Part shown: positions 1 through 61,215 of the stretch, one piece after another
Layout: every line of letters begins with the position of its first letter
Position numbering within the stretch: the stretch's first letter is position 1
NCBI GenBank assembly: GCA_002702705.1
Contig: PABH01000025.1
Coordinates: forward strand, 1 to 61,215
Direction: 5' to 3'
Source: Anaerolineaceae bacterium
GTDB taxonomy: Bacteria; Chloroflexota; Anaerolineae; Anaerolineales; Anaerolineaceae
DNA length: 61,215 nt
Notes under the pieces: generated by a model
What the model was told of the DNA's origin: nothing
The model's input: the letters and a program-made list of their open reading frames with translations, nothing else
Databases searched by the model: none
Made by a program: the position numbers and the translations under genes

Positions 1-30
1 ATGGCTTTTCATGGTCTAACCTTTTGTCTT

Positions 31-60
31 CCACCCGCTAAGCGGGTGGATTTTTGTTTC
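31..60 (+). terminator. Intrinsic terminator of a gene left of the window
   Basis: An 8-bp GC-rich stem (CCACCCGC / GCGGGTGG, 31-38 and 42-49) with a 3-nt loop is followed by ATTTTTGTTT. It reads as a rho-independent terminator for plus-strand transcription entering from the left, whose gene is outside the window. A hairpin with a similar CACCCG/CGGGTG stem lies at the far right edge, so a dispersed repeat is an alternative. Confidence 0.5.
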
Positions 61-99
61 TCTCGCTTCGCTCGCTCAACTGACTAAAGTCTTATAAAA

Positions 100-130
100 A
101 AAAAGCGAAGGATGAATACCTTCGCTTTTT
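100..130 (-). terminator. Terminator of the glycan locus
   Basis: A perfect 12-bp inverted repeat (AAAAAGCGAAGG, 100-111, against 119-130) with a 7-nt loop. On the minus strand it is followed by a T-run, and on the plus strand the stem itself ends in T's. It sits 20 bases past the stop of the adhesin-like gene and is the natural end of the long minus-strand unit. It could work in both directions. Confidence 0.8.
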
Positions 131-149
131 CTAATAACGTTTTTATTGA

Positions 150-3100
150 CTATTTAAAAATAATAGGCATATATATTTGGTAAGAATAATATGGTAATCT
201 TTCAATGATGATACGATTGTTAGGTGGCAAGGAGCGATTACCAGCTTTATCATAAACAAACACAAATAGTTGATTGAATCCAATATCCAACATATCAACA
301 TTGATAGAGATGGAATAAGGAGCGGTTTCCGCTGTGCCCAATGATACAAGCTGATCTTCAACACCTCCCGGAAGGGTAGGATCATACCAGGTATACCAAA
401 GATATCCAAAATCTTCCTCATCTAACGGAGCTGCACGCAACAGGATATTTCCAGTTTCAACCGTATATGTATTATTATTCGTTACAGGGCTAATCCAATT
501 GGCAATAGGTGGGGCCGTTAAATCAACTTCAATATATACCGTCCCAATTTCGGAATAGGAAATCCCATCGTAAGCCTTGTAAGTGAATTGATCCATTCCT
601 TCAAATCCAGTATTAGCCTGATATGTGAATGATCCATCCGGGTTAAAAACAATGTCGGAATCTTGTGCAGGCTGCGATTCCAATACTGCTGTTAATTCAT
701 CTCCATTCGCATCAATATCATTTAATAAAACCCCAGGTGAACTGATCGTTAGTGGATCTCCATTAATATAATAATTATCCTCAACGGCAACGGGAGAAAA
801 ATCATTATCCAAATTGACAACATTGATTGGCGTTATACTTAAATTATTATAATCCGCTCCTACACTTTCTAAAGAAAAGGTTATTTGATAATCAATATCA
901 CCATCCGCCAAAAAATCATCCACACCGGTTAAAGTAATTGTTTGAGCAATATTCCAATTTTCTTGTGTGAATATCAATCGGTTCGGTAAAGCAGGATCTG
1001 TAATCAAACCCTCACCAGTATCGGTACTTGATAACCTTACAGTGACATCAAAAAGCGGTTTGGTGTTTAATCGTAAAGTGAATAAAGCAGTTCCCCCGGC
1101 TTCTGTTGTCACCAATCCATCTGTTTGAGAAAACAAGATCCCGGCAGTATCATTATCATTATTTAAAGCATTGACTACTTCTAAAGGTAAGTTATCAAAA
1201 TGCGAATCCGCACTTTCTGAGGGACCAACATTTATCTCGTAATTCTGACTTCCATCCTGGAGATCATCATCCACACCAACAATAACAACTTCTTGAGGTG
1301 TCATCCAATTGGATGGAGTAAATACCAGTGTGCCTGTTGCTGGAATTGATATTGTGCCTTCTGATGTATCACTGCTCGAGATTGGGATCGTCACGCTTGT
1401 TCCGGATTGTGGTCTGGCATCCAAAACCACTGTAAATCGATCTGAGCTTCCTTCCTCATTGGTAATCATCGTCCTGTCAGGCGAGATTGTAAAACCAGCA
1501 ATATCATCATCAAGATTCGTCACACTAACATATTGGTTTGATAAAGCCTGATATTTTGGATCAGAACTCGTTGGATCAACATATACCCGGAAACTTTGGT
1601 TACCATCTACATCAAAATCATTTACTCCGGTAACCGTAATCGTTTGTGGGCTGTTATAGTTGCCTGAAGTAAAAGTTAGTGTTAATGGGGAAACCTGACC
1701 CTCAGACGTATCCGAATTGGATATGCTAAAGACCACATCTTGAGTAGGTTGGGTATCTAAGTACACATTAAAATTCGAACTCGTACCACTTTCATGAACT
1801 GTTAAAGATGTTTCCGATAATGTAAATCCGGCAATATCATCATCCGTATTTGTTAGGTTAACATCCGGGGTTTCCAAGTCATTGTAATTTAAATCACTAC
1901 TAATTGTGTTGGACAAAATAATGGTGTAGGGTTGGTTATTTGGTTCCTCATCAATATTATCATCCTGGCCTCGCACCGTTACTGTCACACCTGAAACCCA
2001 ATTTGATGCGTTTAATTCGATGCTGCTTACAAGCGGTAAACCTTCCGATGGCCTGCTGCTGCTAAGATTTATCGTTACAGGAAATGCAGGTTGTGAATTT
2101 AACCTGACATTAAATTGAGCCGTCCCGCCGTTTTCTGTTGTTACCAATCCAGTAGTGGGTTGAACAGCAACACCAATCGAATCGTTATCCTGATTTTGAA
2201 TTGATAATAATTGAGGTGATAAAATCATATACTCACTCGCACCGGATGAGCCGCTTAAACGCACTTGATATGTTACAGTTCCATCCACTTGTAAATCATC
2301 CTCACCATGAATCGTAATGGTTTGAGGACTTTCCCAGTTTGCTGAAGTAAAGGTTAAAGAAGAAGGGCTTACACTACCTTCTGTTGTATCCAAACTTGAA
2401 ACCCCTAAAACAAAATTATTAGTGGGTTGGGTAGCCAATCGAACCGTAAATTGATCTTCAAGTCCGCTTTCATTGGTAATAAAACCTGACAATGGATTAA
2501 CGATCAATCCCGCATTATCATCATCAATATTCGTAAGACTTACCAAAACAGGCGCCAAGTTCGTATATTCTGAAGATCCAGATAGTGTAGAAACAGAAAC
2601 CGTATAATCAATGTCATTATCATCCATACTATCGTTCACACCAGTTACTGTTACGGTTTGTAAAACATTCCAATTTGCTGTTGTAAAAGTCAATGTGCTC
2701 TTATCAGGCAAACCCTCCGTAGTATCTTGACTGGTTACAGACAAAACAATACTGGCAATTGGTTGGGTATTAAGACGTACAGTAAAGGAAGCGATTCCAC
2801 CTCCCTCAGTTGTTGTAAGTCCAATTAGCGGATTGACGATTATACCTGCCGTATCATTGTCATTATTCGTTACGGAGACAGAAGAGGTCAATCCACTATA
2901 TTCTAAAGTACCACTTGCACTTAAATTTATTTGATATGCAATATTACCATCATCCAAACTATCGTCTTGTCCGGTTATAGTAATTGTTTGGTTATTATTC
3001 CAATTGGTACTATTAAATGATAACGTAGTTGGGTTGACAATTCCCTCACTCAAATCACTACTGCTCACCGAAATAGAGACTGTACCCGATGGTTCAGTAG

Positions 3101-3929
3101 CCAAATGAACAACAAATGTATCCTGCCCCCCAGCTTCTGTCGTTACCAAACCGCTCACTGGATCTGCAACAATACCTGCTACATCATTATCATTGTTCGT
3201 GACGGAGACGGAAGAGGTCAATCCACTATATTCTGAAGCACCACCTGCACTTAAATTTATTTGATATGGCATATTATCATCATCTATACTGTCATCTTGT
3301 CCGGTTATAGTAACTGTTTGGTTGTTATTCCAATTGGTACTATTAAATGATAACGTAGTTGGGCTAACAATTCCCTCACTCAAATCACTACTGCTCACAG
3401 AAATAGAGACTGTACCCGATGGTTCAGTGGCCAAATGAACAACAAATGTATCCTGTCCCCCAGCTTCTGTCGTTACCAAACCGCTCACTGGATCTGTAAC
3501 AATACCTGCTACATCATTATCATTATTCGTGACGGAAACTTCTCCTGAAATTCCTTCATACTCTAAACCCGAGCTCGTTACCGTAAGGTTAATCGTATAA
3601 CCCTGGTTTCCATCCACAACTTCATCATCAACGGGACTTACATCAATAGTTTGTGGTGTGTTCCAATTTTCAGTTGTAAACACAATAGAATTCAAACTCA
3701 AGATTCCTTCACTTGTATCAGAGCTAACAACAGAAATAGTTACTGCCTCAGTTGGCAGCTCTGCCAACGAAACAGAAAAAGAAGCTGAACTGCCACCTTC
3801 CGAGGTTATTAAACTTCCGGGTGAAATTATAAGACCAGGTTCAGCTGAAGCTGAGTTAAATGGATTTAAAGCGATCATAACCATTATTATCATGGCGAAA
3901 ATGATACGCTTTTTTTTATTTTTTTTCAT
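150..3929 (-). CDS. Secreted nine-repeat beta-sandwich adhesin-like protein
   Basis: A 1,259-residue secreted protein of unknown specific role, probably surface-exposed. The N-terminus has a basic stretch and a hydrophobic core ending near NSASA, which fits a signal peptide. Nine tandem modules of about 110 residues follow, each opening with a (T/S)xE(G/S)G stretch, carrying an NW...PQT(I/V)-type strand and ending in a D-rich NxDND motif. These resemble the Calx-beta-like repeats common in bacterial surface proteins. A cadherin/VCBS-like module and an Ig-like module follow, then the tail IYMPIIFK. ATG at 3929 is preferred over TTG at 3932 because AAAGGG lies at a suitable distance upstream. 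It is the last gene of the locus, 89 bases after the LysM gene. Modules 2 and 3 are nearly identical in DNA. The acidic module ends suggest calcium binding (inference). Confidence 0.85.
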   Translation of the reverse strand: MKKNKKKRIIFAMIIMVMIALNPFNSASAEPGLIISPGSLITSEGGSSASFSVSLAELPTEAVTISVVSSDTSEGILSLNSIVFTTENWNTPQTIDVSPVDDEVVDGNQGYTINLTVTSSGLEYEGISGEVSVTNNDNDVAGIVTDPVSGLVTTEAGGQDTFVVHLATEPSGTVSISVSSSDLSEGIVSPTTLSFNSTNWNNNQTVTITGQDDSIDDDNMPYQINLSAGGASEYSGLTSSVSVTNNDNDVAGIVADPVSGLVTTEAGGQDTFVVHLATEPSGTVSISVSSSDLSEGIVNPTTLSFNSTNWNNNQTITITGQDDSLDDGNIAYQINLSASGTLEYSGLTSSVSVTNNDNDTAGIIVNPLIGLTTTEGGGIASFTVRLNTQPIASIVLSVTSQDTTEGLPDKSTLTFTTANWNVLQTVTVTGVNDSMDDNDIDYTVSVSTLSGSSEYTNLAPVLVSLTNIDDDNAGLIVNPLSGFITNESGLEDQFTVRLATQPTNNFVLGVSSLDTTEGSVSPSSLTFTSANWESPQTITIHGEDDLQVDGTVTYQVRLSGSSGASEYMILSPQLLSIQNQDNDSIGVAVQPTTGLVTTENGGTAQFNVRLNSQPAFPVTINLSSSRPSEGLPLVSSIELNASNWVSGVTVTVRGQDDNIDEEPNNQPYTIILSNTISSDLNYNDLETPDVNLTNTDDDIAGFTLSETSLTVHESGTSSNFNVYLDTQPTQDVVFSISNSDTSEGQVSPLTLTFTSGNYNSPQTITVTGVNDFDVDGNQSFRVYVDPTSSDPKYQALSNQYVSVTNLDDDIAGFTISPDRTMITNEEGSSDRFTVVLDARPQSGTSVTIPISSSDTSEGTISIPATGTLVFTPSNWMTPQEVVIVGVDDDLQDGSQNYEINVGPSESADSHFDNLPLEVVNALNNDNDTAGILFSQTDGLVTTEAGGTALFTLRLNTKPLFDVTVRLSSTDTGEGLITDPALPNRLIFTQENWNIAQTITLTGVDDFLADGDIDYQITFSLESVGADYNNLSITPINVVNLDNDFSPVAVEDNYYINGDPLTISSPGVLLNDIDANGDELTAVLESQPAQDSDIVFNPDGSFTYQANTGFEGMDQFTYKAYDGISYSEIGTVYIEVDLTAPPIANWISPVTNNNTYTVETGNILLRAAPLDEEDFGYLWYTWYDPTLPGGVEDQLVSLGTAETAPYSISINVDMLDIGFNQLFVFVYDKAGNRSLPPNNRIIIERLPYYSYQIYMPIIFK

Positions 3930-4018
3930 CAACCATCCCTTTCTTATGGGTTAGGTGAAATTATGATGAACCAAACTCGAAAAATAATTGATTATTTGCC
4001 GTTAAAAAAATTTTTATT

Positions 4019-4888
4019 TTAAATCGGTGGTGCTGTCGGTGTAGGAGGTTCTTCAGTAGGTGGAACGGCAGTAGGAGGAGGTGGTGGAGGTTGCGTTGCA
4101 GTTGGCGGGGGAGGAGGTAAGGGGGTATTGGTTGGTCTAGGCTGTGAAGGAGGGGAATTTGGCGCAGTAGGAGTATTCGTCCAAAACGGGATAATTGGAG
4201 CTTGATACGTTCTAGTTGCTGTATTGGTTGGGGTAAAAGTCGATGATGGGGTCGGCGTTGCCCCTGGAACGTAGATTTTTTCACCTGGCTTTACCAATGT
4301 TCGATCTCCCATGCAATTTGCTTTTTGCAAATCCTCAACAGTAACATTAAATATGAGCGCTAATCTCACCAAAGAATCGGTTGGTTTTACCACATACACT
4401 ATCCAATTTGTTGGCTGTGTGCATTGTATCCATGTTTGTTCCACTATTGGAGTATTTTGATTCTGAATTAATGTGGTTTTTGACATAATTTCAATCGGGT
4501 TAATCGCCGGAATAGTTTGAGTAAGACTATCTACAGTGCCTTTTGTGCTCTCTAAAACCACCTCATTATCCTTAGGAAAATTCGATGACAATAATATTAT
4601 TATCATGACAACAAAAATAAATAAAATAGCGACTGCCATAACGATTTTTTTATTTAATTTTTGATAGGGTAATACCCCTATGATTTCTGGGGGCATTGGG
4701 AGATTGAGTGCAGAGTTGTAGACCGGGCAATTAATGTGATTGTTATGTAAACAATAAATCTCCTGATGTCGTCGGTCAACTGGTTCAACCGGACTGACAT
4801 GAAAACAATAATTCCCCGTTGAAGGGAATTGCATAACGGTTTCTTTGTCGTTTTTTAATCCTAAATATGGACAAATAGGAGTTGCCAT
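4019..4888 (-). CDS. Membrane-anchored LysM protein with four-Cys N-terminus
   Basis: 289 residues. The cytoplasmic N-terminus (1-60) carries Cys6, Cys28, Cys46 and Cys54 in the contexts CPYLGL, NYCF, YCL and NCPV. I have seen this arrangement in Chloroflexota LysM proteins, and it may bind a metal. One membrane helix spans about 81-101. A single LysM module lies at about 162-210 (YVVKPTDSL ... PGEKIYVPG) and should bind glycan or peptidoglycan outside the membrane. The last 80 residues are a Pro/Thr-rich low-complexity tail. It begins 1 base after the stop of the BY-kinase gene, with SD AAAGGTGA, so it is probably co-translated and may couple wall binding to glycan export. The role is inferred; the domains are visible. 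Confidence 0.8.
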   Translation of the reverse strand: MATPICPYLGLKNDKETVMQFPSTGNYCFHVSPVEPVDRRHQEIYCLHNNHINCPVYNSALNLPMPPEIIGVLPYQKLNKKIVMAVAILFIFVVMIIILLSSNFPKDNEVVLESTKGTVDSLTQTIPAINPIEIMSKTTLIQNQNTPIVEQTWIQCTQPTNWIVYVVKPTDSLVRLALIFNVTVEDLQKANCMGDRTLVKPGEKIYVPGATPTPSSTFTPTNTATRTYQAPIIPFWTNTPTAPNSPPSQPRPTNTPLPPPPPTATQPPPPPPTAVPPTEEPPTPTAPPI

Positions 4889-4889
4889 A

Positions 4890-6731
4890 TTAGTTCACCT
4901 TTGATTCGGGAGATTGTTGATTTTCGTAAGAAAACTGATCATAATTTTTTATTACTTGATAATAACCATCCCCATCATCATTCTTAACCTGATTAAGGAC
5001 TACTCCTATCGGTTGGACCCCTGCTCGATCCATCTTATCCAACATATCTACTGTAGCTGTTTGTGAAGTTTTTCTGGGACACACAACAATCAAAACTCCA
5101 TCTACGTAAGATGCCAATGCGGATGCTTCTGCCAAGAAGTATGGAACACTATCAATCAATACAAAATCAAATTGTTGTTTTAATGCCTCAATAATGGATT
5201 CCATTTTATTGGACCCGATTACTTCGGCTGGATTGGGAGGTAAACTACCACTGGTAATTACAGAAAGATAATCTTCTCCAACGCTCTGAATAACATCATT
5301 TATATCTGTTTTACCAAATAATAAGTCGCTTAATCCTAAACGATTCTGTAATCCCAGTATTTCGTGCACTTTTGGTTTTCGTAAATTACCATCAATCAAA
5401 ACAACTTTTTTTTCGGATTGAGCTATCACAACTGCTAAATTTACAGCAATGGTGGTTTTTCCTTCATTTGCATCTGGGCTCATAATCAAAATAGAACGAA
5501 TCGAATCATCCATTGATGAAAAATCCAAGTTTCCCCTTAATGACCGAAATGCTTCAGATATAGGCGAACGTGGATTTTCTAAAACAAACGGTTTATTTGT
5601 ATTTGCTGACTTATCCATTTTTGATATAGTACCCAATACAGGTAACTGCAGAATATCGTAAATCATATTCGCATCTCGAATTGAATCATCCAAATATTCA
5701 ATCAGAAAAACAATCAGACCAACAAGTAATACACCAAGCACACCGCCAATAAGCATATTGTTCATCGTCTTTGGACGAATAGGATTAGAGGGTTCAGAAG
5801 CTTTTTCAACTTGCACTATGTTTGGCGTGGATTGTAATCTTGCTAACCGGATCGATTCGTAATTGGAGAGCAAATTTTCATAAATTTGTTGATAAAGACT
5901 TAATGCAGCCGAAATACGATCATTGTCTTCTCCGCTTTGCACATTTGACATATTACCTGAAAAGGATAAATCCACGTAAATTTGTTGGTAAATATCTAAC
6001 AAAGATTGTAACTCAGACAGGCGATTTTGGTTTTGATTCAACGCTATTAATTCGTTTAATGTGGGTGTTGGTGTAACCTTAACAGTCAAGCCATTTGAAC
6101 CAACCATATCAACCAAAGTATCATTATATTGCAGGCGGATAATTTCTTCATGTAAATCTTTTATCTCTGTCTGTAAACCTGAAATAATGTCTGTTACGGA
6201 TTGAATTCTTTGGTCCTGACTTTTTGCAGAATTTTCAATCATCTGAGATTGTAAATCAGCAATTTGAGATTCCACTTGTTGGATCTGAGCCTGTAAACTT
6301 TCTTCGGAGGTAGAATAACGATTGGTTTGCATTAATTCATTTTGGTCAAGAAATGTCGAAACCAATGTGTTTGCAATTTCAGCCGCATGTGTTGGATTCT
6401 CATCACGCACAATCACCTGAATTAACTGCTGTTCTCTGACCGTAATTTGATTGCTGCTAACGTAATACCCCAATTTTTCTGATGTGGCGTCTAAAACAGG
6501 TCTGGTTACTAATAACTCAATAAAGATCTGATACAACTCCTGACTACTTTGACTGATCACATTCGAGTTATTTGACTCAGGTGAGTTCATTACCAAAATT
6601 TTCGTACTGGCTTGGTAAATAGGGGTTTGAAAATAACTAAAAAGCCACCCACCGACCAAACCCAAAAACAATCCGGCTAATAACACCCAAATCCATCTTT
6701 TTATTAATTTAATAATTTCTTTTGGTTGCAT
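4890..6731 (-). CDS. Polysaccharide chain-length regulator fused to BY tyrosine kinase
   Basis: 613 residues combining a Wzz domain and a bacterial tyrosine kinase, as in Wzc-like polysaccharide co-polymerases. A membrane helix near residues 15-35 is followed by a long extracytoplasmic coiled-coil-rich segment and a second helix near 325-347. The cytoplasmic kinase has Walker A (DANEGKTT, about 418-425), Walker A' (VLIDGNLRKP) and Walker B (FVLIDSVP). The C-terminus holds a tyrosine cluster (GYYQVIKNYDQFSY), the expected autophosphorylation site. It should control polymer length and export at the inner membrane and may phosphorylate sugar enzymes. SD GAGGAAAA precedes the ATG. It lies between the aminotransferase and LysM genes. 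Confidence 0.92.
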   Translation of the reverse strand: MQPKEIIKLIKRWIWVLLAGLFLGLVGGWLFSYFQTPIYQASTKILVMNSPESNNSNVISQSSQELYQIFIELLVTRPVLDATSEKLGYYVSSNQITVREQQLIQVIVRDENPTHAAEIANTLVSTFLDQNELMQTNRYSTSEESLQAQIQQVESQIADLQSQMIENSAKSQDQRIQSVTDIISGLQTEIKDLHEEIIRLQYNDTLVDMVGSNGLTVKVTPTPTLNELIALNQNQNRLSELQSLLDIYQQIYVDLSFSGNMSNVQSGEDNDRISAALSLYQQIYENLLSNYESIRLARLQSTPNIVQVEKASEPSNPIRPKTMNNMLIGGVLGVLLVGLIVFLIEYLDDSIRDANMIYDILQLPVLGTISKMDKSANTNKPFVLENPRSPISEAFRSLRGNLDFSSMDDSIRSILIMSPDANEGKTTIAVNLAVVIAQSEKKVVLIDGNLRKPKVHEILGLQNRLGLSDLLFGKTDINDVIQSVGEDYLSVITSGSLPPNPAEVIGSNKMESIIEALKQQFDFVLIDSVPYFLAEASALASYVDGVLIVVCPRKTSQTATVDMLDKMDRAGVQPIGVVLNQVKNDDGDGYYQVIKNYDQFSYENQQSPESKVN

Positions 6732-6737
6732 TTTTCC

Positions 6738-7901
6738 TCAATCTTGATCTTTTAATAAAATATCAAAAATCATTCGAATGGTATTCACAACAAATTGAAC
6801 TTCCTCCATTTTTAGTTTGGGATACAAAGGTAAGGTAACTTCTCGATTAGCGATTTCTTCCGTAATAGAAAGATCAATATCCTTTGTATTAATTACACCT
6901 TTGTGATAACTAAACTTATAAATGGGTGGATAATGAAAACTAGTTTGTATTCCAGCAGTTTTCATATGTTCCATAAAAACAATACGATCAATGGATGGTG
7001 GTAGTAAAACAGGCATTAAGTGGTAAGCTGATTGTCCCGGATGATTTAAGAAAGGAATTTTCATCTCAGGTATTCCAGATAAAAATCGAGTTTGATAATC
7101 TTGAACAATATTTTTCCGTTTATCATTAAATTCAACGAGTTTTTTTAACTGCTCTATTCCCAAAGCAGAATGAATCTCGTCAATTCGGTAATTAAAACCA
7201 AGCGATACCACATCATAACTCCAGGCATGACCTTTGTGACGGTCCCACGTCAGAGAAGTCATTCCATGAGATCTCAGCTTTTTCAGTTTTTCTGCCATTT
7301 CGCCGTCATTCGTCGTAACCATGCCCCCCTCCCCTGTTGTCATATTCTTGTTAGCAAAAAAACTAAAACATCCAATATCACCCCAAGCACCCATCCGAAT
7401 ATCATACAAAGAAGCACCCGGTGCATGAGCAGCATCTTCGATTAGGATTAATTTATTTTCACGCGCAAATAGAAGGATCTCTTCCATATGGCATGGATAA
7501 CCGCCATAATGCATAACAATAATAGCTTTTGTCCTTGGCGATTTTAATTTCTTTATCGATTCAAGAGATATTGTAAAATCATCTAATGAAACAACATCCG
7601 CAAAAACAGGTTTTGCGCCACAATAAAGAACAGCATTTGCCGTTGCAACAAAGGTTAAAGCTGGCAATATTACTTCATCACCCGGACCAATTCCAGCCGC
7701 AAGACAAGCCATATGTAATGCCACCGTGCCATTGGCCACTGCAAATGCATATTTAACATCAATAAATTTTCCAAAATCCTGTTCAAATTCAACTGTTTTC
7801 TCCCCCATGGTTAACCATCCACTATTAATCACTTGCTGAACTGCAAGTGTTTCTTCCTGCCTAAAATCAATGTCAGATAATGGTACTACCCATTTTTTCA
7901 T
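6738..7901 (-). CDS. DegT/DnrJ/EryC1/StrS sugar aminotransferase
   Basis: 387 residues, the usual length for this PLP-dependent fold-type I family, which aminates keto groups of nucleotide sugars. The predicted Schiff-base lysine is Lys185 in FFANKNMTTGEGG, and Asp156 in IEDAAHA should contact the pyridine nitrogen. The start ATG shares one base with the stop of the nucleotidyltransferase gene (TAATG), indicating coupled translation. The LegB-like dehydratase and the nucleotidyltransferase lie immediately upstream. The three together suggest synthesis of an NDP-4-amino-4,6-dideoxy sugar, but the exact sugar cannot be read from sequence. No dedicated acetyltransferase is adjacent. Confidence 0.9.
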   Translation of the reverse strand: MKKWVVPLSDIDFRQEETLAVQQVINSGWLTMGEKTVEFEQDFGKFIDVKYAFAVANGTVALHMACLAAGIGPGDEVILPALTFVATANAVLYCGAKPVFADVVSLDDFTISLESIKKLKSPRTKAIIVMHYGGYPCHMEEILLFARENKLILIEDAAHAPGASLYDIRMGAWGDIGCFSFFANKNMTTGEGGMVTTNDGEMAEKLKKLRSHGMTSLTWDRHKGHAWSYDVVSLGFNYRIDEIHSALGIEQLKKLVEFNDKRKNIVQDYQTRFLSGIPEMKIPFLNHPGQSAYHLMPVLLPPSIDRIVFMEHMKTAGIQTSFHYPPIYKFSYHKGVINTKDIDLSITEEIANREVTLPLYPKLKMEEVQFVVNTIRMIFDILLKDQD

Positions 7902-8614
7902 TAATTTATCTCCTTAAAAAAACGTTCCCGATTGTTCACGAAATCTTTTGTAGCTCGTTCATAATCATCTTTTCGGCCCAAATCTTGCCAGTAGCCATCA
8001 AACAGATACCCTGTCACTTTTTCTCCCTCACCTAAAAGTTTATGGACAAGATTAGGGAAATCTAAGTATCGCCCTGGTTCTATATACTTTATCAATGCTG
8101 GTTCAAATACATAAATCCCCATGCTTACCTGATAATCGTAGGTAGGTTTTTCGATATATCCCACCACAGTAGGACCACTATCACATAAAACCACACCAAG
8201 ATCAATTTTCTCACTTCGTTTATGCATAGCAATCGTTGCCACTGCTTTCTCTTTTTTGTGAAAATCAATTAAGTTTCGAAGACTAAGATCAGTTAGCACA
8301 TCACCATTTAAAACCAAAAATGTATCATCCAAATTTTTGATCAAGCCCAAAGGTCCGGCTGTTCCCAATGGTTCTTTCTCATAACTATATTGAATATTTA
8401 CACCAAACTGGCTGCCATCACCAAAGAAAGCCTTTAATAATTCGGAGAGATGGCCCACAGTGAGTATAATTTCTTCGATTCCATTATTTTTTAGCTGCCG
8501 GATGATGACTTCTAAAATTGGCATATCATTAATAGGCATTAATGGTTTGGGTAAAATTTGCGTATATGGATATAATCGTGTACCTCTACCACCAGCAAGA
8601 ATTATTGCTTTCAT
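7901..8614 (-). CDS. Sugar-1-phosphate nucleotidyltransferase
   Basis: 237 residues when started at ATG 8614, which has a strong SD (GGGAGG) 6-8 bases upstream; an in-frame ATG at 8632 lacks one. The Rossmann-like nucleotidyltransferase signature AIILAGGRGTRLYP with PKPLMPI opens the protein, and the metal-binding LNGDVL follows at about residue 105. It activates a sugar phosphate with a nucleoside triphosphate. The closest familiar groups are mannose-1-phosphate guanylyltransferase-like enzymes and the transferases of legionaminate clusters, but no CBS domains are present. The base specificity is not determinable by eye. Confidence 0.85.
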   Translation of the reverse strand: MKAIILAGGRGTRLYPYTQILPKPLMPINDMPILEVIIRQLKNNGIEEIILTVGHLSELLKAFFGDGSQFGVNIQYSYEKEPLGTAGPLGLIKNLDDTFLVLNGDVLTDLSLRNLIDFHKKEKAVATIAMHKRSEKIDLGVVLCDSGPTVVGYIEKPTYDYQVSMGIYVFEPALIKYIEPGRYLDFPNLVHKLLGEGEKVTGYLFDGYWQDLGRKDDYERATKDFVNNRERFFKEIN

Positions 8615-8649
8615 GACAATCCTCCCTTTCATAAAGATGTTTTTTGAAA

Positions 8650-9654
8650 TTAAAATTCGTATCGTCCTATGTTGTAACTATCCAGATTTTTACTTATCCA
8701 GTGTATTGTTTTTTGCAGTCCTTCTTCAAAGCTAAATTTAGGAAACCAATTTATTTTTTCTCTCGCAAATGAATTATCTGATAAAAGCTGCAGAACTTCC
8801 GACTTTTCAGGACGTAGTCTTTTTTCATCAACAATAATGTCAAGAGGTTTTTCTAATATACGAGAGACCACTTGACAAACTTCTTTAATGGAAACCTCTT
8901 TTCCTGTTCCTAAATTAAATGTTTTTCCCTCAACATCTTTTGCGATTCCAGCCTTAATAAAACCGTTTACCGTATCCTCCACATAGGTAAAATCTCGAGT
9001 TGTTTCTATATTTCCCAAATGCAGTTTATCTCCGGTTAATGCCTGAGTAATGATCACTGGAATAACAGCACGTGCTGATTGGCGAGGTCCAAACGTGTTA
9101 AAAGGCCGTACCGTCACAACTGGCAATTTATAGGAACAGTAAAAACTCTCAGCGATGGCATCCGCACCGATTTTGCTAGCGGCGTAAGGTGACTGTCCGT
9201 GTAAGGGATGGTTTTCTGTAATGGGAACAAATTGAGCTGTGCCATAAACTTCACTTGTACTTGTGTGAACAATTTTCTTTACCTGATAAAATCGTGCAGC
9301 ATTTAAAATATTCAAAGTTCCTTGAATATTAGTGTTTATCACATGGCTGGGATGGACGTAAGAATAAGGAATGGAGATAATCGCACCCAAATGAAAGATA
9401 ATATCAATCCCTTGAGCTGCTATTAGAACTGCATTGGAATCACACAGGTCACCTGAAATGATCTCAATATTATTTTTGGTTTCAGATGAAAGCATACTCA
9501 GGCATCCAACATCACCTCTCGAGTTATAGTGAACAAACGCTTTTACATCAGCGTTTAACGCAACAAGGGTTTCAGCCAAATGGCTTCCAATGAATCCTCC
9601 GGCACCTGTGATTAAAACTTTTTTGTTTTTAAAAAATCCCGTCTCAATATCCAT
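8650..9654 (-). CDS. LegB-like NDP-sugar 4,6-dehydratase (extended SDR)
   Basis: 334 residues. An N-terminal NAD-binding motif (GAGGFIGSHL) and the catalytic YxxxK (SPYAASK) mark an extended short-chain dehydrogenase. The stretches VHYNSR, PYSYVHPSH and FNTFGPRQSARAVIP closely match the LegB group, which makes UDP-4-keto-6-deoxy-N-acetylhexosamine in legionaminate-type pathways. It probably supplies the keto-sugar for the aminotransferase two genes downstream. SD AAAGG precedes ATG 9654. UDP-glucuronate decarboxylase-like activity is a less likely alternative. Confidence 0.85.
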   Translation of the reverse strand: MDIETGFFKNKKVLITGAGGFIGSHLAETLVALNADVKAFVHYNSRGDVGCLSMLSSETKNNIEIISGDLCDSNAVLIAAQGIDIIFHLGAIISIPYSYVHPSHVINTNIQGTLNILNAARFYQVKKIVHTSTSEVYGTAQFVPITENHPLHGQSPYAASKIGADAIAESFYCSYKLPVVTVRPFNTFGPRQSARAVIPVIITQALTGDKLHLGNIETTRDFTYVEDTVNGFIKAGIAKDVEGKTFNLGTGKEVSIKEVCQVVSRILEKPLDIIVDEKRLRPEKSEVLQLLSDNSFAREKINWFPKFSFEEGLQKTIHWISKNLDSYNIGRYEF

Positions 9655-9687
9655 ACAAAAAACCTTTTTTATCTTATCCCGTTTAAT

Positions 9688-11718
9688 TTACGTGGCGAAT
9701 TGGTCCACATTATCATTGATCATGTCAGCAGTTACAGCTTCTATTAATGAATCTGGACCTAATATAGAATCGTCACCGTGTGTTACACATCCAACCAATA
9801 CTTCAACAGAAATTAATCCCCTATCTGTTTCAATAGGTTTTGATGTAATACTATGCTTAATCCTATTTATTACGATCCTGGCATCTCTAAAATTGGTTTC
9901 CGGCATAAGGATTACAAAATCATTTTCTTCCAAACGCCCGATCGTATCAATCGTCCGGGTTTGTTTGGTTACATTATCAGCCACATTGCACAATATTTGC
10001 GATAGAACTGCATGAGGACGGGTTACTCCCTGAGGCCATAAGATTTGAAGCCTTAATCGTATTAATGAAAAAACATGGTTATACCGTCTCGTACGAGCTA
10101 ACTCAATTCGTAAAGCCCTCATAAAAGATGTTTGGTTTAATACACCAGTCAACCGATCTTTACTGTTTTTATCAATCAAATTTTCCTTGATAGAATTTTC
10201 ATCTACCTTTCCGGAAGGAAAATAAAACCTCAAGCTTTCTAATATATCCACAAGCATTATCGTTCTTGTTTTTGATCTTCGACACAAATCCAAAATCGTT
10301 TCAGAGTCTGTCAGGGAAATATTATTGATTGCGAACAAAACTAACCCTACATCATATTTTGAAATAACATCCGCAACACTTGATGTTTGAGCAATAACTT
10401 GAATTCCATCAATTCTTGTGCCGATCTTTTCAGGATCATCATCCAAAAAGCCAATAATATTAAAAGCCGGAGCAAAGGGACTATCTTTTAACAACCTGAT
10501 GCCAAAATTAGCAGCTTCGCCTGCTCCGATTATAATAACCGGTTCACCCAAACCTTCTGCTTTTGAACCACGTAATTTCGTCCAGCGAGTTGCCAATCCT
10601 GTAACAATTCTTCCGCGATAACGAACAATATTAAAACCAATAAATGCAAACATCCCACTCGTCACCAAAATAATCGGTGGTAAGCTTAGTTTGGGTGGTA
10701 AGAATATATTAATAACAAATATAGCAACTGTCACGATCCCTGTTGAAACTGCCAATTCTAAAGTTTCCCCAGGTGATGCTAATCTCCATTCAATACGATT
10801 AACACCGCGAATGGTATTCACTAGGCTGAACAAAAGAGCAATAGACAATGCAATTGCAAAGGAAGGAACTATGCCAATATCTAATGGGGAGCTTAATCTT
10901 CGTAATACCCCTGCCATAGCTACAGAAACCAATGCAACAACAAAATCCAGGATGAACCAACGCACATAACGTCTAAATAATAAATTGAGAGGTCCCTGAT
11001 ATAGTAAGTGCTCTTTAATTTCAAAATTCTTTATTTTAGGAACCAACGCAATCGCAGTCCAAAAGATAACATCCATATCACTTAATAAATTGCGTTTCCG
11101 TATGTATAACTGATCCAGGCGCAATTTACTGGGAAGAACGTCCCAAAAATATTGATTCATTATGTCATCGGAATTTAACAGTTTTTCTTCATTCCGGTAA
11201 ACGATAGATGCAGGACTGGTTAACCCAGGTTTTACGGAAAAAATTTCTTGTTTAATAGATTCCGGCCATTTTTTCGCAATGTCGGGATCTTCTGGTCGGG
11301 GACCAACCAAACTCATTTCACCAACAAACACATTCCACAGCTGGGGAAGTTCGTTTAATTTGGTATCTCGTAAGGTTTTTCCTAATTTTGTTATCCGATG
11401 ATCACCTTCAGCCGTTACCTTTTTTCCATTATAACTTTCCGGTGTTTCATACATGGTACGAAATTTTAATATTTCAAATATTTTTCCATCTTTGCCAACT
11501 CGTTTTCCTCGATAAATTGCTGGCCCAGGAGAATCTTTTTTAATTAAATAAACTAAAAAGATAATCAACGGCCATAACAAAAACAAAGCCAAACCGGAAA
11601 AAAGAATATCTAATGCACGGCGGATTATACGATTAAAGAATGATTTTAAAAAAATTATTTGTTTTTTTGCATCTTTTTGATCCATTATGACGCGGGATCC
11701 TAAAACATCTTTATTCAT
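9688..11718 (-). CDS. Priming sugar-phosphate transferase fused to nucleotide-binding and degenerate GGDEF domains
   Basis: 676 residues from ATG 11718, which has a strong SD (AAAGGAGG). An in-frame ATG at 11739 would give an ATGA overlap with the gene before it and cannot be excluded. Residues 30-230 are a bacterial sugar transferase (PglC/WcaJ/WbaP type: one hydrophobic helix, FEILKFRTM, ELPQLWNV, GEMSLVGPRPE), which starts glycan assembly by moving sugar-phosphate to undecaprenyl phosphate. The usual D-E pair before LPQ reads Asn122-Glu123. Residues 250-370 hold several membrane helices and 390-500 a Rossmann-like domain (VIIIGAGEAA). Residues 518-676 resemble a GGDEF domain (DRLTGVLNQTSF), but the signature reads EENDF (597-601), so cyclase activity is unlikely. 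Domain order differs from the usual WbaP layout, where the transferase is C-terminal. Confidence 0.85.
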   Translation of the reverse strand: MNKDVLGSRVIMDQKDAKKQIIFLKSFFNRIIRRALDILFSGLALFLLWPLIIFLVYLIKKDSPGPAIYRGKRVGKDGKIFEILKFRTMYETPESYNGKKVTAEGDHRITKLGKTLRDTKLNELPQLWNVFVGEMSLVGPRPEDPDIAKKWPESIKQEIFSVKPGLTSPASIVYRNEEKLLNSDDIMNQYFWDVLPSKLRLDQLYIRKRNLLSDMDVIFWTAIALVPKIKNFEIKEHLLYQGPLNLLFRRYVRWFILDFVVALVSVAMAGVLRRLSSPLDIGIVPSFAIALSIALLFSLVNTIRGVNRIEWRLASPGETLELAVSTGIVTVAIFVINIFLPPKLSLPPIILVTSGMFAFIGFNIVRYRGRIVTGLATRWTKLRGSKAEGLGEPVIIIGAGEAANFGIRLLKDSPFAPAFNIIGFLDDDPEKIGTRIDGIQVIAQTSSVADVISKYDVGLVLFAINNISLTDSETILDLCRRSKTRTIMLVDILESLRFYFPSGKVDENSIKENLIDKNSKDRLTGVLNQTSFMRALRIELARTRRYNHVFSLIRLRLQILWPQGVTRPHAVLSQILCNVADNVTKQTRTIDTIGRLEENDFVILMPETNFRDARIVINRIKHSITSKPIETDRGLISVEVLVGCVTHGDDSILGPDSLIEAVTADMINDNVDQFAT

Positions 11719-11735
11719 TTTTTTCCTCCTTTCCT

Positions 11736-12794
11736 TCATTTCTCAACCCTTTTTGATTGGTACATTTTTTCCCAAAATTTCCTAAATTTGAATAAACCAG
11801 CTAACATACCCATTCCATAACTGATGTGTAATATAAAAAAAACCACAGGTAATAAATAAAGATGACTCCATCCAGCCTGGTATGAAAGTTGAAACGAAGC
11901 AATCAAATTCACCAATATATAACTTCCCCCCAAGCCTGTAAACAAAACCCATCCTGGTTTCCAAAACAAACCTAATAATAAAGAGAAAAATAAACTTAAA
12001 ACAAAAACAGAGGGGATAAAGTGCCGCAAATGCATTTGTTTCCAATGTTTTTGCATTACACGAACTTTATAAAAACCATATTGATAATACTGTTTCCAAA
12101 GTTTCTTTAAACTTGCTCTGCTGTAGTAAGTGGATTTGATATCCGCAGCCATTAATAATTTGCCACCCTTTTCCCTGATGCGAAAATTATATTCATCATC
12201 CTGGTTTCTCACCAATTCTTCATCGAAAAGCCCAATTTTAAGGATATCCTTTCGCCAATAAGCAGGAAAAGGAATAGTATCCACAAACATTGTTTTATTC
12301 TTAATTGTCCGAAAAGCGGAACCACCAACACCAAATTTTGAACTCATCGCAAGCGCAATTGTCTCTGCAATGCGAGTTTCTCCGATAGTCTTCATCGGTC
12401 CACCTACGCCCATCACGGGTTGTGTCAGTAAATAGTGAACGCATTTAGTAAAGTAATCTTTTGAAATGACACAATGTCCATCAACGCGGATAATAATTTC
12501 TCCTGTCGAATCCATTATCGCTTTGTTTAACCCCGTACTAACAATCTTATCCGGATTATCTATGATTCTTGTATTTTCACGTCCCGCTAAAAGGGTGGTG
12601 CAGATCGAGCGCGTATCATCAGTCGACATACCATCAGCAATAACGATTTCTATTTTATTTTTAGGATAATCCGCATTTAAGACAGCCCCCAAGCTTCGTT
12701 TGATATAGCTCATTTCATTACGAATTGGCATTACAATACTAATGAAAGGCAACTCGTTATCATCCAAAAACGGAATTTCAATATTCACTGTCAT
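11736..12794 (-). CDS. Family 2 glycosyltransferase, ExoA-like
   Basis: 352 residues. A GT-A fold is indicated by ISIVMPIRNE, a DGMSTDDT motif, the metal-binding RVDGH and a QDDEYNFRI segment. Two or three membrane helices follow at about 255-335. This layout resembles ExoA-type enzymes that add an early sugar to a lipid-linked precursor at the cytoplasmic face. It lies directly upstream of the priming transferase gene, consistent with the second step of assembly. The SD is weak. Donor and linkage are unknown. Confidence 0.88.
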   Translation of the reverse strand: MTVNIEIPFLDDNELPFISIVMPIRNEMSYIKRSLGAVLNADYPKNKIEIVIADGMSTDDTRSICTTLLAGRENTRIIDNPDKIVSTGLNKAIMDSTGEIIIRVDGHCVISKDYFTKCVHYLLTQPVMGVGGPMKTIGETRIAETIALAMSSKFGVGGSAFRTIKNKTMFVDTIPFPAYWRKDILKIGLFDEELVRNQDDEYNFRIREKGGKLLMAADIKSTYYSRASLKKLWKQYYQYGFYKVRVMQKHWKQMHLRHFIPSVFVLSLFFSLLLGLFWKPGWVLFTGLGGSYILVNLIASFQLSYQAGWSHLYLLPVVFFILHISYGMGMLAGLFKFRKFWEKMYQSKRVEK

Positions 12795-12800
12795 ATTTTT

Positions 12801-14183
12801 CTATCGTTTCACTTTCGAAATAACAGTCCTGAATTTTCCATTCGCATTCCGTGGTAAGCGTTCTAATTCCTCAATCTCTACCTCTACATCCCCTATTCTT
12901 TCACGGACTAAACCAATAAGTGTTTGGCGTGTATCTATGGTATATTCTTCTGCGGGCACAAGTTTGACACGAATAAGATCCATATTTTCCTGAATAATTT
13001 GAGCTTCTTTTACTGGTAAATCAACTTTAAAGATTGGACCTAAGCGACCTATAAATCTACCCTGTTTCGTAATTAATAAATCATCCAGACGGCCATCAAT
13101 TTCACCCATATTTGGTAAACTTCGACCACAAGAACATGAAATAGCCTGCTCTTTTATAACCATATCCCCTACTTCATAACGGATCAAAGGCATTATTGAA
13201 TTGATTAATCCGGTACAAATCAGCCTGCCGCTTTCTCCAATTTGGACCGGAACATTTGAATCTTTATTAATTATTTCCGTTATACCCGTATCGGGCCATA
13301 AGTGCATCGTTCCAAAAGGACATTCACTGGCGGCGGCAGCAATTTCTGACATCCCATAAGTATTAATCACACGGCATTGAAAAGCATCTTGAATTAACTG
13401 CCTTTGTTTGGGCAACAACATTTCAGCATTCGTGATTATTAATTTAATAGGAGACACGTGATAATTTTCTTCTGTTATTAATACTGCTAATGCAGCCAAA
13501 GCAGATGGATATCCCAATAGATAAACCACTTTATATTTTGCAAGTGCCTCTAAGTAACTTTTTAAATTTTCTTTTTGAATATGGTAAGCCGACAAATAGA
13601 GTTGATTAAGCCCTGCATTCCAAACCCAAAAGGGAGGTTTGTTTTGAGTTGTTGGCACAACCATTTGCCCACCGAAAATGGCCCAACGATCTTTTCTAGT
13701 TAAACCATGCCACCGCCTTACACGTGCTTCAAATTGGGCATACCATAATTGTTCGGTTTTATGGTTTCGCCATAACTTCAAGGGTGTGCCGCTGGTCCCA
13801 CTGGTGTGTTCTTCATTTAAATATTGATATTTATAGTTTTCTATCAGGAACGTTTTTGGAAACTTTCTTAAGTCTTCTTTTTTTAAAATTGGCCAATTAT
13901 CGAGATAAGCAGGATTAGAGCGATCCCCCCCTCTTCTTTTTTTTGACCATAAGTCTCTATAGAAAGGCACATGTTTGGCTGCCAAATATAAAAGTTTTTC
14001 CAATTGATTTTCCTGCCACGTCTGCCACTGCTCTATACTCCAATAGTCTCGATCTAATATTTCCTCAACTAATTTTTCACTACCCCATCCATATCGCCAT
14101 AAACGTAAATACGCGCCGCGCAAACTGGCTGCCATTACACGAATAGGGTATGGAGAAGTATTATATATTGACTTAAAATTCAT
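12801..14183 (-). CDS. CapK/PaaK-like adenylate-forming enzyme
   Basis: 460 residues of the phenylacetate-CoA ligase-like branch of the ANL superfamily. The phosphate-binding loop HTSGTSGTPLK lies near residue 128 and a YGMSEIAAAASE motif follows at about 293. A C-terminal domain is present (GRLDDLLITKQGRFIG). A CSCG pair (PNMGEIDGR context) lies near 348. Family members in capsule loci (CapK) are of unresolved function; an acyl-adenylate or acyl-CoA for glycan decoration is plausible. It sits 3 bases after the preceding gene and 6 before the GT2 gene. No clear SD is visible. Confidence 0.8.
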   Translation of the reverse strand: MNFKSIYNTSPYPIRVMAASLRGAYLRLWRYGWGSEKLVEEILDRDYWSIEQWQTWQENQLEKLLYLAAKHVPFYRDLWSKKRRGGDRSNPAYLDNWPILKKEDLRKFPKTFLIENYKYQYLNEEHTSGTSGTPLKLWRNHKTEQLWYAQFEARVRRWHGLTRKDRWAIFGGQMVVPTTQNKPPFWVWNAGLNQLYLSAYHIQKENLKSYLEALAKYKVVYLLGYPSALAALAVLITEENYHVSPIKLIITNAEMLLPKQRQLIQDAFQCRVINTYGMSEIAAAASECPFGTMHLWPDTGITEIINKDSNVPVQIGESGRLICTGLINSIMPLIRYEVGDMVIKEQAISCSCGRSLPNMGEIDGRLDDLLITKQGRFIGRLGPIFKVDLPVKEAQIIQENMDLIRVKLVPAEEYTIDTRQTLIGLVRERIGDVEVEIEELERLPRNANGKFRTVISKVKR

Positions 14184-14186
14184 AGT

Positions 14187-15269
14187 CTATTGTGCGCTTT
14201 TTTTTATATCAAAAAATAGGTTTTCCCACTGAATTAATATATTTTTCCAGGAACATGCTTCCGCAATTTTTTTACCATTATTAGAAAGTTTTTCTGCCAA
14301 ACCAGGATTTCTTAATAATAATTGTATTGCTTGCACCATTCCTTCAACATCTTCATTATCTACCAATAATGCGGTTTCATTTTCAGTTAACAAATCTGGA
14401 ATCCCTCCAACATTAGTAGATATAATCGGTAAACCAAAAGCCGCTGCTTCAATCACGCTAACTGGAGTATTGTCGATTCTTGTGGTATTCAAATAAATAT
14501 CATGGTTGTTAAAAACTTTTCGCTTATCTTGCATATTTAAAAACCCAATAAATGAAATTTGTTTTCCTAACCCCTTTTCTCTTACCAATCGTTGAACAAA
14601 TTCTAAACGACCTTTTTCCTGACCAGCCATTGTCAAGTGAATATCTGGTATAGTATTCTTCAACCGTTCAATCACCTCAACTGCCATTTCAGGATTATAA
14701 ATTTCATGAAAAGTTCGCATCCATAACAATTTGGGGTTGATTGACGATCGTTCCCGAAAAATATAGTTTTCCAATTTAATTGTGTTTGGGATAATGGTTA
14801 CATCCAAATCCATCGATTCACAAAATCTTGACAAATACCGAGACGGTGAAACAATCCGATGGGCTCGTTTAAGCACGCGCTTTACCCATTTTTGGCGAGA
14901 AGATGAAAAATTCGGTAAATTGCCACCATGTAAAACAACAATGAATGGTTTTTTCAATACTTTTAAAAGATAACTGCTGATATCAGCGACGATGAATGCG
15001 GGACCGCTAAAAACATTAATAATTGCCAGATCGTATTGATTACGCCAGCGAATTAGAGAATAAATTATGTCCATTAACCGTTTATAACGATTTACAATCT
15101 GAGAGGTTTCTAATACTTGATAACCAATTTCACGAAAGTGGTCTGCCAAAATTTCTCCTTGGGTGGTCACCCACCCTTCATTTCTCCCCAACATTGGACC
15201 TACAATACATAAACGTACTTTCATATTTTCTGTGTTGGACATGTTTTTCACTAAGCTAAACCATTCCAT
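14187..15269 (-). CDS. GT4-family glycosyltransferase
   Basis: About 360 residues with GT-B features: an N-terminal CIVGPM strand, the donor-side NTxRIDNTPVSVIEAAAFGLPIIST segment containing the E-x7-E type signature, and a terminal helix. ATG 15269 overlaps the end of the preceding gene by 14 bases; in-frame ATGs at 15242 and 15224 are also possible, the last giving the typical MKVRLCIVGP start. None has a strong SD. It probably extends the lipid-linked oligosaccharide with a nucleotide-activated sugar. The substrate is unknown. Confidence 0.85.
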   Translation of the reverse strand: MEWFSLVKNMSNTENMKVRLCIVGPMLGRNEGWVTTQGEILADHFREIGYQVLETSQIVNRYKRLMDIIYSLIRWRNQYDLAIINVFSGPAFIVADISSYLLKVLKKPFIVVLHGGNLPNFSSSRQKWVKRVLKRAHRIVSPSRYLSRFCESMDLDVTIIPNTIKLENYIFRERSSINPKLLWMRTFHEIYNPEMAVEVIERLKNTIPDIHLTMAGQEKGRLEFVQRLVREKGLGKQISFIGFLNMQDKRKVFNNHDIYLNTTRIDNTPVSVIEAAAFGLPIISTNVGGIPDLLTENETALLVDNEDVEGMVQAIQLLLRNPGLAEKLSNNGKKIAEACSWKNILIQWENLFFDIKKSAQ

Positions 15270-16419
15270 CAAATTGGCTTGTTTTTTTAATTAACTTCTG
15301 GTCTTTTGAATAATTCGCCATTGAAATTAAAACATCTTTAAGTTTCTTATCGAGATTGTTAATATCATATTGTTTTTCTACGATCTTTCTACCTGCTGAT
15401 CCCATTTTTTCTCGTAAATCTTCAGACTCAATCAGGAGGTCAACTTTGTTAATCAATTGATCCTTATCATTTTGTTTAACCACAAACCCATTTTCGCCAT
15501 TTAAAATAATTTTTTCAGAATCCCCTGCAGATGTGGTAACAACCGGTAAACTAGCAGCCATTGCTTCTAATAAAACATTCGAAAAGCCTTCATGTTCGGA
15601 AGTCAAAACAAAAACATCACTTTGGTTTAATATATTGGGGATATCATCTCTCTGACCGAGGAAAAGAAGATCATTTTCTATTAATCCCAAATCTTTAGAT
15701 AGTTTTTTCAGGTCTTCATATTCCGGACCAGTACCCACAACCCAACCAACAACTTCTTTTTTCTGCTTACGAAGGCTAGCCATTAACTGAATAAACCTAT
15801 CGATTCGTTTCGCTTTATCTAATCTTGCAACCAAAACTAGGCTGATTTTTCCTTTTTTTTCTAATTTCTGTAGTGGTTTCTGGAGAAATTGATCAAATTC
15901 AAATAAATTGATGTAATTTGGCAAAATAAATATTCGCTCTGTATTTTCACCCATCAAAAAGGCATTCTCTAAAGCCTGGTAAGAATTAACAACCATCACG
16001 GTAGGCCACCGCATCAGTAATTTTCCCCATTTACCATTCTTACTAATTTCATGAATCAGATCACTTCGAATACTGCCAATCGACACTACTCTTAATATTT
16101 TTCCCACAACAGCAGCATAGAGATTGGAAAAAAAGTGGGTGGAATAGATAAGGTCAGGTTTGAATCGAGCCAGATGAATCAAAATTATAATCATACGGAG
16201 GATTGGGGACTTTAACTTTCCAACCCAAACAATTTCGATTCCAAGATTTTTTATCTTATTTTCATAATACTCATTCTTTGTTAACGAAAACACCTTAACT
16301 TCAACGGATGCTTTTTTCAAAGATTGGACAATATAAAATAATTGTTTTTCTGCTCCACCTTTTCCCAAAACACCAGTGATCATTCCAACCCGTAATTTTT
16401 TATGCTTTTGGTTGACCAT
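15256..16419 (-). CDS. GT4-family glycosyltransferase
   Basis: 387 residues. The acceptor-side motif TGVLGKGGAEKQL and the donor-side VFVLTSEHEGFSNVLLEAMA with GLPVVTT-like context (ASLPVVTTSAGD) are typical of GT4 retaining enzymes. Its ATG at 16419 has AAGGA upstream and overlaps the O-antigen-ligase-like gene by 20 bases, so translation is likely coupled. The acceptor and the donor sugar cannot be assigned. Confidence 0.88.
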   Translation of the reverse strand: MVNQKHKKLRVGMITGVLGKGGAEKQLFYIVQSLKKASVEVKVFSLTKNEYYENKIKNLGIEIVWVGKLKSPILRMIIILIHLARFKPDLIYSTHFFSNLYAAVVGKILRVVSIGSIRSDLIHEISKNGKWGKLLMRWPTVMVVNSYQALENAFLMGENTERIFILPNYINLFEFDQFLQKPLQKLEKKGKISLVLVARLDKAKRIDRFIQLMASLRKQKKEVVGWVVGTGPEYEDLKKLSKDLGLIENDLLFLGQRDDIPNILNQSDVFVLTSEHEGFSNVLLEAMAASLPVVTTSAGDSEKIILNGENGFVVKQNDKDQLINKVDLLIESEDLREKMGSAGRKIVEKQYDINNLDKKLKDVLISMANYSKDQKLIKKTSQFDGMV

Positions 16420-17836
16420 TGGTAAGTATCCTTCTTCTTTTATTTCTCTTCTTCAAACCATTAAATAGATATGGGGATTGTATAAAAAGCTGGTGGAGTT
16501 GATCAGAACTTAACATTGCTGTTGCACCCGCAGTTAAAAACCATAAATTTTTACCAGAAAACTCAGTTGTAACAAACGCAAAACTTAAAACTAGCGTTAC
16601 TAACAAACCAATCGAAAATTTCGTATATGAACCGCTAGATGCACCCCGAATAAAATATGAAAACACCCATAAAAAAAACACAATAAATCCTAAAAACCCA
16701 TTTTCTGCTAAAACCTTTATCCAGGCTGAATGTGCAGGGCGATTTTTACCACCGATAATATCTAAATAATTTGCACCTTCCTCAAAGCTACCCGTCCCTA
16801 TCCCCAAGGGCTGTTCCAAAAATATCTGCCATCCTGTCCAAAAAATATCAGACCTACCACTAGTGCGTTGAGCCAATGTATACGATGAATCAAACAATTT
16901 CTGAATCCGGTTAATGGAATAAATTTGTTTATCCAGCAAAAAATTAGAAAACCAAAAAAAAGAAATAAGACCTAAAATTAGTAAAGCAGATGTCCACGAA
17001 AAACTACGCATTACAATTACATAATAAATCACACACATAAAAGCAGTTAATAAACCGCCACGACTTCCACTTAAAAAAACCCAAACCAAATTAACAATCA
17101 TCAATACCAAAATTAAAAATCGTCCCTGTTCTTTTTTGATCGCCTCCGGTAATCCTAGACATAAAGCAAAAATACCGGCCAAAGGAAAATGTATGAATGA
17201 ATTTGGGTTGATATAAGGAAGTTCTCCTATTTGTAAATAAAACACAGCTCCCCCCACCGCCGAAGTAAATCCACAAATCAGACCGGCCCAATACCAGGTG
17301 CTTTTATCTTTGATTGCTCTGATAAAATAAATCAGAATACCAAACATCGTCAAAATGTTAAGGATCGTTTGAACACCATTTTTTAGATTCAAACTAAAAA
17401 ACAGCATTAACCCCATTATTGCCAAAAGCACTTGAACTAATCTTGTATGCACATCCTGAATTCGTAAAAACAATGGTAAATTTAAGATAATGACAACCAA
17501 AAGCCAATAATTTAACGTATTCCAGCGCCACAGGCCACCAGATAACAGAAAAGTACGGGTTAATGCATCTAAAGTGCATAAAAAAGAAATACCAATTAAT
17601 CCTGGTTTAGGGTTCCAAATTCCCACCGCTGCCAGCAGAAGCCCACTTATATTTAAAAGAGTTAGGACAGTCTGAAAACCCAACAAAAACGAGCACGTCC
17701 AGGCAGTTAGAATAAAAATCATTAAAACTGGTGCATAAAATCCAATTGAGGTAGAAGATTGATGCAATTGCTGCCAACGTTGTCTGTAACGCATTTTTGG
17801 TAATGCTGAAGTTCTTGTATTTATTTTTGTTTTCAT
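16400..17836 (-). CDS. O-antigen ligase / Wzy-like polymerase membrane protein
   Basis: 478 residues from ATG 17836, which forms an ATGA overlap with the preceding stop; an upstream in-frame start at 17908 would overlap 76 bases and is unlikely. About ten or more hydrophobic helices surround a periplasmic loop with RTSGRSDIFWTGWQIFLEQPLGIGTGSF and AHSAWIKVLAENGFLG, the hallmark region of the Wzy_C/WaaL family. An SGSRGG motif precedes it. These proteins polymerise or transfer lipid-linked glycans on the outer side of the membrane. With an ABC exporter also in the locus, whether it acts as polymerase or ligase is open. Confidence 0.85.
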   Translation of the reverse strand: MKTKINTRTSALPKMRYRQRWQQLHQSSTSIGFYAPVLMIFILTAWTCSFLLGFQTVLTLLNISGLLLAAVGIWNPKPGLIGISFLCTLDALTRTFLLSGGLWRWNTLNYWLLVVIILNLPLFLRIQDVHTRLVQVLLAIMGLMLFFSLNLKNGVQTILNILTMFGILIYFIRAIKDKSTWYWAGLICGFTSAVGGAVFYLQIGELPYINPNSFIHFPLAGIFALCLGLPEAIKKEQGRFLILVLMIVNLVWVFLSGSRGGLLTAFMCVIYYVIVMRSFSWTSALLILGLISFFWFSNFLLDKQIYSINRIQKLFDSSYTLAQRTSGRSDIFWTGWQIFLEQPLGIGTGSFEEGANYLDIIGGKNRPAHSAWIKVLAENGFLGFIVFFLWVFSYFIRGASSGSYTKFSIGLLVTLVLSFAFVTTEFSGKNLWFLTAGATAMLSSDQLHQLFIQSPYLFNGLKKRNKRRRILTNGQPKA

Positions 17837-19002
17837 GATGTAAGTTTTCCTTCTACCAAGCGCAGATTCCATTGATTTGCACAAATCTTTCCAATTTTGT
17901 AAGACCAATCCTCCAATGTTCTTTCTTCTGCATAATGTCTACATTGATAGCGCATTTGGGACCAGTTTATCTCGCTCGTAATAATCGTTTGAATGCAGTT
18001 TGCTAATAACTCTGGTTTTCCAGGTTTAACAATCCACCCTCTTTCATTGTTCTTCCCAATCGCTTCAACAGCCGCACCAACATTGCCAACAACTACCGGT
18101 AAGCCAAAAGCGAAAGCATCAATCCATGCTTTTGACAATCCTTCAGTTAATGTAACTTGGACACAAAAATCAGTATTTAAAAGTATTTCAGCCAGTCTAT
18201 TCCGATTTACCATTCCATAAAATGTAATTTGGCTTTCCAATCCCAAAAAATGGCTTTGCGTTTCTAACTTCTTTCGTTCCGGCCCATCTCCCAAAATTTG
18301 TAAAACAGGCATTGGTTTGAAATTTTTTTCTTTCAATAAATGGATCGAATTGATTAATTTGTCCACTCCTTTCTCAATAGATAATCTACCAATAAACACT
18401 ATTTTTGCTGGATTAGATAAACCTCGATCCAGAGAAGGTTGATACCGCTTAAGCTCAGTTCGTGAAACAGCAGTTGAAAACAGCCAGTGGATGTTCTTTC
18501 CTGGTGGTTTATCCTCCATACCACTCACTAACATAACATTTTTGCCCCCTGCAAATTTTCTCATGAGAAAACGTATTAAATCATTAAAAACTGTGTTTCG
18601 ATTATTCCTTGCCCACGAACCTCCATAACGAGCAATGATTCTTTTTTTCATAATGAGGGCCAGGATAAAGCCTAAAAAGGCTAAATCACCCGGCAGGGGG
18701 GTATGCACAACATCTGCCGTCTTTATGGCTGGTATCATAATTCGCAGATAATAAATAAAATTCTGCACCATATAAATTTTTCTTCTCAGGTCATGCCCTT
18801 TTGGAGATTGCATGGGAACAATCTGAATGTCCTTGTTAAATGGAATGCCCCCATCTTTTGGTTGAGTTTTGGTAATTAATAAAGTCATGTTTTGAAATAA
18901 AGAAGCAATGGCATTCATTTGCAACGGAAACCCGCCGCTGGAAATCCAATTACCTTGATCATCTTGCCAACATTCTTTAAATGAAATAGCTACTAAATGC
19001 AT
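17833..19002 (-). CDS. GT4-family glycosyltransferase
   Basis: 389 residues. GT-B fold: RYGGSWARN in the N-terminal half, VFIGRLSIEKGVDKLI at the domain boundary, and DFCVQVTLTEGLSKAWIDAFAFGLPVV in the donor domain (with the E...E pattern altered to E...D). SD AAGGGA precedes ATG 19002. The start overlaps the deacetylase gene by 10 bases. The altered second acidic position may mean a changed mechanism or substrate. Confidence 0.85.
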   Translation of the reverse strand: MHLVAISFKECWQDDQGNWISSGGFPLQMNAIASLFQNMTLLITKTQPKDGGIPFNKDIQIVPMQSPKGHDLRRKIYMVQNFIYYLRIMIPAIKTADVVHTPLPGDLAFLGFILALIMKKRIIARYGGSWARNNRNTVFNDLIRFLMRKFAGGKNVMLVSGMEDKPPGKNIHWLFSTAVSRTELKRYQPSLDRGLSNPAKIVFIGRLSIEKGVDKLINSIHLLKEKNFKPMPVLQILGDGPERKKLETQSHFLGLESQITFYGMVNRNRLAEILLNTDFCVQVTLTEGLSKAWIDAFAFGLPVVVGNVGAAVEAIGKNNERGWIVKPGKPELLANCIQTIITSEINWSQMRYQCRHYAEERTLEDWSYKIGKICANQWNLRLVEGKLTS

Positions 19003-19820
19003 AATTCCCTTGGAAGCAAAATTTCTAGTTTGGACTCCTGAATATATTGATTTATTTTTTCTAAAAATGGCAACAATTTTTCCACTGACTGTAAACCTGT
19101 TCCCGATATTGAATGGGGATGTCCATATACAACAACAAACTCCCCTTTTTTTACAGCACGATTTAAATGTTCCAAAGCTTCAGTTGAAAAACCTGCTTTT
19201 CCGTTTAGATGTATCGTTTGAATACCGTTTACGGTTTCCAATTTTGCCTTATGTTTCCTATTAATACCGACTAGTTTCAATAAGCGTTGCATCGGATTCG
19301 CATACGCTATACGAGCAAATTGATATCCTGTTTGATGAAGCATACCGCATAGTTTTGGGATGTCGATTCTGTTTTGTTTTGATATTTTTCTCTCAGATAA
19401 ACTAATGGAACCTTTCTGAAAAAAGTCAAAAGGTTGGTTATATGGTGGCACAAAAGTAAAAATCTTATCACCAATACATTGTTCCAAGGCGTCTTTACTA
19501 TTCCGTAAAACCTCTCCCAATTTTTTTTCTCCAAGGGGAGGTAACCATTCATGGTGCATACCGTGACTCGCTATTTCATGACCCATTTTGTAAATATTTT
19601 TAATCAATTTTGGATCGTGATAAGGACGCTCACCCGGCAAGGCAGCTGCACCAACAACCGCGAAACAGGCTGGTACTTGAAATTTATAATGATATTCAAG
19701 CAATCTCTCCGTATTGGTAAAATCAGCCATTCCCCAATTTTTTGGTCCAGTTCCAGATCGAGAAACATCTCCTCCCCATTGAGTATCAAAATCCCAAAAA
19801 AAGATTAATTTACCGGTCAT
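18993..19820 (-). CDS. Polysaccharide deacetylase (NodB-type, CE4)
   Basis: 275 residues when started at ATG 19820; a TTG at 19829 gives a TTGA overlap with the previous stop. The metal site of CE4 enzymes is visible: FDTQWGGD (Asp first) and SHGMHHEW (SHxxH). A Y-G-H-P-H segment near the C-terminus (VVYGHPHS) is the last motif. No signal peptide is evident, so it should act on a cytoplasmic, lipid-linked or nucleotide-bound glycan, removing N-acetyl groups. It resembles the group of cytosolic NodB proteins in capsule loci. Confidence 0.82.
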   Translation of the reverse strand: MTGKLIFFWDFDTQWGGDVSRSGTGPKNWGMADFTNTERLLEYHYKFQVPACFAVVGAAALPGERPYHDPKLIKNIYKMGHEIASHGMHHEWLPPLGEKKLGEVLRNSKDALEQCIGDKIFTFVPPYNQPFDFFQKGSISLSERKISKQNRIDIPKLCGMLHQTGYQFARIAYANPMQRLLKLVGINRKHKAKLETVNGIQTIHLNGKAGFSTEALEHLNRAVKKGEFVVVYGHPHSISGTGLQSVEKLLPFLEKINQYIQESKLEILLPRELCI

Positions 19821-19825
19821 CGTAC

Positions 19826-21004
19826 TCAAACACCAACCTGTCTCTCAAAACCACTCTCTAGATTAAAGCGATCCTTCTTAAAATAACCCAATAGTTTACG
19901 AACGGAATTTTCTTCTGAAAACTGAATAATATGTTCAGTTAGTTCTTTTCGTAATTGGTTTAATTCAGAAATGTCTCTCTGCTGTAAATAATCAAATTTA
20001 TCAAAAAAATCTTCATATTCAAATTGCAAATATTTGTTATGAACGATTTCTTTTTGACCACCAGAATTATGAACAAACGGAATAGCCCCCGATGCAATTG
20101 CTTCGACAGTTGTCATACCAAAATGTTCGTTTTCTGCAGGGAAAATGTAAAACCTTGTTCTTGTTAGTTCATCCTGCACTCTTCCATCACTCGGGTTTTC
20201 GAAAAATAGTACATTTTGTAAATTATTATTTTTTGCCTCTTGTTTTAGGTAATTTAAAAACGGAATCCGGTGATCAGGAACAGCTCCCATTATGACAAAG
20301 CGAGTTGTTGGATATTTTTCTGCTAATTTAAGAATCAAGTCTGGCCTTTTATAATCAACGATCCTTGAAAAAAAAGTGACCGTGTCCCGTTGAGGCAAAT
20401 CATCATCAATATAATTACGACCAGTCATCTGGATTGGTGGATAAACCACAGGAAGTTTTACATCATGAGCTTCTTCAAATAATTCAGCTGTGTACTTTGA
20501 ATTTATTACATATTGGTTATCTCGATGGTATTCATAAACCGGGCAGTTATTTCTAAACCCTTGAAGATAAATCCACTTGCACAACCTCAATGGCCAACCA
20601 CGCACACCCTTTGGAACTTTCCACAACTGCGGAAGTAATGGTGGACCAGATAAATAACGAAGATGTGGAACTTCTGGTTTTAAGAGAAAACCATTAAAAA
20701 ACACATAATAAAAATCATAATGATTGGTAAGTTGGGACTCTTTAATACAATTAAATATCCAAGCTAAATAACGGAGCGTATTAGGCAGCTTATCAATCAC
20801 CTTTGAAGGGATGCGGAAACGAATATATTGGTAATTGGCATCCACGCCTTTCTCGAGCATTAATTTTTTATCTGGAGGAACATCCCATAAAACGTCAGGA
20901 ATAATTCCAAGCTGATTAAGACCTCGGATCAATGCAATGGCTACCGACTGAACTCCTCCAGGGTGATCCAAACGATAAACCACAGCCACCTTTTGGTTTG
21001 TCAT
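19826..21004 (-). CDS. GT4-like glycosyltransferase
   Basis: 392 residues. The N-terminus has a DHPGGVQSVAI loop. The donor domain contains VTFFSRIVDYKRPDLI and RFYIFPAENEHFGMTTVEAIASGAIPFV, i.e. E-x7-E with the typical GT4 surroundings. ATG 21004 overlaps the previous stop as ATGA and has a GGGGA SD. It is similar in architecture to the ALG11/mannosyltransferase-like GT4 group. The donor is unknown. Confidence 0.85.
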   Translation of the reverse strand: MTNQKVAVVYRLDHPGGVQSVAIALIRGLNQLGIIPDVLWDVPPDKKLMLEKGVDANYQYIRFRIPSKVIDKLPNTLRYLAWIFNCIKESQLTNHYDFYYVFFNGFLLKPEVPHLRYLSGPPLLPQLWKVPKGVRGWPLRLCKWIYLQGFRNNCPVYEYHRDNQYVINSKYTAELFEEAHDVKLPVVYPPIQMTGRNYIDDDLPQRDTVTFFSRIVDYKRPDLILKLAEKYPTTRFVIMGAVPDHRIPFLNYLKQEAKNNNLQNVLFFENPSDGRVQDELTRTRFYIFPAENEHFGMTTVEAIASGAIPFVHNSGGQKEIVHNKYLQFEYEDFFDKFDYLQQRDISELNQLRKELTEHIIQFSEENSVRKLLGYFKKDRFNLESGFERQVGV

Positions 21005-22143
21005 AATGAGTCCCCTTCCATAATTTTAAATTCATTTTTCAGCAACGATTCAAACACTTTTACTGGTTGGTTTGAAGCAAATGTTTGATTTACTCGTGTG
21101 AAAGCAGTGTTACGAATATTCTTTGCCAAATCCTCGTTAGATAACACTTTACAAATTTTTTCTGCAAGAAGTTTTGGAGAATCTGGAGAAAGGGCATCAA
21201 ACTTTAATCCACTCACCATATCATCAACCAATTCTGCTTGGCCACCTGAGTCAGAAACAATAACAGGGCAACCAACCAATTGGGCTTCAAGAACCACCCG
21301 GCCTAAAGGCTCTCTCGATGAAGTTAAACAAAATACAGACATTTCATTCATCAATTCAATCACATCACTTCGTTGTCCCATAAATGCAATTTTGTCGTTT
21401 ATGCCCAATGCTTTTGCTCTTTTCCACAATGTTTCTTCCAGGTTTTTTTCAGTCTCACTTGCTTTACCAATTAGAACAAATCTAGCTGAAGGTATTTTTT
21501 CTAATACGTAGGGAATCGACTCAACAAATAAGTGCGGCTGTTTAAATTGAGTTATCCTACCAGCCCAGCCCACCAAAGGAGATTTGGAGTCAAAAGGCGT
21601 ATGACGATGATGTTTTATTTTATAGGTTAGGATTCTTTTTTCAATATCCTCTTTCGCAATTACATCATAAGCGAGTTCAACTTCTCTATCTGGAACCATA
21701 TCTTTAACATAGCTTTGTAAATCTTTCGACACTGTGAATAATTTGTCTGCTTTTCGCAGCACCTTTTGATAGAGGGGTGTGTGTTTCACGTATTCCCTTA
21801 CATAGATGATATAAGGAATCCCTGCCATCCTGCTGGCAGTACTAATCCGGCTAGCAGCAGAAAAGGTGTTACAAATTACCAAGTTAATATTTCGTTTTTT
21901 TAATTCGCGGGAATTTTTTTTTGATTGGAAATAATGTAATCCAGGATATTTTCTTCTTGGTGTAGAAATTTGATTTACCCATACATTTAAATTGTTGGAA
22001 TGGAAAAATTCTGCCAAGATCCCTTCACCTGGAACTAACATCGTAAAATCAAAGTTCCCATCAAGTTTATTTATCATATCGACAATCGCTATTTCAGCGC
22101 CGCTTACAATGTCAGATCGATAATGCGAGATCAATATTTCCAT
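21001..22143 (-). CDS. GT4-family glycosyltransferase
   Basis: 380 residues. HYRSDIVSGAEIAI opens the acceptor domain. LVGWAGRITQFKQPHLFVE marks the domain boundary and FCLTSSREPLGRVVLEAQLVGCPVIVSD is the donor signature. SD AAAGGTG precedes ATG 22143, one base after the stop of the next upstream gene. Together with its neighbours it forms a run of glycosyltransferases feeding one oligosaccharide unit. Confidence 0.86.
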   Translation of the reverse strand: MEILISHYRSDIVSGAEIAIVDMINKLDGNFDFTMLVPGEGILAEFFHSNNLNVWVNQISTPRRKYPGLHYFQSKKNSRELKKRNINLVICNTFSAASRISTASRMAGIPYIIYVREYVKHTPLYQKVLRKADKLFTVSKDLQSYVKDMVPDREVELAYDVIAKEDIEKRILTYKIKHHRHTPFDSKSPLVGWAGRITQFKQPHLFVESIPYVLEKIPSARFVLIGKASETEKNLEETLWKRAKALGINDKIAFMGQRSDVIELMNEMSVFCLTSSREPLGRVVLEAQLVGCPVIVSDSGGQAELVDDMVSGLKFDALSPDSPKLLAEKICKVLSNEDLAKNIRNTAFTRVNQTFASNQPVKVFESLLKNEFKIMEGDSL

Positions 22144-22144
22144 T

Positions 22145-23410
22145 TCACACCTTTGAATGTCCCCCTAAATAAAAATTCTTTTGGATTTTAAGGATAATTT
22201 TTTTTGCGATGAGATAGCCAGGTATCCTGTGTAGCCGTTTTGTTAGTGTATCCGTTTGCTCTTTCAACTCTTGAATAGTGATCAAAGCAGCATCCAATTC
22301 TGATTGTAATACAGCCATATCTCGGTTTCCAAAAACAGGATGGCCAGGATATAAACGTTCCAGATCAAAATTTTGACTAGGCCAAGAAACAAATGATTCT
22401 GGTGAATCCAGTATACGATCTGGGAAAGATAACGGTCCTTGTGGATTAAGATCATATGCTTGTTTAATGTGTAGCATTTCATCAATCAGATGAACGAGGC
22501 GAGGAAATGCTTCTGTTTTGCAGTGCAGTGCATCATGCAAACAGTAATCCTGATATACCATTCGCTCTAACGGCGTTTCAATCAAGGCGGTTAGAACCTC
22601 GGGTATATGCTCTTTACATTTAATCTCCCAAGCAGCTTGGGTATATATGGGAACAAAATGATAATTCAACAAGGCTACTGGTAAACCCAATAACATCGCC
22701 TCTAATTGAGCGGTTGAGGGAGTTGTGATTACAGCATCCATTTGAGGCAATAGATCATGCAGTTCTGTACCTGTAGCTGAATTATATGTATTCTTCACCC
22801 CAAGTTCTAGATGTAAACCTTTTGAAATCCTCCACACGACTTCAATATCCGTGCGCTGTTCAAGAACAGATTGTAAATCACGTAAAGATTCTAAAGTGAT
22901 AGCTGTTTCTTCTGGTGTAAAACCAGGCGTTCTTGCTGTCATCACCAACAATCGCAGCGGTCTGTCAAAAATTGGTTCTATTCTGCCAGGCCGCTGCTGC
23001 CTGACCAGGTTGTCTAGACGAGGAGCACCAACCACCTCACACTTACCAACATTTCCCCAGGATTCATACAACCGTGCATCTAACCTTCCGAGGCAAGCAA
23101 TTTTATGAACCAGAGCCGGTTGATTCAATGGACGTTTTGTCACCTTTTGGGTGCGAGACCAGGTATTACGCCACTCTTGAATCCCATCCATGATCAATAA
23201 TGCCCCCACATTACGGCGCATCATCTCTGCGAGACATAAACCTCTTTGGGCATTGCTCGCCTCAAAAGCAATTACTAAATCAGGGTTATGTGCGGATACC
23301 TTCTCTAGCGAATAATCCGCTTCCACAACCAATTGATCTCCATAATGATTCTTAAGAGGTTCTGCATGATGAAAAAAACCCTTCGCCCCCAACACAACAA
23401 TTTTTGGCAT
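22145..23410 (-). CDS. GT-B-like glycosyltransferase of uncertain family, coiled-coil tail
   Basis: 421 residues from ATG 23410, which has a strong SD (AAAGGAG); an ATG at 23431 lacks one. The N-terminus (KIVVLGAKGFFHHAEPL) looks like the first strand of a GT-B domain. The C-terminal half carries a D-x-VITTPSTAQLEAMLLGLPVAL segment, the pattern of the nucleotide-sugar site in CDP-glycerol, UDP-GlcNAc 2-epimerase-like and KDO-transferase-like proteins. Residues about 350-400 form a predicted coiled coil (QSELDAALITIQELKEQ). It is directly beside kdsA and could be the KDO transferase, which is inference from position only. Confidence 0.6.
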   Translation of the reverse strand: MPKIVVLGAKGFFHHAEPLKNHYGDQLVVEADYSLEKVSAHNPDLVIAFEASNAQRGLCLAEMMRRNVGALLIMDGIQEWRNTWSRTQKVTKRPLNQPALVHKIACLGRLDARLYESWGNVGKCEVVGAPRLDNLVRQQRPGRIEPIFDRPLRLLVMTARTPGFTPEETAITLESLRDLQSVLEQRTDIEVVWRISKGLHLELGVKNTYNSATGTELHDLLPQMDAVITTPSTAQLEAMLLGLPVALLNYHFVPIYTQAAWEIKCKEHIPEVLTALIETPLERMVYQDYCLHDALHCKTEAFPRLVHLIDEMLHIKQAYDLNPQGPLSFPDRILDSPESFVSWPSQNFDLERLYPGHPVFGNRDMAVLQSELDAALITIQELKEQTDTLTKRLHRIPGYLIAKKIILKIQKNFYLGGHSKV

Positions 23411-23459
23411 AAAAGCTCCTTTATTAATCATCCATTATCGAGACATTTGTAAAAATACA

Positions 23460-24296
23460 TTAATCTTTCCAAAAAGGTTTTGCTGTATTCCAAACCACCA
23501 GGAGTTCATTAATTAATTTTTCCATCTCAGTTAAAGGAATCATATTAGGCCCATCGCTTAACGCGGAATCAGGATTAGGATGAGTTTCCATAAAAAAGCC
23601 ATCTACACCAGATGCCGCTGCCGCTCTGGCTAGGTAGGGAGCATATTGTCTTTGTCCTCCGGATTTCCCGCCCAACCCACCAGGTTGTTGAACACTATGG
23701 GTAAGATCAAAAACGACAGGTGCCATCGTACGCATAATGACAAATGATCGCATATCAACTACCAGATTGTGGTAACCAAACGAACTCCCTCTTTCGGTTA
23801 AAATAACTCTTTCATTTTTGGCGTCAAAAGATTTTTGGACAGCAAAAAACATATCGTCTGGTGCCATGAATTGGCCTTTCTTAATATTGACCACTTTTCC
23901 TGTTCTCGCGACAGCTTGTATTAAATCCGTTTGTCTGCATAAAAAAGCTGGAATTTGTAAAATGTCTACTACGTCAGATACTTCCCCTACCTGACTTGTT
24001 TCATGCACATCGGTTAACACTGGAAGGTTTAAATCCTTACCAACTTTAGATAAGATTTTTAACGAATCTTCAAACCCAATGGATCGAAATGACCGGCCAG
24101 AAGTACGGTTTGCTTTATCAAATGAAGACTTAAAAACAAATGGTAATTTATATTTCTCAAATAAAGTCTTTAAATATTCCGCTGTTTCAAAAATAATTGA
24201 TTCTGATTCCACCACGCAAGGCCCACAAATAAATAATGGGTAACTTGCACCTATCTTGGTTGTTGAATTTATATTAAAAATGTGTTGATTTTCCAT
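23460..24296 (-). CDS. kdsA: 3-deoxy-D-manno-octulosonate 8-phosphate synthase
   Basis: 278 residues, normal family length. It condenses phosphoenolpyruvate with arabinose 5-phosphate to give KDO-8-phosphate in the cytoplasm. The family block FKSSFDKANRTS is intact. CGPCVVESE places a Cys (Cys27) where metal-dependent enzymes have it, and the other ligands DLTHSVQQ, METHPNPD and SDGPN are present, so this is the metal-dependent class, unlike the E. coli enzyme. It follows kdsB and the kdsD-like gene, 3 bases from the latter. SD GAAGGGG precedes the ATG. No kdsC phosphatase is visible in the window. Confidence 0.95.
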   Translation of the reverse strand: MENQHIFNINSTTKIGASYPLFICGPCVVESESIIFETAEYLKTLFEKYKLPFVFKSSFDKANRTSGRSFRSIGFEDSLKILSKVGKDLNLPVLTDVHETSQVGEVSDVVDILQIPAFLCRQTDLIQAVARTGKVVNIKKGQFMAPDDMFFAVQKSFDAKNERVILTERGSSFGYHNLVVDMRSFVIMRTMAPVVFDLTHSVQQPGGLGGKSGGQRQYAPYLARAAAASGVDGFFMETHPNPDSALSDGPNMIPLTEMEKLINELLVVWNTAKPFWKD

Positions 24297-24299
24297 TCC

Positions 24300-25289
24300 T
24301 CAGCCCCTTCCGCGGTAAATATCATGCAGGCGGATTAAACCCAAGCATGTATGGTTTTCCAAATCTACAACCGGTAACACCGATATTTGGGAAGATCGAT
24401 GTTCCATCATCTCTGCAGCCTTTCCCAATGTAATTTCAGGTGTAGCAAATATCGGATTCACTGTCATCACATCTTTAGCCTTTAATAAGCGAATATCTTC
24501 ATATTGCTTTAATGCTCTGCGAACATCCCCATCTGTAATTATCCCTAATAAACGGTTATCTTGGTCTATGACACAAGCAGCCCCTAAGGGTTTGGATGTC
24601 ATTTGAATGACAACATCCCTTAATAACGTCTCTAAATTAACCCAAGCGACATTCTGATCTCGATGCATCACATCTTCCACATGCAAAAACAAGTTTCTGC
24701 CGAGTTGTCCACCTGGATGAAACCGAACAAAATCCGTCTCAGAAAAATTTCTAGCGTACATAAGGGCACTGACCAATGCATCACCAAGTGCTAATGCTAC
24801 GATAGATGAAGCTGTAGGTACAACACCCAATGGATCTGCCTCTTTATCTACCCTCCCATCCAAAACCACATCGGCTTCATTGGCTAACACAGACTGCAAA
24901 TTACCAACGATAACGATTAATTTTGATTTAAACTGTCGTAAAACAGGTACTAATCGTAATAATTCTTCCGTGCTGCCGCTCTTGGAAATCAAAATACTAG
25001 GATCCCCGGGTGAATAGACACCCAGATTTCCATGGATAGCCTCTGTCGGATGAAGAAAAACAGCCGGAGTACCGGTGCTGCACAAACTTGCGGTTATTTT
25101 TTGACCGATAATACCAGATTTTCCAATACCACTGATAATAACTTTTCCCGGGTGATTTAAAATAATCTCAACAGCTTTTGTGATATCACCATTCATCCGT
25201 TCAGAAGCTGCATAAATTGCTTCTGATTCAATTTTCATTGCTGTTTGGGCGATCTGTAAATATTCTGAAATCTCAAGTGCTATACTCAT
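24300..25289 (-). CDS. kdsD: D-arabinose 5-phosphate isomerase (KpsF/KdsD/GutQ family)
   Basis: 329 residues. A SIS sugar-isomerase domain (GIGKSGIIGQK, ISKSGSTEEL, HPTEAIHGNLG) is followed by two CBS domains (VEDVMH..., KDVMTVNPIF...). The family converts ribulose 5-phosphate to arabinose 5-phosphate, the KdsA substrate. SD AAGGAG precedes ATG 25289 and the gene overlaps kdsB by 17 bases. The KpsF-type copy used in capsule loci is the closest description. The CBS pair may sense a nucleotide. Confidence 0.92.
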   Translation of the reverse strand: MSIALEISEYLQIAQTAMKIESEAIYAASERMNGDITKAVEIILNHPGKVIISGIGKSGIIGQKITASLCSTGTPAVFLHPTEAIHGNLGVYSPGDPSILISKSGSTEELLRLVPVLRQFKSKLIVIVGNLQSVLANEADVVLDGRVDKEADPLGVVPTASSIVALALGDALVSALMYARNFSETDFVRFHPGGQLGRNLFLHVEDVMHRDQNVAWVNLETLLRDVVIQMTSKPLGAACVIDQDNRLLGIITDGDVRRALKQYEDIRLLKAKDVMTVNPIFATPEITLGKAAEMMEHRSSQISVLPVVDLENHTCLGLIRLHDIYRGRG

Positions 25290-26034
25290 AATAATCTCCT
25301 TGAGCTGCTAATTTCCGCACCACTTCCAGATCTGCTGGTGTGTCAACCGCAATAGATCGATATTGCGTAACAATTGTCTGAAATTGCATACCGGCTTCTA
25401 AAAACCGCAATTGTTCCAGCTTCTCAACTGCTTCTAATGACCCAGGCAACAAGTCATTGTAATGGGTAAGAATTTCTCTTCGGTAAGCATAAATTCCAAT
25501 ATGTCCCCAATAAACCCCATTTTGTAACCATCCATCCGGCGAAGTGTCCCGGGCATAAGGAATGGGTGATCTGGAAAAATATAACGCTAAACCATTCTTT
25601 GTTCTAACTACTTTTACGATATTTGGATTAAGTAAGTCATCATTATTTGATAAAGGATAAACAGCTGTTATTAGATCAGCTTTATCTTGTTGGCATTCAT
25701 GAACCATTTGATCGATCATATTAAAGGAAATAAACGGCTCATCTCCCTGTACATTAAATACCCAATCAGCATCCAACTGATCGATGATCGAAGCAATACG
25801 CTCGGTTCCAGAAGCACATTCTGGATTTGTCATTATGGCTTTCCCCCCCCATTCTGTGACAATTGAAAAGACCTCATCAGAATCTGTGGCAACAAAAACA
25901 TCATACAAATCTTTAGCCTTTTTTGTACGATTCCAGACATGCCATAACATGGGTTTTCCCTGAATATCAGCTAAAATTTTTCTAGGAAAACGAGTTGACT
26001 GTAATCGAGCAGGAATAACAGCAATAATCTTCAT
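25273..26034 (-). CDS. kdsB: CMP-KDO synthetase (3-deoxy-manno-octulosonate cytidylyltransferase)
   Basis: 253 residues from ATG 26034, the better start (SD AGGAT, 4 bases after the previous stop); the in-frame ATG at 26082 lies inside the preceding gene. The signature VIPARLQSTRFPRK, the ATDSDEV strand, SGTERIA and QGDEPF are characteristic of KdsB, which couples KDO to CMP. With KdsD and KdsA it makes the CMP-KDO donor for a glycosyltransferase. Confidence 0.94.
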   Translation of the reverse strand: MKIIAVIPARLQSTRFPRKILADIQGKPMLWHVWNRTKKAKDLYDVFVATDSDEVFSIVTEWGGKAIMTNPECASGTERIASIIDQLDADWVFNVQGDEPFISFNMIDQMVHECQQDKADLITAVYPLSNNDDLLNPNIVKVVRTKNGLALYFSRSPIPYARDTSPDGWLQNGVYWGHIGIYAYRREILTHYNDLLPGSLEAVEKLEQLRFLEAGMQFQTIVTQYRSIAVDTPADLEVVRKLAAQGDYYEYST

Positions 26035-26038
26035 AATC

Positions 26039-27082
26039 CTATTTCCAATTTTTTCTTGTAATGTCACGAAATTTACGCCCAAACGGAAGCAAATTTTTTA
26101 CCAGGGAAAAGCGTTTAATATATCTCGGATAATTTAAGATCGAGATTAAACGATAATATCCTTTTTTTAATGGATTTGAAATGTGTTCGGATGTGTTCCA
26201 ATAACCTTGTGCCAGCCGCGACTTTGCTACTCGCTCCCGTTTTAGTTTATCTTCTTGGTCTCCAAAATTAATATAACGCAGAGCTAAACTGTCTTCTCTA
26301 TACATACGTATCGTGTCCTTTTGACGTTTTGCGTTTGAATGAGTTCGATCTGACGCCAATGGCTCCTCAAGGATAATGATCCTCCCTTCAGGACATAAGC
26401 GATACATCAATTCTCGATCCATCACATAATGCAAATCTTCACGCAACCAACGTCCTACTTTATCGAGGTACTCCCTTACAAAAAATGAAGACTGTTGGGC
26501 AATATACCATTGAGATATATCCACAGTAGAAAGATCTACCGGCGGTTCCGGTCTTATCTTGGAATGGCGTGTTTGAAGTATGTTTGAATCAGCATCAATC
26601 GTATGGATACTCCCTGTCACCAAAATTACATCACTTTGATAGGACCAACCTACCGCAGCCTTGATAAATGCATTGGGCTGGTAAACATCATCACTTGGCA
26701 AATAAGCAATCAGGTCACCTTTGGATAATAACCATCCTTTATTAATGGCGTGACTTTGTCCTCGATCTGGCTCGCTGCGCCATTTAGTAATCCAGGGAGA
26801 ATATTTTTTTATTATCTCTGTACTTCCATCCGTTGATCCACCATCCATCACAAATAATTCAAATCGAGGATACCCTTGTAAAAGCACGGACCGAATCGCT
26901 TCCTCTAAAAATGAACTTTGATTCAAACTGGGGATGGTAATACTAATCAAAGGCCAGTCGTTCTCATTTTGCATCTTTGAGGATATCGGGGAAATAGTAG
27001 GATTCCATGGCCAACCACTTTTTTTCCCAGTTACTGCTGGTAATTGGGTTGAATAAATTAAAGATTTGAGTTGGTTTTCCAC
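26039..27082 (-). CDS. Family 2 glycosyltransferase
   Basis: 347 residues. The start is GTG 27082 with a strong SD (AAGGGGGG); it overlaps the preceding gene by 25 bases. ISITIPSLNQSSFLEEAI, DGGSTDGS, and the metal site PSDDVYQPNAF mark a GT-A domain. An acidic RELMYRL segment gives the catalytic region. It ends with a basic C-terminus. It likely adds one residue on the cytoplasmic side. The substrate is unknown. Confidence 0.88.
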   Translation of the reverse strand: MENQLKSLIYSTQLPAVTGKKSGWPWNPTISPISSKMQNENDWPLISITIPSLNQSSFLEEAIRSVLLQGYPRFELFVMDGGSTDGSTEIIKKYSPWITKWRSEPDRGQSHAINKGWLLSKGDLIAYLPSDDVYQPNAFIKAAVGWSYQSDVILVTGSIHTIDADSNILQTRHSKIRPEPPVDLSTVDISQWYIAQQSSFFVREYLDKVGRWLREDLHYVMDRELMYRLCPEGRIIILEEPLASDRTHSNAKRQKDTIRMYREDSLALRYINFGDQEDKLKRERVAKSRLAQGYWNTSEHISNPLKKGYYRLISILNYPRYIKRFSLVKNLLPFGRKFRDITRKNWK

Positions 27083-28182
27083 AAAAACCCCCCTTGATTA
27101 TTTTTAATCTCTAATATTTGGTCGTAAGTTTTTCGCACTGCTCTTTCCCAGTTATAGTAGTTAATAACCAATTTACGCCCTTGATCACCTAACCGCCGTA
27201 CCCGCTCCGGTTGATTAACTAAACTTTCAATTTTATTAGCCATTTCCTCCGAATCTCCATACGCACAAATCAAGTCCTCTGCATTGATTTTTGATAAAAC
27301 TTCGCGTACTTGAGGTTGTTCGTTTGAAACAACCGCCATCTCGCTAGAAAGATAGTCAAATAATTTTAAAGGGGAGTTGTAATCTGCGGATCCTGGTTTA
27401 TAAACAATTAACCCAAGATCCATTTTTGCCAACCATTGTGGTAGGTTTTCATATTGGATCTTTCCATGACAAAAAATATTCGGTGGAATATCTTTGATAT
27501 CCAAATCAATGCTGCCTATAACGTGAAAAGCAATATGCTTTTCATACCCCCGTTTATTTAAAATTCTGACAACATTCACTAATTGGTCAAAATCATTCCA
27601 AGATAATTCCGCACTTCCCATCCATAAAACATTAAATTGTTCAGAATTGACATTTTCTAAAACCGAATTTTTGTATAAGTCCGGATCAAACAGAACTGGG
27701 TCTGATCCATTCGGAATGACAATCGTATTTTTTATACTCAGATGTTCTTGAACAAATTCTGAAAGTTTTTCTGATACACAAACAGCCAAATCACAATGTC
27801 TTCCCAATTCTCTAAACCGATTTAATTTTTGTTGTTTTTGTGCTTCTGTAAGTTTTTTACTAAACGATAAAATCGGATAAGTGTTAAATTCCCACACATT
27901 TATAGGGTTTCCGAATAATAAACGATAAGGTAATGTTGTATATTTACATGCTCCGGTTATTTTCCCCTGCAGCCGAACATATATAACATCCATCTTTCGA
28001 AATAATTTTAAACGCTGCAATCGATCAGAGGGTATATATTGGATTCCAGGGTGATCTGTCGCCTGATTCATCCATATCTCATGACCTAACTGCAAAGAAT
28101 GATTTGTAAATTGCCGGATGTGAACGCTTCGCCCCCTGATATCATTTTTTGTTAAAGAAGCGTTTGCATAATAAATTTTCAT
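27058..28182 (-). CDS. GT4-like glycosyltransferase
   Basis: 374 residues. RGRSVHIRQF in the acceptor domain, VWEFNTYP and FHVIGSIDLD in the middle, and a donor segment GLIVYKPGSADYNSPLKLFDYLSSEMAVV (serine/lysine-rich variant of the E-x7-E site, closer to family GT4-like TagE or wlbH groups). Such a site is common in teichoic or LPS-core-like enzymes. No strong SD at ATG 28182; 31 bases separate it from the kinase gene. Confidence 0.82.
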   Translation of the reverse strand: MKIYYANASLTKNDIRGRSVHIRQFTNHSLQLGHEIWMNQATDHPGIQYIPSDRLQRLKLFRKMDVIYVRLQGKITGACKYTTLPYRLLFGNPINVWEFNTYPILSFSKKLTEAQKQQKLNRFRELGRHCDLAVCVSEKLSEFVQEHLSIKNTIVIPNGSDPVLFDPDLYKNSVLENVNSEQFNVLWMGSAELSWNDFDQLVNVVRILNKRGYEKHIAFHVIGSIDLDIKDIPPNIFCHGKIQYENLPQWLAKMDLGLIVYKPGSADYNSPLKLFDYLSSEMAVVSNEQPQVREVLSKINAEDLICAYGDSEEMANKIESLVNQPERVRRLGDQGRKLVINYYNWERAVRKTYDQILEIKNNQGGFLWKTNSNL

Positions 28183-28213
28183 AAATTATTGTTCAGCTTC
28201 ACCTTAAAACAGA

Positions 28214-29272
28214 CTATCCTTTGAGTAGAACTCCAGCCCTATCAATGTAAATTTCGTAATTTTGCAATCGCAGTGATGGGCGATCACGCCAAGCAAAAGG
28301 TTTCTGGGAATTTGTATTTTGCAACAGGTTAATATAACGAGCTGCCCAGTATAAAAATAATGTCACCAAATAAGAGATAATAATCTTGTCAAAATTTTTG
28401 TTTGGATAAAAAGGTTTGGAATAACCAATTGCCCAAAAAATATCTTCTAAAGATAAATCAACATACGATGGATGCGCCAATAAGCTAACAAGATCAAATA
28501 GTGGGTCACCCCAACCACTATATTCCCAATCCACAGATATAAGCTTTTCACCTTGTCGAATAAAATTAGTAAAATTTCCATCACCGCGACACAAGCTGGT
28601 TTTTTGATTTGTTTCAGAAAATTCCAAATTTTCTTCCATTTTTAATAAAAGAGATTTTAATTCTTCAGGAAGTAACTCAAGTCGCACATTTTTTAATTGG
28701 CTTTTAATTAACGCTAAACAATTGCTCCTGGTATTGGTGTTTCTGTCAGCTTTAGGAAGATATGCGGTTTTTTTAGTGGGTATGATGGCATGGATATCCT
28801 GGTAATGATGGAGAATCTTCTTCCACTCAGTTTGATTTTTTGGCGGATTAGTTAATACTTCTCCTTCAATCCAGGTTTCTATTAATACCGCATATTGGTT
28901 GTTAATTATTTTAAAAAAAACAGGATACGGAGATAAATTTAGCTTTCGATTACTCAAAAAATCTAGCACCAAAAACTCACGTTCCAAACGATTACTCAAA
29001 TTTGATGACGTAATTTTTGCCAAATATTTATTCTGATTCTGTTCAATTTTATATACCTGGTGGTTAGTGCCTTGGTTAATTCTGAGAATTTGATTATTGG
29101 TTTGAGCGTTTTTCGGATCATTTATTATATATTTAACAGTTTGAAGTATTGATTCTGCATTCGACGGATACCTTTTTTTAATAATGGGTTCAACAATGGT
29201 TTTTTGATGAATCCATCTCTTAACCCTACCAGGAAATTTATTAATATTTTGGACAATCCTGATCTCACTCAT
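28214..29272 (-). CDS. APH/choline-kinase-fold phosphotransferase
   Basis: 352 residues with an aminoglycoside phosphotransferase-like fold. ATP-binding lysines are suggested by KYLAKITSS. The catalytic loop reads CRGDGNFTNFI (Asp as the base and Asn for Mg) and the metal Asp follows in ISVDWEYSGWGDPLFD. In glycan clusters such proteins phosphorylate sugars, choline or ethanolamine-type decorations rather than drugs. The start overlaps the methyltransferase gene by 8 bases. The substrate is unknown; no partner cytidylyltransferase for choline is seen. Confidence 0.75.
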   Translation of the reverse strand: MSEIRIVQNINKFPGRVKRWIHQKTIVEPIIKKRYPSNAESILQTVKYIINDPKNAQTNNQILRINQGTNHQVYKIEQNQNKYLAKITSSNLSNRLEREFLVLDFLSNRKLNLSPYPVFFKIINNQYAVLIETWIEGEVLTNPPKNQTEWKKILHHYQDIHAIIPTKKTAYLPKADRNTNTRSNCLALIKSQLKNVRLELLPEELKSLLLKMEENLEFSETNQKTSLCRGDGNFTNFIRQGEKLISVDWEYSGWGDPLFDLVSLLAHPSYVDLSLEDIFWAIGYSKPFYPNKNFDKIIISYLVTLFLYWAARYINLLQNTNSQKPFAWRDRPSLRLQNYEIYIDRAGVLLKG

Positions 29273-30491
29273 TAACTAAAATTAATCTTGGATTTAAACC
29301 CAAATCGGCTAAGTTTTGAGAAACTTCTTTTTGATAAATTGGGTTCATCAGAAGAACAATATCTGGTTGATATTCCTGTAAAAATTCCGGCAAAACCACC
29401 TGTTGGCCACTGCCTGCGAGGTAAGTGCCGTTTTTGTATGGATTAATATCAACTACAAATTCGATGAGGGAGTACGGAATATTCAGTGTGGTAAGAAATG
29501 AAACAGTTTTTGAGCTGCCACCCCAAACAACGATCTTTTTACCATTTTTCCTCAACAGGTTAATTTTCTCTACCCATTGATTTATGGTAAGGTTTACAGT
29601 TTTTGAAAAATTGTCAACCAGGTTTTTTATTGTGGAACTTCTCAGCCCTATTGAATTTGATGTTCCCAAAAGAAGGGGAGAGGCTTCAATCATCAAATAT
29701 TGGTCATCATAACCAGTCCATACGTTTTTTACATCAAACCCAGTTAAGTGAAATAAATTCACTATCGAATCCGCACTGAAATAAGAACAATGTTCGTAAA
29801 AAATATCCCAAAAAGCACATTCTTCTAATATACGCGTTACTTCAGGTACCTGAAAAAAAACCTTAGCATCCTTTCGATTACCGATCGTCTCTCGAACCAT
29901 GGATAAAAATTCATTTGTTTGGGGAATATGCTCCAACGTCATTTTACATATATATAATGATGCATCCAGATCTGCATATTTTTTTGAATACCAATCGGCA
30001 ATATATTCAACTTCTCCCTGTTTAATTTCAGGTTTTCTGTCAGGAAGAAAGGTTGGGTCAATTCCAATGCCGTAATTTTGTCCCATCTCACACAACAAAG
30101 CGATAAACTCACCTTTTCCACAGCCAATCTCAACAATTTTTTTTCCGCGCAAATCATATTTATCAATTAGATAGTTTGCCAACCGATTGTGAAATTTGGT
30201 AAAAGTGCCTGAAAAACCTTGGGTCTCTTCATAACGGCTAGAATATTCAATCAGATCCTTTTGAAAAGAAATATTCGTTATAAAGCCACAATTTTCACAA
30301 AACGCCAAGTTTACATCACCTTTTAGAAAAGATAAGGCTTCATCACGTGATTTTAATAACAGCACACTGTTTATGGGTACTGCCGGCACAGAGTAAAATA
30401 AACTTAATGTCGGATTAAAACAATTTGGACAGGATTGGTAAACAAGGGATAATTTGTCTTTGTTGATTTGTTCTAAAAAATTTTTATCCAT
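29265..30491 (-). CDS. Zinc-ribbon class I SAM methyltransferase
   Basis: 408 residues with the three-part layout of NDP-sugar C-methyltransferases: an N-terminal zinc ribbon (CPNCF at 19-22 and CENCG), a central SAM-binding domain (IVEIGCGKGEFIALLCEMG), and a C-terminal domain with VVWGGSSKTVSFL. Related TylC3-like enzymes methylate the C-3 of NDP-4-keto sugars. It is one of three similar proteins in the locus, with the others at 30,526 and 37,593. Whether it keeps methyltransferase activity on sugars is inferred from family knowledge. Confidence 0.82.
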   Translation of the reverse strand: MDKNFLEQINKDKLSLVYQSCPNCFNPTLSLFYSVPAVPINSVLLLKSRDEALSFLKGDVNLAFCENCGFITNISFQKDLIEYSSRYEETQGFSGTFTKFHNRLANYLIDKYDLRGKKIVEIGCGKGEFIALLCEMGQNYGIGIDPTFLPDRKPEIKQGEVEYIADWYSKKYADLDASLYICKMTLEHIPQTNEFLSMVRETIGNRKDAKVFFQVPEVTRILEECAFWDIFYEHCSYFSADSIVNLFHLTGFDVKNVWTGYDDQYLMIEASPLLLGTSNSIGLRSSTIKNLVDNFSKTVNLTINQWVEKINLLRKNGKKIVVWGGSSKTVSFLTTLNIPYSLIEFVVDINPYKNGTYLAGSGQQVVLPEFLQEYQPDIVLLMNPIYQKEVSQNLADLGLNPRLILVNE

Positions 30492-30525
30492 TCAACACTT
30501 TTCTTGTTTCTATTAGTTGAGATTA

Positions 30526-31755
30526 TTAAACTGTATGCAGTACAGGTATCGGAATAATGAATTTTCCACCCAGATCCCGATACTGGATCTGTTGACTTAA
30601 TATCTCTTCAGAAAAATTCCATGTTAGTAAAAGAACATAATCCGGTTTTTTCTCTAATAACACCCTTGGATCCATAATAGGTATCTTTGTTCCTGGTGTA
30701 AATAAACCTTGTTTCACGGTACTTCGATCAACCACAAAATCCAGCGTTTCCGAACCAATTCCAAATGTGTTTAATAAAGTAGAACCTTTAGCTGAGGCAC
30801 CATAAGCGGCTAATTTTTTTCCTGATGTTTTTAATTCAATTAAGTAACTCTTTAACTCGGTTTGAAGCTGGGTTACCTTTTCACCAAACTGAGCATAAAA
30901 CTTTAGTTGATCTACTCCCCAATCTGCTTCTTCTTTTTGAAGACGCTTTACATTATGAGAAATTTCGTGCTGCCCGTTATCCAATCCAACAAAGATACGT
31001 AAGCTGCCACCATGTATTGGTAAACGCTCTACATCCACAATATTCATGCCATGACGATTAAAAAGTGCTTTCACCGAAAAAAGAGAATAATAACAAAGAT
31101 GCTCATGATATATCGTATCAAACTCAACTCCATCAATCATATCTTTTACATAAGGGAATTCAATAATACCAATCCCATCTGGCTTGAGTAAAGTTCTCAT
31201 TCCCGCAACAACGCCATTAAGATCTGCGACATGAGCCAAGACATTATTAGCATGAAACACATCCGCTTGTTGACCATTCTCTTTTAGCTGATTTGCCACA
31301 TCTTGATTAAAAAATTCACACACAGTCGGAATACCATTCGCTCGAGCATGCACAGCAATATTTTGAGCTGGTTCAATGCCCAAAACCGGAATCCCCGCAT
31401 TTTTATAAAATTGTAAAAGGTAACCATCATTGCTGGCTATTTCAACAACCAAACTTTCCTGGTCTAAACCACTCCTTAGAATTGTACGGTTTACAATCTC
31501 TTGAGCATTTTTTACCACGGTATCGGAAAATGAAGAAAAATACACATAATTTCGAAATAATATTTCTGGATCCACCGTTTCAGTGATCTGAACTAACGCA
31601 CAATTCTCACAAAAAACAAGTTCTAAAGGATATCCTTGCTGCTGATTTCTTAACTCATCTTCCCGCAGTAAGGAATTAGCTAATGGCGTTTCCCCTAAAT
31701 TTAAAATCATTGATAATTCTGAAGACCCACAAGATCTACAACCTAAAATTTTCAT
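30526..31755 (-). CDS. NDP-sugar C-methyltransferase
   Basis: 409 residues. CRSCGSSELSMILNLGETPLANSLL is the typical zinc-ribbon start of sugar C-methyltransferases (cut here for length: CRSCG, LGETPLAN, CENCALVQ). The SAM domain carries VEIASNDGYLLQFY and FPYVKDMI, and the C-terminal domain AAYGASAKGSTLLN and TWNFSEEIL. Good SD (AAAGGGAGAG). Upstream lies the cytidylyltransferase gene, so CDP-activated deoxyhexose is a plausible substrate. Compared with the two other copies it is the most canonical. Confidence 0.88.
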   Translation of the reverse strand: MKILGCRSCGSSELSMILNLGETPLANSLLREDELRNQQQGYPLELVFCENCALVQITETVDPEILFRNYVYFSSFSDTVVKNAQEIVNRTILRSGLDQESLVVEIASNDGYLLQFYKNAGIPVLGIEPAQNIAVHARANGIPTVCEFFNQDVANQLKENGQQADVFHANNVLAHVADLNGVVAGMRTLLKPDGIGIIEFPYVKDMIDGVEFDTIYHEHLCYYSLFSVKALFNRHGMNIVDVERLPIHGGSLRIFVGLDNGQHEISHNVKRLQKEEADWGVDQLKFYAQFGEKVTQLQTELKSYLIELKTSGKKLAAYGASAKGSTLLNTFGIGSETLDFVVDRSTVKQGLFTPGTKIPIMDPRVLLEKKPDYVLLLTWNFSEEILSQQIQYRDLGGKFIIPIPVLHTV

Positions 31756-31797
31756 AATCTCTCCCTTTTTGGACTTATCGGTTCATAAAATAAATTG

Positions 31798-32565
31798 TTA
31801 CCAGTTTCGCCAAGGTGCATTTCCCTCTGTATACAACTTATCAAGATATTGTTTGTCTTTTAAAGTATCCATACACTGCCAAAATCCTTCATGCCGATAG
31901 GCTGATAATTGTTGTTTTTTTGTTAATTTTTCCAATCCATCTCGTTCCAATATACTGGTATCACCATCCAAGAATCCAAATAATTCCGGTTCACACACCA
32001 TAAACCCCCCGTTAATCCACGCATCTCCATTCAATGGTTTTTCTGAAAAATTCATAACCCAAGAACCCTGAAAATCCAATTCCCCAAAACGAGAAGGTGG
32101 TCTGACGGCAGTAATGGTGACGAAGCTGTTTTGCTTCTGATGAAAACCATACAAATCCCTGATATTAACATTGGATACACCGTCCCCATACGTCACCATG
32201 AAGGTTTGATTTCCGATCCAGGGTTGAAGTCGCTTTATTCTGCCACCAGTCATGGTGTTTAATCCTGTATCAACGAGTTGAACAAGCCAATCATCTCTTT
32301 CGGGCTGCAGTGAAAGCACTTCACTTGACTTAAAATCGACTGAAATGGCTCCATTCATCCGGGTATAATCTAAAAAATATTTTTTGATTATTTCTGCTTT
32401 ATAACCAAGCGCAATCACAAATTCTTTATAACCAAATGAAGCATAATATTTCATAATATGCCATAAGATAGGGCGGTCACCGATCTCAACCATCGGTTTT
32501 GGTTTTATTTTTGTCTCTTCTGATAATCGCGTTCCAAATCCTCCCGCTAAAATTACGACTTTCAT
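31798..32565 (-). CDS. rfbF: Glucose-1-phosphate cytidylyltransferase (RfbF-like)
   Basis: 255 residues, normal family length. MKVVILAGGFGTRLSEET, KPKPMVEIGDRPILWHIMK and the TYGDGVSNVN metal site match RfbF, which makes CDP-glucose from CTP and glucose 1-phosphate. This starts the CDP-3,6-dideoxyhexose route. A matching CDP-glucose 4,6-dehydratase (RfbG) is not seen in the window. A second similar gene is at 45,448. SD AGGAGA precedes the ATG. Confidence 0.9.
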   Translation of the reverse strand: MKVVILAGGFGTRLSEETKIKPKPMVEIGDRPILWHIMKYYASFGYKEFVIALGYKAEIIKKYFLDYTRMNGAISVDFKSSEVLSLQPERDDWLVQLVDTGLNTMTGGRIKRLQPWIGNQTFMVTYGDGVSNVNIRDLYGFHQKQNSFVTITAVRPPSRFGELDFQGSWVMNFSEKPLNGDAWINGGFMVCEPELFGFLDGDTSILERDGLEKLTKKQQLSAYRHEGFWQCMDTLKDKQYLDKLYTEGNAPWRNW

Positions 32566-32589
32566 ACCAATCTCCTACCTCATTTCTGC

Positions 32590-34416
32590 TTAGAAATATT
32601 GTTGTAGAAATAATTCAAGTGTCATCAATGTATTAATTTGTTTCGTGAAATTCGTTTCCGCATTCATATGCTGTTGCACCAGGTTCTTAACATAATCGGG
32701 TTTAACAAATTCGTACAACATTGCAGTTTGATTTAACAAAATCGATTCAATCCATTTTCGATTAGGAGAATGGCGGGTTAAGGCATGCAAATCCGAAAAT
32801 GTTGAAGATGGTCTCGCAATAAATTTTTTATCCAATAATTTATATCGAACAAGACGAACTTTGACTCTTCTAGCACTCTTCTGCACAAATTTTTGGAAGT
32901 GTGATTCGTTATACAAATGACCACCTTCTATATAAGCCATCGACTTATTGTATTTCTCAAGCAGCGCTTTTTGGATTAACCTATCCCGTCGGTATTGAAT
33001 AGGTAAAGACGTGGCATACAGGATTAAATCCCGATCAAAATAAGGCTCACTAAATTCCAGCACATGATTTATTAGATATAACCCCTGCAATGTACGATTC
33101 ATTTGCACCGTATTAAACCAATAGGCATCAATCGCTTGATCTGCGTTTATAGGATCATAGAACTTTAACAAATCAAAAAGTTTCTGTCTGGGGTAGTCTT
33201 GAATTTTTTGAATATTTTCTGTGAATAACTTTGGCCATACTTCTTCCTTAAAAAATGTATTGCGAAAATGATAATAGGTTTCATAAGGTTGGTTCGGGAT
33301 AATATCTGTGGATTTTGAATAATAATCACTCACTGAGGAAAAAAGATACTCCCCCCCATTTCCCAACATCATTACATCAACCCAATCTCTCATTTGTTGT
33401 AAAAAAAGCCCGTGTGACAAAAAACAATCTACCCGGCCTTCACATCGATCAAGAACAGCAGCTGCGTTTTCTTTAATATAATTACCTTTTAATGTAAAGG
33501 AATAATGAGGATAGTCTACCAAATTTGATAATTTTTTTGCCCGCTCTTTATCTCTACTACCTTTTTGTCCATAAGTAAAAGTAGGTACCCGGAGATTAAG
33601 ATGACTGCAAGCTGCCAACAAAACCCGGGTATCCATACCGCCACTTAATGTGAGTCCCATTTTTGCTCCTGATTTAAAACGAGCTAATAAGGATTTTTCT
33701 AACAAATAAGAGGCATTTTTTATGTGTTCTTCTTCCGTTAATGAACTAGGCTGTGGGTTAAATCGCACCATGAAACCTTCACGAATTTCCAGTTTGCCTT
33801 TTTGATAAACCAAAATCATACCTGCGGGCAATCGTAAAATGTTATTAAACAACGTAATTTCACCTTGCGGCAGTCCAAAACCTAGTAAATCAATCACTGC
33901 TCGATTGTCGACCTTACGTGGAGTCCAATTTAAGGCAAGTAAAGCTTTGATCTCTGAAGAAAAACAAAACCGATTTCCGGAAATAGAATAAAACAAAGGA
34001 CGCAAACCAGCATAACCACATGCCAAGACAAGTTTTTTCTGATCAATCTCCCATATTGCAATGGCAAACGAGCCATTTAATAACTCGAAAACTTTAAAGC
34101 CTATTTGTTCATATAAAATCAATATGATTTCATTAACCGATATTGGAGTTTCAGAAGAATTTTTTGAAACCTTAGCTTGTAATTCATCCTGGTTAACAAT
34201 CTCCCCAATGAGAAAGATTATTCTACTTTTTTTGATTATTGGCTGCACATCTGTTTGAAATATGCCCAGATCTATCCTGCCCAAACCCACTCCCGTTGAT
34301 TGATCAACCCATTGCTCATCAATCTCTGACCACTCAGATTTAAGCATCTCTTTCATTGAATCTGCTTGGTTTTTAATTTCTAAATCTGGAGCAATCACTC
34401 CATATAATCCTGGCAT
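32590..34416 (-). CDS. Asparagine-synthetase-like protein lacking the Cys2 nucleophile
   Basis: 608 residues with the two-domain AsnB layout: an N-terminal class II glutaminase fold (1-190) and a C-terminal ATP-pyrophosphatase domain with the PP-loop LSGGMDTR at 257-264. The glutaminase nucleophile normally at position 2 is missing: the protein begins Met-Pro-Gly-Leu-Tyr-Gly, so glutamine cannot be hydrolysed in the usual way. ATP-dependent adenylation of a carboxylate may persist with another amine or ammonia. A tandem paralogue follows upstream (34,437) with the same change. In a glycan locus it may amidate a uronic acid or amino-acid decoration (inference). The start codon is well fixed by homology with the second copy. 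Confidence 0.85.
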   Translation of the reverse strand: MPGLYGVIAPDLEIKNQADSMKEMLKSEWSEIDEQWVDQSTGVGLGRIDLGIFQTDVQPIIKKSRIIFLIGEIVNQDELQAKVSKNSSETPISVNEIILILYEQIGFKVFELLNGSFAIAIWEIDQKKLVLACGYAGLRPLFYSISGNRFCFSSEIKALLALNWTPRKVDNRAVIDLLGFGLPQGEITLFNNILRLPAGMILVYQKGKLEIREGFMVRFNPQPSSLTEEEHIKNASYLLEKSLLARFKSGAKMGLTLSGGMDTRVLLAACSHLNLRVPTFTYGQKGSRDKERAKKLSNLVDYPHYSFTLKGNYIKENAAAVLDRCEGRVDCFLSHGLFLQQMRDWVDVMMLGNGGEYLFSSVSDYYSKSTDIIPNQPYETYYHFRNTFFKEEVWPKLFTENIQKIQDYPRQKLFDLLKFYDPINADQAIDAYWFNTVQMNRTLQGLYLINHVLEFSEPYFDRDLILYATSLPIQYRRDRLIQKALLEKYNKSMAYIEGGHLYNESHFQKFVQKSARRVKVRLVRYKLLDKKFIARPSSTFSDLHALTRHSPNRKWIESILLNQTAMLYEFVKPDYVKNLVQQHMNAETNFTKQINTLMTLELFLQQYF

Positions 34417-34436
34417 AAGTTTTCTCTCAAATCATT

Positions 34437-36347
34437 CTATAAAACAAAATTTTGGTTTTCAATCGATATTGGGGAAATATTTTTCTCCAAGTTATTAAGA
34501 ATGTAAACTTCAGAAGAATCGCCTAATATATTTTTGAGATACATTTCCACAGTTAAGATAACGCCCAACTCTTTAGTGCGGTTTAACTCACCACGGGTGT
34601 GCTGTTCAATTAATTGTTTTAAAATTTCAGGACGAAAAATATCACCCAAAATTACATTACCCCTTAATAATGTCTTTTCCAACCATAAACGGTATGGATT
34701 CTTACGTAACAATTGGTGCATGTCATTATATGTAGAAGATGGAGGTCTAAGTTGGGTAGGAGAAATCAATCCAAGTTTTAATTCTGCTCGTTGACTTAAT
34801 TTTGATATTTTCTTTTTGATTTTTTCCCATAAGAAAGGCTTTGCAATTGGACCACCATCGATTTCTGCAAGTAATGGAGAAATATGGGAAATTGCCAACT
34901 TTTCCAATTTTCTATTCCATCGCATTGAAAGCGGCAGATTTAAAACAAATTCGATAAATTCCGTGTCATAAAATGGTATCGTATACTCCATTTTATGAGA
35001 AATCATTGGCAAACTCGCACCAAAATAATTTGCATAGGTCTGTACAATAAAACTATCAATATGATTATCATCTGTGTCAGCTTGAATTCGGCTGTATTCG
35101 TTTATGAAATTCTGGTAAACTGAGTCACTTAATTTCTCATACCATTTGGTGGTAAACCATTTTTTCCAATCAACTTGGTAAATAAATTCATTCTGGGTTT
35201 TAAAAACTGTTTCGGGAATATTTTTTGATTCTTTGTATTCTGAATGTTTGGATCCTGAAGCCCATAAAAATTGATCCAAACCATTTGCCATTGAAATCAC
35301 TGGATAACGTGCAGCCACTTCCGTAAGGATCATACCATGACAATTTAAAACATTAAATAGTCCGTCTACCCGATCAATCATCACTCTGGCATATTTTTGC
35401 AAATAATCATCCTTTAAAAGTAATGAACGATGCGGAAGATTTAATGCAGTGGCGACTTTTTTTCCTCGCGCTAAATCTCTTGAACCCTTTTGTCCATAGG
35501 TAATGGTGTCAATTTCCGGGTTCTCCTTTACTGCTAAAGCAGTTAATAATCTCGAATCCAACCCCCCACTTAATCCGATACAGGTTTGTGGATATTTGAT
35601 TCTTTTTCTGACAGCCAACCCGGATAAACGAATAAATTCTTCTAAATATTCTGATTCAGACAACTCTTTCTCCGGTTGACGGTATAAAACCGGCCACCGA
35701 TTTTCTATCAATGCAGAATCACGGTAGTACATTAATGAACAACCAAAAGGAATTTTATTAACCCATTGTAAAAAGGTCCGGTCATAATTTAGCTGCTCAA
35801 TTGCCAAATATTCCATGACAGATTCCAGATTAATACTTTTGGGAACAAATTCTAGCGCCAATAGACCTTTAATTTCACTGGCAAAAGCTAATCCGCCATT
35901 CACTTCCGCATAATAAAGCGCTCTTTGACCAAACCGATCTGGAATTAATGTCAATTTTTGATTTAATTCATCCCAAATTGCAACAGCATGGGAACCATTG
36001 ATTTTGGGAATGATGTCGATCCCATGTTGGAGATATTGCATCAAAACCAAACCGACTTTACCCAGGTTGTCAACACTTAATCCGGTATACTTTAAACCCC
36101 GGCGGATTTTTTCTTCGTCCACAACTTCCCCCCAAAGAAGCATCTTAATTTCGGAATTTACACTGACCGGTTGTTCTTCCTGGATAAGGTAATGAAATCC
36201 AGTATAACCCAGTCCCACCCTACCATGCATATCATACCAAATATTTGTTTTCATCAAATCACTGGAGCCCATTCGATTTGCCATCTTAACCATATCTTTC
36301 TTAATATCTTTTCCCCTATAATTCACAAAGCCAAAAATCCCCGGCAT
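34437..36347 (-). CDS. Asparagine-synthetase-like protein lacking the Cys2 nucleophile (second copy)
   Basis: 636 residues, paralogous to the next gene downstream: both share (L/I)-Y/F-G opening, LLNG/INGSHA, SEIKGLLAL, LSGGLDSR (259-266) and TYGQKGSRD. The N-terminus again reads Met-Pro-Gly, not Met-Cys-Gly. SD AGGGG precedes ATG 36347, so no upstream Cys-bearing start is favoured. The extra C-terminal stretch (SSEVYILNNL...) is absent from the shorter copy. The two could form a heteromer. Function in the locus is unknown. Confidence 0.85.
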   Translation of the reverse strand: MPGIFGFVNYRGKDIKKDMVKMANRMGSSDLMKTNIWYDMHGRVGLGYTGFHYLIQEEQPVSVNSEIKMLLWGEVVDEEKIRRGLKYTGLSVDNLGKVGLVLMQYLQHGIDIIPKINGSHAVAIWDELNQKLTLIPDRFGQRALYYAEVNGGLAFASEIKGLLALEFVPKSINLESVMEYLAIEQLNYDRTFLQWVNKIPFGCSLMYYRDSALIENRWPVLYRQPEKELSESEYLEEFIRLSGLAVRKRIKYPQTCIGLSGGLDSRLLTALAVKENPEIDTITYGQKGSRDLARGKKVATALNLPHRSLLLKDDYLQKYARVMIDRVDGLFNVLNCHGMILTEVAARYPVISMANGLDQFLWASGSKHSEYKESKNIPETVFKTQNEFIYQVDWKKWFTTKWYEKLSDSVYQNFINEYSRIQADTDDNHIDSFIVQTYANYFGASLPMISHKMEYTIPFYDTEFIEFVLNLPLSMRWNRKLEKLAISHISPLLAEIDGGPIAKPFLWEKIKKKISKLSQRAELKLGLISPTQLRPPSSTYNDMHQLLRKNPYRLWLEKTLLRGNVILGDIFRPEILKQLIEQHTRGELNRTKELGVILTVEMYLKNILGDSSEVYILNNLEKNISPISIENQNFVL

Positions 36348-36363
36348 ATCTTACCCCTACTCC

Positions 36364-37521
36364 TCATTTTTCGGTTGAATAAATAGAATCGAACTCTTTT
36401 CCTTTATAAGTTACAAATTGAGACAAAAAACAGTGATCTCTTAACCAATCCATAGCGGTTTTTGATTTATTAGGTACCCAAAAAAGCCAATCCGTTGTTA
36501 ACCATGGATCAATCATGGGGCTAAAACCCCAACGTTTCTTGTGAATATAAACACCATCATTTTCAATCGGCCGGACCCCGCCCATATTAACTATGGAAAA
36601 TCCATGATCATAAGCATATTCCATAGAAAAAATATATAATGATGAAAGAATACCCATTTTGCATAGATTTTCATCCCCATCAAGAATTCCATTGATCCAA
36701 CCGTATATGGTCCCTTTGCAAGGTAAGATCAATATTCCAGCCAACTTTTCACCACTTGGATTACAGGAAAACAATATGGTGCCGCAAGTATTTCTTGATA
36801 AGACATATTCCAAAGAAGCGGTTTCAGCACAACTTTGAAACCGGTTTTTTACCATTGGAATATACATGCGGTTATAAAATAATTTAAAATCCTCAACTTT
36901 ATTGCTGTAATACGGCACAAAACCAGCCCGTTTTACTTTTGAATAGTTTGACCGATTGTTTTTCTTATAATCTTGTGCCCAAATTTCCTTGTCACAAAAT
37001 TTTTCCCTGTCGATCTTGTAAACCATATTTACCCAACGAGGTGTTCTAAGCCAATTACCAGAGGGGGGTGTCCATTTATCGGTTATATTCCTCTCAAAAA
37101 TAATAAGGTCAGCCCATAATTTATATTGATTTACAATATCGTTTATAGTAGAAGCCCCCACCCTTTCACACCGGTTGTTTGCTGGATTTGAATCCGGAAA
37201 AAATGTCTGTCGAAAATAACTAGTCGAACAATCGTCACCAATATATAAAACATTAAACTTATCATCACCTAAGCCTGAATTTCCAGACATCATTTCAACT
37301 GAATATTCTAAGTTGTTTAAATATTTTCTGTAAACAGCGCGGAAATTTTTTGTTAGGGAAACTAATGCATCACTGGCAGCAGGGTGAGAAATTTCCAATT
37401 CTTGTTTAAGATTTTCATCTGTCCATTTAGTTAGAAAATGTTCTGTTTTTCTTCTTGTCCGCCCCGTATAACCATAAGCTTTCGATATTAATGAACGCTT
37501 TTCTATTTTAAATTCATTCAT
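36364..37521 (-). CDS. GNAT/FemAB-like acyl- or aminoacyltransferase
   Basis: 385 residues. The C-terminal half (about 170-370) looks like a GNAT_6/FemAB-type domain: KKNNRSNYSKVKRAG, MYIPMVKNRF, LAGILILPCKGTIYGWINGI, and SIVNMGGVRPIENDGVYIHKKRWG. Such proteins transfer acyl or aminoacyl groups to glycans or peptidoglycan. The N-terminal half (LYIGDDCSTSYFRQ) is not recognised. It lies 17 bases before the longer Cys-less AsnB-like gene, suggesting a shared decoration step. Confident only at the fold level. Confidence 0.6.
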   Translation of the reverse strand: MNEFKIEKRSLISKAYGYTGRTRRKTEHFLTKWTDENLKQELEISHPAASDALVSLTKNFRAVYRKYLNNLEYSVEMMSGNSGLGDDKFNVLYIGDDCSTSYFRQTFFPDSNPANNRCERVGASTINDIVNQYKLWADLIIFERNITDKWTPPSGNWLRTPRWVNMVYKIDREKFCDKEIWAQDYKKNNRSNYSKVKRAGFVPYYSNKVEDFKLFYNRMYIPMVKNRFQSCAETASLEYVLSRNTCGTILFSCNPSGEKLAGILILPCKGTIYGWINGILDGDENLCKMGILSSLYIFSMEYAYDHGFSIVNMGGVRPIENDGVYIHKKRWGFSPMIDPWLTTDWLFWVPNKSKTAMDWLRDHCFLSQFVTYKGKEFDSIYSTEK

Positions 37522-37592
37522 TGTTTTATATTCCCCTAATATTTATAAAAAAGATTTAAATTTAAGATATGCATATATATTTTTTAGCAAAT

Positions 37593-38777
37593 TTAAAGAC
37601 TGATACAAATATCATTGGGCAAACCAAATTGTTTAATAATATTCTTTATCTCATCTAAGTAAATTGAATTCACTACGATTATTTGTTCAGGTTGATTAAC
37701 TTTTAATTCTTCAGGTAAAAATATCTGCTGTCCAGTCAATGGAATGAACTTACCTTGTTTTCTTGGATTAATATCAACAACACCAACAATATTACTTTCG
37801 GGCATTTTGAGTATATTTAAGAAACTAACACCTTTCGCCCCTGCGCCCCAAACAACACTTTTTGAATTGTCTTTTAGCATTGCCGATAAGATATTACGCC
37901 ATTTCCAAATCAAGTTTGTAGCATTTTCAGAAAACTGAATAATCTGATCATCTTGAATAGTATTTTTTGGATAGATTTTTGTTTTTTCATCTGAAATACG
38001 ACACTCAATACCCAAATATTGGTTGTCAAAAGTTTCATATAAATCCAAAATCTCAAAACCATTTTCCTCAAAAAGATACCGCAACGATGAAGCAGTAAAG
38101 TACTGGCAGTGTTCATAAATAAGATCCCAAATCTTTGTCTCTCGCAGCATAAAATCAGCATTGGGAACTTCAAAATAAAAAATTACATCGCGCTCTTGAT
38201 CAAAATCTTTTTTTAATTGTTGGATCAATTCTCTGGGATTAGGCAAATGTTCTAAAGTATGGCGAGAATAAAGAAAATCGATTTTTTCATTGATCAATTT
38301 TTTTTGATAATATCCTTTAAAAAAAGTTAATTGATTTGCAACAGGATCCGGGGAAAAGTCCGGTAGATAAGATGGATCAAAACCCCATCCTTTATTATTT
38401 CCTTGTTCACAAATTAATTTTAAAAAATCCCCTAACCCACTCCCAATTTCAACAATATTTTTAAGAGATAGCGAATACTTTTTTATGAGTTGTGTTGATA
38501 ATTGATGTGCATATTCTCGAAAAACACCAGAAAAAAACAAGGAATTATCATAAGGCAAATCATATTCCATAAGCTCTTTTATAAAGCTGGAATTAAAAAT
38601 ATGTCCGCATTTTTTACAACCATTTAGGGTAATATCGCCAACTGGTGCGTTTTCGGCGGATGATTTATCCGGCCATAATATACCAATGTGAACTGGCATA
38701 TCGAGTATATTAAAAAAGTTTTTTACTTGCGAGGAAAAACAAATTGGGCAATTAGGCATCATATTTATATGTTTCAT
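37593..38777 (-). CDS. Zinc-ribbon class I SAM methyltransferase
   Basis: 394 residues, similar to the protein at 29,265: an N-terminal zinc ribbon (CPICF and CKKCG), a SAM domain (VEIGSGLGDFLKLICEQGN), and a C-terminal domain VVWGAGAKGVSFLN. The catalytic tail VVNSIYLDEIK resembles the NDP-sugar C-methyltransferase C-domain. The ATG is 17 bases past a 15-bp hairpin (38,794-38,827) and has no strong SD, so translation may be coupled or low. Next gene upstream is a secreted protein. Confidence 0.8.
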   Translation of the reverse strand: MKHINMMPNCPICFSSQVKNFFNILDMPVHIGILWPDKSSAENAPVGDITLNGCKKCGHIFNSSFIKELMEYDLPYDNSLFFSGVFREYAHQLSTQLIKKYSLSLKNIVEIGSGLGDFLKLICEQGNNKGWGFDPSYLPDFSPDPVANQLTFFKGYYQKKLINEKIDFLYSRHTLEHLPNPRELIQQLKKDFDQERDVIFYFEVPNADFMLRETKIWDLIYEHCQYFTASSLRYLFEENGFEILDLYETFDNQYLGIECRISDEKTKIYPKNTIQDDQIIQFSENATNLIWKWRNILSAMLKDNSKSVVWGAGAKGVSFLNILKMPESNIVGVVDINPRKQGKFIPLTGQQIFLPEELKVNQPEQIIVVNSIYLDEIKNIIKQFGLPNDICISL

Positions 38778-38793
38778 TTTTCGGGAAAAGATA

Positions 38794-38827
38794 GCTCAGT
38801 TCAGATCAAAATTGATCTGAACTGAGC
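38794..38827 (-). terminator. Hairpin between secreted-protein gene and methyltransferase gene
   Basis: A 15-bp perfect inverted repeat (GCTCAGTTCAGATCA, 38,794-38,808, against 38,813-38,827) with a 4-nt loop. On the minus strand it follows the stop of the secreted protein by 12 bases and is followed by TATCTTTTCC, a poor T-run. It is a plausible transcription terminator or an mRNA 3'-end stabiliser that lowers expression of the genes behind it. Confidence 0.65.
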
Positions 38828-38839
38828 CTGTAAATCTTC

Positions 38840-41608
38840 CTATCGCACTACCAAGGGAATAAACACATCAAAACCTTCTGGATTAAAATTAGCAATTACG
38901 GTTTTTGAACCGGTCATTGTCACAACACAAGTCCCAGTACCCAAACAACCTCCTCCACTCCATCCCGTAAATATTGAACCAGCTGTTGGATTTGCAGTTA
39001 AGGTAACCACTGTTCCATAATCATAAACTTCGGAACAATCGATCCCACAATTAATCCCGTCAGGACTGCTTGTTACTGAACCACTGCCTTCTCCAGTTAA
39101 GGTCACAGACAAGGGGTAGGTATTTAATGTAAAAGTTGCTGTTACTGTTTTTATCGCGTCAATATCCACCTGACATGTTCCTGTACCTGAACAACCTTCA
39201 CCACTCCACCCAACAAATGTAGAACCTGTGTTGGCGACCGCGGTTAACGTAACCGTTGTACCAAACAAAAATTCAGAAGAGCAGGTGTCTCCGCAAGTTA
39301 TACCGGTGGGTTCGCTGGTTATGACACCTTCCCCGTTACCAGCTTTTTCAACGATCAAGATATCGGTCCCCAACAAAAAGGTAGCATTCACTGTTTTTGC
39401 TTCATCCATTGTGACTTCACAAGTTCCAGTTCCTGAACAACCACCTCCCATCCAACCTGTAAATGTTGATCCAATGGATGGATTTGCAGTTAAGGTAACC
39501 ACTGTTCCATGATCATACTCTTCGGAACAATCACTTCCACAATTAATCCCATCCACACTTGTAACCGTTCCTGTACCAGTTCCAGATTTGGTAATGGAAA
39601 GTAAATATCGATTTAGTGAAAAGTTGACTGTAATATTATGGGGATTATTCATTACCAATGAAACAGGATTCTCTGTGCTGACTACGTCTCCTACCCAATC
39701 GACAAATGAATATCCAACAGCTGCATTCGCGGTTAGACTTACAGATTGTCCGCAAGTATAGGAAGAAAGATTAGGATCTTTTGTTACGGTACCATTACCA
39801 ACAATTGTGAGATTAATTGAATTTTGCTCTGTATCGTCAACAAAAGTATTATCATTAACATCTTTGAAGTAATCAAAAATTGCCGTATGAGCAGGAGCAT
39901 TAGGAGCGATTGCATTACCGGCATATATACCGATTTTATCGACATCCATCATGTAAGGGAAAGTTGCCTCGGCGAACCAGGTTGAACCACCAATGGAGTA
40001 GCCCGTAATCCAACGATCTCCGCTTCGGAAAACCCGCAAATAAAGTGGGGAAACACCGGCCACACCAATTTTTTTATTAAGATAGGTATGACTCACAGAT
40101 CCTTGGAAACTTCTTGCATATAAAAATGTATCGGTTCCATCACTATAAAATTCAAAGCGCATAAAATTATTTGGATCAACCCCTTCTACCATAATCCCTT
40201 GCATTTGGTATTGCTCGTTCACTACTGAACCGAATTTTGCCTCTACATGGAAATCCTCATCGGCAATCGACTGACGCACCCTGGCAGCATAATTTTTATT
40301 TTCAATCGGATTATTGGCAACCGGCAAACCTCCTGGTACTGATATATTCAGTTTTGCATCGCCGGTAAAAGCACCTGTTATCTCACTACTCGTTTGAGCA
40401 ATATTTACAGGTGTATAAAATTCCCAAACAGCCGGGTCTAATGTACAAATGTTAAAATCATCAGAAACAATATCTGATTGGGTTGGTGGGTTAATTTGTG
40501 AAACCCTTACGTCACCGAATTCTGCATCAACATGGTGTGAAAAAAGGACCACAGAACCGCTGCGTGGATCATCCGGTGCACCCTGCCAGGTTAAATTCCA
40601 TTCAGATGGCTCAGAAACAGATTTATCCCAAACTTTCAGGCTATATAATGGGCTGCCATCACCCATTGTTACAACCTGAAATTTATACATATATGTGGTT
40701 CCAAATGATAATGTAGATAAACCTGCAGAAACACTGGTACTTTCATCATGGTAAATTTTTAATCTTCCCTCATCAGCATTATCCCAGCGATACCATCCAA
40801 TCGCACCCAGCGGAAGCCACCCCGATTTCGGTTGGGTACCAGCGACAAATGCAGGTAGATCTGTATGACCAGTCCAGCGAGCAATTAATCCGATTCCGGG
40901 TGTATAACTTTCGCCGCCACAGTCGTAAAACTCATCACAGCTTGGGTCAATCCCAATTGGTTTAATTTCTGCCAAAACTTCGTAGTCTTGCCACCCCATA
41001 TCGCCAATTGCCACCATACGATCATAACCTGGTTCGGTTGTATATAACATCGTATCCGCTGCATTCCATTTTCCATCCACAACTTGCGCTTTCGTTAAAT
41101 CAACATTCCAATTTGTTATGGAAAAAGAAGATTCGGACAAGTCCCATCTTTTATAACGTTCATAGTTAACGGTCACTGTAACGGACGTTTGATTGGGAAT
41201 ACTGTCCGTGGCAATTATCTCTACTGTATTTACTGCAGGTAGAGCATTTAATTCACTATCAAATAATTCAACCGCAAAATCTCCAATATTTTCCAAACGA
41301 CGTCCATCCGGTCCAATGGTTAAATCTTTAATATCTCCCCCGTTCAACCGATATTGTAAAGAAACAGCATCGGCAGACACATTCCCCAGAATAGCAATCT
41401 GCCCTTGCGGATTTGAAGGATCACCAAAGGTTTGGGTAAGACCATACCAAATATTAATTACAGGACCAACTTCTAAAAGATCTTCTTGTAGATTATGACC
41501 TAATGAATTTGCCCCAACAAGACCGATATTGATATCCAACCCGAGCCAGCTGGTGACTAAAACCAAAACGAATAGAATTGACAACAACCGCTTAATATAG
41601 CTTTTCAT
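38840..41608 (-). CDS. Secreted protein with InlB-like B-repeats, Cys-rich
   Basis: 922 residues from ATG 41608, with a strong SD (GGGAGG); the ATG at 41626 has none. A signal peptide is followed by an unknown N-terminal beta domain (VNIWYG, IGPDGRRLEN), a concanavalin-like region (DUF1349-like, SDDFNICTLDPAVWEF) and four divergent InlB B-repeats (Flg_new_2-like). The last three repeats each contain CG-x-x-C and C-x-G-T-G-x-C, likely disulfide pairs. The tail is FIPLVVR. The gene is paralogous with the one immediately upstream. Cell-surface glycan binding or adhesion is a guess. Confidence 0.82.
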   Translation of the reverse strand: MKSYIKRLLSILFVLVLVTSWLGLDINIGLVGANSLGHNLQEDLLEVGPVINIWYGLTQTFGDPSNPQGQIAILGNVSADAVSLQYRLNGGDIKDLTIGPDGRRLENIGDFAVELFDSELNALPAVNTVEIIATDSIPNQTSVTVTVNYERYKRWDLSESSFSITNWNVDLTKAQVVDGKWNAADTMLYTTEPGYDRMVAIGDMGWQDYEVLAEIKPIGIDPSCDEFYDCGGESYTPGIGLIARWTGHTDLPAFVAGTQPKSGWLPLGAIGWYRWDNADEGRLKIYHDESTSVSAGLSTLSFGTTYMYKFQVVTMGDGSPLYSLKVWDKSVSEPSEWNLTWQGAPDDPRSGSVVLFSHHVDAEFGDVRVSQINPPTQSDIVSDDFNICTLDPAVWEFYTPVNIAQTSSEITGAFTGDAKLNISVPGGLPVANNPIENKNYAARVRQSIADEDFHVEAKFGSVVNEQYQMQGIMVEGVDPNNFMRFEFYSDGTDTFLYARSFQGSVSHTYLNKKIGVAGVSPLYLRVFRSGDRWITGYSIGGSTWFAEATFPYMMDVDKIGIYAGNAIAPNAPAHTAIFDYFKDVNDNTFVDDTEQNSINLTIVGNGTVTKDPNLSSYTCGQSVSLTANAAVGYSFVDWVGDVVSTENPVSLVMNNPHNITVNFSLNRYLLSITKSGTGTGTVTSVDGINCGSDCSEEYDHGTVVTLTANPSIGSTFTGWMGGGCSGTGTCEVTMDEAKTVNATFLLGTDILIVEKAGNGEGVITSEPTGITCGDTCSSEFLFGTTVTLTAVANTGSTFVGWSGEGCSGTGTCQVDIDAIKTVTATFTLNTYPLSVTLTGEGSGSVTSSPDGINCGIDCSEVYDYGTVVTLTANPTAGSIFTGWSGGGCLGTGTCVVTMTGSKTVIANFNPEGFDVFIPLVVR

Positions 41609-41705
41609 GGAGACCTCCCTGAACATAATCAGATTTCATATGCTTTCATACGCAAAATTTTTTATACAATTCCTTTTCCCCCAAAATGTTTTATAAATTT
41701 CCAGT

Positions 41706-44360
41706 CTATTTAATCAACATCGGTAGATAAATCCTCCTTTGGGTAAAAACTGCTCGTAGATTGTTATTATTTTCAATTTGAATCTGAAGAGGATTTTCAA
41801 ACCTTGTTTCAGTACCTTCCCAATGACTAAAAATCCAACCGGTTTGGGGATAAGCTTGCAAATTCACTAACTCACCATAAGCATATAAAGTCTTATTGGG
41901 CTCAATTTCAATCCAACCTGAACCGATTACACTAGTGGTTATTTCAAAAAATGATTCGGAAAAAATCGCTGTCACATTTTTATGCGAGTCCATCATGAAT
42001 GATATTTCGTCCAAAAATCCATTTTCAGACCCTTCCCATTGTGCAAAAGACCAGCCTAACGCTGGTTCAGCTTGTAAAGTGACAATTTCTCCATACGCAT
42101 AATACGTTTTATCGGGAGTAACAATAACATTCCCTTCACCTGTCGTATGGATGGTTAATGCATAAAGTTGTGGCACAAAAATAGCTGTCATTAACAAATC
42201 TTCATCCGTTACCGTAATGAATAATTCGTTTTCTTCACTTACAACAACTCCCTCCCAATGATCAAACACCCAGCCAGGATCAGCAACCGCCGTCAATACA
42301 ACCGTTTCTCCAGCTAAATAAACAGTTTTTTCCGGTGATTTGGTCACATCACCAGAACCAACAATATTTATATCCACTATAAACGCCGTTTGAGAAAAGT
42401 TTGCTCCAACCGTACTAGGGCTGTTCATGGTAATTGTATTTGTCGCCTCTGAACCTTCCAACGCCCCACTCCAATTAGAAAAAACCCAATTTTCATCTGC
42501 AAAAGCGGATAATGTAACAACTTCCCCACAACTATAATTTAAACGATCAGGAGATTTATTTACCAATCCACTGCCATAAATGGAAACATTCAACTCATTT
42601 CTGGCTTCATCTTCCACCGAAATTGGGTCGTTTGTTGCGATGTAATAATCAACTGTGGAATTGATTTGGGGAGCTTGGGTATTACCTTCATTTCCTGCAT
42701 AGATATATGATTCGGTAATTTTTTGATGAAAAGGAAAAGTTATCCGATCAACCCATTCATTTTGCATAATCCGATAAGATAGCAAATACCTACTGCCATA
42801 CCGCTTGAGAGCTAACGTAATATCTGCCTGATTATTCTCACTAATTTTTTCCATCAACCATTCAATTTTCAACCAGCTGGTAGAACCAGTTTTTTCTTGT
42901 GTGGTTATTACCAAATAAACCCCACTTAAACGGTATTGTAATTCTGCTTGAACCCATCTGGTATGATCAATATTTTTAAGAACAATACCTTGTAATGGAT
43001 AATAAATATCACTGGTTGGAAGAATGGATGAATCAAATTGAACCTCAAGATTAAAATCTCCATCATTGATAAATTGTCGAACTTTAGGCACCGTATTTGT
43101 GGAACGGTCCAAAATATGTTCAACCCCTTGCGGTAACGATATGGATAAACTGGCATCCTGAGTATATCCATTATTAATCACCATCGTGGCATCTGCTAAC
43201 GGATTCGAGAACTCCCAAATGCCATTATCTAATTCACAACGGTTAAAATCATCCGAAACCATGTTCGTATCAATCGCTGTCGAAAGCGGAACAATGGATA
43301 CGTTTCCAAAGGTTGCATCCACATGATGGGCCAAAAGGAGGATTGAACCCCCAGTCGGATCTTCATCACTACCATCATAAGCTTGCAAATCCCAAGAAGT
43401 TGGTTCAGATGTTCCTTCATTCCACACTTTCAACTTATACAAAGACCTGCCGTCATCTTGAGTCTGCACAGACATTTTAAACATATAGGTAGTATCAAAA
43501 GCCAACTGTTTTCCACTGGTATCCGTGCTATTGGGCACTGAATTCATATCAATTTGTAATCGAGCAGGGCCTAAATCATACGGCCAGCGGTACCAACCAA
43601 TCGCACCGTACGGCTGGTATCCACAATCCGGTTGATCACAACTTACGGGATCATGTGTGTGTCCACTCCATCGCATGAGAATGCCAACAGCCGGCCCATA
43701 ACTTGGCGGTTCATACCCTGCGGGATCCATCGAATGGATTGTAATTGGTACTGTAATTTCGTAATCCCGCCAACCTAAATCCCCAATCGCAATTAATCGA
43801 TCATAACCAATTTGACTAGTTCGAATTCCATCAGCATTGATATTCCATAACCCATCAACAAACTGAACTTTCGATTGTATATTACCGCTGTTCCAATCAA
43901 CAGAATACGTTTCCGGCCAAAAATTTGTTCTCGAATATTGAATGGAAACGACTTTACGATCTTCGTCGCTCATATTTCGATTTGCAATAATCTCAACTGA
44001 ATTTAGACCTTCAATCAAATCTCGATCAAATATATCTATCGCAAAATCACCTGCATTTTGCAAACGACGACTATCTGGACCGATAGACAAAACTTGAAGG
44101 CTTCCTCCATTCAGAGAATATTCCAGTGTTGTCGCATTAATCGCATTACCTAAAATATTAATTTGCCGCTGTGGATTCCCTGGCCATCCGAAGGTTTGGC
44201 TATCTCCATACCAAACGTTGACTGTCACGCTGGACTCATCGGTTTCATAGGGAATAATCGAGTTTGCTGAAACTTTCACGGGTGTAGAAGCCAAAAACAA
44301 AGCAGACCCTAAGATTATTAATAAGACTGAAAAACGGAGTTGTATATATTTTTCTTTCAA
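41706..44360 (-). CDS. Secreted protein with InlB-like B-repeats, nearly Cys-free paralogue
   Basis: 884 residues. The start is TTG 44360 with AGGGGTG upstream; no ATG fits the signal peptide. The layout matches the downstream paralogue: VNVWYGDSQTFG, IGPDSRRLQN, a concanavalin-like domain (SDDFNRCELDNGIWEF) and four repeats, ending IYLPMLIK. The repeats contain one Cys (SCGE in the first) rather than the paired cysteines of the other copy. Duplication and divergence is likely. Confidence 0.82.
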   Translation of the reverse strand: MKEKYIQLRFSVLLIILGSALFLASTPVKVSANSIIPYETDESSVTVNVWYGDSQTFGWPGNPQRQINILGNAINATTLEYSLNGGSLQVLSIGPDSRRLQNAGDFAIDIFDRDLIEGLNSVEIIANRNMSDEDRKVVSIQYSRTNFWPETYSVDWNSGNIQSKVQFVDGLWNINADGIRTSQIGYDRLIAIGDLGWRDYEITVPITIHSMDPAGYEPPSYGPAVGILMRWSGHTHDPVSCDQPDCGYQPYGAIGWYRWPYDLGPARLQIDMNSVPNSTDTSGKQLAFDTTYMFKMSVQTQDDGRSLYKLKVWNEGTSEPTSWDLQAYDGSDEDPTGGSILLLAHHVDATFGNVSIVPLSTAIDTNMVSDDFNRCELDNGIWEFSNPLADATMVINNGYTQDASLSISLPQGVEHILDRSTNTVPKVRQFINDGDFNLEVQFDSSILPTSDIYYPLQGIVLKNIDHTRWVQAELQYRLSGVYLVITTQEKTGSTSWLKIEWLMEKISENNQADITLALKRYGSRYLLSYRIMQNEWVDRITFPFHQKITESYIYAGNEGNTQAPQINSTVDYYIATNDPISVEDEARNELNVSIYGSGLVNKSPDRLNYSCGEVVTLSAFADENWVFSNWSGALEGSEATNTITMNSPSTVGANFSQTAFIVDINIVGSGDVTKSPEKTVYLAGETVVLTAVADPGWVFDHWEGVVVSEENELFITVTDEDLLMTAIFVPQLYALTIHTTGEGNVIVTPDKTYYAYGEIVTLQAEPALGWSFAQWEGSENGFLDEISFMMDSHKNVTAIFSESFFEITTSVIGSGWIEIEPNKTLYAYGELVNLQAYPQTGWIFSHWEGTETRFENPLQIQIENNNNLRAVFTQRRIYLPMLIK

Positions 44361-44397
44361 ATAACACCCCTGATTTAAAATCCCAGAATTGATTTAA

Positions 44398-45438
44398 TTA
44401 GGCTTTTTGATAAACCTTCCAACGTAGCGAAGAATCCAATTCTCCTGAATCCAGCAGGTTTTGAATATGCAGGATTCTCTTATAACGAGGTCCTTCAAAT
44501 TCTTCCGGCCTTAACTTAGCTACGTTAAATATTTCTTGGAGCTCCTCCACTCCTTTTTTTACAGTCCATTTTGGCTGAAAGGAGGGTAATTTTTGTTGAA
44601 TTTTGTCGCAATTGACACGATAATTACGAATATCTGGGCCAGCTTCTGGTGCAAAAGAAACCTCACAATCCGGTAAAACCTCTGCAACAATTTCGGCAAC
44701 ATCTCGAATTCGGTAGTTTTCACTGGTCTGTCCTACATTAAACGCTTCGTTATGCACAATTTCACGAGGGGCTTCTAAAACCGCTAAAAATGCACGACTA
44801 ATATCTTCCACATGCACCAATGGACGCCAAGGTGTACCATCGCTTTTCAGATAAATTTTTCCTGTTGCAACTGCCCACGCAGTCAGATTATTGACTACTA
44901 AATCAAATCGCATTTTTGGAGAATATCCATAAGCGGTTGCGTTCCTTAATATTACAGGACTGAATGTATCATTCGCCATTTTTGAAAGCTCTCTTTCGGC
45001 CAATACTTTTGATTCCCCGTAGGCTGTGACCGGATTAAATGGTGCATTTTCATCAAGATAATCATCTCCAGCAGCCCCATAATTACTGCAGGATGATGAA
45101 AAAATAAATCGACTTACACCAGCTTTTTTTGCCAACTCCGCTAACCGGATTGTAGAACGGTAATTTATTCCATAGGTTAATCCAGGATTTAAATTGCCTA
45201 AGGGGTCATTAGAAAGGGCCGCCAGATGGATTATTGTGTCAATCTGATCTAAATCTTGGACAACAATATTCCGAATATCCTTTTTGATTGTTAGTACATC
45301 AGGAAGATCTCTTTGAAAAGCACAGTCTTCATAAAAATCCGTATCAATCCCCACCACATCATACCCCGCATCTACGAGTAAGGCTGACAACACTGTCCCG
45401 ATATAACCTAAGTTACCCGTCACCAAAACCTTATTCAT
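44398..45438 (-). CDS. Extended SDR NAD-dependent epimerase/dehydratase
   Basis: 346 residues. NAD-binding motif GNLGYIGTVLS (first Gly pattern GxxGYIG), YxxxK in the context TAYGESK, and HLAALSNDPLG. The substrate-side segments FDLVVNNLTAWA and WRPLVHVEDISRAFL are typical of an NDP-sugar epimerase/dehydratase group that often accompanies an RfbF-like cytidylyltransferase, which here lies 9 bases upstream. The exact reaction cannot be assigned. Strong SD (GGAGG). Confidence 0.85.
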   Translation of the reverse strand: MNKVLVTGNLGYIGTVLSALLVDAGYDVVGIDTDFYEDCAFQRDLPDVLTIKKDIRNIVVQDLDQIDTIIHLAALSNDPLGNLNPGLTYGINYRSTIRLAELAKKAGVSRFIFSSSCSNYGAAGDDYLDENAPFNPVTAYGESKVLAERELSKMANDTFSPVILRNATAYGYSPKMRFDLVVNNLTAWAVATGKIYLKSDGTPWRPLVHVEDISRAFLAVLEAPREIVHNEAFNVGQTSENYRIRDVAEIVAEVLPDCEVSFAPEAGPDIRNYRVNCDKIQQKLPSFQPKWTVKKGVEELQEIFNVAKLRPEEFEGPRYKRILHIQNLLDSGELDSSLRWKVYQKA

Positions 45439-45447
45439 CTTTCCTCC

Positions 45448-46209
45448 TCAAACTCTCCAAGGAGCCTCATTCGACTCCCATAATTTTTCCAAAACAAATT
45501 TTTCTCTTGGTGTGTCTACTGCATACCAAAAACCATCATGTTTATACCCCATCAGTTGGCCATCTTTTGCCAAATTCGCTAAAGGTTCAAATTCCCAAAC
45601 AGTATCTTCTCCTTCAATATATTCCATCACCTCGGGTTCCAAAACAAAAAATCCTCCATTCATCCACCCATCCTCAAATTGGGGATTATTACAAAATTCT
45701 TCCACTTGATTTTCTGTAAACTTGAGAAATCCATAACGAGCTGTTGGATGAACTGCGGTCACCGTTGCTAATTTTCCATGGGAACGATGAAAAGCCAATA
45801 ATTCTTTTAGGTTTATGTTAGAAAGATTATCTCCCCATGTCAGCATGAATGTTTCATTAGATAAATATGGCGCTAATTTTTTGATTCTTCCGCCAGTTTT
45901 CGTGGATAACCCAGTCTCAACGAGTTCAACTTTCCAATCCTGCTGAGGTTTATCATGAATTTCAACGCTACCATCCCTTAAATTAATGGTCAGGTTGGAC
46001 TGTAAAGTAACATAGTCTACGATATATCGTTTGATTAACTCGCCTTTATAACCGAGAGCAATTAAAAAGTCGTTAAATCCATAGGCTGAAAACAATTTCA
46101 TAAGATGCCATAATATCGGACGTCCACCGATTTCGATCAAAGGTTTGGGTTTTATTTCTTCATCCCCAATTTTTGTTCCATACCCCCCCGCCAGGATCAC
46201 TACTTTCAT
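45448..46209 (-). CDS. Sugar-1-phosphate cytidylyltransferase, second copy
   Basis: 253 residues. MKVVILAGGYGTKIGDEE, KPKPLIEIGGRPILWHLMK and TWGDNLSNIN match RfbF-like enzymes. It differs from the copy at 31,798 by GTK in place of GTR in the phosphate loop and a different metal segment. Strong SD GGAGG. It probably supplies the CDP sugar for the adjacent SDR; glucose-1-phosphate is assumed. An alternative is a related sugar phosphate. Confidence 0.85.
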   Translation of the reverse strand: MKVVILAGGYGTKIGDEEIKPKPLIEIGGRPILWHLMKLFSAYGFNDFLIALGYKGELIKRYIVDYVTLQSNLTINLRDGSVEIHDKPQQDWKVELVETGLSTKTGGRIKKLAPYLSNETFMLTWGDNLSNINLKELLAFHRSHGKLATVTAVHPTARYGFLKFTENQVEEFCNNPQFEDGWMNGGFFVLEPEVMEYIEGEDTVWEFEPLANLAKDGQLMGYKHDGFWYAVDTPREKFVLEKLWESNEAPWRV

Positions 46210-46313
46210 ATTTCCTCCGTAATAATTTCAAAATTCACTCAGGAAACTTAATCGAAACTGAGATTAAAAAATCACTTTTTAATGAAATTTCTTGAAAGTG
46301 GATAACTTAATTT

Positions 46314-47291
46314 TTATTTCTTAAAAGCAGTCAAAATGAATTTCCGTAAACCTCGAATCGGTTTTTTAACCGGTTCTGGCATTTTGAAAAATTTCCAATA
46401 TAACCAACTATTAAATTCTGAGCCCAGTAATTTTCTCCGCCAAAAAAACCACCCCAATACAGAAATTGTACATCTCATTTTATCAACCAGGAAAATTCTT
46501 CCATTCCATATTGATCGTAAAAATTCAAAACCTGTTCTCCAATGAACATACACTCGCTGATTAATTTTTTTATGGGGATCAAACCAGGAAGTCCGATCTG
46601 CTGGTTTATAAGCCTTTATACTCATCTTTGGATGAATGCGTCGAAAGAAAAGAGGTTTTCCGACCTCAACAATTTGCCCTAACAAAACCAATTCACTTAA
46701 CAAAACCGTATCGGAATTGACAAAGTGATCAATCAGTCTGGTTTTTCTTAATGCGGAAGACCGTATCACGCCAAAAATTGCATTACACTTTTCACTTATT
46801 TTTAATCGTTGATGAAACTTGTGATAACGTGTAAAAACTTTTTGGTCTTGCAAATCCATCAAGTCTGCATAAGCTTCAATAAAATTTCCATTTTCATCAA
46901 TCATCGTAGTTTTTGGATAACTAAGTACTGCGTTTGGTTTTTTTTGCAGTTCCTCTAAACAGGACTCGATGAAAATAGGACTGATCAAATCATCGGCAGA
47001 AGCCCATTTGAAATAAACCCCATGGGAAAGCGAAAATGCGAGATTGTAATTGTACGCAGCACCCATATTCTCTTGATTGCGGTGATATTTTACATGAGGA
47101 TGATTGGCAGCAATTGACGAACATATTTCTTGCGTGCCATCTGTGGATGCATTATCACAAATAATCAATTCGATATTGGGATAACTTTGTGAAAGAATGG
47201 ATTCGATGGCATCACGAAGGTAAGGTTCACCGTTATAAACCGGTAACCCTATACTTACCAATGGAAAATTATTGTCGGATTCTTTCATCAT
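46314..47291 (-). CDS. Family 2 glycosyltransferase
   Basis: 325 residues from ATG 47291, which gives an ATGA overlap with the ABC ATPase gene. VSIGLPVYNGEPYLRDAI, DNASTDGTQEI and the metal site SADDLIS mark a GT-A inverting enzyme. The C-terminal part includes a hydrophobic helix near the end (INQRVYVHWR, followed by FLVDKMRCTISVLGWFFW), suggesting membrane attachment. Donor and acceptor are unknown. Confidence 0.86.
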   Translation of the reverse strand: MMKESDNNFPLVSIGLPVYNGEPYLRDAIESILSQSYPNIELIICDNASTDGTQEICSSIAANHPHVKYHRNQENMGAAYNYNLAFSLSHGVYFKWASADDLISPIFIESCLEELQKKPNAVLSYPKTTMIDENGNFIEAYADLMDLQDQKVFTRYHKFHQRLKISEKCNAIFGVIRSSALRKTRLIDHFVNSDTVLLSELVLLGQIVEVGKPLFFRRIHPKMSIKAYKPADRTSWFDPHKKINQRVYVHWRTGFEFLRSIWNGRIFLVDKMRCTISVLGWFFWRRKLLGSEFNSWLYWKFFKMPEPVKKPIRGLRKFILTAFKK

Positions 47292-48610
47292 GCTTCCGGA
47301 AAAATAAGTGTTTCCCAATTTAATAATGGCCGCATCATGCCAGGGAAACGGCCAGCAAAATCCATCCGGGCAGAAATTGTGTCCAAAGGGCTTTCGGAGA
47401 CTTGGAAAGCCAAGGCTTCTTGTTCGTATACATGGACCATATTAGGTGTATCCGATCTTAATGATGGGCCAATAATAAAGGTGCCTTCGGATAACAAATT
47501 ACCTGGTATCCATCCGATACTGGTATAAGTTCCCGGTTTTCGGATTTTTCCTTGCCATTCACTATCGGTATCGATTGAAGCAAATAACCACTGACCTTCT
47601 TCGTTATGCAAACTAAAGCCAGGATATAAAACGTACCCATCCGCCAAAATTTCATATTGCATCTCAATACCTATACTCTCTCTGATGTCAAAGTGATCAC
47701 GCGTATTAAATCCTTCATCCAAAATTCGGACAGAGGTTAATCGCACAATATGATTTCCAGGAGCATACTTTTTATCCTCCCATTTAATAGCAGACTTTGT
47801 ATTTAAAGCATTACTCAAATATTTACCTACAACTTCAAAAGCAGGACCATCCATTACAACATTGCCCTGATCAAGCAAAATAGCCCGCTCACATAATCGG
47901 GTAATATTTGGCATATGATGTGAAATAAATATAATCGTTCTGCCTTCCTGTCCAACACTTTCCATTTTGTTCAAACATTTTTTTTGAAAGGTTGCATCAC
48001 CTACCGCTAAAACTTCATCAACTAGCAATATTTCTGGTTCCAAATGGGCTGCTACAGCAAAAGCCAATCGAACGCCCATACCGCTTGAATAAAATTTAAC
48101 TGGCGTATCGATAAATTTTTCCATTTCGGCAAATGCAACAATTTCATCAAATTTTGATTGGATTTCCATTTTACTCATCCCAAGGATAGCACCGTTTAAG
48201 AAAACATTTTCTCTTCCAGTTAATTCCTTATGGAAACCCGTCCCGACCTCTAATAAACTACCAACACGACCGTATAAGTCGATTGATCCTCGAGTGGGAT
48301 ATGTGATTCGAGTCAAAATTTTCAAAAGGGTGGTTTTTCCCGCCCCATTTGGACCAATCAAACCAACCACTTCTCCAGGTTTTACTTTAAAACTAACATC
48401 CTGCAAAGCCCAAAGAAGATGTCCGGATGAATCAAAACGATAAGACCTGGGTTGTATAATCTCATTTTGATTGATTTTATTCCCTTTTTTGAATGGGGAG
48501 AGCAAGGCATTGGTAATTGTATCGCGCATTGTACGATATTTTGGTTTTGCACCATGCTCGATTTTATATTTTTTTGCTACGTGTGATATTTCAATTGCAG
48601 ATTGTGGCAA
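47288..48610 (-). CDS. Wzt-type ABC transporter ATPase for polysaccharide export
   Basis: 440 residues; TTG start at 48610 with a good SD (AGAGGAG). Residues 1-270 hold the ATPase: Walker A GPNGAGKTTLL near 93, the signature-like YSSGMGVRLAFA, and Walker B ILLVDEVLAVGD. A C-terminal domain (290-440, ending WETLIFPEA) resembles the Wzt/TagH substrate-binding domain that recognises a modified glycan end. With the permease gene 14 bases upstream it should export a finished lipid-linked glycan across the inner membrane. Confidence 0.93.
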   Translation of the reverse strand: MPQSAIEISHVAKKYKIEHGAKPKYRTMRDTITNALLSPFKKGNKINQNEIIQPRSYRFDSSGHLLWALQDVSFKVKPGEVVGLIGPNGAGKTTLLKILTRITYPTRGSIDLYGRVGSLLEVGTGFHKELTGRENVFLNGAILGMSKMEIQSKFDEIVAFAEMEKFIDTPVKFYSSGMGVRLAFAVAAHLEPEILLVDEVLAVGDATFQKKCLNKMESVGQEGRTIIFISHHMPNITRLCERAILLDQGNVVMDGPAFEVVGKYLSNALNTKSAIKWEDKKYAPGNHIVRLTSVRILDEGFNTRDHFDIRESIGIEMQYEILADGYVLYPGFSLHNEEGQWLFASIDTDSEWQGKIRKPGTYTSIGWIPGNLLSEGTFIIGPSLRSDTPNMVHVYEQEALAFQVSESPLDTISARMDFAGRFPGMMRPLLNWETLIFPEA

Positions 48611-48624
48611 AATAATCTCCTCTG

Positions 48625-49491
48625 TTAAACCTCATCAGCAAAGGTTGTTTCCATTTTTTTAAAGTACAAAACACCGCTTACAAAAAGAATGATTGAAACA
48701 ATTACGGATATCCAAATCATAATTCCTGGTGGATCAGCCCCTAATAATGCCCAACGAAAACCATCAATTACACCCGCCATCGGATTGATGCCGTATAAAG
48801 TACGCCAAGGTTCATCCAACATCGTACTTGAATAAACCACAGGGGATGCAAACTGCCATATTTGAATCAAAAAAGGAATTATATAGCGCACATCGCGGTA
48901 GCGGACATTTAATGCAGAAAGCCATAAACCCACGCCTAACGCCGTAATTAATGCCTGCAGCAAAAATAAAGGCAGCAAAAGAACATAAATTGTTGGTGGA
49001 ACAGAATAAAAAATCATCAAACCAATTAATACCAAAAAAGCAAAAGCAAAATCAACCAAACCGGAAACAACCGCTGAAATCGGAAGGATCAAACGAGGAA
49101 AATATATTTTTGTAATCAAATGGGAGCTATTTACCATGCTATGGGCAGCTGCACTTAAGGAACCGGAAAAATAAGTCCAGGGCAACAATGCTGCATAGTT
49201 AAAAATTGGATAAGGAAAACCATCAGAAGCGATTTTTGCCAACCGTCCAAAAAAGAGGGAAAAAACAACCATTGATAAAAAAGGTTGCAGAATCGCCCAG
49301 CTTGCACCTAATAAGGTCTGTTTATATCGTACTTTAACATCACGCCAGGTAAAAAAATATAATAATTCACGGAACTTCCAAATTTCTTTGAGTTTTAATT
49401 CAACCAACCCTTTTACAGGTTCGATATGAACATGAAAATTTTCCAATTCCATCTTGTTTAAAGGAATCTCTTGCTCAATGGGATGTTCCAT
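48625..49491 (-). CDS. Wzm-type ABC-2 permease for polysaccharide export
   Basis: 288 residues from ATG 49491, which has SD AGAGGA; the upstream in-frame ATG at 49578 would add an unconserved stretch. Six hydrophobic helices span about 70-280. The motif FTWRDVKVRYKQTLLGASW is the typical Wzm/ABC-2 amphipathic start. It forms the channel with the next ATPase. This is the first gene of the minus-strand locus. Its promoter should lie just to the right, but none is clear. Confidence 0.93.
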   Translation of the reverse strand: MEHPIEQEIPLNKMELENFHVHIEPVKGLVELKLKEIWKFRELLYFFTWRDVKVRYKQTLLGASWAILQPFLSMVVFSLFFGRLAKIASDGFPYPIFNYAALLPWTYFSGSLSAAAHSMVNSSHLITKIYFPRLILPISAVVSGLVDFAFAFLVLIGLMIFYSVPPTIYVLLLPLFLLQALITALGVGLWLSALNVRYRDVRYIIPFLIQIWQFASPVVYSSTMLDEPWRTLYGINPMAGVIDGFRWALLGADPPGIMIWISVIVSIILFVSGVLYFKKMETTFADEV

Positions 49492-50233
49492 ATAATCCTC
49501 TTCGACTCTGAAGTTATTCAATAAATTCAATTTTTTAATTTGGACAATTTTTAGGCGTGATCTTTTACACTGAATCAAACCAAATCTACGTTAACATTTT
49601 TTTATGAAATCTATTTTTTTAGATTCTTAATCGGCACGCTCCGCCCTTTCAACATAATTTTAAAAATTAGTCGAGAGGTAGGCACGCATATTGGCCAACA
49701 GGCACGCAAAAAACGTACCCTGCCTAAATAATTTACTTAATTACTGCTGCGTGTGGTTTTGTATAATTCTCTACGCGAAGAATAATGGTTTAAACAAAAA
49801 CCATAACTCCTCTACTTCTGCTGTGATGTAGATATCAACGTCATTGAGCTATTGGTGGCGAGGAATAACAGTGATGCTTTTATTAATGGCCTCAACAGCT
49901 GTTCAATGTAATTTGTTGTGTTTTTTGGAAAGCTCTAATTCTTAGAAGTCGGTTAAGATACTATGGATAAATAATTAATACATTTAATAAAAATAACCGA
50001 CTAGTGGTCGGTTTCGCAATTGGCTCATCAAGATTATTACCCCATATAGTATGGTTGGTGCGACCAAACTCACGATCTTGAATCTTTGCCACCACTGATT
50101 TGACTATACCAGATTATAAAACCTATGTCAATCAGCAATTATTGATTTGTTGTGTCACAAATATAGTGAGATAAATCTTTTTTATAACACCATACAATCA
50201 ATCGATAAAAAACTTTTTTAATTAGCAACTATT
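49492..50233. other. 742-base gene-free gap with decayed coding traces
   Basis: No intact gene was found. Minus-strand traces near 50,107-49,984 read like a protein (VVAKIQDREFGRTNHTIW, then NNLDEPIAKPT), and near 49,845-49,755 a second trace (LNDVDIYITAEVEELWFLF) ends in a stop. Between them lie stops and a frameshift. This looks like an eroded gene, possibly a transposase, but I cannot name the family. A stem of AACCGAC/GTCGGTT is at 49,995-50,013, and the word GGCACGC occurs three times between 49,630 and 49,710. Confidence 0.35.
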
Positions 50234-51451
50234 TTATTTGAACCAAGCCTTAAACCAGGATAGTATAGACTCAACAAAGTTAACCAGTAAAGTATTTTTT
50301 TCTTTTGCCTTTTCCTGATCCAACTGGCCAATCATATCTTCTTTATATAATTGGATAACTTCTGTGGCATTATTTTCTATCACAAGACTTGGTGCATCTT
50401 TCTTCAAAAATGGTAAAAAAAGACTATATTCATCAACCGAAGAATTGTTCGATAAAAACCAGCCCACAGTTGTCGGATTGGATTTAAAAAAGTCCATTAT
50501 GAGATTTGCAACTTTTTGTTTCCCCGATTCGTTTGGATGAGTACAATCCTGGGTCAGATCGGCTTTTAACCAAGTCAGTCCATCTTGACGTGGAGTTTCT
50601 CCGTTAGCCCATAAATACGGTCCCCATAATAAAAATGGTGCCACAACATCTCCTTGAGCCGGATCAAAATTTAAACCAACATCACCATTAATTTGTTTTT
50701 CAATTAACCAGCGCACCGCAAATCCTGTTTCATAAGCATTTGGCTCAGGACTTAACCCATTCCAATAAGTATAAGAATAGATACGGCTGGAAAAATAAGC
50801 GATTTTTACATTCGGATATGCTGTTTTTAAGTTACGTACAATGATCTCTAAATCTGTCTGGAGTGCCTCTGCCTTTTCAGGGAAATCTCCCCCTCCTGTT
50901 TGAGTTAATTTGATCCATGCAACCTGCACCTGAAGCGGATTGACCTGAAGATTATCCAGCCGATCCGCTAAAACTTGCCAGGCAACAGCATTCGGATCAA
51001 CCCATCGATCTGAGGTTTGATTCGCCAAAGCACCATTTACCAATAATAATCTGTCATTAATTTGGGCATCATTATTAACGAAATCCATAAAACTGCCAAA
51101 TTCCGCGTTTGTATTGGACATACCGATTGAAATCATCACGATTTTTCCGGCTTGGGAGTCAGGCTGCCCGTTAATATTTAATGGTTGAATCAAACTTGAT
51201 TGCTGGAGACCTGCGGATGAATGAGCAGGTGGTGGTTCATTACTTCCATTAGGATAAAGCCCCCCTATAAAACCTGTTTCTTGTCCATCCATACGAACAT
51301 ATTCTTGATTGCCTAATTCCGTAAGCGGGATTGCTACAGATTGAAATGATGCTGTGCAAGTTTCACTTTGGGCTTTTACATCTGTTAACGGAGAACCCAA
51401 CAATTGAAAGAGTAAAACCGCAAAGATGATTGTCGTTACACTTTGTTTCAT
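50234..51451 (-). CDS. Secreted SGNH/GDSL-like hydrolase
   Basis: 405 residues from ATG 51451 (SD GGGAT); ATG 51463 lacks a ribosome site. A signal peptide (TTIIFAVLLFQLLGSPLTDVKA) is followed by a hydrolase-like domain: the G-x-S strand MISIGMSNTN, an NGA block, and a terminal CTHPNESGKQKVANLI in which His could be the catalytic residue of block V. The Asp expected three before His is not clear (QDCTHPN has one). An LFLPFLKK motif near residue 340 resembles the tails of the other secreted proteins but is followed by about 60 more residues ending in an amphipathic helix. Esterase activity is inferred. Confidence 0.7.
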   Translation of the reverse strand: MKQSVTTIIFAVLLFQLLGSPLTDVKAQSETCTASFQSVAIPLTELGNQEYVRMDGQETGFIGGLYPNGSNEPPPAHSSAGLQQSSLIQPLNINGQPDSQAGKIVMISIGMSNTNAEFGSFMDFVNNDAQINDRLLLVNGALANQTSDRWVDPNAVAWQVLADRLDNLQVNPLQVQVAWIKLTQTGGGDFPEKAEALQTDLEIIVRNLKTAYPNVKIAYFSSRIYSYTYWNGLSPEPNAYETGFAVRWLIEKQINGDVGLNFDPAQGDVVAPFLLWGPYLWANGETPRQDGLTWLKADLTQDCTHPNESGKQKVANLIMDFFKSNPTTVGWFLSNNSSVDEYSLFLPFLKKDAPSLVIENNATEVIQLYKEDMIGQLDQEKAKEKNTLLVNFVESILSWFKAWFK

Positions 51452-51663
51452 ATCATATCCCATTTTAAATAAAAATGATTGGATTTTATTATAGCCTAAT
51501 TGGATATATTATCTCTTATTATGTTATACAAACCATATTGATTTAACACGTATAAATCGGTAATTAATCTTATACAATGGATTGTAATCAAAATAAACTG
51601 CTTAAAAAGCCAGTCACTGTATGTTTCCCCATCAATGTTAACAATTATCTTAGATTGGCATCC

Positions 51664-51669
51664 TATAAT
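51664..51669 (+). promoter_or_regulatory. Putative -10 box for the small-protein gene
   Basis: A consensus TATAAT at 51,664-51,669 lies 44 bases before the ATG at 51,713, in the divergent region. A convincing -35 at 17-base spacing is not visible (ACAATT). Weak support only. Confidence 0.3.
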
Positions 51670-51712
51670 AGAGTTAAATGATCAACAATTATAAGACTGA
51701 AAGGAGTCTATC

Positions 51713-51910
51713 ATGGATGAACTTGTTAATAGAATATCGGAAACTATTGGTGCTTCTCAAGGTGATGCCCGCAAAGCAATTCTCATTACAGCAGGTTACT
51801 TAAAAAGTAAATTAACGCCACCGTTAGCTAATGAAATTGACATTATTTTGGATTTGGAAAAATTAACTGAAGAGGAAACCAAGTATCTTGGTACTTTTTA
51901 CATGCCATAA
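51713..51910 (+). CDS. Small helical protein of unknown function
   Basis: 65 residues with a strong SD (AAAGGAG). The sequence is helical and amphipathic with GASQGDARKAI and AGYLKSKLTPPLA segments, which resemble short DUF2267/DUF2780-like helical proteins. No signal peptide or membrane helix. Strong terminator-like hairpin 70 bases downstream suggests a single-gene transcript. Family assignment is tentative. Confidence 0.7.
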   Translation: MDELVNRISETIGASQGDARKAILITAGYLKSKLTPPLANEIDIILDLEKLTEEETKYLGTFYMP

Positions 51911-51981
51911 ACCGAGAGAAAAATTTTTTTGATCGGGTTTTGTCGGTAAAATTTAATATTAAAGGGGGGCATTTATTCATT

Positions 51982-52026
51982 CCGTCAGCCTGTGTGATTA
52001 TATAATTTACAGGCTGGCGGTTTTTT
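51982..52026 (+). terminator. Intrinsic terminator between small-protein and reductase genes
   Basis: A 12-bp stem (CCGTCAGCCTGT, 51,982-51,993, against ACAGGCTGGCGG, 52,009-52,020, one G-U pair) with T6 at 52,021-52,026. It ends the small-protein transcript. It lies only 16 bases before the next start codon, leaving no room for another promoter in between, so read-through or attenuation is likely for the reductase gene. Confidence 0.85.
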
Positions 52027-52042
52027 AATATGGAGAGGACTT

Positions 52043-53422
52043 ATGGAAATTTTTGATGTCATCATCATAGGAGCTGGCCAAGCAGGAAATCCACTTTCAA
52101 CTACTTTTGCTCAAGCAGGCAAAAAAACCGCATTGATCGAACAAAATCATCTCGGTGGAAGTTGTATCAATACAGGATGTACGCCTACCAAAACCATGAT
52201 TGCCAGTGCTGAAATCGCACATTTAGTCCGGCAATCGGAAATATTTGGTGTAAAAAGCGGTGAAGTTTCGGTGGATTTAAAAAAAGTTCGGCAGCGAAAA
52301 AATGATATTGTTACGAGCTTTCGGGAAGGTATACAAAACCGAATCGGAAATTCTGACGTTGACCTGATTTATGGCAAGGCAACATTCTCAGGACCAAAAA
52401 CCGTATTTGTCAAAGAAAACGAGGGTGGAGAACGCCAACTCACAGCGGAGATCATTATCATTGATACGGGCAGCCACCCACGTTTACTCGAACTAGATGG
52501 TTTATCACAAATCAACTATCTCGATTCAACCCAAATTATGGAATTAGAAGAGATTCCACAACATCTGGTAATTTTAGGTGGCAGTTACATCGCGCTTGAA
52601 TTTGGTCAAATGTTTCACCATTTTGGCAGCAGGGTTACCATTCTCGAGTTGGGGGATCAATTAATGCCTCGTGAGGATAAAGACATTGCTGATTCAGTTG
52701 CTGACATTTTTAACGAAGAAGGAATCCAAATTTTATTGAATGCCAAAGCCAACTCCACAAAACCCATTAACAATGGAGGTTTCTCCCTCAATTATTCAAT
52801 GGGAAACAAAGATTTTTCTATCGAAGGTTCCCATCTTCTGCTTGCTATTGGTAGAGTACCTAATTCAGCCGACCTAAACCTAGAAGCTGCCGGTATAAAA
52901 ACCGGGGAACATGGTTTTATCACGGTTAATGAGTTCCTGGAAACGAATGTTCCTGGAGTTTATGCAGTGGGAGATGTCAATGGTGGTCCTGCCTTTACTC
53001 ATAATTCTTATGATGATTACCGTATATTAAAAGCGAATATATTGGAGGGAAAAAATAAATCAACAAAGGGCCGTTTGGTACCTTATGTTTTATACACGGA
53101 TCCCCAGTTAGGACGTATTGGACTGTCTGAAAAAGAAGCCAGGGAAAAAGGATTAAATATCCAGGTCGTAAAATTACCAATGAAACAGGTTGCCCGCGCA
53201 ATTGAAGTGAATCGAACGTATGGAATGTTAAAAGTAGTGGTTGACATGAATTCCAAATTAATCCTTGGAGCGGCATGTTTGGGGTTCGAAGGTGGAGAAA
53301 TTATGGCAATGCTCGAAATTGCTATGTTGGGAAACTTGACCTATCCTGTATTACGGAATGCCATCTTCGCTCACCCCTCATTAGCAGAGGCATTAAATAA
53401 CTTATTTGCAGATTTACCGTAA
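52043..53422 (+). CDS. FAD-dependent disulfide oxidoreductase, MerA/dihydrolipoamide-dehydrogenase type
   Basis: 459 residues, normal length. FAD motif VIIIGAGQAG (GxGxxG), redox-active Cys41-Cys46 in GGSCINTGC, an NAD(P) motif LGGSYIALEFGQMF, FAD site GVYAVGDVNG, and a C-terminal HPSLAE (His-Glu pair) used as acid-base in the disulfide reductase family. It likely reduces a disulfide with NAD(P)H. No N-terminal HMA domain or C-terminal Cys pair of true mercuric reductase is present. SD GGAGAGGA. The gene stands alone after the terminator. Confidence 0.9.
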   Translation: MEIFDVIIIGAGQAGNPLSTTFAQAGKKTALIEQNHLGGSCINTGCTPTKTMIASAEIAHLVRQSEIFGVKSGEVSVDLKKVRQRKNDIVTSFREGIQNRIGNSDVDLIYGKATFSGPKTVFVKENEGGERQLTAEIIIIDTGSHPRLLELDGLSQINYLDSTQIMELEEIPQHLVILGGSYIALEFGQMFHHFGSRVTILELGDQLMPREDKDIADSVADIFNEEGIQILLNAKANSTKPINNGGFSLNYSMGNKDFSIEGSHLLLAIGRVPNSADLNLEAAGIKTGEHGFITVNEFLETNVPGVYAVGDVNGGPAFTHNSYDDYRILKANILEGKNKSTKGRLVPYVLYTDPQLGRIGLSEKEAREKGLNIQVVKLPMKQVARAIEVNRTYGMLKVVVDMNSKLILGAACLGFEGGEIMAMLEIAMLGNLTYPVLRNAIFAHPSLAEALNNLFADLP

Positions 53423-53625
53423 ATTGACCAAGTGAAAAAACAGTACAAAGAAATACAATCCATTTCGACCCATTGATTCTCCTCTTTTCTAACCAATAGG
53501 GAGTTTCCCGTATCCTCGATAGGCATATCACTTATTGTTTACCCCCAATGGAACAGTTATAAACAATATGGGATAAACAAACGTATTAAATTATTTAAAT
53601 TATCGAGGAGGCAAAACTTTAAAAT

Positions 53626-54591
53626 ATGAAAAAAGATTTTAAAATTGGCTACAATCTTTCCAGTGAGGAACACACACCAAATGCGCTTGTAAAAAACACA
53701 CAACGAGCAGAAGCATTGGATTTTGATTTTGTGATGATCTCTGATCATTATCACCCCTGGCTTGATTTGCAAGGGCAATCAGCATTTGTTTGGAGTGTGA
53801 TTGGGGCAATTGCACATTCAACAACCAAAATCAGTCTTGGTACAGGGGTAACTTGTCCAATTATGCGAATTCATCCTGCCATCATTGCCCAAGCTGCCGC
53901 CACGACAGCCACCATGATGCCAGGACGATTCTTTTTAGGTGTTGGTTCCGGTGAAAATTTAAATGAACACATCCTCGGTGACCATTGGCCACCCACTTTA
54001 ACAAGGCTTGCGATGTTGGAAGAATCTGTTCAGATTATCCGTGAGTTATGGAAGGGTGAAGAATTTACCTATTACGGTGAATTTTATATTGTTGAAAATG
54101 CCCGCATTTATACCCTGCCTGATAAACTGCCTCCTATTTACGTTGCCTCGTCTGCGGAAAACTCTGCTTACCTTGCTGGTCGAATTGGTGACGGATTGAT
54201 CAGTACAGTACCTTTGGAAAATATTATGAATAAATTTGATGAAGGTGGTGGTAAAGGTAAACCGAGAATTGGAAAATTAGATGTGTGCTGGGCTCCCAGT
54301 GAAGAGGAGGGCTGTAGAACAGCTTTTGAACAATGGACAAACACCGGAATTAATGGAGAGTTAAATCAGGAACTGGCTACACCTGCCTTAATTGAGCAAG
54401 CGGCTTCAATGGTGCGTTACGAAGATGTCGCTGAGAAAATTGTCTGTGGGCCAGACCCAAAGAAATATCTCGAAAAAATTGAATTGTTTGCTGAAAGCGG
54501 TTTTGACCATATATATCTGCATCAAATCGGTTGTGACCAGGATGGCTTTTTTAACTTTTATGAAAAAGAACTTCTTCCTGAACTCCGGTAA
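53626..54591 (+). CDS. LLM-class F420-dependent oxidoreductase
   Basis: 321 residues of the bacterial luciferase-like superfamily, close to the F420-dependent glucose-6-phosphate dehydrogenase-like group. The N-terminal strand IGYNLSSEEH, the SDHYHPW motif and LGTGVTCPIMRIHPA, RFFLGVGSGENLNEH follow the family. It should move hydride between F420 and a substrate; the substrate is unknown. An in-frame stop 6 bases upstream fixes the ATG. The nearest good SD (GAGGAGG) is 14 bases away, unusually far. Confidence 0.85.
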   Translation: MKKDFKIGYNLSSEEHTPNALVKNTQRAEALDFDFVMISDHYHPWLDLQGQSAFVWSVIGAIAHSTTKISLGTGVTCPIMRIHPAIIAQAAATTATMMPGRFFLGVGSGENLNEHILGDHWPPTLTRLAMLEESVQIIRELWKGEEFTYYGEFYIVENARIYTLPDKLPPIYVASSAENSAYLAGRIGDGLISTVPLENIMNKFDEGGGKGKPRIGKLDVCWAPSEEEGCRTAFEQWTNTGINGELNQELATPALIEQAASMVRYEDVAEKIVCGPDPKKYLEKIELFAESGFDHIYLHQIGCDQDGFFNFYEKELLPELR

Positions 54592-54653
54592 TCAAATTTT
54601 TATCAAGAAATTCCAAATATGCTGCCAGTTATATAGCTAAAGAGGAGATCAAA

Positions 54654-54890
54654 ATGCCTTATAAAACATTAAGTGACTTACCCGAAAGTGTAAAAAACAA
54701 CCTTCCAAAACACGCCCAGGAGATTTATCGCTCGGCTTATAACAGTGCCTGGGAAGAATATAAATCGGCTGATAAACGAAAAGATGGATCATCTCGCGAA
54801 GAAACAGCGAATAAAGTTGCCTGGAGTGCAGTGAAGAACGTTTATGAAAAAGACGAAAACAGCGATACATGGAAAAAAAAAGCCGATTAA
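54654..54890 (+). CDS. chaB: ChaB-family small protein
   Basis: 78 residues, normal length for ChaB. LSDLPESVKNNLPKHAQEIY, YNSAWEEYK and ETANKVAWSAVK are the family core. ChaB was named as a cation-transport regulator but its role is not well defined. SD AGAGGAG. It lies 62 bases after the oxidoreductase gene and before a strong hairpin terminator. Confidence 0.9.
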   Translation: MPYKTLSDLPESVKNNLPKHAQEIYRSAYNSAWEEYKSADKRKDGSSREETANKVAWSAVKNVYEKDENSDTWKKKAD

Positions 54891-54957
54891 TCGTAAACTG
54901 GATTGGCGTCCAGGAACATGAAAATAACCCAGCGGATTTTAAACTATTTATGTTACT

Positions 54958-54995
54958 GTGATTCTTTAAGATTAAATAAAGAATCACTTTTAATT
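54958..54995 (+). terminator. Terminator between convergent genes
   Basis: An 11-bp stem (GTGATTCTTTA, 54,958-54,968, against 54,977-54,987) and an 8-nt loop, followed by TTTTAATTT. It lies between the convergent chaB gene and the metal ATPase gene and mainly serves the plus strand. Confidence 0.8.
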
Positions 54996-55006
54996 TAAAG
55001 AAATCC

Positions 55007-57382
55007 CTAATCTTTTTTATAACCCAATAAACGTAATGCATTTAATACAACGATAATTGTACTTCCCTCATGAAGTACAACCGCCCAACTAAGCTGTACC
55101 AAACCCAGAACAGAAGTAACAATTAATAATAAGATAACGCCTAAAGAAATGATAAGATTCTGCTGAATAATTAAGCGGCTTGCACGACTTAACCCAACAG
55201 CGAACGGTAGTTTTCCCAAATCATCTGCCATTAACGCAACGTCAGCGGTTTCCAATGCAACCGCTGTTCCAGCACCACCCAAAGAAATTCCAACGGTGGC
55301 AGCAGCCAATGCGGGTGCATCGTTCACCCCATCGCCTGTCATCGCTACTGCTCCATATTTTTTTTGTAACCGTTGAATCGTTTTTAGTTTTTCTTGCGGC
55401 AATAATTCAGCTTCCACATCAGTCACACCAATCAAACCAGAAATTTTATTTGCAACCTTTTGGTTATCTCCTGTTAACATGATCAAATGACTAATTCCTA
55501 ATTTTCGCAAGTGATCCAAAACCAATTTTACATTCGGACGTGGAACATCGGCTAATCCCAACACCCCCACGATATGGTCACCCTTGCTGATAAGCATTGT
55601 TGTTTTTCCGTCTTCCTCGAGACTCATCAGTTTTTCTCGGATGGGTCCTGTAATTTGAATTTCTTCTTCCTCAAATAATTTGAAGGAACCCATCCAAACA
55701 GGCAAACCATTTACCCGGCTTTTCACCCCCTTGCCAGGAACATTTTCTAAACCATCAGCTTTGGGGATCGATAAATTTTTGTTTCGTGCAGCACGAACAA
55801 CAGCCATTGCTAATGGATGATTTGAGTGTAATTCAACCGCAGCTGCTAGACCTAACAAATCATCAGCAGACATACTGTTTTCCGGTAAAACATCCGTTAC
55901 TTCAAATTGTCCCTTAGTAAGCGTGCCGGTTTTATCAAAAGCCATTGCCTTTAATTGACCTAAATTTTCCAAATGAACGCCACCTTTTATCAGTACTCCA
56001 TTCCGTGCGGCTTGTGCAATGCCTGCCAACACGGCAGCCGGGGTTCCAATTGCCAATGCACATGGGGAAGCCGCTACAAGCAATAACATCGCTCGATAAA
56101 AACTATCGGAGAATGGCATCCAAGAGAATAACGGTGGTAATGCAGCCACCAAAATCACCAATACTAAAACAACGGGTACAAACCAGGTTGTGAACCGTTC
56201 TGTAAATTGTTGTGTCGGGCTTTGTTGTCCCTGTGCTTCAGCAACCATTTCCATCACACGGCTGAGCGTATTGTCCTTTGCAAGTCGTGTGATTTCCACC
56301 TCTAATGCAGCATCCTGATTGATTGTCCCAGCAAACACTTCATCCCCAGGTTGCTTTTGTACTGGCATCGATTCCCCTGTGATGGGGCTCTGGTCTACTG
56401 CACTTTCACCCCGGATAATTTTTCCATCTACTGCAATACGATCTCCCGGACGAACGATGACGATCTCGCCAACCATAAGTTCTTCAACAGGTGAAACCAC
56501 AATTGAACCTTCGCGTCGAACGCGAGCAGTTTTTGGCATCAATTCTCCAAGTGCATTTACAGCATTCCGCGCCCGTTCCAAAGCAAAATGTTCTCCAGCA
56601 TGACCCAAGCCAAATAAAAACAATAAAAACGATCCTTCAGCCCAAGCCCCTAAAAAAGCTGCGCCTAGAGCTGCGGCTAACATTAATACATCCGTATCAA
56701 ATTTCCCACGCATAACAGCTGGTACAGCGTGGCGCATCAAATCAAAACCACCCGTTAGGTACGATAATAGATAAAACGTGATTACCACCCCACCTGGCAT
56801 CTCCGTAAACATTTCACTCAACCAACCAATCAATAAAAACAAACCGCTCATCCCAACAATAACAAGATCCGAGTGCTCCTGCAAAATAAACCATAAATTT
56901 CTTGTTTGTTCACCCGCCGTGGTTACAATCGGTTTTGATCGGGGTATCGCCCCGAAGTTACGCATGGTATCCCGTATTTGGTCTGATGATAATTCTTGTT
57001 GATCATATGCCACCAAGGCCAAGCCCGCCGCATAATTTAACCTTGCATGCAGCATTCCTCCTAAATTTTCAAGTGCTTCACCAACCACAATCGCAGAATC
57101 TGCACTTTCTAAACCATCAAAGGGTATTTCTTCATGAACATATCCATTACTTAATTCCGCTCCTGCTTTTTGGGCTAAACGTTTTACCGCCGATAAAGAA
57201 ATCAGGTTTGGATCATAATGGATACATAAATCGATCGGATCATGATCTACATGGAGATGCGTTTCTATTATGCCTTTATGTACTTGTAAACGGTCCTGTA
57301 GTTCTTCAATACATGGATCACATTCATCATCCCAATCGGACAATAGGACAGAAAGTGTGATTTCCACTGTTTTTTCAGTCAT
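55007..57382 (-). CDS. P1B-4 metal-transporting ATPase
   Basis: 791 residues from ATG 57382 (SD AGGA); an upstream in-frame ATG at 57439 lacks an SD. Two degenerate HMA-like domains (about 5-150) open the protein; the first has CDPC (Cys21/Cys24). Two regions of helices precede an A-domain (GESAVDQSPITGESMP). The sixth helix has SPCALA near 444, the phosphorylation site is DKTGT near 487, the hinge TGDGVNDAPA lies near 680 and the last helix carries HEGST. SPC plus HEGxT is the P1B-4 signature, seen in Co2+/Fe2+/Ni2+ exporters, not the Zn/Cd CPC group. Metal specificity is not determined. Confidence 0.88.
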   Translation of the reverse strand: MTEKTVEITLSVLLSDWDDECDPCIEELQDRLQVHKGIIETHLHVDHDPIDLCIHYDPNLISLSAVKRLAQKAGAELSNGYVHEEIPFDGLESADSAIVVGEALENLGGMLHARLNYAAGLALVAYDQQELSSDQIRDTMRNFGAIPRSKPIVTTAGEQTRNLWFILQEHSDLVIVGMSGLFLLIGWLSEMFTEMPGGVVITFYLLSYLTGGFDLMRHAVPAVMRGKFDTDVLMLAAALGAAFLGAWAEGSFLLFLFGLGHAGEHFALERARNAVNALGELMPKTARVRREGSIVVSPVEELMVGEIVIVRPGDRIAVDGKIIRGESAVDQSPITGESMPVQKQPGDEVFAGTINQDAALEVEITRLAKDNTLSRVMEMVAEAQGQQSPTQQFTERFTTWFVPVVLVLVILVAALPPLFSWMPFSDSFYRAMLLLVAASPCALAIGTPAAVLAGIAQAARNGVLIKGGVHLENLGQLKAMAFDKTGTLTKGQFEVTDVLPENSMSADDLLGLAAAVELHSNHPLAMAVVRAARNKNLSIPKADGLENVPGKGVKSRVNGLPVWMGSFKLFEEEEIQITGPIREKLMSLEEDGKTTMLISKGDHIVGVLGLADVPRPNVKLVLDHLRKLGISHLIMLTGDNQKVANKISGLIGVTDVEAELLPQEKLKTIQRLQKKYGAVAMTGDGVNDAPALAAATVGISLGGAGTAVALETADVALMADDLGKLPFAVGLSRASRLIIQQNLIISLGVILLLIVTSVLGLVQLSWAVVLHEGSTIIVVLNALRLLGYKKD

Positions 57383-57715
57383 TTGTTTTTTTCCTATATA
57401 ACGGCGAAGAATAGTTCTGTTGTGGATTTTAAACAACACGAAATATTAAAGATTTTAAGTATTGTTTTAATTTTAACTGGTCGTATTCATGAAGCAACTC
57501 GCCATCCATCCTTTTTTAGCTATAAAATAAATAAATTTACTCATATAGGGAGATTCCCCATAAAAAAGGTAGGGATATCCCTATCAGAAATTATATTTAA
57601 TATTATAAAAACCTGCCACACAATAGGAAATAGGCCGTGTTTAAATATCCTCATAGCAGACAACCAATAAATTTTTGCCCAAATTTATTCCATCAGTTTC
57701 TGCATTAGGAAAAAT
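57383..57715. other. Gene-free region, ATPase promoter and MscS 3' end
   Basis: This 333-base gap lies between the ATPase start and the MscS stop. It holds the promoter and dyads listed separately. No strong intrinsic terminator for the MscS gene is visible, and no further gene. Confidence 0.5.
57546..57607 (-). promoter_or_regulatory. Putative promoter and palindromic operator of the P1B-4 ATPase gene
   Basis: On the minus strand TATAAT (57,607-57,602) has a weak -35 TTTCCT 17 bases before it. A perfect 14-bp palindrome TAGGGATATCCCTA lies at 57,570-57,583, just past the predicted start of transcription, and a related dyad GGGA-GAT-TCCC lies at 57,548-57,558. Two similar dyads 20-25 bases apart would suit a dimeric metal sensor, which is inferred. 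Confidence 0.4.
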
Positions 57716-58936
57716 TTAATTCGTAAATGTATGTCCTAATTTCGAAAAATCAAGACCCGTTGGCTGCTGGAATACACGAAGGTCAAATGTATTGGCAGAA
57801 GCTAATAAATGATCAAATATTTCTGCTTGGATTGCTTCATATTTCGTCCATTCGGTTGTTTTTGTAAACACATAAATTTCAATTGGTAATCCTGTCGTTG
57901 TTGGAGCTAACGCACGCACCAAAAATGGCATTCCATTTTGGATGATATCAACCCTGTTATGCAGATAGGCGACAATATAGTGACGGAATATTTCGATATT
58001 TGTTATTTGAGGTCCATCTAAAATATCATCAAAATGATCTTCGTGCTTTTGCTTATACGAATTCAGTTCCAATATCTTTTGGTTCATTAAATCCGTTATA
58101 ATATCGACCTTCTTAAGCCTCTCTAACAACGCTGTTTCACAAAACTTGATACTGAGCATATCAACGGTAATGCAACGTTGAATCCGGCGTCCTCCGCTTT
58201 CTTGCATTCCGCGCCAATTCTTGTAAGCCACATCCACTATCTTGTATGTTGGAATAACAGTGTAAGTCATATCAAAATTGCGAATTTTGATGGTATGCAA
58301 GGTGACATTGACCACATCTCCATCAGCACCATAACTGGGTACTTCAATCCAATCACCTTCTTTTAAGAGATCATTCGCGACAATTTGCACACTGGCAACC
58401 AGAGATAAAATAGTAGATTGAAAAACAAGTAGGATCACCGCTGTTAATGCCCCCAAACCAGTTAATAATACCCAGGGAGACTGTCCTGTCAGTATAGCGA
58501 CACTTAAAATTACCGCAATAGCATAAAAGAGAAGCTTCGCTAAATCGAGATAACTTTGGATGCTAACACCATTGTAATGTTTGCTTTTTTCATAAATCTC
58601 ATTAATTGCGTTTAACAATCCATTAATTGTTAGCGTTGAAATCCAAAGAATAAAAAATAAAGCAACTTTTGAGAGAATAATTTGAATAGTCGGAAAAAAA
58701 TATGCAAGTCCGTAAATCAAAATAAATGGTGTTAACCAGGCTACCCGGAAAGGTGATATATGCTTTATAAGAATATCATCGGTCTTGTTTTTGGTTCGGG
58801 CAGAAATAGAAATTAAACTTCGAACAATCACCTGCCGCGTGAAGATAAATGAAACCACACATAACAACACCAATACCCAAACAGAGAGGGTTGGATTTTG
58901 CTGAATCCAGGCTGTAATTTGTTCAGAATTTGGCAT
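57716..58936 (-). CDS. MscS-family mechanosensitive channel
   Basis: 406 residues from ATG 58936 with a strong SD (GGAGG); the upstream ATG at 59005 is not supported. Four or five hydrophobic helices (about 12-190) come before the MscS beta domain (LLKEGDWIEVPSYGADGDVVNVTLHTI, then YTVIPTYKI). The pore-lining helix region is ALTAVILLVFQSTILSLVAS. It acts as a membrane-tension valve in hypo-osmotic shock. The extended C-terminus (INVDITDLMNQK-like) resembles the YbdG/YnaI-type or plant MSL-like group. Confidence 0.9.
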   Translation of the reverse strand: MPNSEQITAWIQQNPTLSVWVLVLLCVVSFIFTRQVIVRSLISISARTKNKTDDILIKHISPFRVAWLTPFILIYGLAYFFPTIQIILSKVALFFILWISTLTINGLLNAINEIYEKSKHYNGVSIQSYLDLAKLLFYAIAVILSVAILTGQSPWVLLTGLGALTAVILLVFQSTILSLVASVQIVANDLLKEGDWIEVPSYGADGDVVNVTLHTIKIRNFDMTYTVIPTYKIVDVAYKNWRGMQESGGRRIQRCITVDMLSIKFCETALLERLKKVDIITDLMNQKILELNSYKQKHEDHFDDILDGPQITNIEIFRHYIVAYLHNRVDIIQNGMPFLVRALAPTTTGLPIEIYVFTKTTEWTKYEAIQAEIFDHLLASANTFDLRVFQQPTGLDFSKLGHTFTN

Positions 58937-59318
58937 AAAACCTCCAGCGAAAATTATTGGAGCATAAGGAGAAAGATTTATGGAATCACGGTTATATTGA
59001 TTCATCTACCGATAAACAAATTGATAAATTTGATTATAGCGATTCATTTCCATTTTCCAAATATTTAACTATATATTTGATAATATTTATCCGTTTTCTT
59101 CAAGCAATTAATTGACCCTCTTATCTCTGACTTGCTTTTTCTTATTACAATCATGATTATCACAAAAGTAAAAAATAACTTAATATCCTCGTACTCTAAA
59201 AACCCCATTCGTCCAAAGATATATCCTTATTTATATCCCACGCCTATATCCTGATGGATTTCTTAGTATAAACGACTATGTTACTTTATAAAGTAAGTTT
59301 CGATAAAAGGTGGACTAT
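58937..59318. other. Divergent gene-free region
   Basis: 382 bases between the MscS gene and the secreted two-repeat gene. It is AT-rich and must contain their promoters, but no box pair stood out. No gene or hairpin of note. Confidence 0.5.
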
Positions 59319-61019
59319 ATGAATAAAAAAATATTTTCAAACCATGCTTCAACATGGCTTACTGTTTTAGTATTTATCGCGTTATTAGCCACAATGTTCG
59401 GGTCGACAGACTCAGTGACAGCTCAGGAGATTTTTGATGGAAATAATACACTTGGGCAGTCTTTTGTTTATACATTAACTGGTGGTGTAACCGTAGATGG
59501 TGTGGGGTTACGTGGAGTTGGCAGCGGGAATATTTACCTGACGGGCATTCCTGCGGGTGCAACTGTGTTTCGAGCTCACCTCTACTGGGGAACACTTGGT
59601 AATTCTAACACCTATACGCAGCCAAGTTTAAATGGGAACCCCGTTTCTGGACAATTAATTGGCACAACTGGCGACACTGGATGGTTTGTACAAAACAATT
59701 TTGTGTACCGGGCCGATGTCACAAGCTTAGTAAGTGGCAATGGAACATACACAATCAGCGGACTTCCATCAGACCGGCTTGCTGGTAATGATTCTCAAGG
59801 CGCTTCATTGGTTGTCATTTATCGTGATAATACCCAACCCCGCCGCACCATCCTCATTAATGATGGTGCCGTCGCATTGAATGATATCCGCCCAACGCAT
59901 ACCAACACCATCACTGGTTTTGAAGCTGATTCACCGGTTGGGGAAGCAAAAGTTACTTATTTGGTTGGAGATGGACAAGCTATTTGGGACGATGAAAGTA
60001 TTTTATTTAATGGTACTTCGATTGCCAACGGAGTTTTTTCCGGTGTGGATGGTGACTATTGGGGTTCACATACTTTTGATGTAACCGATTTAATGACAGA
60101 TAACACTGCTACCACCACTTTAAGGATTACAGGCCAGGATACCGAAGACCCAGATTATTTATTATGGGCTGCTACTATCTTTTCTATCACTGCTTCTGAA
60201 CCAGTAACAACAAACCAGTTATCACAAAACTTAAATCAGACATTTTTTGGAGATGTAACTTCGGCTGGTGTGGGGCTTCGCGGTACAGGTATAGGAACAA
60301 TTAATCTTTCAGGTATTCCCGATAATACCTATGTCCATCAAGCCTATTTGTATTGGGCTACACTGGGTAACTCAAGCGGTTATTTGAATCCACAATTAGA
60401 TGGGAATACTGTAAATGGGGAGCTTATTGGTACATCAGCGGATACTTGTTGGGGTGCCGCTGCAAATTATGTTTATCGAGCTGATGTAACAGATCTAGTT
60501 CGTGAGAATGGAGACTACACCATCAGTGGGCTACCAAATGACCTGGCTGGCGGAAACGACTCTCAAGGAGCTTCCCTGGTTGTGATTTATGGATATGGTA
60601 TCACCGGTCTCTACCGTACTATTATTATCAACGATGGTGCAGTAACACTAGATTTAGTAACAAACAGTTACACGGATACCTTGGGTGACTTTTTTGCAGA
60701 TCAACCCAACGCCCAAACACATATGACTTACCTCATTGGTGATGGACAGTCAGCATGGGACAGTGGTAGTATCTCATTTGAGGGACAACCTATCGCAGGA
60801 AGTGTGTTTAATGGTGCGGATGGAGATTTTTGGGGCACCTTAAGGTTTGATGTAACCGGATTAATTTCTGAACCTGATGCAACTACTACGATTAACAATG
60901 ATCCTCCGGGAAATACCAATACACCTGACTGTCTATTGTGGGCTGCGTCAATTTTATCCGTAGAAACCGAGCCCCCCGTATTTAATCACTTTATTTACTT
61001 ACCCATAGTTATAAAGTAA
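59319..61019 (+). CDS. Secreted protein of two tandem DUF3344-like domains
   Basis: 566 residues from ATG 59319 (SD AGGTGG); a GTG at 59310 is less likely. A signal peptide ends near SVTAQE. Two copies of a ~260-residue domain follow (about 45-295 and 305-540) sharing VGLRGxGxGxIxLxGIP, LYWxTLGNS, YRADVT, TISGLP, NDSQGASLVVIY, INDGAV and YL(V/I)GDGQ. This resembles the DUF3344 domain. The tail HFIYLPIVIK matches the other secreted proteins. It is a single-gene unit closed by the terminator at 61,041. Function is unknown. Confidence 0.8.
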   Translation: MNKKIFSNHASTWLTVLVFIALLATMFGSTDSVTAQEIFDGNNTLGQSFVYTLTGGVTVDGVGLRGVGSGNIYLTGIPAGATVFRAHLYWGTLGNSNTYTQPSLNGNPVSGQLIGTTGDTGWFVQNNFVYRADVTSLVSGNGTYTISGLPSDRLAGNDSQGASLVVIYRDNTQPRRTILINDGAVALNDIRPTHTNTITGFEADSPVGEAKVTYLVGDGQAIWDDESILFNGTSIANGVFSGVDGDYWGSHTFDVTDLMTDNTATTTLRITGQDTEDPDYLLWAATIFSITASEPVTTNQLSQNLNQTFFGDVTSAGVGLRGTGIGTINLSGIPDNTYVHQAYLYWATLGNSSGYLNPQLDGNTVNGELIGTSADTCWGAAANYVYRADVTDLVRENGDYTISGLPNDLAGGNDSQGASLVVIYGYGITGLYRTIIINDGAVTLDLVTNSYTDTLGDFFADQPNAQTHMTYLIGDGQSAWDSGSISFEGQPIAGSVFNGADGDFWGTLRFDVTGLISEPDATTTINNDPPGNTNTPDCLLWAASILSVETEPPVFNHFIYLPIVIK

Positions 61020-61040
61020 GCATTTTACAGTTCTAGAAAC

Positions 61041-61080
61041 AAGGTGGTTGCAGTATATAATTTCAACCACCTTTTTATTT
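61041..61080 (+). terminator. Terminator of the secreted two-repeat gene
   Basis: A perfect 10-bp stem (AAGGTGGTTG, 61,041-61,050, against 61,064-61,073) followed by a T-rich run. It lies 21 bases after the stop codon. Confidence 0.9.
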
Positions 61081-61122
61081 TTATCCGGAATTCTCAAAAA
61101 GAATCATTTCATTAAAATCATA

Positions 61123-61195
61123 ACCACCCGTTTTACGGGTGGTTTGCTCTGAGGCTAAAAGCCTCTGTTACCGGCCAGCGCCTAAAGACGCTGGC
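61123..61195. repeat. Cluster of three hairpins at the right edge
   Basis: Three stems in 73 bases: ACCACCCG/CGGGTGGT (61,123-61,130 and 61,136-61,143), GAGGCT/AGCCTC (61,151-61,165) and GCCAGCG/CGCTGGC (61,174-61,180 and 61,189-61,195). Closely spaced hairpins with short loops are typical of IS200/IS605-type ends and of the guide-RNA end of TnpB elements. The window stops before any transposase or TnpB gene could be seen, so this is only a suggestion. Confidence 0.4.
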
Positions 61196-61215
61196 TTTCA
61201 CTTTGTTCAAGCCAA

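Follow-up and report, generated by a model that had tools for sequence, protein, structure and literature searches.

A phosphoglycosyl transferase joined to a degenerate, putatively c-di-GMP-sensing GGDEF domain in Anaerolineales

In the window, the whole stretch of 61,215 nucleotides from an Anaerolineaceae bacterium that we analysed, a single uninterrupted reading frame encodes a phosphoglycosyl transferase (PGT) domain followed by membrane helices, a Rossmann-like region and a C-terminal GGDEF domain. This order recurs in nine genomes, the window's own included, and in all nine the GGDEF domain has lost its catalytic motif and kept the residues of an I-site; the gene lies beside conserved sugar genes, and trees support two origins of the fusion. 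Our best reading, to which we give about an even chance, is that the GGDEF part is a c-di-GMP receptor domain setting the activity of a priming enzyme. The fuller proposition, that a PGT with Asn-Glu instead of the Asp nucleophile is gated by c-di-GMP through a captured, dead GGDEF domain and that this evolved at least twice in Anaerolineales, is tentative and, taken whole, rather doubtful. Binding of c-di-GMP, an allosteric effect and its sign, and catalysis by the Asn-Glu PGT are the parts of this scheme that we infer.

Domain order, distribution and gene neighbourhood

Pfam placed Bac_transf at residues 40-232 (E 3.9e-52; 176.8 bits against a cut-off of 27) and GGDEF at residues 527-655 (45.9 bits against 23.8). 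The CoA_binding_3 match at residues 363-488 (E 3.2e-4) fell under its cut-off in the window protein, and the same family passed it in three of eight GGDEF-tailed relatives and in one of two scanned relatives without GGDEF. Among NCBIfam models, the PGT part fitted EPS_sugtrans best, with 247.1 bits, short of the 295.55 set for full length, and the GGDEF part exceeded the cut-off of its model (56.5 against 37.4 bits). Helices were seen at residues 250-282, 290-311, 323-346 and 355-389 of a low-confidence model.

Table 1. Features of the fused gene and of its neighbours in the window
Feature	Position	Strand	Basis or remark
Whole gene, PGT - membrane helices - Rossmann - degenerate GGDEF	9688..11739	-	683 aa; ORF, Pfam, AlphaFold2 model
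Monotopic PGT domain, residues 40-232	11044..11622	-	Pfam, residue alignment
Membrane-helix bundle, about residues 251-389	10573..10989	-	Low-confidence model; longer homologous genes in the class
Rossmann-like CoA_binding_3 region, about residues 399-495	10255..10545	-	Pfam, model
Degenerate GGDEF domain, residues 521-680	9700..10179	-	Pfam, model, structure matches
Putative c-di-GMP I-site, R595-x-x-D598 and R626	9862..9957	-	Invariant in 9/9
EENDF, degenerate GG(D/E)EF signature, residues 604-608	9916..9930	-	ORF translation, alignment
GT2 glycosyltransferase	11736..12794	-	Stop codon overlaps the start codon of the PGT gene
LegB-like NAD-dependent sugar dehydratase, conserved neighbour	8650..9654	-	Best model LegB, under cut-off
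Sugar-1-phosphate nucleotidyltransferase, conserved neighbour	7901..8632	-	Pfam
PseC/LegC-like DegT aminotransferase, conserved neighbour	6738..7901	-	Under the models' cut-offs

An earlier note on this DNA had set the gene at 9688-11718. One uninterrupted frame does span the gene, but 11718 is an internal methionine seven codons downstream of the start at 11739, and the note's residues 518-676 are residues 525-683 in the 683-residue numbering used here. The order that it had described (PGT, helices, nucleotide-binding domain, GGDEF) was borne out by the reading frame, by the domain search and by eight further genomes that carry it in one frame. The order is not special to the window protein: a PGT placed first and followed by helices and a Rossmann-like region is common in the class and the order. 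Unlike in large PGTs of the WbaP type, the four transmembrane helices and the CoA_binding_3 region come after the PGT and not N-terminal to it.

The eight other genomes, all Anaerolineales, hold full-length relatives that exceed the Pfam cut-offs for both Bac_transf and GGDEF; together with the window protein they span seven genera and two families, and one of them is Thermanaerothrix daxensis strain GNS-1 (Anaerolineaceae). With this order present in a single frame in all eight, the fusion is neither chance nor misassembly, and uniqueness to the window's own genome was likewise rejected. An assembly error or frameshift joining two genes would be conceivable in a draft of 74 contigs, such as this genome; we found nothing in its favour, and the recurrence of the full-length order refutes it, which leaves it a negligible probability.

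The GGDEF tail is rare and the PGT-first core common. In the family, 47 of 147 genomes had a match at E 1e-70 or better (six with the GGDEF tail); a match was also present in 96 of 400 genomes sampled from the order (seven with GGDEF) and in 21 of 400 sampled from the phylum (GGDEF only in the window's own genome), and a class sample of 396 genomes, queried with residues 241-683, gave a whole-length match only in the own genome. The nine GGDEF-tailed genomes are the union over these samples, in which 2 to 8 candidates were scored per genome, so that misses are possible. Among seven other genomes of the window's genus, five hold a form lacking GGDEF and two have no match at 1e-40. A scan for related loci with the single protein as query gave no match, and four loci were found with an alignment as query.

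Members with the PGT-first core, helices and Rossmann-like region lacking GGDEF are mostly about 500-630 residues long. The 74 distinct members that we compared end in short tails just beyond the Rossmann domain (35), in tails of at least 35 residues (24), in CxxC tails (6) or in GGDEF (9); GGDEF is thus absent from 65 of 74 sampled relatives, even within one genus, which counts against reading the tail as a receptor. Seven further long-frame members have tails that look helical by eye, and three of these carry a CxLC motif. CxxC tails were seen at the C-terminus of the same enzyme in L185-L187, L021, L028, L030, L080, L081 and L083, and these may be zinc-binding or docking modules. In L010 (G233:C14:88412-89923), a match without GGDEF could be extended through a TGA to the equivalent of window residue 529, by chance or as a remnant.

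The dehydratase, nucleotidyltransferase and aminotransferase genes of Table 1 come after the PGT gene in all nine loci, the window counted. The 61-kb contig carries no PGT besides the window gene, and six more lie elsewhere in the genome. Further along the window, a CMP-Kdo gene set (23460-26082) comprises a Kdo-8-P synthase, a KpsF-type isomerase and a CMP-Kdo synthetase; most Chloroflexota are not known to have LPS. At 38840-44360, two long proteins bearing InlB B-type repeats adjoin each other beside the glycan genes.

The Asn-Glu dyad of the PGT half

PGTs have a catalytic Asp-Glu dyad (PMC12802240, PMC10519829) whose Asp is the proposed nucleophile (PMC7729866, PMC10519829), and the dyad is said to occur in all members of the superfamily (PMC10519829). 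Where WbaP has Asp-Glu, our alignment places Asn129-Glu130 in the window protein, a substitution that the earlier note had missed. Asn occupies position 129 in 73 of 74 PGT-first family members, the only exception being L082, which is distantly related and belongs to a different family within the phylum, and Asn-Glu is found in seven further members as well. On account of this dyad, we class the window protein as a divergent relative with a PGT profile.

D44, P57, K92, R124, E130, P147-R148-P149 and D221 are invariant in all 74 members, and R94 and D223 are kept in 73. These include the D-x12-P re-entrant helix motif (D44, P57), the active-site Lys and Arg (K92, R124) and the PRP motif; the roles of these elements are those described for PGTs (PMC12802240, PMC10653937), mapped by hand onto the window residues.

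Asp stands at this position in the genome's other six PGTs and likewise in the PGTs that L037 and L038 encode as separate genes. Eight plasmid PGTs were compared from the 40 matches listed of 1006 matching records, and one has Asn-Glu; it comes from a Rhodobacteraceae plasmid and adjoins sugar genes, and Asn-Glu is therefore not confined to the PGT-first family. Either Asn-Glu PGTs would work in another way, or the family would be non-catalytic.

Because Asn replaces the catalytic Asp, the catalytic half is open to doubt, and the protein might instead serve a different priming enzyme as a regulatory or assembly subunit. The near-universal Asn in this family, the Asp of the genome's other PGTs and the published rule of Asp-Glu throughout the superfamily (PMC10519829) all speak for such a dead PGT. 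We nevertheless consider it improbable, given the invariance of D44, E130 and the other residues named above and the recurrence of Asn-Glu beside sugar genes in a Rhodobacteraceae plasmid. An active Asn-Glu PGT is further argued for by the gene's position, as the sole PGT of its contig and at the head of a nucleotide-sugar gene set in all nine loci.

The degenerate GGDEF domain and its putative I-site

A full-length AlphaFold2 model built from a five-row alignment was poor overall (mean pLDDT 55.3), except for the GGDEF domain and part of the Rossmann domain; across residues 531-650 the means of ten-residue blocks were 69-90. Modelled alone from one sequence, the GGDEF domain reached a pLDDT of 44.5, and that result was set aside. 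Searches with Foldseek and VIA-align matched the GGDEF part to GGDEF structures, some with c-di-GMP, among them 3ign, a GGDEF domain with bound c-di-GMP (VIA-align Z 20.2 over 156 residues, 2.3 A). Together with the Pfam match, the predicted fold agrees with the GGDEF domain that the earlier note had placed here.

That the domain is degenerate and non-catalytic, as also claimed, is upheld by its EENDF signature and by the loss of the GG(D/E)EF motif in all nine fused domains, the second Gly being kept in none. By its motif and by its metal and substrate residues, the window protein does not qualify as an active diguanylate cyclase; the C-terminal part of the GGDEF profile is unmatched in it, and the conserved residues there are mostly absent. 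Thirteen substrate/metal-site columns were defined as those conserved in at least 80% of 36 domains with an intact motif in the own genome, with the assignment to substrate or metal made by hand, and none of the 13 is retained throughout the nine fused domains. Single columns persist in up to five of nine, mostly in the type B members described below.

Only nine columns are invariant in the alignment of the nine fused domains: T531, N535, R552, L583, A587, R595, D598, F608 and R626. The triad R595, D598 and R626 is hence complete in all nine, with an RxxD followed by a second Arg, and R595-x-x-D598 is a putative c-di-GMP I-site motif. R626 sits 31 residues after R595, a spacing that presumably matches that from R359 to R390 in PleD. 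By position, R626 would be equivalent to R402 of PelD, a degenerate GGDEF that binds c-di-GMP through RxxD and requires a further Arg (PMC8461298); BcsE likewise retains the I-site (PMC8461298).

How unusual this retention is can be judged from other GGDEF domains. RxxD is present in 33 and the triad in 25 of the 36 intact-motif domains of the own genome, the SGDEF domain C22:101275 being counted here as intact-motif and excluded from the degenerate controls. Sixteen other degenerate GGDEFs from the nine genomes, low-scoring unfused domains chosen by hand among the matches listed, hold RxxD in six cases and the triad in five; half of the 16 form one GGDNF-like group, to which eight of the controls lacking RxxD belong, L174 and L175 are near-twins, and the omitted entries were G494 C18 and G409 C193, both short fragments, and G1068 C58, which was the weakest. 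Since RxxD is ordinary in GGDEFs and survives in some degenerate ones, I-site retention is suggestive and is not proof, and the nine fused members represent only two lineages. The case for a receptor is the retention of the I-site beside the loss of the catalytic motif in both of these lineages, which is suggestive and lends support to the earlier idea of a c-di-GMP sensor on a priming enzyme. Beyond the fused domain, six or more GGDEF matches occur in every one of the nine genomes, so that c-di-GMP is probably made in them, and the own genome also has two PilZ matches. One further GGDEF-like domain of that genome, L119 (C16:76250-76717), contains an in-frame TAG.

The domain might alternatively serve only for dimerisation or docking, its fold kept with no nucleotide bound, and so shape the oligomer or recruit a partner. 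Other small tails occupy the same C-terminal position in this family, some other degenerate GGDEFs also keep I-site residues, and EpsZ is thought to need help dimerising (PMC12802240), all of which fits such a scaffold. Persistence of the I-site triad in both captured lineages, while no substrate/metal column is held throughout, would be unexpected for it, and we regard a pure scaffold as possible but fairly unlikely. It appears very improbable that the old substrate site senses some other nucleotide (GTP, ppGpp or a different dinucleotide). Type B members of genus g535 do hold parts of a substrate half-site (Asn571, Gly579 and Asp580, in three of nine), but these columns are changed in the other six, the window protein included. 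With no substrate/metal column kept in all nine, the earlier suggestion of a GTP sensor finds little backing.

In the c-di-GMP receptor reading, the window protein would belong to an exopolysaccharide locus as its initiating sugar-phosphate transferase. Its C-terminal domain would be a former diguanylate cyclase that lost catalysis and, by way of the I-site it retained, came to serve as a c-di-GMP receptor. Binding of c-di-GMP would alter the packing or dimer contacts of the GGDEF domain against the Rossmann/PGT unit, and the altered contacts would cause more or less of the first sugar phosphate to be transferred to undecaprenyl phosphate. Allosteric action of EpsW on EpsZ provides a precedent for control of a PGT (PMC12802240), and UMP acts on WbaP via the Rossmann-like domain, for which allosteric control has been proposed (PMC10942596).

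Origins of the fusion and its place among known systems

In a tree built from the core alone, with the tail removed, GGDEF-tailed members fell into two separate groups: type A, with the window protein, G505 and G507 (support 99), and type B, with G447, G409, G494, G1060, G1068 and G1071 (support 94). A single clade of types A and B, and with it a single origin of the tail, was rejected on this core tree (lnL difference 101; p-AU 3.7e-73), a quick tree from which the long branch L082 had been omitted; repeats of the same protein were dropped. On a tree of the GGDEF domains, which took in 40 other domains of the own genome, the single clade was borderline (p-AU 0.045). Here the type A domains group with the intact-motif (GGEEF) domain of C23:4233 (support 91/95), a 787-residue membrane protein that is the nearest own-genome domain to type A and shows no glycan connection that we could see, and type B domains nest among GGDEFs of another set, within a group of 13 (support 98/89). 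These trees, the GGDEF tree weakly, indicate that GGDEF domains of different lineages were captured twice at a single C-terminal site. A single ancestral gain with a later swap of the GGDEF domain is a conceivable alternative.

The core itself may be a product of fusion. In L037 and L038 a separate small PGT gene overlaps a 660-residue gene matching the helix-Rossmann part, which suggests how the PGT-first core arose and offers a plausible source for it. The distant PGT-first relative L082 (L082:1501-3090) has Asp-Glu, and its frame continues past the Rossmann-like region into the apparent start of a dehydratase domain; it is possibly an intermediate in this origin. The helix bundle and Rossmann-like part resemble those of the CapD/FlaA1/PglF-type membrane dehydratases, whose dehydratase domain is absent from the window protein by Pfam. 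The likeness to PglF is described for PGTs in PMC10942596.

Large monotopic PGTs (WbaP, WcaJ and EpsZ) are built from the same modules, a four-helix bundle, a CoA_binding_3-like domain and the PGT core (PMC10942596), whereas the window protein has the reversed order with the PGT first, an added GGDEF domain and the Asn-Glu dyad. Fusions of PGTs with other domains, at one end or the other, already form a named class, in which bifunctional fusions likewise join the PGT core to a further domain at one end (PMC10942596); in the window protein, unlike these, the added domain is a presumed signal receptor. PelD and BcsE also combine a dead GGDEF that has an I-site with polysaccharide synthesis (PMC8461298), but they are separate subunits of synthase-dependent systems, and in the window protein a single chain holds both the putative receptor and the priming PGT. 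In Myxococcus, the signalling protein EpsW sets the activity of the initiating PGT EpsZ (PMC12802240); in contrast to the window's receptor domain, EpsW is a separate response regulator with a phosphorylation input. A further membrane-protein fusion with GGDEF is seen in PDB entries 8qj3, 8qj4 and 8qpf, where an ammonium transporter has a GGDEF-like stretch matching the profile of these domains.

Both PGT fusions and degenerate GGDEF receptors acting in polysaccharide synthesis are thus already known. In the open-access literature searched we found neither a PGT-GGDEF fusion nor a report of c-di-GMP acting on a priming PGT, nor any account of bound ligand or altered activity for a member of this family. 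Control by c-di-GMP is well described for synthase-dependent polysaccharides. Control of undecaprenyl-linked glycan synthesis at its first committed step is described as poorly understood, since the undecaprenyl carrier is scarce and shared with peptidoglycan (PMC10942596, PMC12802240). If our reading is true, c-di-GMP may act as a direct switch on the initial step of sugar-coat building. Two captures at a shared site open the link between c-di-GMP and a priming PGT to direct testing. An active Asn-Glu dyad would also be an exception to the catalytic rule stated for the superfamily.
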